Assembly (NCBI GenBank): GCA_018066285.1
Contig: JAGHRS010000063.1
Span: 1-32,759 of the forward strand
Direction: 5' to 3'
Length of the DNA: 32,759 bases
Origin: Candidatus Treponema caballi
Lineage (GTDB): Bacteria > Spirochaetota > Spirochaetia > Treponematales > Treponemataceae
The position numbers were made by a program, and so were the translations under genes. The notes beneath the pieces were generated by a model. The model was not told the DNA's origin. It worked only from the letters and a program-made list of their open reading frames with translations, and made no database searches. Numbering within the stretch: position 1 is the stretch's first letter; each line of letters begins with the position of its first letter. Positions 1 through 32,759 of this stretch are shown piece after piece.

Positions 1-137
1 TATTTAAGCATCAGCAAAGAGACTTATATTGTCCCTGTAACTTTTTTTTATCTTTTAAGTCTTATTTAAGCCCAACACACTACACTGTATTCATAAAGGG
101 GCGCCACGAGAGCCTTTTTCATATAACACTCCTCAAC

Positions 138-168
138 AAAAGGTACCGCACGTTGTGCGGTACCTTTT
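138..168. terminator. Perfect 14-bp hairpin, probable terminator
   Basis: The arms AAAAGGTACCGCAC and its exact complement flank a 3-base GTT loop. The A-run on one side and T-run on the other would let it terminate in both directions. It most likely ends a gene lying left of the window and insulates the zinc operon. The preceding 137 bases hold no gene that I can recognise. Confidence 0.8.
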
Positions 169-184
169 GTTTCTACCCCCATCC

Positions 185-212
185 TTGACCTTTTTCCGCA
201 TATCAGTATACT
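185..212 (+). promoter_or_regulatory. Promoter of the zur-znuACB operon
   Basis: TTGACC (185-190), a 16-base spacer and TATACT (207-212) form a good sigma-70-type promoter. The start point would fall near 219, just before the palindrome at 225-241, so a bound repressor would block early transcription. Confidence 0.65.
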
Positions 213-224
213 CATACTCACAAT

Positions 225-241
225 TTGAGAATGAGTTTCAA
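225..241. promoter_or_regulatory. Putative Zur operator
   Basis: The 17-base sequence TTGAGAATGAGTTTCAA is an imperfect inverted repeat with outer arms TTGA/TCAA. It sits between the predicted start point and a Fur/Zur-family gene that heads a zinc-uptake operon, the usual place for a Zur box. The assignment is inferred from position and symmetry; the treponemal Zur consensus was not compared. Confidence 0.5.
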
Positions 242-270
242 TTTCAAATTACAGGAGAGTCCGCAGCTTT

Positions 271-708
271 ATGAACAGCACGATAACCTATCACACAGGG
301 CAGCGGGACGCAGTGCTCGACTGCTTCTCCCGGAACAGTGGAAAACAGCTTACAGCAGGCGACATTGCGGCGGATCTGCTTACACGCGGCTCACGCATAG
401 GGAACGCAACCATTTACCGCACGCTCGACTATCTTGAAAAAGAAGGCCGCATCCGAAAGTTCATCGATGAAAACGGACGGCAAGCGTGCTGGCAGCTCAC
501 TGTCGGAAGCGAAGGCTGCAGCGACCATTATCACCTGAAATGCCACAAATGCGGCACCGTCGTTCATCTGGAATGTGAACTCGCGGCCCAGCTTGATGAA
601 CATATTCAGGCGGAACATCACTTTGTCATAGACCGTGCCGCCACCATTTTCTACGGCTTGTGTGAAGCATGTCAGGCTGCAGCCGTTTCACGGGAGGAAG
701 CGAAATGA
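271..708 (+). CDS. zur: Fur-family zinc uptake regulator
   Basis: A 145-residue Fur-family repressor, of normal length. The winged-helix DNA-binding region covers about residues 10-65, with the recognition helix near GNATIYRTLDYL. The dimerisation half has two CxxC pairs (C91/C94 and C131/C134) that in this family hold a structural zinc, and His-rich regulatory ligands (H86, H88, H99, H116, H117). A Zur role is chosen over Fur or PerR because the gene overlaps znuA by 4 bases and heads a complete zinc ABC transporter. The ATG at 271 has AGGAGA upstream at 253-258. It probably represses its own operon through the palindrome at 225-241. Metal specificity is inferred from context. Confidence 0.85.
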   Translation: MNSTITYHTGQRDAVLDCFSRNSGKQLTAGDIAADLLTRGSRIGNATIYRTLDYLEKEGRIRKFIDENGRQACWQLTVGSEGCSDHYHLKCHKCGTVVHLECELAAQLDEHIQAEHHFVIDRAATIFYGLCEACQAAAVSREEAK

Positions 709-1859
709 CGCTTTTATTGAAGAACAGGCTTTCAAAAGCAACTGATACAAGAAGACAGAACCTGCTTTCAAGGCATGCGGCCACGCTTATCATCCTGATG
801 TGCGTGCTCGCGCTGACGGGTTGCAGGAAAGAAGACAAGGCCGATGCAGCAGGCAGCCTTTATGAGTGGGATGTAAACGATCCGTCAGTTTCAGGCACGG
901 CGCCCGGCTCTGCATCCAGCGGTTCACAGGATTACGAGCCCCGTACAGTCACCGGGGTGGATGCAGATGCTTCAATCTCGGTCGTTGTGACAAACTTCCC
1001 TTGCTATGACTTTGCGCGCGCCTGTCTTGGCGACATGATTGATGAAGCTGCAGGAGACGACGAGTTTGCGCTTTCAGCTGACTTGAAGCTGCTCATAAAA
1101 CCGGGCGCAGAAGTGCATTCGTATGACCCGTCACCAGCTGACATCATCGCCATACAGAACGCAGATATCTTCATCTACATTGGCGGCGAAAGCGATGAGT
1201 GGATTGAGACTATGCTCGGCGCGAACCCGGCAAAAGCGGGCCAGATTCAGCTGCGGCTCATAGACTACGTTGAAACAATGCTCGATGACGGTGGCGACGC
1301 CGATGAGCACATCTGGACGGCTCCTGACAACGCAGCGTTCCTTACCGGACTCATCGGGGATGCTCTCACCCACACATGCGCACGGAAAGCCGCTTCTTTC
1401 GGCGACGAGTACGCAAACGTGGCGACAACGCTCATCCAGGAAAACAGCGCCGCTTATCAGCGTGCCATTCAGGAAGCTGGCAGGGAAATCGAATCCGTTG
1501 TGAATGCTGCTTCAGTAAAGAAGATTGTCATGGGAGACCGCTTCCCGCTCGCCTACTTTGCCCACTACTACGCTCTTGAGTACGACGCCGCCTTTGACGG
1601 CTGCAGTACCGCTGTTGAAGCAAGTACTGCCACGCTTGCACGCCTTATTGAAGAAGTCAGGAAAGACAGGCTCCCCGCCGTCTTCTACATAGAACTCAGC
1701 ACACACAAGATTGCCGACACCATCGCTGAGGCGGCAGGCGTTAAGACACTCCAGCTGAACTCCATCCAGAACGTGCCGCTCAAGGAATTTGAGGCGGGAG
1801 AAACCTGGGTCAGCCTCATGAAGAAAAACGCACAGGTCCTTAAGGAGGGCTTACGATGA
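705..1859 (+). CDS. znuA: Zinc ABC transporter substrate-binding lipoprotein
   Basis: A 384-residue cluster A-I (ZnuA/AdcA/TroA) metal-binding lipoprotein. The chosen ATG at 705 overlaps the zur stop (ATGA) and has a GGGAGG ribosome site; an upstream in-frame ATG at 669 lies inside zur. A long basic N-region leads to a hydrophobic stretch and lipobox LTGC (C40). An Ala/Ser/Gly-rich linker (about 41-85) tethers the mature domain. Metal-ligand histidines appear as expected at H138 (EVHSYDPSPAD), H202 and H287. The usual His-rich loop is replaced by an acidic stretch, DDGGDADEH (194-202). The C-terminal position where relatives carry Asp or His reads LNSIQN (about 351-356), so the fourth ligand may differ. 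It should deliver zinc to ZnuBC. Confidence 0.85.
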   Translation: MTLLLKNRLSKATDTRRQNLLSRHAATLIILMCVLALTGCRKEDKADAAGSLYEWDVNDPSVSGTAPGSASSGSQDYEPRTVTGVDADASISVVVTNFPCYDFARACLGDMIDEAAGDDEFALSADLKLLIKPGAEVHSYDPSPADIIAIQNADIFIYIGGESDEWIETMLGANPAKAGQIQLRLIDYVETMLDDGGDADEHIWTAPDNAAFLTGLIGDALTHTCARKAASFGDEYANVATTLIQENSAAYQRAIQEAGREIESVVNAASVKKIVMGDRFPLAYFAHYYALEYDAAFDGCSTAVEASTATLARLIEEVRKDRLPAVFYIELSTHKIADTIAEAAGVKTLQLNSIQNVPLKEFEAGETWVSLMKKNAQVLKEGLR

Positions 1860-2629
1860 GCACAACAGAAAATGACGGCACGCTGATAAGCGCACAGGGC
1901 GTATCAGTCGCATACGGCTCGTATCTTGCCTGCCACGACGTCACGTTCGACATCCACAGGGGAGACTACCTGTGCATTGTGGGAGCGAACGGCTCTGGCA
2001 AGACGACAATCGTCAAAGCACTGCTCGGCCTGCTTCCGCTCAAGGAAGGCAAAGTCAGACATTCAGGCCTTGAAACGGGCTACCTGCCCCAGGCTTCGAA
2101 CATTCAGCGCGACTTCCCCGCTTCAGTGCGCGAAGTCGTGCTTTCAGGCTGCCTTACAAACCGCCTGTTCGCGACAAAGGCAGACCGCACCATGGCTGAG
2201 AAACAGCTTGAAAAGCTCGGGCTCACCGAGATTGCGGGCAAATCGTACCGCGACCTTTCAGGCGGCCAGCAGCAGCGTGTGCTCCTCGCGCGCGCATTGT
2301 GCTCAGCGGGTAATCTGATTGTGCTCGACGAGCCGGTAACGGGATTAGACCCTGTCATTACAGATGAGTTTTACGCAACGATCCGCCGCCTTAACCACGA
2401 GGATGGACTGGCGGTTATCATGGTAAGTCACGACGTGCACCGCGCGGTCCAGAACGCGACGCACATCCTGCACATGGCAAAGGAGCCGCTCTTCTTCGGA
2501 ACGGCGGATGAATATAAGCAGACGGAGCTCTACACCGAGATGAGCCACGTCGAAGTGTGCGAGACACACCTGTGCACGCACTGCGGCGGCGACTGCGGTG
2601 CAAGCCACATTCACGGAGGCGCACAATGA
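1856..2629 (+). CDS. znuC: Zinc ABC transporter ATP-binding protein
   Basis: A 257-residue ABC ATPase that powers the zinc importer at the inner membrane. It has Walker A GANGSGKT (43-50), signature LSGGQ (134-138), Walker B LIVLDEP (154-160) and the switch histidine H192. It overlaps znuA by 4 bases and znuB by 4 bases, so the operon is tightly coupled. The last 25 residues are unusual: four cysteines (C235, C240, C243, C247) interleaved with histidines (H238, H242, H251, H253), like a small metal-binding knuckle. That tail could sense or buffer zinc, which is inference. The ATPase assignment is certain; zinc specificity comes from the operon. Confidence 0.9.
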   Translation: MSTTENDGTLISAQGVSVAYGSYLACHDVTFDIHRGDYLCIVGANGSGKTTIVKALLGLLPLKEGKVRHSGLETGYLPQASNIQRDFPASVREVVLSGCLTNRLFATKADRTMAEKQLEKLGLTEIAGKSYRDLSGGQQQRVLLARALCSAGNLIVLDEPVTGLDPVITDEFYATIRRLNHEDGLAVIMVSHDVHRAVQNATHILHMAKEPLFFGTADEYKQTELYTEMSHVEVCETHLCTHCGGDCGASHIHGGAQ

Positions 2630-3441
2630 TCGCTTTTTTTGAACAGCTCTTTTCGTATGGATTCATCGTGCGCGCCATTATTGCAGGTGGGCTCATTTCA
2701 TTGTGTGCGTCACTTCTGGGCGTCACGCTCGTCTTAAAGCGCTACAGCATGATTGGCGACGGACTATCTCACGTGGGCTTCGGCACCATGGCGATTGCAC
2801 TCGCGTTCAACTGGGCGCCGCTCGCCGTCGCCATCCCGGTCTCAATACTCGCTGCTTTCCTGCTGCTTAGGGTAAGCACAAACTCAAACCTGAAAGGAGA
2901 CGCGGCCATTGCGCTCATCTCTTCCAGTGCGCTCGCAATCGGCATTCTGGTCACATCAGTTACGACGGGCCTCAACACGGATGTCACGAGCTACATGTTC
3001 GGCAGCATCCTTTCCATCAGCAAGACGGATGTCTGGCTCAGCGTAGGGCTCGCCGCGGTCGTCCTGACACTGTTCGTGCTGCTCTACAACAGGATTTTCC
3101 TAGTCACGTTCGACGAGGCTTTCGCTAAATCAAGCGGCATAAAAACGGGGCGCTACAACGCGCTCATCGCCATCCTTACGGCGCTCACCATCGTCATCGG
3201 CATGCGTCTCATGGGCGCCATGATGATCTCAAGCCTGATTGTCTTCCCTGCGCTTTCTTCAATGCGCGTGTTCAAGAGCTTCAGGAAAGTCGTCATCTGC
3301 TCAGGAATCCTGTCTGTCGTGTGCTTCTTTGCGGGAATAAGCGCGTCGTTCGCCTGGTCAACGCCGGCTGGCGCCAGCATCGTCATTGCGGACCTGATTG
3401 CGTTCCTCGTGTGCCTTGCGTACGGAAAAGTCAGAAAGTAG
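2626..3441 (+). CDS. znuB: Zinc ABC transporter membrane permease
   Basis: A 271-residue ABC-3 family permease with about eight hydrophobic segments, of normal length. The start at 2626 overlaps the znuC stop; a longer reading from 2557 would run through znuC and is rejected. Typical family features are the early LVLKRYSMIGDGLSHVGFG region, the DVTSYMFGSIL loop and GMRLMGAMMISSLIVFPAL near the C-terminal half, where the permease meets the ATPase. It should form the channel for zinc delivered by ZnuA. It is the last gene of the operon; the stop codon is directly followed by the structured element at 3441-3633. Confidence 0.88.
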   Translation: MIAFFEQLFSYGFIVRAIIAGGLISLCASLLGVTLVLKRYSMIGDGLSHVGFGTMAIALAFNWAPLAVAIPVSILAAFLLLRVSTNSNLKGDAAIALISSSALAIGILVTSVTTGLNTDVTSYMFGSILSISKTDVWLSVGLAAVVLTLFVLLYNRIFLVTFDEAFAKSSGIKTGRYNALIAILTALTIVIGMRLMGAMMISSLIVFPALSSMRVFKSFRKVVICSGILSVVCFFAGISASFAWSTPAGASIVIADLIAFLVCLAYGKVRK

Positions 3442-3633
3442 AAAATGCCATTTCTGGTCCCCTTTTTGCGCAAATTCGGCTCAGAGGGGACCTGCCCAAA
3501 GCAGCAAAATACCGTATTTGCTCTGATTTTGATGTCAGTTTCATGAAAAACGCTGCTTTTTCAATCAGAAATGGCACATTTTCAGGGAAAAAACAGCCTG
3601 ATTTGTCAGAACAAGCAAAAACGCAGGTCCCCT
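3441..3633. repeat. Non-coding region with nested, competing inverted repeats
   Basis: This stretch has no convincing gene but dense symmetry. GGTCCCC (3456-3462) can pair with GGGGACC (3486-3492), while AGGGGACCTG (3485-3494) can instead pair perfectly with CAGGTCCCCT (3624-3633); the two are mutually exclusive. GAAAATGCCATTTCTG (3441-3456) matches the complement of 3566-3583 apart from a 2-base insertion. A local hairpin lies at 3503-3522. It may be a REP- or MITE-like insertion, or a 3' regulatory structure of the znu mRNA. The GTCCCC core recurs in the palindrome at 5499-5525. Confidence 0.6.
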
Positions 3634-3717
3634 AAACGCGCTTTTCTGCCCTTTTGGGGGCCACTTTTCAAAAAATAAAGCATTTTCCCCAGGCAATAAA
3701 TACCTGAAAAGCAGGTC

Positions 3718-3850
3718 GCGTCAGGGATTGGAGTGGCGCGGAGCGTTCGGGAACAGGCGTCAGTCTGTTCTCGAATGGAGGGCGGCTGCCCGGAACCGCG
3801 GAAAGCCCGGCGGGCACGTCTGGCGCGACCGCGACGCCCGTGTTTTTTTT
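3718..3850 (+). repeat. Long copy A of the GCGTYAGG...RACGCCC element
   Basis: A 133-base GC-rich non-coding element set in AT-rich flanks. It begins GCGTCAGGGATTGGAGTGGC and ends GACGCCCG followed by a run of eight T. The outer stem pairs 3718-3722 with 3833-3837. Inside is an 11-bp stem (3746-3756 with 3765-3775, one G-T wobble) and small hairpins at 3780-3791 and 3805-3815. The minus-strand copy at 32605-32726 shares the opening, the GCCCGG core and the closing block. The T-run suggests a terminator or an RNA 3' end. Reading frames crossing it are spurious. Confidence 0.7.
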
Positions 3851-3853
3851 ATG

Positions 3854-3881
3854 TGCACATCCCGCTTTTTGCGTGTACAAT
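3854..3881 (+). promoter_or_regulatory. Possible promoter of the PPOX gene
   Basis: TGCACA (3854-3859), a 16-base spacer and TACAAT (3876-3881) lie just upstream of the AGGAG ribosome site and the ATG at 3899. The -35 box matches consensus at 4 of 6 positions, so support is moderate. Confidence 0.4.
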
Positions 3882-3898
3882 GGATGCAGGAGAACAAA

Positions 3899-4297
3899 AT
3901 GAAATCTGTCTATGAATTTGTGAAGAAATGCGGGACGTACTATCTTGCTACTGTGGAGGACGGGCAGCCGCGTGTGCGTCCGTTCGGTACCATCGATCTT
4001 TTTGAGGATAAGCTCTATATCCAGACGGGAAAAGTTAAGCCAGTTTCTAAGCAGCTGGCCGCAAATCCGCTTGCCGAGCTCTGCTGTTTTGACGGGGAGT
4101 CCGGCACATGGCTGCGTCTTGCAGGTGAGCTCGTGAATGATGACCGCATTGAGGCCAAGAAGCACATGCTCGACAGTTACCCTAACCTGCGCGGTATGTA
4201 TGATGAGAACGACGGCAACACACAGGTGCTCTATTTCAAGAATGCAACTGCAACGTTCTCAAGTTTTGCGGCTGCTCCGCGCGTCGTGAAGTTCTAG
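3899..4297 (+). CDS. PPOX-family flavin-binding protein
   Basis: A 132-residue single-domain protein of the pyridoxamine-5'-phosphate-oxidase-like split-barrel fold. It has the usual opening (TYYLATVEDGQPRVRPFG, residues 13-30), the strand KLYIQTGKVKPVSKQL and the closing NTQVLYFKNATATFSSF. These small proteins bind FMN or related flavins and often act as reductases of unknown substrate, including NimA-like proteins. The start at 3899 has AGGAG 6 bases upstream; longer readings from 3728 or 3733 would translate the non-coding repeat and are rejected. The Dabb gene starts 9 bases after its stop, so the two are probably co-transcribed. Substrate is unknown. Confidence 0.8.
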   Translation: MKSVYEFVKKCGTYYLATVEDGQPRVRPFGTIDLFEDKLYIQTGKVKPVSKQLAANPLAELCCFDGESGTWLRLAGELVNDDRIEAKKHMLDSYPNLRGMYDENDGNTQVLYFKNATATFSSFAAAPRVVKF

Positions 4298-4306
4298 GAG
4301 CGCACT

Positions 4307-4609
4307 ATGGTTAAGCACATTATTCTCTGGACGCTCAAGGATATGGGCGACGACGAAAAGAAAGCGGTCAAGGCCGGCATAAAGGAAGGACTTGAAGGCC
4401 TTAAGGGGCAGATTCCAGGGCTGGTGGATATAAAGGTGAACGCGGATGGCCGCCTCGCCTCATCAAATGCAGACCTGATGCTTGATTCAACGTTCGAGTC
4501 AGCAGAGGCGCTTGCCGGATACGCAAAGAACCCGGCACATGTTGCCGTTGCAGACAGTAAGGTCCGCCCGTTCACGGCAAGCAGAAGCTGCCTGGACTAC
4601 GAAGTGTAA
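4307..4609 (+). CDS. Dabb (stress-responsive A/B barrel) protein
   Basis: A 100-residue protein of the Dabb family, ferredoxin-like alpha/beta barrels that usually work as dimers. The family hallmarks are the opening MVKHIILWTLKD with its conserved His4, the IPGLVDIKV strand (about 38-46), the DLMLDSTFESAEALAGYAKNP region (about 57-77) and the HVAV motif followed by the C-terminal strand. GAGCG sits just before the ATG. It follows the PPOX gene by 9 bases, suggesting a two-gene transcript. Family members range from plant stress proteins to polyketide cyclases, so no precise function can be given. Confidence 0.75.
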   Translation: MVKHIILWTLKDMGDDEKKAVKAGIKEGLEGLKGQIPGLVDIKVNADGRLASSNADLMLDSTFESAEALAGYAKNPAHVAVADSKVRPFTASRSCLDYEV

Positions 4610-4645
4610 GCAGGCAAGACATAAGAATAGTGCCGAACGGGGCCA

Positions 4646-5926
4646 TCATGTCACCGCAAACGGCACGTGCACAATCTCAGTGCCTGCATCGATGCCGTAT
4701 GACACATTGTTCCTGTCGCCGCGGATTTCAGGATTGGTGATTGTCACCGTATCGTAGCGGCGGAAGGAGAAGAAGCCTTTCCGCTTTGCTACCGGATCGC
4801 CCTGTTTCGCGCTCACGGTGATGCGCTCTTTTCCCGTGCAGATGACGAAGCGGATGCGCCCCCCCTTATTCAACATGCCGTCGCTCACCACGCGGCCGGA
4901 AATCTCGCGAAGTGGCTTGCGGGTGGCGGCCGGTGTCTTCTCAGAAGCTGGTGCGCCAGACAGCACAACATAGCTCATCTTCACGGATTCGCGGTCAAGG
5001 CCGGCGCGCGCGGCAATTCCTGCGACTGGCTCGCAGGGAGTCCAGGTGACTTCGCCGTGGCAGGTCTGGTTTTCACCCGCAGTGATTGCAGGGCATCTGA
5101 AAGCGCCGGAAGCATTCCTGCAGGAAGCGCACGGAGCTTTCACGTCATAACCGCGCTCAAGCATGAGGTCGCGCACAGAAAGCAGGCTGCGGCTTGTTTC
5201 AAGAAGCGCCGGTTCACAGACAAGCATGAAGCCGCCCGGGGTCAGCGCACCAAGACACTTTTCAAGGAAGGCGGCGCGTTTTTCAAGGAAGCCGGCATCC
5301 CCTTTCCAAAGCTCGTTCAGCGCGTGGCTCATCACGATGATGTCGAAGCCGGCGGCCGATGAAAGCGTGCCGCGCTCAAAGTCACAGACTGCCGTCGTGA
5401 CCTGTACGCCGGGGAAATCGCGCTCAAAAAGCCTGCGTGCGCGGGAAAGCGACTTCTCGCTCTGGTCGAGCAGCGTCACGCTGATGGCGCAGTTTTTCTG
5501 AACCAGAGAACCGTCCCCTGGTTCACACGAAGCGAGCGCGTCCAGGCAGATGTCTGCCACAGCGGCGCACGCAGGCCCCGGACCGGAACCCAGGTCAAGG
5601 ATGCGGAGCGGGCGGCTTTCGCGCGCGGCGGCTTCGCACAAGGCAGCAATCTCAGAGCGCACACTCAGCGCGGCGTAACTTACCTGCAGGTACGAGACCG
5701 GCCAGTAGTACAGAAGATACGCACCGAGATATGCTTTATCTTCCATGTAGTTGACGCCGATTAAATCGCGCTTTCCGGTAAGGCCGCGCTGCAGCGACAG
5801 CAGTGAAGAAGAAACTGATTTGTATTCTTTGTCTAAAAGAAAAGCGCCACTTTCCTTCTGCTTCCACAGGGAAACAAGGCTCGGAATGTGGCGCTCAAGA
5901 TGTGATTCAGAAAATGACGCTTTCAT
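4646..5926 (-). CDS. Rsm22-like SAM-dependent methyltransferase
   Basis: A 426-residue class I methyltransferase. The SAM-binding motif is ILDLGSGPGP (109-118), the acidic end of strand 2 is LLDQSEKS (152-159), followed by SHALNELW (200-207) and CEPALLETSRSLLSVRDLML (237-256). A cysteine cluster C266, C269, C278, C289 resembles the Rsm22 metal-binding signature, which points to a ribosome-associated methyltransferase-like protein. A C-terminal beta-rich domain (about 335-426) is extra. Residues about 133-146, between the first helix and second strand, are encoded by a GTCCCC palindrome and look like an in-frame insertion. It converges with the Dabb gene. The family is fairly clear; the RNA substrate is not. 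Confidence 0.7.
   Translation of the reverse strand: MKASFSESHLERHIPSLVSLWKQKESGAFLLDKEYKSVSSSLLSLQRGLTGKRDLIGVNYMEDKAYLGAYLLYYWPVSYLQVSYAALSVRSEIAALCEAAARESRPLRILDLGSGPGPACAAVADICLDALASCEPGDGSLVQKNCAISVTLLDQSEKSLSRARRLFERDFPGVQVTTAVCDFERGTLSSAAGFDIIVMSHALNELWKGDAGFLEKRAAFLEKCLGALTPGGFMLVCEPALLETSRSLLSVRDLMLERGYDVKAPCASCRNASGAFRCPAITAGENQTCHGEVTWTPCEPVAGIAARAGLDRESVKMSYVVLSGAPASEKTPAATRKPLREISGRVVSDGMLNKGGRIRFVICTGKERITVSAKQGDPVAKRKGFFSFRRYDTVTITNPEIRGDRNNVSYGIDAGTEIVHVPFAVT
5499..5525. repeat. REP-like GTCCCC palindrome inside a gene
   Basis: Arms TGAACCAG (5499-5506) and CTGGTTCA (5518-5525) flank AGAACCGTCCC. The palindrome lies in frame in the Rsm22-like gene and encodes part of EPGDGSLVQ. 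Short palindromes with a GTCCCC core are a common REP/MITE style in bacteria with REP-associated transposases. No transposase is in this window. Confidence 0.55.
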
Positions 5927-5950
5927 CAGAACCAGTCAATCTGCCCTGTC

Positions 5951-6943
5951 TCAGCCCATTCTGAACACAAAATCGCTGAAATCAAGTTCACCGAGTCCCT
6001 CAATCCACACTTTGACAGTCTGAGGCTTTCCGTTTACAGAACTTGAATACCAGATATGAATGGTACCAGCTTCCTTTGTCTTGAGGATATATTCTCCGCT
6101 GACGCCATCATCATAAAAGTTTGATTTTGCAGTCTTCTTGAGCATGTAAAAATCCTTGCTGCTCACCGTCAGGCGGATCACATCCGTCGTCTGATCATCA
6201 GAACCCTCAGGATAATACGTAAGCTCAATCATAGATGATGAAACAGAAAGCAGCGCCTCCTGCTCATTTCCTGAATACCAGGCTTTATGCGCAACAAACG
6301 ATGGGCTTGGAACAGTGGTCTTCGCATATTTTGAAGCATTGACTGCATCATATTTCTGATAGAGCAGGCCGCAGTCACCAGTCTTTGAAGCAGAAGTGAT
6401 TTTCTGGCGGGCAGTCCGTAAATACGCGCTGCCTTCTCCAGCTGGAGAAGATGCAGAACTGCGACCAGCAGAAGCACGTGCTGTCTGCGCCGCCGGCTGC
6501 GATGCAGGCTCATCGTATGAATCGTCGTACTCTTCACCGTTCTGGTATGCCTCGAAGGCAGCAACAAGCTGGGATGAGTACTTTTCCATTACCGCATAAT
6601 CAGCAGAATTGATGCGGGCCGTATATGCAGCTACAGGATTTACCCCCATAGACTTGAACAGGGAAACCGTCTGAGGGTCCATCTGGCTTTCAGCAGAAAC
6701 GGCAATCATGCCGAGTGTCAGAGCCGAATACTTCTGGACGCGGTCTGGACCGCTTATGCCGTATTTCTGAAGAATTGAATCCACATCAGACTCAGAGGAC
6801 GCATCTTCCAGATTGTCCACTATTCTGGCATAGTTCTTTGCAAAGTTCTGAACATCAGAATCTGTCAGATTTGTGCTGGCAGGTTCTGCAATTAAAAAGG
6901 ACATCGTAAGTAGAACACAAATAAACGCTATACACTTTTTCAT
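5951..6943 (-). CDS. Secreted protein of unknown function
   Basis: A 330-residue protein. The start at 6943 is chosen because it gives a classical signal peptide (MKKCIAFICVLLTMSFLIAE) and has AGGAG upstream; a reading from 7060 would overlap the HD gene and bury the signal. The mature part has an Ala/Ser/Asp-rich helical region (about 25-150), a low-complexity linker rich in Ala, Ser and Gln (about 150-180) and a beta-rich C-terminal half (about 205-330) ending FSDFVFRMG. No catalytic motif is recognised. It is probably periplasmic or outer-membrane associated. It starts 46 bases after the HD gene on the same strand and may share its transcript. Confidence 0.7.
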   Translation of the reverse strand: MKKCIAFICVLLTMSFLIAEPASTNLTDSDVQNFAKNYARIVDNLEDASSESDVDSILQKYGISGPDRVQKYSALTLGMIAVSAESQMDPQTVSLFKSMGVNPVAAYTARINSADYAVMEKYSSQLVAAFEAYQNGEEYDDSYDEPASQPAAQTARASAGRSSASSPAGEGSAYLRTARQKITSASKTGDCGLLYQKYDAVNASKYAKTTVPSPSFVAHKAWYSGNEQEALLSVSSSMIELTYYPEGSDDQTTDVIRLTVSSKDFYMLKKTAKSNFYDDGVSGEYILKTKEAGTIHIWYSSSVNGKPQTVKVWIEGLGELDFSDFVFRMG

Positions 6944-6989
6944 AAAAAACTCCTGAAACAGTCTCTCTCCAATAAGCACTATAGCGCAC

Positions 6990-7556
6990 TCACACGCCGA
7001 TTTCTTCGTGCTTTGAACGCATGGCGAGGATGCAGTCCTGAATGACTTCGTTAAGCTCAACGCCCATCATTTCAGCGCCCTGACGGATAACGTCACGGCT
7101 GCAGCCTGCGGCAAACGCCTTATCCTTGAACTTCTTGGTAACTGACTTAAGCTCCATGTCCATGACAGACTTTGACGGACGGGCCATGGCGCAGGCGAAG
7201 ATAAGGCCGGTAAGCTCATCCACCGTAAACAGGACCTTCTCCATTTTGTGCTCAGGCTTCACATCGTTACAAAGGCCATATCCATGTGACTGGACGGCGT
7301 GGATGAGCGCGTCGTCAATGTCCGGGTAGTCTGCCTTTTCAGCGTTGAACAGGTCTACACAGGCGATGCAGTGCGCATCCGGGCTTTTCTCAAAGTCAAT
7401 GTCGTGCAGAATGCCGACGCTCTCCCAGTAGTCCGGGTCCTCACCGTACTTTTCCGCAAAATAGCGCATGGCAACGCCGACTGTCTTGCAGTGGCGGAGC
7501 AGCGTTTCTCCCGTAACGTATTTAGAAAGCAGATCAAGTGCTGCAGATGGTTTCAT
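6990..7556 (-). CDS. HD-domain phosphohydrolase
   Basis: A 188-residue HD-superfamily metal-dependent phosphohydrolase. The ligands appear in order as H22, the HD pair H51-D52 (GILHDID), H86 and H91 (HAVQSHGYG) and a later D113 (TVDELTG). The ATG at 7556 is chosen because GGAGG lies 8 bases upstream; a longer start at 7571 would be a TTG that overlaps that ribosome site. Short proteins of this type act on nucleotides or other small phosphates, and the substrate cannot be read from sequence. The gene is divergent from rsmG. Confidence 0.8.
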   Translation of the reverse strand: MKPSAALDLLSKYVTGETLLRHCKTVGVAMRYFAEKYGEDPDYWESVGILHDIDFEKSPDAHCIACVDLFNAEKADYPDIDDALIHAVQSHGYGLCNDVKPEHKMEKVLFTVDELTGLIFACAMARPSKSVMDMELKSVTKKFKDKAFAAGCSRDVIRQGAEMMGVELNEVIQDCILAMRSKHEEIGV

Positions 7557-7698
7557 ATCCGTATCCTCCAAATTCAGAATGATTACAGTATATCATGAAA
7601 ATACGCATCTATCGCTTCGTAAATCACTCTTTGGCAATAGTCTGGCACCAACTTCAACATCGCCCGTCTTTATGCTATAGTGAACGCAGGATACGCAC

Positions 7699-8379
7699 AT
7701 GACGGAAAAACTGATTCAGGGATTAGCAAAACTCGATCTTACTTTTACAGACTCTCAGGTGGATAAGCTGGAAGGCTACATCCATGAAGTACTCGAATTC
7801 AACAAGGGATACAACCTGATGAAAGCTGAGAACGCGGATGAGCTTGCCGTGAACCATGTCCTCGACAGCCTTGTAGCAGTACCGGCTTTGACTTCGCTTA
7901 TCGAAGCGCTATCCGCAAAGAAGGCATCAGACGCTTCCAAGGCATGCGCGCCGCTCAGCATTGCAGACATCGGCTCAGGCGGCGGCTGTCCCGGCATTCC
8001 GCTTGCAATTGCGTTCCCGGATCAGCGTTTCACGCTTGTTGAGCGCATGGACAAGCGGTGCGTCTTTCTTGAAAGCATCGTGAAAAAGCTCAGCCTCACC
8101 AACGTCACCGTTGCATGTACCGCCGCCGACGCGGTTGCTCCCGAAAGCTTTGACCTTGAAGTGTTCCGCGCCTTCCATCCGTTTGACAAAAAGATAATCA
8201 CACTGCTCTTCCGCATGCTGAAAAAGGGCGGTGCGCTCGCAGCCTACAAGGCACGCGAAGAGAAGATTCTTGCTGAAATGGATGAAATCAAGCCGTTCAT
8301 CAACGGCTATGAGAAAATAAAGCTGACCGTGCCGTTCCTGGAAGACCACGAGCGGCATCTGGTTGTCATTAAGAAATAA
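7699..8379 (+). CDS. rsmG: 16S rRNA (guanine-527-N7)-methyltransferase
   Basis: A 226-residue RsmG (GidB) enzyme that methylates N7 of G527 in 16S rRNA using SAM. Diagnostic features are the N-terminal NKGYNLMKA and NHVLDSL helices (35-58), the SAM site IADIGSGGGCPGIPL (88-102), TLVERMDKRCVFLE (112-125) and FRAFHPF (156-162), where the family has the SRAF motif. The end VPFLEDHERHLVVIKK is also typical. A possible -10 box TATAGT lies at 7676-7681. The gene stands alone rather than beside gidA or parAB as in many bacteria. The esterase gene converges 35 bases after its stop. Confidence 0.92.
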   Translation: MTEKLIQGLAKLDLTFTDSQVDKLEGYIHEVLEFNKGYNLMKAENADELAVNHVLDSLVAVPALTSLIEALSAKKASDASKACAPLSIADIGSGGGCPGIPLAIAFPDQRFTLVERMDKRCVFLESIVKKLSLTNVTVACTAADAVAPESFDLEVFRAFHPFDKKIITLLFRMLKKGGALAAYKAREEKILAEMDEIKPFINGYEKIKLTVPFLEDHERHLVVIKK

Positions 8380-8414
8380 AGCTCTGTGCGCTTTCAGGCG
8401 CGCCCAACCGCAGC

Positions 8415-9206
8415 TCAGTCTGCGAACATGAGCGGCACAAACTTCTGCACGCTCTTGTTCCAGAAATCCATGTCGTGATTGCCGTCAGTCTCCCAGTACA
8501 TGTGGGGAACGCCCTGCTCTTCAAGGAACGCATGCATCGCGCGGTTTTCTTTCAGCAGGAAATCATCATATCCGACAGACATGAAAATCTCAGGCATCTG
8601 CTTGCCTTCGCTCTTAAGCTTCTTTACGAGCACTTCCGGATTGTTTTCGCTTTCAAGCAGCTTCTCAGGCTCACCGAAGCATTCGCGGTAGTAATCGTAG
8701 TTAGCGACAGCGTTTCCCGTTCCTGGCTTCATGGCGGCAACCTCATGATGAATGAACGCAGCTGAAAGGGGCGCTGCCTTGCTGAACGTCTCAGGATATG
8801 CAAGCGCCGTGTGCAATGCGCCGAAACCGCCCATCGAAAGTCCCATGATGTACGTGTCTTCGCGTTTCATGGCAAGACCGAACGTGCGGCGCACATAGTC
8901 AACGAGCTCAACGCCGACAAACGTCTGGAACGCATGACCCGTAGAAAGGCCGTCAAGATAGAAACTGTTTTCTGCAGTCGGTGCAACAACGGCGAAGTTG
9001 TATTTCACACAAAGGTCTTCCGGCACCCAGTTGTCGCCTTTTCCCGTGTAGCCGTGAAGCAGGAACAGCGTCTTCATCGGCCGCTTCTGCTGCGGGGTTT
9101 TCTCCGGCTGCGGGCAGTCCGTACGCGGGTCGTTCGGAATGCACATCTTGAACGATGTCCAGCGATGCAGTGAGTTCGCATACAGTTCTATATTGAAGTT
9201 AGCCAT
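8415..9206 (-). CDS. Alpha/beta-hydrolase esterase (EstA/esterase D type)
   Basis: A 263-residue serine esterase of the esterase D/tributyrin esterase group. The oxyanion region is TLFLLHGYTGKGDNW (46-60), the nucleophile elbow is GLSMGG (122-127, S124), and the likely acid and base are D214 or D215 (GYDDFLL) and H244 (GNHDMDFW). There is no signal peptide, so it is cytoplasmic. Members hydrolyse short acyl esters, acetylated sugars or S-formylglutathione; the exact substrate is not evident. GGGAGAA lies upstream of the ATG, and a TATAAT box is at 9219-9224 on the same strand. Confidence 0.83.
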   Translation of the reverse strand: MANFNIELYANSLHRWTSFKMCIPNDPRTDCPQPEKTPQQKRPMKTLFLLHGYTGKGDNWVPEDLCVKYNFAVVAPTAENSFYLDGLSTGHAFQTFVGVELVDYVRRTFGLAMKREDTYIMGLSMGGFGALHTALAYPETFSKAAPLSAAFIHHEVAAMKPGTGNAVANYDYYRECFGEPEKLLESENNPEVLVKKLKSEGKQMPEIFMSVGYDDFLLKENRAMHAFLEEQGVPHMYWETDGNHDMDFWNKSVQKFVPLMFAD

Positions 9207-9218
9207 TGTATTCTCCCT

Positions 9219-9224
9219 ATTATA
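9219..9224 (-). promoter_or_regulatory. -10 box of the esterase gene
   Basis: TATAAT on the minus strand, 12 bases upstream of the esterase ATG and just before its GGGAGAA ribosome site. No clear -35 box was found. Confidence 0.5.
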
Positions 9225-9330
9225 AACAGCATTAATTCTATCATATTTTCCGCTTCTTTTGTTTGCTTTTTTTTGTTACTATGGATAATAACAGAACAGT
9301 ATTCCCTAAGAAAAGGAGTAATTTCCCTTT

Positions 9331-12300
9331 ATGAAGAACAACGCTATCCGCTTTATGAGCATTCTGCTCATCACACTGCTTGCATTTACTGTCTTTTCAT
9401 GTGCATCAAACACAAAAACTGTGGCAGACCCGGTTCTGGAAAAATACAAAGATCAGTTCATCGGACCCTGGTTCTGGGACTATGGATATAACCTGGAACA
9501 GTTCGCCAAAGATTATTGGTATATGTATGAAGATGGAACAACATACCTGTATCATATCGGATCAGATTACTGTGAATGGGATACAGGCACATGGGCCATC
9601 ATTAATGATGCTGAACACGGCCCTTCTCTAGTCCTCAATGTCACCGAAGCTAAAGTTGAAGAAGATGCCCGGTATGACAAGGTCAATGTTGAAATGACCT
9701 ACCGCATCGGTTCAGTAAATGACGACGAGTTCTTTATTTACCGCTACAAGCGCGATACGACAGCAATGGGTGGCTGGGTCCAGACTTTTTATCCGGCAGT
9801 CGAACAGCATTTTTACCGTGTTAATGCCGGTGCAAGGGAAAACCTTGTCGGAACCTGGAACCTCAACATGCATTGCAACTCCTACGATTTTGATGCAGAA
9901 ACGATTTCATTCAGTTCTGACGGTATTTATGAAGTCTGTGACACAAATCAGGGAGAACAGGTTTCGTACCACGGAACATACGACGTTTCAAAAGGGAAAA
10001 ATGGTACTGAACTGCATGTTGCCTTAAATGAAATAAACGAAGGTTCTTCGTATAAAGAACTCAACCCCGGTTTCGAGGTCTGGTTTGACTACTGCACTCT
10101 GGGTGACGACCTCATCAGGATAAGCCGCACCCATGACATTATTTTCGGCGAAGAACACACCTATGACGAACCTGTTGAAATCTACTTCTACCGCAACCAG
10201 CCGCTGGTAACATACACCTATCACTGGGATGACATCACCATTACAGATTACTACCCTGAAGACAGAGAGTATAAGCTGTTGGACAAGAGTTCCTACAAAC
10301 TGGAATCTGCACTGCCTTATGACTCGGAATTCATGCATCTTGACGGCTGGTACACAAGTTCCAGCCGTAGCGGACAGCCTGTTACCACACTCGGAGGAAA
10401 CGACGGCTTCGTCAAAGTAAACTGGAACCGTCTTGAAGGTGAAGAAACAGGCACAGAAAATGAACGCGACCAAGCCATGAATGTGGAGTTCTGGGCAAAA
10501 TGGAGTCTTGTCTGTACCGCAAATATAGACCCAAATAATCAAAGCAATCTGTTTAACTATAGGTTCGATCTTCCAGCTTCAAGGCTGGGACTTGATTTTG
10601 AAAAACACGCAAAGGGTGATACGCTGAAAGTCATTTTCTCTGCGACAGCCTCACATGATTTCAACGGAGATATGGCTCTTATGTTTGTTGATTTCACGGA
10701 TGGATGGAATTGGCTGGGAGATGACTGGCATCATGTAGAAATAAGAGATGGAAAGATTATCGAGTTTTTTGAGATTCCCATTGAGAATGATGTAAATCCC
10801 GCGCTTGATAACACACAATTCGGCTTCAATCTTTCGTATAATAATGATGTCCTTGACGAGGTAATGATTCTTTCTGACTGGAAGTTCGAAGTTCTTGATG
10901 ATGATGAAGCAACTTCAAGAATCGCCGATATCACCTACAACTACGCAGGATTTACAGCCACCAGAAAGGCAATTACCGGATACAACTACTACCTGCCTGA
11001 AGTCACGAATGACATTACAGACGTTATCAATGAGTTCCCCTGGGCAGTAAATGATTTGACGTTTGCAGGCTGGTATGACAATCCGGAGTTCACGGGAGAA
11101 CCATTAACGGTTATTTCTGCAAAGAACCTGAAAGGCCCCACTTCCATTTATGGAAAATTCGAAGTAACGACACACGAACATGATTTCAACGGATATAACA
11201 GAAATGACGGATATCTCTGGAACACCAGCATTCCGGCAAAACCTTATATATCAAAAGTCAATATACATGCAAATAAAGGAGAAACCGTCCTCGTCGCCAT
11301 GTCTGCAACCCTTTCATATGATCTTGATGGATGGATAGGCCTCGATATGAATGATTTGTCACTTGTCAATGCATTCCTCGGTTCCGAGTTTCATTATGTA
11401 AAAACAGTACATAACAAGTTACAGACCGTTTTCCCAGTCACTTTTGAGCGTACTGCAAACATAACATCTGTGGATAACCTGCTGTTCTACTTTGCACACA
11501 ATCCCGACAACAATTCTGATAAACCACTCACACTTTCTGACGTGAAGTTCGTTATTATTGATGATACAACAGCTTCCTCAATCATGGACGTGACATTCAA
11601 TTTCGCAGGATATACTGCAAGCAAGAAAGTCATTGCCGGAGAAGACTACTACCTGCCTGAAGGAACATATCATTTATCAGAATCCTTCAAAGAGTTCCCC
11701 TGGCCACTTGATTGGTTACCACTAACAGGCTGGTATGACAATCCGGAGTTCACGGGAGAACCATTAACGGTTATTTCTGCAAAGAACCTGAAAGGCCCCA
11801 CTTCCATTTATGGAAAATATGAAGTCACGACACACGAATATGATTTCAACGGGTACAACAGAAATGATGGATATGAATATCTGGTCTATATGCCAGCCAA
11901 ATTAGTCCATCCAAACAAAGAATTCCATGCAAAAGCTGGGGATACTGTTCTTGCTGTTGTATCAGCAACGCTTTCCAATGATTTAGAAGGCTGGGTCGGA
12001 CTTGATCTTAATGACCTGACTAAGAATGATCCATACATCGGATTTGAATGGCATTGGATATCAACAAAAGGTAACAAGATACAGGCCTGCTTCCCTATCA
12101 CCCTGGAACACGGAGCAGATATCACATCAATGAAAGACATGTTCTTCCGCTTTGTATACAACCCGGAGACATGTGACAAACCAGTTACCTTTACTGACTT
12201 GAAGATTGAGATTGCTGACGCAGACCCATTTGCCTCAGCAACCGCAGCAACAGAACACGTTACTGCCACAGCTTGCAACGAAGGAGTACGGATAACAGTA

Positions 12301-12987
12301 CACAACCTGAAAGATGGTATGGAATTCAAGTGCGTCTATCCTGTATCTCCTCTATGCAGACATGCTGACGCTGTGCTTACCCAATCAGCAGATGGGTATT
12401 CATTCATCTGGCCGTTCTGCGAAAAAGGAAAAACATACAGTTTCAGAATAAATTATAACGATGAAAACGATAACTGGTGTGGTGAAGATTTCTCTGTAAT
12501 CGCTGGAGGCGGCGTTGGAGAGTTCGACTTTACACCTTTTGATCAGATGCCTGTTACAATAAGTTCAAACACCAAAGATACTTTTATCACCGCCCCTAAG
12601 TTTACCAGAGAAAACCTGCAAAACGTGTATGACCCGTATTCCAGCATAATCTCTGGCAGTTGCATTGGCATTGTATTCTGGTCCTGCAACAGTGACGGAA
12701 GCAATGATTGCTACGAGTTTGAGAGTAACACCGGTAATTATCCCGATTTTGGCTGGTACTCCAGAGGGCTTAATGCACTTATGTCGGGAGGCACTTACAG
12801 TATTTTCGATGACATCAGAGACTGGGGCGTAACACGTGCAGATGTAATAAACCGTTTTGCTTCAGGAAAATATGTATTTACGCGGTCTTCCATGCATTTC
12901 CAGACCATTTACGATAATGCAGATGAGCCGTCAGAGTTCTTCGCTTTCGTAAATGAGAGCAACAAGGTTCCGTTCCTGACAAAATAA
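9331..12987 (+). CDS. Large modular surface lipoprotein with InlB-like repeats
   Basis: A 1218-residue lipoprotein: signal peptide residues 1-23, lipobox VFSC with C24. The N-terminal 300 residues resemble two lipocalin-like beta barrels with GTW motifs (CEWDTGTW and LVGTWNL). Then come Listeria-Bacteroides (InlB B-type) repeats recognised by GWY..G.P.T...FYGKY-like endings (about 300-390, 560-610, 780-830). These alternate with three beta-sandwich modules sharing H..KGDT...SAT.S.D..G (about 410-545, 640-765, 860-985), which look like ligand-binding or carbohydrate-binding modules. The C-terminal 230 residues are unassigned. A 220-residue period is visible in the protein and DNA. AAGGAG lies 12 bases before the ATG. 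An adhesin or polysaccharide-binding role is an inference. Confidence 0.8.
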   Translation: MKNNAIRFMSILLITLLAFTVFSCASNTKTVADPVLEKYKDQFIGPWFWDYGYNLEQFAKDYWYMYEDGTTYLYHIGSDYCEWDTGTWAIINDAEHGPSLVLNVTEAKVEEDARYDKVNVEMTYRIGSVNDDEFFIYRYKRDTTAMGGWVQTFYPAVEQHFYRVNAGARENLVGTWNLNMHCNSYDFDAETISFSSDGIYEVCDTNQGEQVSYHGTYDVSKGKNGTELHVALNEINEGSSYKELNPGFEVWFDYCTLGDDLIRISRTHDIIFGEEHTYDEPVEIYFYRNQPLVTYTYHWDDITITDYYPEDREYKLLDKSSYKLESALPYDSEFMHLDGWYTSSSRSGQPVTTLGGNDGFVKVNWNRLEGEETGTENERDQAMNVEFWAKWSLVCTANIDPNNQSNLFNYRFDLPASRLGLDFEKHAKGDTLKVIFSATASHDFNGDMALMFVDFTDGWNWLGDDWHHVEIRDGKIIEFFEIPIENDVNPALDNTQFGFNLSYNNDVLDEVMILSDWKFEVLDDDEATSRIADITYNYAGFTATRKAITGYNYYLPEVTNDITDVINEFPWAVNDLTFAGWYDNPEFTGEPLTVISAKNLKGPTSIYGKFEVTTHEHDFNGYNRNDGYLWNTSIPAKPYISKVNIHANKGETVLVAMSATLSYDLDGWIGLDMNDLSLVNAFLGSEFHYVKTVHNKLQTVFPVTFERTANITSVDNLLFYFAHNPDNNSDKPLTLSDVKFVIIDDTTASSIMDVTFNFAGYTASKKVIAGEDYYLPEGTYHLSESFKEFPWPLDWLPLTGWYDNPEFTGEPLTVISAKNLKGPTSIYGKYEVTTHEYDFNGYNRNDGYEYLVYMPAKLVHPNKEFHAKAGDTVLAVVSATLSNDLEGWVGLDLNDLTKNDPYIGFEWHWISTKGNKIQACFPITLEHGADITSMKDMFFRFVYNPETCDKPVTFTDLKIEIADADPFASATAATEHVTATACNEGVRITVHNLKDGMEFKCVYPVSPLCRHADAVLTQSADGYSFIWPFCEKGKTYSFRINYNDENDNWCGEDFSVIAGGGVGEFDFTPFDQMPVTISSNTKDTFITAPKFTRENLQNVYDPYSSIISGSCIGIVFWSCNSDGSNDCYEFESNTGNYPDFGWYSRGLNALMSGGTYSIFDDIRDWGVTRADVINRFASGKYVFTRSSMHFQTIYDNADEPSEFFAFVNESNKVPFLTK
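11066..11158 (+). repeat. 93-base exact direct repeat, copy 1
   Basis: Identical at every base to 11726-11818, 660 bases downstream in frame. It encodes the conserved part of an InlB-like repeat from AGWYDNPEFTGEP to SIYGK. The sequence on both sides is clearly diverged, so the identity is local. Confidence 0.95.
11726..11818 (+). repeat. 93-base exact direct repeat, copy 2
   Basis: Second copy of the block at 11066-11158, offset exactly 660 bases (220 codons), so recombination between the two would remove or add one whole module in frame. Confidence 0.95.
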
Positions 12988-12989
12988 AG

Positions 12990-13020
12990 CAGAACCCGGA
13001 CAGATAACGTTCGGGTTCTG
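12990..13020 (+). terminator. Stem-loop after the lipoprotein gene
   Basis: CAGAACCCG (12990-12998) and CGGGTTCTG (13012-13020) form a 9-bp stem with a 13-base loop. There is no T-run, so it is a weak intrinsic terminator or an mRNA end stabiliser. Confidence 0.5.
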
Positions 13021-13028
13021 AAATCCGC

Positions 13029-13082
13029 TTGACAAAATAGGTAACATGTTACATATTAGTAACAGATAGGTAATATATTACC
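13029..13082 (+). promoter_or_regulatory. MarR promoter with two palindromic operators
   Basis: A consensus -35 TTGACA (13029-13034) precedes a probable -10 CATATT (13052-13057) at a 17-base spacing. Two perfect palindromes overlap or follow it: GTAACATGTTAC (13041-13052), inside the spacer, and GGTAATATATTACC (13069-13082), just before the ribosome site. A GTAAC half site also lies between them. Such twin sites are typical MarR autorepression operators. Confidence 0.75.
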
Positions 13083-13098
13083 TTTTAGGAGCGACAGA

Positions 13099-13569
13099 TT
13101 GGATTACAACAAACTTGTCGGAAATGATGATGTATCCTTTGAAGGCATTCCTCCCGGCCCCTTCCTGCTCGGTCTGCTCAGTGCCTTTGAAAACCGCTTT
13201 CAGGCATTTGCAGACGCCTACATGAAGGACATCACCTGGAAGCAGTTCTTTGCCATCATCTGCATCAACATGTGCAGGGAAGCCCCAACGCTCAACGAGT
13301 TGTCTGACATAATGGGCAGTTCCCACCAGAATGTGAAGCAGATTCTGCTGAAACTTGAAAAGAAAGGCTTCATCCAGTTTGTTGAAGATGCTTCTGACAA
13401 GCGCAAGCAGCGCATCCGCCTGACAGAACAGTGTCTTGCTTTCTGCGAGGCAAATGATGAAGACAGCAGATTCTTACTTGGCAAACTGTTTGAAGGAATT
13501 GCCCCTGAACAGCTTGCTGCAACGATTCAGGTCATCAGCCAGATGGAGAAAAATCTGAAGAGATTTTAA
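13099..13569 (+). CDS. MarR-family transcriptional regulator
   Basis: A 156-residue winged-helix regulator. The DNA-binding helix-turn-helix covers about residues 57-82 (TLNELSDIMGSSHQNVKQIL) and the wing contains DASDKRKQRIRLT (99-111), where MarR proteins carry the conserved D.RD+R pattern. The start is TTG at 13099 with AGGAG 7 bases upstream; no ATG fits. It heads a three-gene operon with a flavodoxin and an FMN-binding lipoprotein, and probably represses that operon through the palindromes at 13041-13082. Members often respond to phenolic, oxidant or antibiotic ligands; the ligand here is unknown. Confidence 0.85.
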   Translation: MDYNKLVGNDDVSFEGIPPGPFLLGLLSAFENRFQAFADAYMKDITWKQFFAIICINMCREAPTLNELSDIMGSSHQNVKQILLKLEKKGFIQFVEDASDKRKQRIRLTEQCLAFCEANDEDSRFLLGKLFEGIAPEQLAATIQVISQMEKNLKRF

Positions 13570-13607
13570 GGAAACACTTCCATTTTGGAGGCTTATAGGA
13601 GCGAAAT

Positions 13608-14132
13608 ATGAAAGGAATTATTCTGTACAAATCAAAGTACGGTGCCACAAAAAAGTATGCTCAGTGGCTTTCAGAAGCAACAGGCTTTGAGATGCTTGAA
13701 ACAACGAAGGCGACTGTTGCAGGCCTTAAGGATTACGACACGATCATCCTCGGTGGCGGCATCTACGCACATGGAATTGCGGGAATCGCTTTCCTCAAAA
13801 AGAACTTTCAGGCGCTGAAAGACAAGAAGCTGATTGTCTTCTGTGACGGTGCATCGCCATTTGACCAGAAGGCATTTGATGAAATCAGAAACCTCAACAT
13901 GAAGGATGAGCTTTCTGAGATTCCGGTTTTCTACTGCCGCGGTACTTTTGACTTACAGAGCATGACGTTCATCGACAGAAAACTCTGTCAGATGCTTCAG
14001 AAAGCGGTCGCAAAGAAAGAGCCTGATACGCTGGAAGTCTGGGAAAAAGCACTTATGGAAACTGGCAACCAGAGGGGAGACTGGACCGACAAATCGTATC
14101 TCGAACCAATCCTCAAGGAGCTTGGCTTATGA
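13608..14132 (+). CDS. Flavodoxin-domain protein
   Basis: A 174-residue cytoplasmic flavoprotein. The N-terminal strand and phosphate loop LYKSKYGATKKYA (6-18) bind FMN phosphate, and IILGGGIYAHGIAG (about 46-59) matches the second flavin loop. It resembles the flavodoxin-domain proteins related to HemG protoporphyrinogen oxidase, but lacks features that would prove that reaction. The AGGAGCGA ribosome site is nearly the same as that of the MarR gene. The end overlaps the FMN-binding lipoprotein by 4 bases, so the two are co-translated. A role in electron transfer to the exported FMN-binding partner is an inference from the operon. Confidence 0.8.
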   Translation: MKGIILYKSKYGATKKYAQWLSEATGFEMLETTKATVAGLKDYDTIILGGGIYAHGIAGIAFLKKNFQALKDKKLIVFCDGASPFDQKAFDEIRNLNMKDELSEIPVFYCRGTFDLQSMTFIDRKLCQMLQKAVAKKEPDTLEVWEKALMETGNQRGDWTDKSYLEPILKELGL

Positions 14133-14515
14133 AGAAGCAGAAAAAAGCAAAACTCGTTCTGATGCTCTGTCTTATTGCTGTAGTGTTTTCCGGATGCTCT
14201 TCAATAGCTAAAAGTGCGATTGCAAAACTACACAACGAAACGATCGACATGAGCCGTGTAAAGGATGGCACCTGGAAAGGAAGCAGCGAGACAGGCCCCG
14301 TCTCTGTTGATGTTGAGGTTACTGTCAAAGCTTCAAAGATTGAACGTGTCGTGCTTTTGCGTCATGACTGCGGGCTCGGCCACAAAGCTGATGTCATTGT
14401 GGATGATATGAAATCCGGGAATACCTGGGATGTAGATATCGTAAGCGGTGCTACCGTTTCAAGCGAAGTGATCAAGAACGCGGTGAACAAAGCGTTGCGC
14501 AGCGCGATGAACTAG
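14129..14515 (+). CDS. FMN-binding domain lipoprotein
   Basis: A 128-residue lipoprotein with a signal peptide ending FSGC (C23) and one FMN-bind domain (about 46-125). The DGTWKGSS opening and the SGATVSS motif (106-112) are the hallmarks of domains in which ApbE/Ftp attaches FMN covalently to a threonine, here T109. In RnfG, NqrC and extracellular electron-transfer proteins this flavin relays electrons outside the membrane. It overlaps the flavodoxin gene by 4 bases in a MarR-controlled operon. No ApbE gene is in this window. Confidence 0.82.
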   Translation: MKKQKKAKLVLMLCLIAVVFSGCSSIAKSAIAKLHNETIDMSRVKDGTWKGSSETGPVSVDVEVTVKASKIERVVLLRHDCGLGHKADVIVDDMKSGNTWDVDIVSGATVSSEVIKNAVNKALRSAMN

Positions 14516-14559
14516 CACCCGAGCGCTGTGGTACGCGATGCCTCAGCGGTTTTCTCAGA

Positions 14560-14612
14560 GCGCGGGCCCACTTCTCTGTTGAGTTATCAAAGCGCGGCGG
14601 CCCACTTCTCTG
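14560..14612. repeat. Short imperfect tandem repeat at the end of glycerate kinase
   Basis: GCGCGGGCCCACTTCTCTG (14560-14578) recurs as GCGCGGCGGCCCACTTCTCTG (14592-14612). The second copy is the last codons of the glycerate kinase gene and the first is non-coding, so this looks like a slipped partial duplication. Confidence 0.5.
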
Positions 14613-15702
14613 CCGCGTTCTCCACGTTTTCAGCGGCGTGCGTCATCGCGTAGTCGAGTTTCTGTCCGGCGCTAATCTCAACGATGTCGGCGAGCCCGGC
14701 AGGCTTTTCTGAAAGCGTCCCGCACTTTCCGCAGAACACGCTCACCGGCACCGGCTTTTCAGCAGCAGAAACGCGCTTCACAATGCCGCCGATTACCTTG
14801 CCCATAAGGCTCTGGTAGTCAAAGCTGCCCTCGCCGGTGACAACGCGGTCACAGGATGCAAGGCGCTTATCAAAGTTAGTCAAATCAAGCACCATGTCGA
14901 TGCCGCTCCTGAGCTTTCCGTTAAGCGCCGCAAGAATGGCAAAGCCCATGCCGCCAGCAGCGCCTGCGCCCGCTTCAAGCGAGAAATCGGTGGTACGCAT
15001 CTTCATGAAAAGGTCTGCAACATGGCGGCAACCTGCATCAAGGCGCTCAACCATCGCGGCGTCTGCGCCTTTCTGCGGACCGTAGATGGCAGAGCAGCCG
15101 TTTTCTCCACACAGCGGATTCGTCACGTCGCACATGCCTTCAAAAAGCGCACCCTGCAAGCGCGGATACATCATTGAAAGATCAATTTCGGCTATATCTT
15201 TGAGCGTGCCACCCGTCGGAACGAACGAGACGCCATCCGCGTTGTAAAAGCAGCCGCCAAGCGCCGCGAGCATACCAAGGCCGCAGTCATTCGTAGAACT
15301 GCCGCCCAGGGTAAGGATGATTTTCTTAGCGCCCATGTCGACGGCGAACGCAATCATCTGGCCGACGCCGTAGGTGCTTGTAAGTTCAGGATTCCCGCGT
15401 CCGACGACAAGCGGCAGTCCGTTCGCAAGGGCGGCTTCAATGACAGCAGTGCGGCCGTTGTCGAAAAAGCCGACGGGCACTTCAGTTTCTTCGTACAGCG
15501 GATTCTGCACCGGACACGGACACGTTTTGCCATCCATGGCAGAAAGCAGGCATGAAAGCGTGCCCTCGCCGCCGTCCGCAACAGGAAGACAGTCAAACGT
15601 CAGGTCAGAGCGCGCTTTACGTGCGCCTTTTTCAAAAGCAATGCAGAAATCGGCGGCAGACAGGCTGCCCTTGAAAGAGTCAGGTGCGAGAAGTATTTTC
15701 AT
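14587..15702 (-). CDS. glxK: Glycerate kinase
   Basis: A 371-residue glycerate kinase of the GlxK/GarK type, close to the usual length of about 380. It phosphorylates D-glycerate with ATP to 2- or 3-phosphoglycerate, feeding glycolysis or serine synthesis. Family motifs are the start MKILLAPDSFKGSLSA, VADGGEGT (42-49), LTLGGSSTNDCG (about 130-141), YGPQKGAD and VVTGEGSFDYQS. The ATG overlaps the end of the YhhN gene by 4 bases, so they share a transcript. The enzyme class is certain; garK is an equally possible name. Confidence 0.9.
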   Translation of the reverse strand: MKILLAPDSFKGSLSAADFCIAFEKGARKARSDLTFDCLPVADGGEGTLSCLLSAMDGKTCPCPVQNPLYEETEVPVGFFDNGRTAVIEAALANGLPLVVGRGNPELTSTYGVGQMIAFAVDMGAKKIILTLGGSSTNDCGLGMLAALGGCFYNADGVSFVPTGGTLKDIAEIDLSMMYPRLQGALFEGMCDVTNPLCGENGCSAIYGPQKGADAAMVERLDAGCRHVADLFMKMRTTDFSLEAGAGAAGGMGFAILAALNGKLRSGIDMVLDLTNFDKRLASCDRVVTGEGSFDYQSLMGKVIGGIVKRVSAAEKPVPVSVFCGKCGTLSEKPAGLADIVEISAGQKLDYAMTHAAENVENAAEKWAAAL

Positions 15703-16400
15703 TTACAATACAGCAGACAGGAGGCGATGAACAGCTGACCCAGGTAATACAGGCTCAGGTTCGTAATGCGCAGGCTGAACTTCGTTTCAGGACCGAACGT
15801 GTTGAAAATCAGGACAACGTCGCTTGCAGTAAACAGAACGGCACCGATTGCATACAGAAGACGCCACAGTTCAAATCCGCCGGTGATGCAGTTACCGATT
15901 GCGATGCTCGTCATCAGGACGACAGCGCCGATGTACACAATGCCGAAAATCTTGAACGAAAGCTTAACTTCAAAACTCTTGAAGATGATTGTCAGTATGA
16001 TGGCAGCAACAACAACGCCACAGATGATGCACACGAGAAGGGACTCAGAGAACGGAATGAGCGCGGCAAGGTACAGGATGTGTCCGGTAAGGAACGCTGC
16101 TATACCTGCAAGGAAAATCTTCTGATCCATTTTCTTGAATACATGGCGCAGATTCAAGAGAATATCACCAAGCGCGCCGAACAGAAGACCGATGAAGATG
16201 AGTTTCGGCAGAGCTTCCTGACATCCGTCACCATAGTGCATGTAAAAGCCGATGAAACCGAACAGACAGAACATGAGCGACGCACTGCCCTTAAGGATGA
16301 CGGCGCCAACCCACTTTTCCTTATGCTCAACAGCAATGAAAATGCCCTGAAGGATGCATCCGATCACACAGGGAAGAAAAATCAGACTTACAATATCCAT
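15699..16400 (-). CDS. YhhN/TMEM86-family membrane protein
   Basis: A 233-residue integral membrane protein with about eight hydrophobic segments. The region GLLFGALGDILLNL (about 71-84) and the later GAVLFTASDVVLIFN (about 184-198) carry the two conserved Asp positions of the YhhN family, whose animal members are lysoplasmalogenases that cleave the vinyl-ether bond of lysoplasmalogens. The bacterial substrate is less certain. GAGGTG lies upstream of the ATG and TACAAT further up, inside the spacer after vapC. It overlaps glycerate kinase by 4 bases, although no metabolic link is obvious. Confidence 0.8.
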   Translation of the reverse strand: MDIVSLIFLPCVIGCILQGIFIAVEHKEKWVGAVILKGSASLMFCLFGFIGFYMHYGDGCQEALPKLIFIGLLFGALGDILLNLRHVFKKMDQKIFLAGIAAFLTGHILYLAALIPFSESLLVCIICGVVVAAIILTIIFKSFEVKLSFKIFGIVYIGAVVLMTSIAIGNCITGGFELWRLLYAIGAVLFTASDVVLIFNTFGPETKFSLRITNLSLYYLGQLFIASCLLYCK

Positions 16401-16434
16401 AATTCACCTCGGCAATATTGTAACACGGAAAACA

Positions 16435-16863
16435 TCAACTGAACCAGTTTTCAATCATCAGGTTTGAAACGCCCTGAATCTCATCAAAGTCTTTTGTGTT
16501 CCGCGTTACCAGAATCAGATTGTTCGTAATGGCGCAGGACGCAATCTGTAAATCCAGTTCCTGAGCTGGCTTTCCAATCCGTTCAAGGCGCTCCCGTAAA
16601 TCCGAATAAACGGAAGCTGCATGCTCATCAAAAGGGATGAACGGAAACATATTCTGGACTGAATTCAGGTAGAAATCAAGGATGTGCGATTTCCGCTTTC
16701 CTTCAGGCATCCGCTTTGCTCCAAAAAGCGCTTCTGCCCAGGTTACCGCACACAAGGCAGACATTGTCCGCGTTTCCATGATTTTCGCGACGACCGTTTC
16801 ATCCGGCGCATTCTTCGTCATTTCAGAAATGATATTCGTATCAAGCAGGTAGATTTTAGGCAT
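16435..16863 (-). CDS. vapC: VapC-type PIN-domain toxin
   Basis: A 142-residue PIN-domain ribonuclease toxin. The acidic catalytic residues are in place: D8 in LLDTN, E44 in TWAEALFGAKR, D104 in AQELDLQIA and D125/D127 in NTKDFD. This matches VapC proteins of the FitB-like group, which cut tRNA or rRNA. It lies 2 bases after the antitoxin gene on the same strand, the usual antitoxin-first order. All catalytic positions are present, so it is probably active when unopposed. Confidence 0.88.
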   Translation of the reverse strand: MPKIYLLDTNIISEMTKNAPDETVVAKIMETRTMSALCAVTWAEALFGAKRMPEGKRKSHILDFYLNSVQNMFPFIPFDEHAASVYSDLRERLERIGKPAQELDLQIASCAITNNLILVTRNTKDFDEIQGVSNLMIENWFS

Positions 16864-16865
16864 GG

Positions 16866-17159
16866 CTACTCAAAATCCTCCGGATGACGAAGCTTTGACT
16901 TTGCGCGCGGGATGTCAAAGTACTCTTTCCATTCAGAGTCAGTCAGTCCGCCTTCTGCAGCAAGATTCTTCCTGAAATTCCGGTAAGCAAGCATGAACGG
17001 GTCAGGCTTTTCCTCTGGCTTGAACTCCGCTTTTTTACCAAGCACAGCGACAACTTTCCCATGACGTGTGATTTCAACACCATCCGTTTCACCGTTCTCA
17101 ATCATGCGCAGGAATTGCGTCAGCTTGTTCTTCACTTCGAAAATCGGTCTCGCTATCAT
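16866..17159 (-). CDS. vapB: VapB/Phd-type antitoxin
   Basis: A 97-residue antitoxin of the Phd/YefM type. The N-terminal DNA-binding half (ARPIFEVKNKLTQFLRMIE, then GVEITRHGKVVAVLG) forms the Phd dimer fold; the C-terminal half (about 55-97) is charged and should wrap the toxin. AGGAGGATGAC lies before the ATG. Upstream are a promoter and a 14-base palindrome at 17196-17209, fitting autoregulation by the toxin-antitoxin complex. Confidence 0.85.
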   Translation of the reverse strand: MIARPIFEVKNKLTQFLRMIENGETDGVEITRHGKVVAVLGKKAEFKPEEKPDPFMLAYRNFRKNLAAEGGLTDSEWKEYFDIPRAKSKLRHPEDFE

Positions 17160-17177
17160 GTCATCCTCCTTATTTAT

Positions 17178-17209
17178 AATATAGCCAGTTTTGTCAATAT
17201 GTCCATATT
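17178..17209 (-). promoter_or_regulatory. vapBC promoter and operator
   Basis: On the minus strand, TGGACA (17200-17205), a 16-base spacer and TATATT (17178-17183) form a promoter. The palindrome AATATG-TC-CATATT (17196-17209) covers the -35 box, so bound antitoxin would exclude RNA polymerase. Confidence 0.6.
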
Positions 17210-17256
17210 ATTTTCACTAAACCACAACTTTACTCACACGGATGGCACTTTTCAGC

Positions 17257-17262
17257 TATACT
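17257..17262 (+). promoter_or_regulatory. -10 box of arfB, leaderless position
   Basis: TATACT ends 7 bases before the arfB ATG at 17270, so transcription should begin at or within a base or two of the start codon. No Shine-Dalgarno sequence is present. Confidence 0.5.
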
Positions 17263-17269
17263 TAATGAT

Positions 17270-17680
17270 ATGAACAGGACGCTGCTGCATGAATCGATAG
17301 TGAACAATTCTCAGATGACCTTCGCGCGTAGTGGCGGAAACGGCGGGCAGAACGTGAACAAGGTGAACACGAAAGTGCATCTCACCCTGCTGCTCGCTGC
17401 CATTGAAGGCATTTCTGAGGATGAGCGGATTCGGCTCAGGGCGAAGCTTCAGACAATCACCAACAAGGAAGATGAGCTTTTTCTTGATGTCGATGACGAG
17501 CGCTATCAGGAGAGGAACCGCGAGATTGCGCTTTCACGCCTTGAAAACCGCATTGTCCAGGCGCTCGTCGTGCCCAAGAAGCGGATAAAGACGAAGCCCA
17601 CGAAAGCGAGCAAGGAACGTAAGCTCAAACTGAAGAAGATACGCTCTGAAGTGAAAAAGAACCGCCAGAAAATCTGGTAG
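17270..17680 (+). CDS. arfB: ArfB (YaeJ)-type ribosome rescue hydrolase
   Basis: A 136-residue stand-alone class I release-factor domain. The catalytic GGQ motif is at residues 25-27 in SGGNGGQNVNKVNTKV, a context diagnostic of ArfB rather than RF1 or RF2. The C-terminal 35 residues are strongly basic (KKRIKTKPTKASKERKLKLK), matching the tail that enters the empty mRNA channel of stalled ribosomes. It hydrolyses peptidyl-tRNA to free non-stop ribosomes. Length is normal. The promoter box ends 7 bases before the ATG with no ribosome site, suggesting a leaderless mRNA. Confidence 0.9.
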   Translation: MNRTLLHESIVNNSQMTFARSGGNGGQNVNKVNTKVHLTLLLAAIEGISEDERIRLRAKLQTITNKEDELFLDVDDERYQERNREIALSRLENRIVQALVVPKKRIKTKPTKASKERKLKLKKIRSEVKKNRQKIW

Positions 17681-17681
17681 A

Positions 17682-17951
17682 AGAGCTCAGAGGAAAACAT
17701 GGCAGAATGATGCACTTCGGGAAGGGGCCGGGCATATCGGGCAATTTATTGCAAAGAAGTTTCGTGGTAAAGACTACGGAACTAAAGGACTTGCGCTTAC
17801 TTTGGAATACGGCCGATCAATTATTCCTGAGGATGAGTTTTATCTGCGTGTGAATAAAGATAATGCTGCTTCGCTCAAAATTATGTTGAATAATGGCGGG
17901 CGGATTGTTTCGGAAAATGAAGAAAAGTATTTTGTAAGGATAAAAAAATGA
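17682..17951 (+). pseudogene. C-terminal remnant of a GNAT acetyltransferase
   Basis: About 90 codons of a GNAT fold survive in frame, from about TWQNDALREGAGHIG through the CoA-binding loop KKFRGKDYGTKGL to the stop at 17949-17951. No start codon or N-terminal half is present; the frame begins just after the arfB stop. Its last 4 bases overlap the ATG of the next GNAT gene, as in an intact operon, so the deletion removed the promoter-proximal part and joined it to arfB. Confidence 0.75.
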
Positions 17952-18385
17952 AAATAAACTACAAACAAGAACGTCTTACCGCACAGGAATATATTGAATT
18001 TCTTAAGCGCACAAACCTTGGTTCGCAGTATCCAAAGGAAAGGTTTGCGGAACGAATTGAAAAGCTTGTAAAAAATGTTTCAATCAGTCTGGTTGCACGG
18101 GATGAAGAAAAAATTGTTGGCGTACTGTTCGGTCTTACGGATTTTTGCTACTGGCTTTATGTAACAGACCTTGGAGTTGACCGCGCTTACGAGAAGTTGG
18201 GAATAGGTTCAACACTTATGAAAAAAGCCCACGAAATTGCAGGCGGTGAAAAAGACATTGCGGTTTATCTCATTGCAAACGAAAACGCAATTCCATTTTA
18301 CGAAAAACTTGGAATGAAACTTTCTACTGATGTAATGCAATATAATCATATTGAGTGGACGGAATTTACGGTAGGAGAAGACTGA
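17948..18385 (+). CDS. GNAT-family N-acetyltransferase
   Basis: A 145-residue GNAT protein that should transfer acetyl from acetyl-CoA to an unknown amine. Motif A is LGVDRAYEKLGIGSTLMKKA (about 77-96) with the LGIG pyrophosphate loop; motif B is NAIPFYEKLGMK (about 114-125). The loop starts with Glu instead of the usual Arg or Gln. AAGGATAAAAAA precedes the ATG, which overlaps the preceding remnant's stop. It overlaps the next gene by 1 base. Confidence 0.78.
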   Translation: MKINYKQERLTAQEYIEFLKRTNLGSQYPKERFAERIEKLVKNVSISLVARDEEKIVGVLFGLTDFCYWLYVTDLGVDRAYEKLGIGSTLMKKAHEIAGGEKDIAVYLIANENAIPFYEKLGMKLSTDVMQYNHIEWTEFTVGED

Positions 18386-18771
18386 TGGCTGATTTTAATT
18401 TTGAACAATTCAATCCAACAGAAGAATCCCGAAGTTGTGTTCCACGTACATTCACAAAACTTACAGGTAAAGCTTATGATACAATAAAACAGGAACTTAC
18501 AGACTTTACAAAGTCTCTTGGATTTTCAGATTATAATAATCCTGCAGTTTTTGAACCGTACATGAAACAATATGGATTTGAAAAACTTTCGGATTATGAT
18601 GATCTTCGCCTGAAAGACTTACAGCTTGAAAAAGGAACTTTCTGCATTTTAACAACAAACAAGGAAGGCTTTTTCCATTTAATGCCAATTATAGACAACA
18701 CAATTTATGACCGGAGAAATGACAGTCTGGAATTGTTTGTAGTGTCGGTGTATAAAAAACAGAAGCAATAG
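18385..18771 (+). CDS. Small papain-like (cysteine peptidase fold) protein, putative
   Basis: A 128-residue protein that I do not recognise as a named family. The arrangement resembles small papain-fold proteins: a Cys at the start of a helix (ESRSCVPRTFTKLTGKAYD, C18), a middle segment EPYMKQYGFEKL, then a strand pair with His and Asp (GFFHLMPIIDNTIYD, H98 and D104 or D109). That would give a Cys-His-Asp arrangement. The start overlaps the stop of the GNAT gene (TGATG), with GGAGAAG upstream, so the two are translationally coupled. No signal peptide. Peptidase, transglutaminase-like or dead-fold roles are all possible. Confidence 0.5.
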   Translation: MADFNFEQFNPTEESRSCVPRTFTKLTGKAYDTIKQELTDFTKSLGFSDYNNPAVFEPYMKQYGFEKLSDYDDLRLKDLQLEKGTFCILTTNKEGFFHLMPIIDNTIYDRRNDSLELFVVSVYKKQKQ

Positions 18772-18808
18772 AAGCCTTTTCTCAGACACAGGATTTATGG
18801 GAGGAAAA

Positions 18809-19399
18809 ATGAATACAATCATCCTTGAAACTGAACGCCTGATTCTCCGCCCGCTTTCTGTAAACGACTTCGATGCAGTGTACGCGTACGAGTCAGACTA
18901 TGAGACAGTGAAGTTCATGTACGCGCTCTCGTTCAAGCCTGGGTATGTTGTACCTGAAGAAAATACATACACCTTTCTTCAGGAATGCGAAACTGAATGG
19001 CAGAAGGATGTACCCGCATTCTACGAGTTCGCTGTGGTAGAAAAAGTTTCCAAAAAGTTGATTGGCCACATAGCCGCGTATCATTTGGATACTGACCAGA
19101 TGGAAGCCTCCGTTTATCCAGCATGTGAACTCGGCTGGATCTTCAACCGCGCGTTCTGGGGAAAGGGCTACTGCACGGAAGCGGCCTTGAAAATAAAGCA
19201 GTTCGCACTCGAAACACTCGGCGTTAAAAAACTGGTTGCTCATTGCGACGAAAGAAACTTAGCATCTGCCAGAGTGATGGAAAAACTTGGATTGAAAAAA
19301 GTCTGGGGAAACGGCCCGCGTGAATATCCGCTGACAGGTGAAAAATCTACCGAAGCGATGTATGCTTTAGATATAAAGGATGATAAGAATGAAAATTAA
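18809..19399 (+). CDS. RimJ/RimL-type GNAT acetyltransferase
   Basis: A 196-residue GNAT protein of the Acetyltransf_3 type. It opens ETERLILRPLSVNDF and has ELGWIFNRAFWGKGYCTEAA (motif A, about 110-129) and CDERNLASARVMEKLGLKK (motif B). The ATG at 18809 is preferred because GGGAGG lies 4 bases upstream; the ATG at 18797 would precede that site. It overlaps the next gene by 11 bases. Substrates in this group include ribosomal proteins, spermidine and antibiotics. The gene is GC-richer than its neighbours, suggesting a different origin. Confidence 0.8.
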   Translation: MNTIILETERLILRPLSVNDFDAVYAYESDYETVKFMYALSFKPGYVVPEENTYTFLQECETEWQKDVPAFYEFAVVEKVSKKLIGHIAAYHLDTDQMEASVYPACELGWIFNRAFWGKGYCTEAALKIKQFALETLGVKKLVAHCDERNLASARVMEKLGLKKVWGNGPREYPLTGEKSTEAMYALDIKDDKNEN

Positions 19400-20732
19400 A
19401 ATCGCATTATTGCAGTTATTGCCAGAAAATACTCTTGAAAAACAATTGGAAAAAGGAAAATCAGCTTGTGTCGAAGCAAAAAAAATGGGAGCAGACATTG
19501 CTTTATTTCCGGAAATGTGGAGTACAGGTTATAAAATTCCACAAGACAAAACTGAATTAGAAAAACAGTCCATTCCAGCCGATTCAAATTTTGTCCTCGA
19601 CTTTAAGAAGCTGGCAAAAGAATTACAAATGGCAATTGGAATAACTTTTCAGGAAAAAAACGAGCCAAAGCCTCTTAATTCAATAATGCTTTTTGACAGA
19701 AACGGAAATGAAGTGCTTCATTATTCAAAAGTTCACACCTGCGATTTTGATGAAGAAAAAGTTTTATCTTCCGGCAAAGATTTTTATGTTGCAGATTTAG
19801 ATTTAGGCGCAGATAAAGTTAAAGTTGGCTCAATGATTTGTTTTGACCGCGAATTCCCCGAAAGTGCCAGAATCTTAATGCTCAAAGGTGCCGAACTTAT
19901 TTTAGCTCCAAATGCATGTCCAATGGAAATTAACAGGTTGTCTGCCTTGCGAACCCGTGCTTACGAAAATATGCTTGCAGTCGGTACATGCAATTATCCT
20001 TCTGGACAGCCTGATTGTAACGGCCACTCAACACTTTTTGACGGAGTTGCCTGGCTAAGAGATGAACCTGGCGTTCGTGACATGTGCAAGTTTGAAGCAC
20101 CTGGTGATGAAGGTATTTACATTGCAGAACTTGATTTAGATTTGCTTCGTGATTACCGTGAGCACGAAATTATGGGCTGGAAATATCGAAAAACGGAAAC
20201 TTATGATATTTTGAAGGAACCTCTGAAAAAAACGGAGTCTTCAATGCATAAACTGATAATTCTTCGAGGCAATTCTGGCAGTGGTAAGACTTCTGTTGCG
20301 AAAGATCTTCAAACTAAGCTGGGCAGTAATACCATGCTCATTTCTCAAGATGTGGTAAGACGCGATATGCTTAATGTAAAAGATGGCGCGGAAAATCTTG
20401 CAATACCTCTTATGAAAGAATTATTGTCTTATGCAAGCAAAAATAGTGAAATCGTCATTCTTGAAGGAATATTCAAATCAGATTGGTATAAACCTTTATT
20501 TGAACTTGCACTGGAATTATATGGTTCACAAATATATGCTTACTACTTTGATATTCCATTTGAAGAAACTTTGAGACGACATAAATCAAAACCTAATTAC
20601 AATGATTTTGGTGAAAAGCAACTGCGTGAATGGTGGATAGAAAAAGACTATTCCAAAGTATTGAATGAAACGAACATTACAGCAGAAATAACTAAAGACG
20701 ACTTAGTTCAGAAAATATTAAATGAACTATAA
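19389..20732 (+). CDS. Nitrilase-family hydrolase fused to a P-loop kinase
   Basis: A 447-residue two-domain protein. Residues 1-275 are a carbon-nitrogen hydrolase with the Glu-Lys-Cys triad E42 (FPEMW), K114 (YSKVHTCD) and C151 (SMICFDREFPE). Residues 286-447 are a P-loop kinase of the AAA_33/zeta-toxin-like type with GNSGSGKTS (294-302), SQDVVRRDM and FDIPFEETLRRH. The junction KKTESSM-HKLII looks like a gene fusion: M286 (ATG at 20244) has GGAG 6 bases upstream, so the kinase may also be made alone. The start at 19389 is preferred; an ATG at 19380 is also in frame. It overlaps the upstream GNAT gene. Substrates are unknown. Confidence 0.8.
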   Translation: MKIKIALLQLLPENTLEKQLEKGKSACVEAKKMGADIALFPEMWSTGYKIPQDKTELEKQSIPADSNFVLDFKKLAKELQMAIGITFQEKNEPKPLNSIMLFDRNGNEVLHYSKVHTCDFDEEKVLSSGKDFYVADLDLGADKVKVGSMICFDREFPESARILMLKGAELILAPNACPMEINRLSALRTRAYENMLAVGTCNYPSGQPDCNGHSTLFDGVAWLRDEPGVRDMCKFEAPGDEGIYIAELDLDLLRDYREHEIMGWKYRKTETYDILKEPLKKTESSMHKLIILRGNSGSGKTSVAKDLQTKLGSNTMLISQDVVRRDMLNVKDGAENLAIPLMKELLSYASKNSEIVILEGIFKSDWYKPLFELALELYGSQIYAYYFDIPFEETLRRHKSKPNYNDFGEKQLREWWIEKDYSKVLNETNITAEITKDDLVQKILNEL

Positions 20733-20741
20733 AAACTTCTG

Positions 20742-21182
20742 TTACACTTTTTTTCGTGCAGCTTTAATTGCGTCCTTAGCACTTTTAATAAAATCTTCAG
20801 TACGGATGATGGCAAGACCTTTTTCTTCATCACCTAAAAGAAGAAGATTTTCTCCAGTTTTGTACCCCAGGATTTCGCGTGCTTTTTTGGGAATTACAAT
20901 CTGACCTTTTTCATTCATTGTTACTGTTCCAAAAATGTGCTTTCCGTCTGGAGCTGGCAAAAGGCCGTCATCAACACCGTCAAATTTTTGTGTATCCTTG
21001 TACAAAGAGTCGATTGAAACATTGTAGACTTTTGCGAGTAAAGCACAACGTTCAATGTCAGGAACAGATTCTCCTTTTTCCCATTTAGCATAAGCCTGAC
21101 GGGTAACATTTACTTTTTCTGCAATCTCTTCCTGACTGAAACCGTTTATATTTCTAAGATTGATTAAATTTTCACTAAGCAT
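20742..21182 (-). CDS. XRE-AbrB fusion regulator
   Basis: A 146-residue DNA-binding protein. Residues 5-62 are an XRE helix-turn-helix (FSQEEIAEKVNVTRQAYAKW); residues 86-130 are a SpoVT/AbrB swapped-hairpin domain (TVTMNEKGQIVIPKKAREIL), also DNA-binding in antitoxins such as MazE. A Lys/Ala-rich tail ends it. It starts 3 bases after the acyltransferase stop on the same strand and was probably transcribed with it. Such fusions are small regulators of accessory genes; the target is unknown. It converges with the nitrilase-kinase gene with a 9-base gap. Confidence 0.83.
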   Translation of the reverse strand: MLSENLINLRNINGFSQEEIAEKVNVTRQAYAKWEKGESVPDIERCALLAKVYNVSIDSLYKDTQKFDGVDDGLLPAPDGKHIFGTVTMNEKGQIVIPKKAREILGYKTGENLLLLGDEEKGLAIIRTEDFIKSAKDAIKAARKKV

Positions 21183-21185
21183 ACA

Positions 21186-22307
21186 TTATAATCCGTACAT
21201 CAAGTATTTTATCACAGGAATGCGTTTTAATAATTCCCACAAACCAATACTTACAGGCAATGCAACTACAAATTCCAGAATGTAAATAACTGCAACCGGC
21301 ATATTTGAAGCTACAGGCGAAATCAGCGAATTAAAAATAAGAAGAACTAAAATGTGATTAACGTAAATTCCCCAGTTTGTTTTACACATATAAACCGAGA
21401 ATATATTTTCGAAGTTTAAGATTATCTGTGCCAGCCCCAAAATTCCCATCATTGTAAACCATGCATGAACTACCGAAACCCAGTTGTTCTGAACTGATAA
21501 ATCTGAGTAACACTGTCCGTAAAATTTCTTGAAATACCAGATTCCAAATCCAATTCCAACAATCAGACTTGCCCACCAGAATTTTTTAAGCTGAGTCAAA
21601 AGTTTTTCACTACTGAAAACGTAATATCCAAAAAGGAAGGCCATAATGTCATAACCAAAACGGTAAGTTGGAATCATCTTTATAGAAAAAACCTGTGCAG
21701 CTCCAATCATTACAATTACAAGTAAAGATGCAACGATAATATTTGATTTTTCACCTAATGCTTCAAGACGGCATTTTTTATCTATTATTTTGATTAAAGC
21801 AAGAACAAGACATGCAACAAAAAGAACATGGCAGAACCATAAAGCACCAATTCCGCTTGCAACGCTGATAATAAATTTTACAAATCCAGGTGTAGTTTCG
21901 GCCGCTTCTCCAACCAAAAATTTGGAAGAAATAATCCATCCACCAATCCATTGAATTGTAAGAACACCCAAAGTACTTGGAACCAGGAGTTTTCTTGCTC
22001 GTGATTTAATAAACTGGCGTACAGTTTTTTTCTGCAATGTATGTTTTGCGCAGATTCCACTGATTACAAAAAACAAAAGCATAAACCATTGATAAACTGA
22101 ATATTGGAAAATACCGGCAAAAGTCAGAGAAGCTTTTTTACCCTCCATCATCGGATTTGCCTGTAAACGTTCAAACATTGGTGCAATTCCAATATTGTTG
22201 TAGTAATAGAAAACGTGGAAAATCACAACAATTAAAATAGTGATCCAGCGTAAGTTATCAATCCAGACTTTGCGATTGTTTACAAGTGTGTTTTGTGTTT
22301 CCTGCAT
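21186..22307 (-). CDS. Acyltransferase 3 family membrane protein
   Basis: A 373-residue protein with about ten hydrophobic segments, typical of acyltransferase family 3 (OafA/WecH type). The family start RKVWIDNLRWITILIVVIFH carries the conserved Asp17-x-x-Arg20 and the catalytic His31; FFVISGICAKHTL (about 79-91) is the second conserved region. These enzymes O-acylate surface sugars, peptidoglycan or lipids. AAAGGAG lies upstream of the ATG. The regulator gene follows after 3 bases. The AT-rich composition matches neighbouring accessory genes. Confidence 0.83.
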   Translation of the reverse strand: MQETQNTLVNNRKVWIDNLRWITILIVVIFHVFYYYNNIGIAPMFERLQANPMMEGKKASLTFAGIFQYSVYQWFMLLFFVISGICAKHTLQKKTVRQFIKSRARKLLVPSTLGVLTIQWIGGWIISSKFLVGEAAETTPGFVKFIISVASGIGALWFCHVLFVACLVLALIKIIDKKCRLEALGEKSNIIVASLLVIVMIGAAQVFSIKMIPTYRFGYDIMAFLFGYYVFSSEKLLTQLKKFWWASLIVGIGFGIWYFKKFYGQCYSDLSVQNNWVSVVHAWFTMMGILGLAQIILNFENIFSVYMCKTNWGIYVNHILVLLIFNSLISPVASNMPVAVIYILEFVVALPVSIGLWELLKRIPVIKYLMYGL

Positions 22308-22515
22308 ACTGTTCTCCTTTAAAATACCGCGTTATCGATGTATAAAAAATTATCACTTTTTCAACTTATAGGATTATTGTAAGTTATGGTTGCATAGAAA
22401 ACAAGAAAGATTTGTTTACAATATTCTGGAAATAATGTTCGTTTTGGTTACATCATTGAGGACTTGATAATAATTACCGATTAAATCTATGCTTTAATCA
22501 TTTTTCATATTAATC

Positions 22516-22524
22516 TGATATAAT
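22516..22524 (+). promoter_or_regulatory. Extended -10 promoter, leaderless position
   Basis: TGATATAAT is an extended -10 box (TG-N-TATAAT) ending 7 bases before the ATG at 22532. No ribosome site lies between. The same nine bases occur at 27107-27115, again just before a start codon. The rest of 22308-22515 is AT-rich and holds only the upstream region of the divergent acyltransferase gene. Confidence 0.65.
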
Positions 22525-22531
22525 ATCAGTT

Positions 22532-22936
22532 ATGAATTTTAATCCAACTGAAGAAGAAATCAATTTTGTAAATCACGCTCTGGAAGATTTTAACAATAAA
22601 GCTGTTGGGCCGGACAATCACGAACTTTTGAATATTGTGGAATATGATGAAGCCGGAAATGTGATTGCGGGCATTCTTGGTGGCACATACTGGGGCTGGA
22701 TGCATATCGATATTTTGTGGGTTGATGAAAATCATCGCCGTTCGGGAATTGGTTCAAAATTGCTTAAAGCTGCAGAAGATGAAGCCCGCAATCGTGGTGC
22801 ACATTCAGTTCATGTAGATACAATGAGCTGGCAGGCACCGGAGTTTTACAAAAAGCATGGCTACCGCATTATTGGCCAGTTTGAAGACATACCGTACGGC
22901 AACAAAAAGTATCATTTTGTAAAGGATTTAATATGA
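22532..22936 (+). CDS. GNAT-family N-acetyltransferase
   Basis: A 134-residue single-domain GNAT. Motif A is LWVDENHRRSGIGSKLLKAAE (about 67-87) with the canonical RRSGIG loop, and motif B is APEFYKKHGYRIIGQFEDIP (about 109-128). The ending NKKYHFVKDL is common in GNATs that act on small molecules or fold antibiotics. It overlaps the following GNAT gene by 4 bases (ATGA), so this is a two-acetyltransferase operon with a promoter at 22516-22524. Acceptor unknown. Confidence 0.82.
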   Translation: MNFNPTEEEINFVNHALEDFNNKAVGPDNHELLNIVEYDEAGNVIAGILGGTYWGWMHIDILWVDENHRRSGIGSKLLKAAEDEARNRGAHSVHVDTMSWQAPEFYKKHGYRIIGQFEDIPYGNKKYHFVKDLI

Positions 22937-23352
22937 CAAAAATAAAATACGTCACCGCTGAAGATAAATCTTTCTGGTACACACTGGACAAACATTTACC
23001 TGAACCTCAGTTCGAAATTAAAGTGCGCGATAAAATGGGCTATGTTATTTTTGAAGATGAAAAACCTGTTGGAATTTTACGCTACAATTTGTTCTGGGAC
23101 AACACACCTTTTTGCACAATGCTGTTTGTTGATTGGCAGGCACAGAAAAAAGGTTACGGCCGAAAACTGATGGAATATTGGGAAACGGAAATGAAAGCTC
23201 AGGGCTACGGAATGCTTCTTGTTTCTACTCAAGTTGATGAAGAAGCTCAGCATTTTTACAGAAAATTGGGCTACAAAGACTGTGGCGGATTTACAATCGA
23301 CATTCCAGGGTATGAACAGCCGATGGAATTATTTTTGAGCAAGGGGATTTAG
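22933..23352 (+). CDS. GNAT-family N-acetyltransferase
   Basis: A 139-residue single-domain GNAT, translationally coupled to the preceding acetyltransferase by a 4-base overlap. Motif A is LFVDWQAQKKGYGRKLMEYWE (about 62-82) with the QKKGYG loop; motif B is EEAQHFYRKLGYKDCGGF (about 104-121). The fold is complete. The acceptor is unknown. The two coupled GNATs differ strongly in sequence, so they are not a recent duplication. Confidence 0.82.
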   Translation: MTKIKYVTAEDKSFWYTLDKHLPEPQFEIKVRDKMGYVIFEDEKPVGILRYNLFWDNTPFCTMLFVDWQAQKKGYGRKLMEYWETEMKAQGYGMLLVSTQVDEEAQHFYRKLGYKDCGGFTIDIPGYEQPMELFLSKGI

Positions 23353-23355
23353 AAA

Positions 23356-23855
23356 ATGGTATCAATAACAAAAGGCGACATAACAAAGTTTTCAGTTGAT
23401 GCAATTGTAAATGCGGCAAACAGTTCGTTGCTCGGTGGCGGTGGAGTTGATGGTGCAATTCACAGGGCTGCAGGACCAGGACTTTTAGCTGAATGCAGAA
23501 CTTTAGGCGGTTGTGAAACTGGAAATGCTAAAATTTCAAAAGGATACAATTTACCGGCACGTATGTAATTCACACAGTTGGTCCAATTTTTTCACAGGCA
23601 CGCAAGGATGAATGTCAAAGGCAATTGCAGTCGTGTTATAAAAAATCGCTGGAACTTGCGGTGCAGAATGGCTGTAAAACTGTTGCATTTCCGTTAATCA
23701 GTGCGGGAGTGTATGGTTATCCTAAAAAAGAAGCTTTGAAAGTTGCCGTAGAAACAATTGAAGAATTTGGAAAAGACTTGCAGGTAACAATCGTTTTGTT
23801 CAGTGACGATTTGATTGATATTGCAAAAGAAATGTATGGGGAATTAGTTAAATAA
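23356..23855 (+). pseudogene. Macro-domain protein gene broken by a one-base deletion
   Basis: The first frame (23356-23568) encodes a macro domain start with [27 protein letters not shown], the ADP-ribose-binding region. The second half, [10 protein letters not shown] to GELVK, continues in another frame from about 23562 to 23855. The break is at CCGGCACGTATGTAA: one extra T (CGTTATGTA) would restore [12 protein letters not shown] and give a normal protein of about 166 residues. Such proteins hydrolyse ADP-ribose conjugates or O-acetyl-ADP-ribose. The gene is either freshly inactivated or the base was lost in sequencing. Confidence 0.8.
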
Positions 23856-24047
23856 TGAAAATCGGCGTAATTGTTGCAAGTTCAAACAGTACAAAAAATG
23901 AACTTTTGTACAATGCAGTTTGTAAGGCTGCAAAAAAAAGATGATGAAGTTTTGAACTTTGGAGTTTTTGATGATCTGCTTGGTAAGCTGGATAAAAATA
24001 TGGTGGAAAAAGCGGAGAAGTTTTTGAAGAATTGTAAAATGCGTTAG
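23855..24047 (+). pseudogene. Remnant of an RpiB/LacAB-like sugar isomerase gene
   Basis: The start MKIGVIVASSNSTKNELLYN matches the N-terminus of RpiB/LacAB-family sugar-phosphate isomerases as I remember them, continuing to VLNFGVFDD. The frame breaks at an eight-A run (23932-23939); one A fewer would join the halves. Even so only about 63 codons remain of some 150-210, so the middle was also deleted. The stop codon lies inside the repeat motif GCGTTAGGC, so the last residues KMR come from the repeat. Confidence 0.6.
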
Positions 24048-24068
24048 GCAATGGAATGACGTGTTTTT
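24030..24068 (+). repeat. Short copy of the GCGTYAGG...RACGCCC element
   Basis: AATTGTAAAATGCGTTAG (24030-24047) is identical to 25415-25432. The element then reads GCAATGGAATGACGTGTTTTT, that is, the opening and closing parts of the long copies with the middle missing. CGTT (24042-24045) can pair with GACG (24058-24061), with one wobble. The following bases to 24182 are AT-rich with GTTAACGC/GCGTTAAC inverted motifs and no gene. Confidence 0.65.
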
Positions 24069-24182
24069 AGATAAACTATAGTTAACGCTATAAAATTCGA
24101 TAAATTTACAAAATATACTGCGTTAACCTTGATATAACGTATTTTACATGTTATTTTTTATGTATGTAGAGGACGTTCAGTT

Positions 24183-25412
24183 ATGAAATTATACCGAAGA
24201 GAAAACTACCTTAAAAAAATACGTGGATTTTATCATGATACGGACCTGATTAAAGTAATAACAGGTATTAGAAGATGTGGAAAATCCTGTTTGATGCAGA
24301 CCATAGCTGAAGAATTAAAAGAGTCTGGAGTACAGTCTGAAAACATTGTTTATATAAATCTTGATAAGCGAGGTTTTAAATCAATAAAGACCCCCGACCA
24401 GCTTGAGGAAGTAATAGACAAGTTATGTACAACTAAAGGTACCAAGTACTTATTCATTGATGAAATACAAAATGTTGAAAGTTTTGAAGAAGTAATTAAT
24501 GCATTCAGAGAAGAAGAGGAATACTCTATTTTTATTACTGGCTCGAATTCCTATCTTTTGAGCGGCGAACTTGTAACTAAACTGACAGGTCGTTATTTGG
24601 AATTTGAGATGTTTCCTTTAACCTTTGATGAATATCTGGGCATGAAGGCATTTATGAAATTACCGATTAATACTGACATTACTAACGAATTTGAAAATTA
24701 TATTACAGAGGGTGGATTTCCGAAAACACTTAGTTTTACAAATCTGGTAGATAAAAGGGCCTATGTTAAGGGAGTTATTACAGAAATTTTTGAAAAAGAT
24801 ATCCGCAAGCGGGTAAAAATACGTAATGTATCTGTTTTTAATACTGTTCAGACATATATCATGAATAACTTTGGGGCAACTACCAGCCTTACAAATATTC
24901 TTGATGATTTACATAAATCTAAAAGTGATATAACAAGAGAGACTCTGAATCGGTATATTCAGATTTTGATTGATGCAAAGATTCTTTATAAATGTGAACG
25001 GTTTGATTTAAAATCGCGTCGTTCTATTTCTGGAGAACAAAAGTATTATATTGCAGACCTTGGTTTTTATTTTGCCACAAATACTGATAATCGTATTAAC
25101 TACGGACCGGTACTTGAAAATATTGTATATATCTATGCACGTTCAAAGGGGTATGCGGTAAGTGTAGGGCGAATTGGTAAACTGGAATGTGATTTCATAT
25201 TACGAAATGAGGAAATGCAGTATTCTTACGTTCAGGTGGCAATGACAATACTTAATAGTCGTAATACGGAAGACCGCGAATACAGACCTCTTGAAGCAAT
25301 CAAGGATAATTATCCTAAATATGTCGTTACAAGAAATGATTTAATTCAGCATAGAAATGGAATTATACATGTGAATGTTGGTTCATTTATGCAAGATAAT
25401 AAAATGTTCTAA
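24183..25412 (+). CDS. AAA (AAA_14) ATPase with DUF4143 domain
   Basis: A 409-residue ATPase of the widespread AAA_14-DUF4143 type. Walker A is GIRRCGKS (28-35, K34), Walker B is YLFIDEIQ (89-96, D93-E94), and the sensor is FITGSNSYLLSGEL followed by LTGRYLEFEMFPLTFDEYL. The C-terminal DUF4143 part (about 200-370) contains ILYKCERFD and YYIADLGFYF, then a restriction-endonuclease-like core (GPVLENIVYIYARSKGYAV; ECDFILRN). These genes are abundant in anaerobic gut bacteria and have no settled function; a role in DNA metabolism or selfish behaviour is often supposed. A short repeat element follows 13 bases after the stop. Confidence 0.85.
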   Translation: MKLYRRENYLKKIRGFYHDTDLIKVITGIRRCGKSCLMQTIAEELKESGVQSENIVYINLDKRGFKSIKTPDQLEEVIDKLCTTKGTKYLFIDEIQNVESFEEVINAFREEEEYSIFITGSNSYLLSGELVTKLTGRYLEFEMFPLTFDEYLGMKAFMKLPINTDITNEFENYITEGGFPKTLSFTNLVDKRAYVKGVITEIFEKDIRKRVKIRNVSVFNTVQTYIMNNFGATTSLTNILDDLHKSKSDITRETLNRYIQILIDAKILYKCERFDLKSRRSISGEQKYYIADLGFYFATNTDNRINYGPVLENIVYIYARSKGYAVSVGRIGKLECDFILRNEEMQYSYVQVAMTILNSRNTEDREYRPLEAIKDNYPKYVVTRNDLIQHRNGIIHVNVGSFMQDNKMF

Positions 25413-25414
25413 TA

Positions 25415-25447
25415 AATTGTAAAATGCGTTAGCGAAGGGGAACGCCC
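25415..25447 (+). repeat. Short copy of the GCGTYAGG...RACGCCC element
   Basis: After the shared 18 bases AATTGTAAAATGCGTTAG, the sequence reads CGAAGGGGAACGCCC. GCGTT (25426-25430) pairs with AACGC (25441-25445), the same outer stem as in the long minus-strand copy. The next gene's ribosome site begins directly after it. Confidence 0.65.
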
Positions 25448-25458
25448 AAAGGAGAAAA

Positions 25459-26034
25459 ATGATTTATATAAAAGAAATGGACAAATCCTGTTTTGAAATT
25501 TATGACAGTATTTCGATGAATGTTGATGTTCGAAGTATTTATAAAATAAATAGGATTGATAACGGTTTGGGCGGTTTTAATTTTGAAGAAGTTGAAGTTG
25601 CGCCATACAAAAAAGATTTGGGTGTATATGAGCGTGCTACGGAATATGAAGCGACTTTTGATATTAAAAACTGGCGCTTTTATATGGCGTTTGATGATGA
25701 AAAACCTGTTGGTGCTATGACTGTTGCGGGAACTACGCCTAATTTGAATATGCTTTGTGGAAGAGATGATGCATGTATTTTGTGGGATATCAGGGTGATT
25801 GATGAATATAAGCATCAGGGAATTGGGCAGAAATTACTGGACATGGGTATTGAAAAAGCAAAAGCTGATGGTTATAAGCAAATGATAATAGAATGCCAGA
25901 ATAATAATGTGGCTGCGTGTAAGTTTTATCGCAAGCAGGGAGCTTTGTTATCGAAAATTGATATGTATGCTTATTATTTTGAGGCTAGCTGCAGGGATGA
26001 AGTTCAGTTTATGTGGTATTTGGATTTGGTGTAG
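25459..26034 (+). CDS. GNAT acetyltransferase, streptothricin-acetyltransferase-like
   Basis: A 191-residue GNAT. The early VDVRSIYKI segment and the catalytic core ILWDIRVIDEYKHQGIGQKLLDMGIEKA (about 115-142) resemble the SatA/streptothricin acetyltransferase group, with motif B NVAACKFYRKQGA (about 151-163). It could therefore acetylate an antibiotic amine, but no resistance can be claimed from sequence. AAAGGAG lies at 25450-25456. It is followed by a Nudix and another GNAT gene in one apparent operon. Confidence 0.78.
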   Translation: MIYIKEMDKSCFEIYDSISMNVDVRSIYKINRIDNGLGGFNFEEVEVAPYKKDLGVYERATEYEATFDIKNWRFYMAFDDEKPVGAMTVAGTTPNLNMLCGRDDACILWDIRVIDEYKHQGIGQKLLDMGIEKAKADGYKQMIIECQNNNVAACKFYRKQGALLSKIDMYAYYFEASCRDEVQFMWYLDLV

Positions 26035-26046
26035 AGGAAGAAAATT

Positions 26047-26469
26047 ATGGTAGATAAAATCCAAATGGTTGGCTGTGCATTTTTGCCAATCGACAAGAAA
26101 AATAAAAAGATTCTGGTTTCAAAGCGTAGCAGCAACAAAAAATATTTTCCGGGCTTTTGGGAAGTTGTTGGCGGGAATCTTGAATTTGGTGAAGATTTTA
26201 TAGATTGTGTCAGGCGTGAAGCAAAAGAGGAAATCAACTGCGAAATTAAGAATTTGCAGCATCTGCATTCCAGAACGATGTATCTGGATGGTCTGATGTA
26301 TATCACCGTTGCATATTTTGGCGAACTGATTGGAGAACCTGTTTTTAATAAAAAGGAAATTTCTGAAATCAGATGGATCAGCGAGGATGAAATTGGGGAG
26401 TTTGAATTCTGCCCTGGCGATGTGGATTTGCTGAAGATGGGATTTGAAAATATAGAAAAAGAGGCGTAA
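26047..26469 (+). CDS. Nudix hydrolase
   Basis: A 140-residue Nudix protein, MutT-like in size. The Nudix box begins at G43 (GGNLEFGEDF), with E49, R57-E58 and E61-E62 in REAKEEIN; the late glycine of the consensus (E-E-x-G) is replaced by N64. Catalytic glutamates are intact, so Mg-dependent hydrolysis of a nucleoside diphosphate derivative is likely. GAGGAAG lies before the ATG. The next gene starts directly at the base after its stop. Confidence 0.82.
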   Translation: MVDKIQMVGCAFLPIDKKNKKILVSKRSSNKKYFPGFWEVVGGNLEFGEDFIDCVRREAKEEINCEIKNLQHLHSRTMYLDGLMYITVAYFGELIGEPVFNKKEISEIRWISEDEIGEFEFCPGDVDLLKMGFENIEKEA

Positions 26470-27024
26470 ATGAAAATTGACGACATAACTTTTACATTAA
26501 AAGACGGCCGAAAAGCTGTTCTCAGAAATGCACGCGAAAGTGATGCACAGGGACTTTATGATTATCTTTTAAAATCGGCTGCAGAGACTCATTTTATTTT
26601 GCGCGAACCGGAAGATTGTGGCGCTTATTCTGTTGAGGGTGAAGTTGGTTTTATAAACAAGTCGCTCGAAAATCCATTCCAGCTTATGCTTGTCTGCGAT
26701 GTTGATGGAGTAATTGCCGGTAACTGTCAGATTGATTTTTTTGGAAAGATAAAACTTCATCACCGTGCAAATATTGGAATTGCACTTATTAAAGAATATT
26801 GGGGATTGGGAATTGGTTCCAAAATGTTTGAAGCAATGATTCAGGCTGCCCGTGACTATGGTGGCATTACAAGAATTAATCTTGATGTTGCAGAAGAAAA
26901 TGAACGCGCTCTTGCTTTGTACAAAAAGTTTGGTTTTGAAGTTATGTGCCGTTTCCCAGATGCAATGATGCTTAAGGACGGAACTTACATCGCAGAACTC
27001 AAAATGACTAAAAAGTTGGATTAA
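26470..27024 (+). CDS. GNAT-family N-acetyltransferase
   Basis: A 184-residue GNAT. It opens with TLKDGRKAVLRNARESDAQGL, typical of the Acetyltransf_1/RimI-like group, then NIGIALIKEYWGLGIGSKMFE (motif A, about 100-120) and NERALALYKKFGFEVMCRFP (motif B). It abuts the Nudix stop with no gap. The sequence straight after the stop codon is ATGCGT, the motif seen at the 3' ends of neighbouring units. Acceptor unknown. Confidence 0.8.
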   Translation: MKIDDITFTLKDGRKAVLRNARESDAQGLYDYLLKSAAETHFILREPEDCGAYSVEGEVGFINKSLENPFQLMLVCDVDGVIAGNCQIDFFGKIKLHHRANIGIALIKEYWGLGIGSKMFEAMIQAARDYGGITRINLDVAEENERALALYKKFGFEVMCRFPDAMMLKDGTYIAELKMTKKLD

Positions 27025-27106
27025 ATGCGTAAATTCGCCTTCCTAAAAACTCAATCCTTATTTTTTCAAAATTAAATTATAACTTTGCAACTAGAATTAC
27101 AAAAAC

Positions 27107-27115
27107 TGATATAAT
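27107..27115 (+). promoter_or_regulatory. Extended -10 promoter, leaderless position
   Basis: TGATATAAT, identical to 22516-22524, ends 6 bases before the ATG of the truncated phosphotransferase gene at 27122. No ribosome site is present. Confidence 0.6.
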
Positions 27116-27121
27116 TAAAAT

Positions 27122-27481
27122 ATGACAGAAACAACTACGGATTATCAAACAAAACTTCCATATATTCCGCAGGAAATTAAAGCGCTTGAAGCAAATCAGC
27201 CGGAAGAAGATATTGTTATGACTCACGGAGATTTCTGTCTTCCAAATGTTTTTGCAAACGGAAATAAGCTTGCGGGCTTTATTGATCTTGGTAAAGCCGG
27301 CCCCGCTGACCGCTGGCAGGATATTGCAATTGCAATCCGAAGTATCCGTCACAATTTAGATGGCACATACGGCGGTAAAAAAAAAATGGACTTTACACCA
27401 GACATGCTGCTCGACAAACTTGGCATTCCGATGGACGAAAAAAAATACAAATATTACCTTCTGCTGGATGAACTTTTCTAA
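27122..27481 (+). pseudogene. N-truncated APH(3')-type aminoglycoside phosphotransferase
   Basis: The 119 codons correspond to the C-terminal lobe of an aminoglycoside 3'-phosphotransferase, normally about 264 residues. Present are the catalytic loop HGDFCLPN (35-42, D37 and N42), the metal-binding IDLGKAG (54-60), DRWQDIAIAIRSIR and the terminal YYLLLDELF. The whole ATP-binding N-lobe is missing, so it cannot be a normal kinase. An ATG and a strong -10 box happen to precede it, so a protein may still be made. AATGCGT, the unit-end motif, lies 33-39 bases after the stop. Confidence 0.78.
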
Positions 27482-27536
27482 AACAAAAACTTTCTTGATT
27501 AAATTGCAGATTTAATGCGTCTTTCTTATTTTTTTG

Positions 27537-27542
27537 TATAAT
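27537..27542 (+). promoter_or_regulatory. -10 box of the Nudix gene, leaderless position
   Basis: TATAAT preceded by TG ends 8 bases before the ATG at 27551, with no ribosome site between. Confidence 0.55.
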
Positions 27543-27550
27543 GTATTGCT

Positions 27551-28057
27551 ATGAAAGAGAAAGACTGCTGTTTCACAAACGGCAACAACTGGTTCCGCTA
27601 CAGGACAGGCGCCATCATTGTTGAAAACGGATGCGTGCTGTTTACGGGCTCAAAGAGCATTGACTACTATTACACAGTCGGCGGCGGCGTCCACATGGGC
27701 GAAAAGGCCGAAGACTGCATTGAGCGCGAAGTTCTTGAAGAAACGGGCGTTCCGTACAAGGTCGATCACCTCGGCATGATTGTCGAAAATTTCTTCACCG
27801 GTAAAGGCGGCCCGTTCGACGGCTTAGACTGTCATGTCCTCGAGTTTTACTTCGTCATGAAAAGCCGCGGCAGTCAGGATGTCACCTGTAAATCAATCAA
27901 CGCGGATGGCGACCTTGAAGAACTGCACTGGGTGCCGATTGAGGATATCCCCACCACGAACATCAAGCCGTCGTTCCTGCGCGAGCGGCTGCCAGAGCTT
28001 CTGAAGAGTGACCACATCATTCACGTCACCACAGATGCAGACAGAATCAAGAAGTAA
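27551..28057 (+). CDS. Nudix hydrolase
   Basis: A 168-residue Nudix protein with a complete consensus box: G45, E51, R59-E60, E63-E64, G66 in GGVHMGEKAEDCIEREVLEE. It should hydrolyse a nucleoside-diphosphate-linked compound. The N-terminal NGNNWFRYRTGAIIVENG and the middle DGLDCHVLEFYFVMK suggest one of the resistance-island-style Nudix groups. It is markedly GC-richer than the genes to its left, so a composition boundary lies near 27.55 kb. It precedes the broken transporter gene by 5 bases. Confidence 0.85.
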   Translation: MKEKDCCFTNGNNWFRYRTGAIIVENGCVLFTGSKSIDYYYTVGGGVHMGEKAEDCIEREVLEETGVPYKVDHLGMIVENFFTGKGGPFDGLDCHVLEFYFVMKSRGSQDVTCKSINADGDLEELHWVPIEDIPTTNIKPSFLRERLPELLKSDHIIHVTTDADRIKK

Positions 28058-28062
28058 GAAAA

Positions 28063-29080
28063 ATGGAAACGTCATTAGGAAAAAAGTTGAAACGGAACAT
28101 CCTGCTCGATTACTGCAACGTGTTCATCACAAACCTGAACATGCAGAGTTCCATCTGGGTGCTGTACCTTGCGTTCAAAGGCATGAGCCTCGCGCAGATC
28201 GGCATTCTTGAAGGCATTTACCACACGACGAGCATGCTGTTTGAAATCCCGTCAGGCGCCATTGCAGATCTGCTTGGAAGAAAGATACACGGCCGTCAGC
28301 GGAAAGCTCAACATCATCATCGAGGTGTCTCAGGGCATCGCAACTGTTGCAGGCGGTATTCTTGCCGAGTACTCATTTTTCTGGTGCTATGCAGCATCGC
28401 TCATCATAGCGCTGCTCGCGTTTATCCCCGTCCTTTTCATGACGGAAGCGCCGTTCGAGAAAACGCTTTCACAGGAAGGAAACATCTTCCAGATGCTCGG
28501 CAACCATTTCAAGACAAGCTTCGGCATTCTGAAAGGAGACATCCGCATCTTCAGGGTTGTCGTGTTCTTCTCTGCCACGTTCGCAGCACAGACGTTGCTC
28601 TTCTTTTACGGCCAGCAATACTTCTCTGACCTTGGCTACAACAAGATTCAGATAAGCGTGTTCATGCTTGCGTTCAGCCTGAGCGGCTGCCTCGGCGCTT
28701 TTTTAAGCGACAAGGTCTTCACGCGCTTCGGAAGCAGGACGGTCATTCCCGCCGCGTTCATCATTGCGGTTGCCATCTGCTCGTTTGCCCTTGAAAACGC
28801 GCCTGTCGCCGTCATCATGTTCTCGGTGGCGAGCTTCTGCAATTCGCTCCTCTACCCTATCCAGTCATCCATGCTCAACGCGCTCATCCCGTCAGAACAG
28901 CGGGCAACGCTCATATCCGTGGACAGCATGTTCTTCTCCATCGCCATGATAATCATCTTTCCGATTACAGGCGCCGTTGCTGATGTGACCGGTCTTGGAA
29001 AAGCGCTGCTTGGTGTGGGTGTCCTGCTCGGCGCTTTCACTGCATGCTGGGCGCTGTTTGTGTACAAAAAAGAAAAGTAA
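28063..29080 (+). pseudogene. MFS transporter gene with internal deletion and frameshift
   Basis: The first frame gives a normal start for a major facilitator protein (WVLYLAFKGMSLAQIGILEG, then FEIPSGAIADLLGRK). At about 28283-28295 the sequence jumps to another frame, YTAVSGKLNIIIEVSQGIA, which continues to the end VYKKEK at 29080. About 60 residues, covering roughly helices 3-4, are missing at the junction compared with related proteins as I remember them. It starts 5 bases after the Nudix gene and was probably its operon partner. It is almost certainly non-functional. Confidence 0.82.
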
Positions 29081-29125
29081 CTGTATGATGAACATAAGGT
29101 GTTTCATCATACCGGAGGTTTCAGT

Positions 29126-29432
29126 TTGAACAACACAGAAGACATCATCGCAAAACTGACTGACAAAGACGATAAAGCCGCCTGCGCTTTCTTTCAGACA
29201 CTGGCTGCAGATTGCGGCCGTTTTCGACCAGATGATTCCGCTTCTGCAGGACCCGAAGCCCATCACGGTGCGGCAGTGTCTTGCCGCCCTTCATGAAGTC
29301 GTCCTTTACCGCCCCGAACTGACGGAGCGCATCCGTGTGGCAGTGCAGGCGATAGACCTTACAAAATACAAAGACAGCATGTCGCCGCTCATCAAAAAGG
29401 ATGCAGATGCGCTGCTTTCAATGATGGAATAA
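29126..29432 (+). pseudogene. HEAT-like small protein gene with internal deletion
   Basis: A TTG start at 29126 has GGAGG 7 bases upstream and encodes NNTEDIIAKLTDKDDKAACAF. At about 29205-29214 the frame changes and continues as AAVFDQMIPLLQDPKPITVR to ADALLSMME. The C-terminal part (PKPITVRQCLAAL, KYKDSMSPLIKKD) matches a small HEAT-repeat-like conserved protein; some 50-60 middle residues appear lost. Its function was unknown even when intact. Confidence 0.65.
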
Positions 29433-29444
29433 AGGAGAGAAAAT

Positions 29445-29819
29445 ATGAAAAAATGTATTGCAGCTTTATGTGCTATTTTACTGGTGTTTATACTGGCCTC
29501 TTGCGGAAGCATAGATGATGCATCTTTCAGCGGAAGCAAGACCGGAGATGAAAATCATTATGACATTTCGTTTGACATCTTAAACACAACCTTTACTCAT
29601 GATTTAATCATGACACAGGGAGAAAGTATCCGCGTTCATATTGCAAAGAAATCCGGCAACATCACGGTAAAGATCCAAAAGGGACAGGATATTCCTGTCT
29701 ATGAAGGAAACGGAGATGTCGCAACTGATTTCTCCGTTACGATTCCGGAAGGCGGTACATATACGGTAAGCGTAACAGGTAAAAAAGCCAAAGGCCACGT
29801 TACCTTCCAGAGACAATAG
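29445..29819 (+). CDS. Small lipoprotein of unknown function
   Basis: A 124-residue lipoprotein: signal peptide MKKCIAALCAILLVFILA and lipobox LASC (C20). The mature part is a single beta-rich domain (about 35-120) with NHYDISFDILNTTFTHDL, IRVHIAKKSGNITVKIQ and GGTYTVSVTGKKAKGHVTF, which looks like a small Ig-like or PKD-like sandwich. GGAG lies upstream of the ATG. It is likely attached to the periplasmic face of a membrane. No known family is recognised. It converges with the PIN-toxin gene, 2 bases apart. Confidence 0.72.
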   Translation: MKKCIAALCAILLVFILASCGSIDDASFSGSKTGDENHYDISFDILNTTFTHDLIMTQGESIRVHIAKKSGNITVKIQKGQDIPVYEGNGDVATDFSVTIPEGGTYTVSVTGKKAKGHVTFQRQ

Positions 29820-29821
29820 CT

Positions 29822-30241
29822 TTACACTAATCCTTCGGTAACGAGGAACATTTCTGGCGTCTGAACAAGCATGCCGGCTGGTTTATAGTCCTTAAGATTT
29901 CTTGTAAGGATGACAGAAATGCCTGCGTTCAAGGTTGTGTAGTATTGAACGGCATCTTCAAAATCGTTGAACGAAGAATTGAGCGCCTGATCCATGACTT
30001 TTTCTGAAGAATCAATGACGTGGATAAGCATACGCAACTTTCTGAGCGCTGTTTTTGCGCCCTCGTTTCCAAGCTGTTTCCGCAGTATGTAAAAGGTGTT
30101 TACCAGAACAGTCGGCGTTGTATACAGTTCAAACTTTCCCATTTCTGCAAAGGTAAACAGAACAGCGGCAAAATGAAAATGCGGCAAACGCTCACTGAGC
30201 AGATCAATAATAACATCAGTGTCAACAAAGTATTTTTTCAT
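29822..30241 (-). CDS. PIN-domain ribonuclease toxin
   Basis: A 139-residue PIN protein. Acidic catalytic positions are D7 in VDTDVIIDLL, then D101 in NDFEDAVQYYT-type context and the later ILTRNLKDYKPAG. This is the PIN group (PIN_3-like) that pairs with small ribbon-helix-helix antitoxins. The ATG at 30241 is preferred; a start at 30328 would run through the antitoxin gene. Only one base separates it from the antitoxin stop. It probably cuts RNA when the antitoxin is lost. Confidence 0.8.
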   Translation of the reverse strand: MKKYFVDTDVIIDLLSERLPHFHFAAVLFTFAEMGKFELYTTPTVLVNTFYILRKQLGNEGAKTALRKLRMLIHVIDSSEKVMDQALNSSFNDFEDAVQYYTTLNAGISVILTRNLKDYKPAGMLVQTPEMFLVTEGLV

Positions 30242-30242
30242 A

Positions 30243-30503
30243 TCAGCTGTATTTGTGTTCAAGGTGTTCCAGATACTCTTTTTTGTAGTCGTAATCATCG
30301 GGAACAGAAATAATCCCTGAAAGTTCATTTACAAGAGGAGAAAACTTCACCGGACCATATTTTGAAACCGTTTCTTCAAGCGTAAGGCCGTCAAAAAACT
30401 TTTCCACCATTGATGAAACGGAAATTCCATGCATGGCGGAGTAGGACTTTGCCCGAGAAATAGATTCTGTATTAAGTTTCAGAGTTAGTTTTGAATTTTC
30501 CAT
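30243..30503 (-). CDS. DUF6364-like antitoxin
   Basis: An 86-residue protein with the opening KLTLKLNTESISRAKSYSAMHG and SVSSMVEKFFDGL, the ribbon-helix-helix pattern of DUF6364-type antitoxins. The charged C-terminus (DDYDYKKEYLEHLEHKYS) should bind the toxin. It comes first in the pair. Its ATG lies 6 bases after a predicted -10 box, so the mRNA is probably leaderless; no ribosome site is seen. The promoter carries an inverted repeat that the antitoxin could bind. Confidence 0.75.
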   Translation of the reverse strand: MENSKLTLKLNTESISRAKSYSAMHGISVSSMVEKFFDGLTLEETVSKYGPVKFSPLVNELSGIISVPDDYDYKKEYLEHLEHKYS

Positions 30504-30538
30504 ACGTACAATTTATTACATTTTGTACGTACTGTCAA
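30503..30538 (-). promoter_or_regulatory. Promoter and operator of the second toxin-antitoxin pair
   Basis: On the minus strand, a perfect TTGACA (30533-30538) and TAAATT (30510-30515) are 17 bases apart, and the antitoxin ATG begins 6 bases after the -10 box. The inverted repeat TACGTACAA (30503-30511) / TTGTACGTA (30523-30531) covers the promoter, its inner arm overlapping the start codon by one base. Confidence 0.72.
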
Positions 30539-30611
30539 CAAAAAAACTACTACACTGCAACTTTAATACACAGCTTGCGAAGTTCAAGTATACTGTACTA
30601 AAGAGGATAAC

Positions 30612-31367
30612 ATGATTACCGACAAGCGCTTAGTTTTTGACACAATCCCCGAGCAGTTCGACAAGTGGCGGCAGCACTACTCTCCTGAACTTTTTGAGTA
30701 CCTCATTTCAGAGTGCAGCCTCGGCAGCACAAAAAGTGTCCTCGAGATAGGACCGGGAACAGGGCAGGCATCTGATTTCGCCATAAACGCGGGCTGCGAT
30801 TACACGGCGATTGAGCTTGGCAAAAATCTCGCGGATGTAATGAAACGCAAGTTCGGAAGCCGTCCCAATTTCAAGATAATCGTCAGCGACTTTGAGAAGC
30901 ACGATTTTGCACCTGCAAGCTTTGACTTCATCTACTCCGCCGCGACCATCCAGTGGATACAGGAAGATATCGCCTACAGCAAGTGTTTTGACATGTTAAA
31001 GCACGGCGGCTATCTCGCCATGTTCCGCATGCTGGATGATTACAAAACCCCAAATCCGGAATTGTACGCTGAAATTCATAAGGTGTACGACACCTTTTTT
31101 GACTCCGAGCAACCATACACCTGTAAGTTTGATTACAAAGCGGGAACTGCACACGGCTTCACGTATCTTGGCGAGCATAAGTTCTTCGGAAGCCGCAAGT
31201 ATACAGCCGACGAATATGTTGCATACATAAAGACTCATTCAGACCACATCACGCTGAAAGCAGACAAACGCGATGCCTTCTTTAGCGGAATCCGCGAGGC
31301 AGTCGTACGCCACGGCGGCACCATCACGTTCAACGCGACGTACATGCTCGATCTGTACAGGAAATGA
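30612..31367 (+). CDS. Class I SAM-dependent methyltransferase
   Basis: A 251-residue small-molecule-type methyltransferase. Motif I is SVLEIGPGTGQ (42-52), the acidic end of strand 2 is AIELGKNL (about 71-78), IIVSDFEKHDF (about 93-103) is motif III-like, and FDFIYSAATIQWI (about 109-121) is motif IV. The C-terminal half is a substrate lid. AGAGGATAAC precedes the ATG and a TATACT box lies at 30589-30594. The GNAT gene follows 7 bases after its stop, so they may share a transcript. The substrate is unknown. Confidence 0.83.
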   Translation: MITDKRLVFDTIPEQFDKWRQHYSPELFEYLISECSLGSTKSVLEIGPGTGQASDFAINAGCDYTAIELGKNLADVMKRKFGSRPNFKIIVSDFEKHDFAPASFDFIYSAATIQWIQEDIAYSKCFDMLKHGGYLAMFRMLDDYKTPNPELYAEIHKVYDTFFDSEQPYTCKFDYKAGTAHGFTYLGEHKFFGSRKYTADEYVAYIKTHSDHITLKADKRDAFFSGIREAVVRHGGTITFNATYMLDLYRK

Positions 31368-31374
31368 AAAAGCA

Positions 31375-31866
31375 ATGAGGCAATATACCATCAAGAAAAT
31401 GGAAACCGCCGCTGAAATGCAGGGAAAAGGATACGTTCACTGGAAATCATGGCAGGAAACGTATTCCGGTTTGATTGACGAAGACTACCTCAAACAGATG
31501 ACGCTTGATGCATGCATCGAAATGGCGGAAAAATGGCCCGACAACCTTATCGTTGCAAAAGACGGGGAAAAGGTGATCGGCTTCGTTGGCTACGGCCCGT
31601 CTCAAGATCCGTCGCTTTCAGATTGCGGAGAAATCTTCGCTCTGTACGTCCTGGAAGACTATCAGAACCAGAAAGTCGGCTACAACCTGATTCAGGCCGC
31701 TTTCAAGGAACTTTCAGCCTTCCGCCGTATTACGCTCTGGGTTCTGAAAGGCAACGATAAAGCCATCCGGTTTTATGAACGTGTCGGGTTCAAGGCAGAT
31801 GGTACAAGTGCAGAAATCAAACTCGGCACACCTGCTGTTGAACTGCGGATGATGCTCGAAGAATAA
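31375..31866 (+). CDS. GNAT acetyltransferase with altered CoA loop
   Basis: A 163-residue GNAT. It starts RQYTIKKMETAAEMQGKGYV and has the helix YVHWKSWQETYSGLID typical of a subgroup of GNATs. Motif A reads LYVLEDYQNQKVGYNLIQ (about 91-108), where the first glycine of the usual Q-x-x-G-x-G loop is Lys; the second glycine is kept. Motif B is NDKAIRFYERVGFKADG. The ATG at 31375 is chosen by homology of the start; an ATG at 31273 lies inside the methyltransferase gene. Confidence 0.78.
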   Translation: MRQYTIKKMETAAEMQGKGYVHWKSWQETYSGLIDEDYLKQMTLDACIEMAEKWPDNLIVAKDGEKVIGFVGYGPSQDPSLSDCGEIFALYVLEDYQNQKVGYNLIQAAFKELSAFRRITLWVLKGNDKAIRFYERVGFKADGTSAEIKLGTPAVELRMMLEE

Positions 31867-31915
31867 AGAAGAAGTACTCGCAAAACTGGCGGCGCATTTC
31901 GGGCTGGAAAAATAA
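31865..31915 (+). pseudogene. C-terminal tail remnant of an unidentified gene
   Basis: After the GNAT stop, another frame reads KEEVLAKLAAHFGLEK and stops at 31913-31915. It has the look of an amphipathic C-terminal helix of a lost protein rather than random spacer. The match is too short to name. Confidence 0.3.
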
Positions 31916-31932
31916 TTCAGAGAGGAATACCA

Positions 31933-32571
31933 ATGACTATCAGAAACGAAACACCAGCAGACTACAGAACCGTAGAAGAATTGATAAAAAAAACTTTCTG
32001 GAACCTGTACGTTCCAGGATGCAGTGAACATCATTTTGCTCATCTTGTAAGACAAAGTGAAGATTTCATTCCAGAGCTCGATTTTGTTCTGGAAGAAGAT
32101 GGCAAAATCATCGGCCACATCATGTATGTAAAGGCAAAGTTTGTTGCAACTGACGGAACTGAAAAAGAAGTGCTGTCATTCGGGCCGTTTACAATCGATC
32201 CGGATTATCAGAGGAAGGGGTATGGACGGAAGCTTCTTAATCATTCTCTGGAAGCAGCTGCAAAAATGGGATACGACACTGTAGCAATCTGGGGGAATCC
32301 TGAAAATTATGCCTGCTACGGTTTTAAAAACTGCAAGCGATACAACGTGTGCATTGAAGAAGGCGTTTATCCAGTTTCGCTTATGGTAAAAGTTCTGGAT
32401 GAAAATGCCCTTTCCGGTAAAACCTGGAAATACGTAGAAAGCCCTGCTCACGGATACGACGGTACTGGCTTTGACGAGTTTGACAAAACATTTCCTCAGA
32501 TGGAAAAAGGATATAAATATACGCAGGAACTTTTCTATATTTACTGCAGGTCGAATGTAGTAAGAGATTAA
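31933..32571 (+). CDS. GNAT-family N-acetyltransferase (YhbS-like)
   Basis: A 212-residue GNAT. It opens MTIRNETPADYRTVEELIKK, has LSFGPFTIDPDYQRKGYGRKLL (motif A, about 80-101, canonical QRKGYG loop) and the WGNPENYACYGFKNCKRYNV segment, where YhbS-type GNATs show G.P.YY.RFGF. The C-terminal 60 residues are an extra segment. GAGAGGAA lies before the ATG. The acceptor is unknown. It is the last gene in the window on this strand. Confidence 0.8.
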   Translation: MTIRNETPADYRTVEELIKKTFWNLYVPGCSEHHFAHLVRQSEDFIPELDFVLEEDGKIIGHIMYVKAKFVATDGTEKEVLSFGPFTIDPDYQRKGYGRKLLNHSLEAAAKMGYDTVAIWGNPENYACYGFKNCKRYNVCIEEGVYPVSLMVKVLDENALSGKTWKYVESPAHGYDGTGFDEFDKTFPQMEKGYKYTQELFYIYCRSNVVRD

Positions 32572-32604
32572 AACTTAGCGTTAAATGATAGAAAACCCGA
32601 TTGT

Positions 32605-32726
32605 AAAAAAAAACAGGGCGTTCCTCTCGCTCACTTCGTTCGCTCAAGTCGGCGCTTCCGGGCTCCACTACGTTCGGTTTTCCGCTTCGCTCCAAACGCG
32701 CTTCGCGCCCCTCCAGTGCCTAACGC
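32605..32726 (-). repeat. Long copy B of the GCGTYAGG...RACGCCC element
   Basis: On the minus strand this 122-base element begins GCGTTAGGCACTGGAGGGGC, contains GCGCGAAGCGC and GGAGCCCGGAAGCGCC, and ends GAACGCCCTG and nine T. The outer stem pairs 32722-32726 with 32618-32622 (GCGTT/AACGC). The same parts occur in copy A at 3718-3850 in the same order. It probably follows a minus-strand gene lying right of the window. The plus-strand bases 32572-32604 hold only a GCGTTAAAT motif. Confidence 0.7.
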
Positions 32727-32759
32727 AATTTTCCAGCAAAAACGTAAATCATATAATAT

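Follow-up and report, generated by a model that had tools for sequence, protein, structure and literature searches.

An in-frame palindrome in a Treponema methyltransferase gene as one of a REP-type repeat family with a probable transposase partner

Short palindromic repeats of several described kinds come close to the element reported here. In the parts of the literature drawn on in this work, REPs usually number more than 100 copies (PMC2817692), and the REP transposases of class 2 carry the signature Y---NP (PMC6006769). The CGTC type of REP is described with a terminal CGTC tag, a stem of 8-9 bp, a loop of 4-5 bp and a CCA tail, and this type, including the intragenic RPE-4 and RPE-6, is given in those parts as being without a dedicated or flanked transposase (PMC3733652). 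Intragenic GTAG and CGTC REPs occur singly or doubled, with DNA polymerase I among their hosts (PMC3733652). The Rickettsia palindromic elements (RPE) are in-frame palindromes in many unrelated proteins and are often doubled (PMC3733652). TIRtrons (TIRYT) consist of GGGGWSAS inverted repeats beside Y1 transposases (PMC3733652) and are related to subclass 2.1 of TnpAREP, for which a C-terminal HTH extension is given (PMC6006769).

The palindrome that we followed up lies in a window of 32,759 nucleotides, the whole stretch of Candidatus Treponema caballi DNA that was analysed (Table 1; contigs of the genome are numbered with a prefixed C). It has 8-bp arms and an 11-base loop and sits within the coding sequence of an Rsm22-like methyltransferase, whose residues 135-143, EPGDGSLVQ, it encodes, just as a sequence-only reading of the window had claimed. 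An AlphaFold2 model of the protein (38 sequences as input, mean pLDDT 89.7) agrees with the further claim that this stretch separates the first SAM-site helix (residues 118-133) from the next strand (residues 148-154); residues 141-143 form the sole run of at least three residues with a pLDDT below 50 in the model. The alignment with homologues that the same reading had proposed was made, and the nine residues were missing from 16 of 16 orthologues in a first alignment. GDGS was found in this loop in 0 of 78 deduplicated homologue ORFs, one homologue having GDGS elsewhere.

Table 1. Features of the palindrome, its host gene and the genes that contain in-frame copies
Feature	Position in window	Strand	Copies	Remarks
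27-bp REP-type palindrome TGAACCAG-AGAACCGTCCC-CTGGTTCA	5499..5525	.		gene-sense strand TGAACCAGGGGACGGTTCTCTGGTTCA
Conserved core AGAACCGTCCCC	5507..5518	+	63	exact copies across the genome
Rsm22-like SAM-dependent methyltransferase CDS	4646..5926	-	1	426 aa; Pfam Rsm22 E 7e-8; copy in loop after first SAM-site helix
DNA polymerase I (polA)			2	linker joining two exonuclease domains
Methionine synthase (metH)			2	linker past homocysteine domain
Alpha-L-rhamnosidase			2	PDB 6i60 is without a 14-residue stretch there
Alpha-galactosidase			3	
PrmC (prmC)			1	
Phosphodiesterase			1	
TetR regulator			5	most copies in one gene
P-type ATPase			2	between two segments hydrophobic by eye
Nuclease			2	past putative signal peptide
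Chromate transporter			3	at protein ends
Glucosaminidase			2 + 1 reversed	lipoprotein-like start; reversed copy at C1:5224

The loop between the two motifs that bound this region measured 15 or about 20-25 residues in most of 72 homologues, the longest being 40 and 50 residues in two of them. By hand count the spacing in the query is 34 residues, or 25 once the nine of EPGDGSLVQ are subtracted. The loop varies naturally in length. No orthologue above about 51% identity was present in the genomes searched, and a search of the genus (seven genomes, this one included) returned no congeneric orthologue from which an exact empty site could be read. With no closer orthologue than this, the exact empty site and the length of the insert at this gene are inferred, and the insertion was presumably of exactly 27 bp. 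The methyltransferase would presumably still work with the insert in place. The same genome encodes a second, distant Rsm22-like protein (C25:10441-11355, 25% identity), and three of six congeners have an Rsm22-like match, in each case only at the level of the distant paralogue, near 25%.

Taken alone, the palindrome is not improbable, and its significance derives from its recurrence across the genome. A CDS of such composition is expected to hold 0.43 palindromes with 8-bp arms and a loop of 3-15 bases, and at least one occurred in 28% of 300 first-order simulations of the methyltransferase CDS. These figures, together with the differing loop lengths among the homologues, speak for a palindrome that belongs natively to a loop of variable length and is self-complementary by coincidence. 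The genome-wide counts go strongly the other way. Allowing up to three mismatches, the 27-mer was found at 12 places in the genome, and the reversed-pattern control at none; besides the locus itself, two matches were exact and nine carried one to three mismatches. The exact core copies lie on 11 contigs (0 for the reversed control) and reach their peak density on C26, where 27 of the 63 fall between 1.5 and 25.7 kb. Many have poor stems, and two of the 63 look like native codons (NFACT, C5:31465; ABC transporter, C42:18883). Relatives hold between none and four copies each: core matches occurred in 25 of 117 other genomes of the taxonomic family, with a maximum of four per genome and a total of 34 against 15 for the reversed pattern, and among six congeners five had none and one had a single match. 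The palindrome is hence not unique in its genome, and this recurrence refutes a chance palindrome at 5499-5525; that a native loop is self-complementary by coincidence is, in our estimation, scarcely credible.

One part of the sequence-only reading did not survive. It had taken the core to recur at 3456-3633, where the three GTCCCC sites are without the AGAACC part and are a different thing. We rejected these sites as instances of the same element; with up to two mismatches allowed, the 12-bp core was found nowhere else in the window. In the window as a whole, GTCCCC occurs 4 times against an expectation of 6.4, which is no excess. The site at 3627 falls within a separate intergenic repeat (window 3602-3686), which recurs at three further genomic places with 73-81% identity, is without AGAACC, and in two of its other copies contains a GGTCCCC...GGGGACC inverted repeat.

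ORFs drawn over the 63 cores and matched to Pfam gave 27 in-frame copies in 12 genes. The absence of the element from homologues was checked for four of these, the methyltransferase, metH, the rhamnosidase and the P-type ATPase. In the ATPase the stretch measures 70 residues, compared to 41-68 in 23 of 23 relatives. The metH linker in some of five readable congeners is similar in length without the element; for metH, then, the presence of the element is established and a net gain in length is not. The reversed copy at C1:5224, in a lipoprotein-like linker, has two sense copies some 60 bp away and is itself within a different palindrome, GGGGAC...GTCCCC.

A REP-associated transposase gene, whose presence the sequence-only reading had proposed to look for, was found within the densest cluster of cores. 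It is the single Y1_Tnp gene found in the genome and encodes a RAYT of 247 aa with a C-terminal extension (C26:13814-14557); cores flank it upstream (13690) and downstream (14630). Its two catalytic-type His (HxH) and the Y---NP signature are conserved without exception across eight aligned RAYTs. Between these His this RAYT has Ala, and the class residues given at that place in the parts of PMC6006769 used here are different from Ala, which leaves the activity of this RAYT uncertain. PF01797 had no match in the six congeners. Since these congeners are without PF01797, and five of them have no core and the sixth has one, the element and the transposase were probably gained together. The presence of the pair in this species and its absence from the six congeners, a single core match in one of them apart, make a recent acquisition probable as judged from these genomes. 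Absence from homologues, copy number and transposase gene together support the reading of a mobile REP-like element: the palindrome is a copy of a REP-type non-autonomous element, very probably spread by a single RAYT/TIRYT-like HUH tyrosine transposase and tolerated in loops. The RAYT would have moved the copies by transposition.

Related RAYT loci in other genomes were compared next to this one. The RAYT of Acetoanaerobium noterae is 44% identical over residues 1-144 and is flanked by AGAACCGTCCC. The stem of the core there is AATCA/TGATT in most copies; it differs from the stem here, with pairing restored. The core is thus common to both phyla, and the two sides of the stem differ between them. 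Of the 29 A. noterae cores, 27 are gathered in an 81-kb stretch next to the RAYT gene (NZ_CP154629.1, 341965-423185), which amounts to 3.1% of the record, and 28 are outside any open frame of at least 100 codons, unlike the Treponema copies. Such clustering would fit a repeat that spreads largely in its own neighbourhood. The record NZ_CP154629.1, at 2.63 Mb, is labelled a plasmid and is chromosome-sized. The RAYT of Sporomusa termitida pSPTER (19838-36326) is equally similar (43.7%) but is accompanied by GGGGTCAGGCCT repeats; likeness of the protein therefore does not fix the core. The GGGGTCAGGCCT repeats of pSPTER are in inverted orientation and represent another variant of the GGGG motif. 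Among the matches listed, GGGGACGG, GGGGACAG or GGGGTCAG occurred, as a raw count, at 14 of 19 other RAYT loci of the phylum, and none of the three occurred among the matches listed for the remaining five.

The Treponema family is of a known kind, being RPE-like in its working, REPtron-like in its transposase and TIRtron-like in a motif that is off consensus. As a palindrome of 27 bp it falls within the 20-40 bp of high-copy REPs, its 63 core copies being below the usual number of more than 100, and it has a flanked HUH Y1 transposase with Y---NP and an Ala between the His. With the RPE, as described in PMC3733652, it shares short palindromes in frame in unrelated proteins, often doubled, and the element here is in frame in conserved genes whose homologues, where checked, are without it. 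It differs from those elements in having a RAYT in the cluster, another core and a nearly uniform orientation in coding regions; the likeness is one of working and not of sequence kinship. The likeness to TIRtrons comprises a Y1 transposase with Y---NP and grouped flanking repeats that start with GGGG. The motif here is, however, GGGGACGG, with G for A at position 7, and thus departs from GGGGWSAS; many of the repeats are moreover intragenic. Like the intragenic GTAG and CGTC REPs, the family occurs in coding regions singly or doubled, with DNA polymerase I as a host common to both, but it has no terminal GTAG or CGTC tag, and the passages of PMC3733652 drawn on here mention no orientation or frame bias for those REPs. 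Assignment to the GTAG REPs was rejected, as there is no GTAG at the hairpin end and inspection of the flanks of the 63 cores revealed no shared GTAG beside the stems. Assignment to the CGTC REPs was likewise rejected, given that CGTC is in the loop and not at the end and that repeats lie on either side of a RAYT gene. A literature search, judged by titles, found no description of the core in print, and nothing relevant to a RAYT or REP family in Treponema was among the matches listed. The points that distinguish the family are its transposase partner, a core found across phyla with altered stems, and the marked orientation bias of its coding copies.

This bias was pronounced. GGGGACGGTTCT is on the sense strand in 26 of the 27 coding copies, C1:5224 being the exception, compared to 9 against 8 of the 17 intergenic copies between two same-strand genes (Fisher P = 0.001 for coding versus co-directional intergenic), and the majority orientation is identical in 12 of 12 genes. 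On C26 the orientation of the copies switches with the gene strand within a few kb, for which reason the direction of replication was set aside as the cause. Stop codons do not explain the bias either, since frames are open about equally in both orientations: the gene-sense frames are open in 45, 57 and 37 of 60 copies (139/180; the 57 belong to the PGDGSLV frame), and those of the opposite orientation in 51, 50 and 33 (134/180). The palindromes might be an RNA or DNA signal kept by the host, such as an attenuator or a nucleoid or processing site, and not selfish at all. The gene-sense RNA folds strongly (-16.6 kcal/mol, z -3.9) and the coding copies share one orientation, as such a signal would have it. 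We nonetheless regard a host signal as very improbable, for the copies are spread over unrelated genes, each of six congeners has at most one core match, orientation between genes is unbiased, and the window from 3000 to 7500 has no Rfam match.

The reading frame is biased as well. Most coding copies read as (P)GDGS, and in 10 of 12 genes the GDGS frame prevails (P = 0.0005 relative to one third; P ~0.003, by hand arithmetic, against 57/139 open frames). Because this frame is also the one most often open (57/60), part of its excess is due to stops. Neighbouring copies were spaced by a multiple of three in 12 of 13 coding cases versus 4 of 12 non-coding cases (P = 0.004), and in 12 of 14 coding cases if the reversed copy is counted (P = 0.014). 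These observations bear on the main rival for the orientation bias, in which insertion coupled to transcription targets exposed non-template DNA and no selection on the peptide is needed. The uniformity of the coding copies suits this proposal, and so does the way in which orientation tracks gene strand on C26, which makes replication direction alone insufficient. It is at odds with the 9 to 8 split of the co-directional intergenic copies, for which transcription is also probable, and with the bias in reading frame, itself partly the work of stops. On balance we judge transcription-coupled insertion to be rather unlikely as the source of the bias. The data suggest instead that selection at the level of the peptide decides which insertions persist and so would cause the bias.

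The coding class behind these counts was assigned by hand. The two cores that look like native codons were left out, and C1:5224, absent from the coding set of 26 copies, was added for the count of 27. The coding class excluded copies close to the end of a gene and copies in ORFs lacking a family match; examples are those in the aldehyde dehydrogenase, at the 5' ends of the GNAT and ArsR-like genes, in the last residues of the LRR protein and in the ORFs at C1:34182 and C7:6916. From the remaining copies, the 17 between same-strand genes were the only ones scored for orientation. Gene calls for the intergenic set came from a custom codon-usage script and not from a standard gene finder, and the window itself was outside its scope. 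Two cores beside the RAYT gene, which the script had missed, were excluded from the intergenic set by hand, and the start of the glucosaminidase was set by hand before its copies, overruling the script, on account of the signal peptide. The copy at C26:20136 was counted both as coding and in one non-coding spacing, and the frame-opening count covers 60 of 61 copies, one at a contig end being left out. The P values serve as guides, given that copies in tandem depend on one another and that the classes were assigned manually.

In the mechanism that we propose, a unit of about 27 bp would insert at loops and linkers, with up to five copies accumulating per gene. With 27 divisible by three and, when GGGGACGGTTCT is on the sense strand, 57 of 60 copies free of stops in the PGDGSLV frame, insertions into tolerant loops may persist as short peptides rich in Gly, Asp and Ser. 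On the simplest reading, insertion would happen both ways, and the survivors would be those that yield the flexible Gly/Asp/Ser peptide. A bolder proposal, that the REP family has by now become compatible with coding and serves as a portable flexible linker spreading from protein to protein, with the repeat population driven by the transposase and shaped by selection on the peptide, is offered tentatively and with less than even confidence. The family presents a self-contained case in which proteins of housekeeping and metabolism repeatedly receive the same peptide from a palindrome linked to a transposase, and its orientation and frame statistics help to tell insertion bias from selection at the protein level. 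If confirmed, the family would tie a RAYT to intragenic palindromes, as opposed to the CGTC type, which the parts of PMC3733652 used here give as lacking a dedicated transposase, and it would constitute a natural experiment on the entry of new loops and linkers into proteins.
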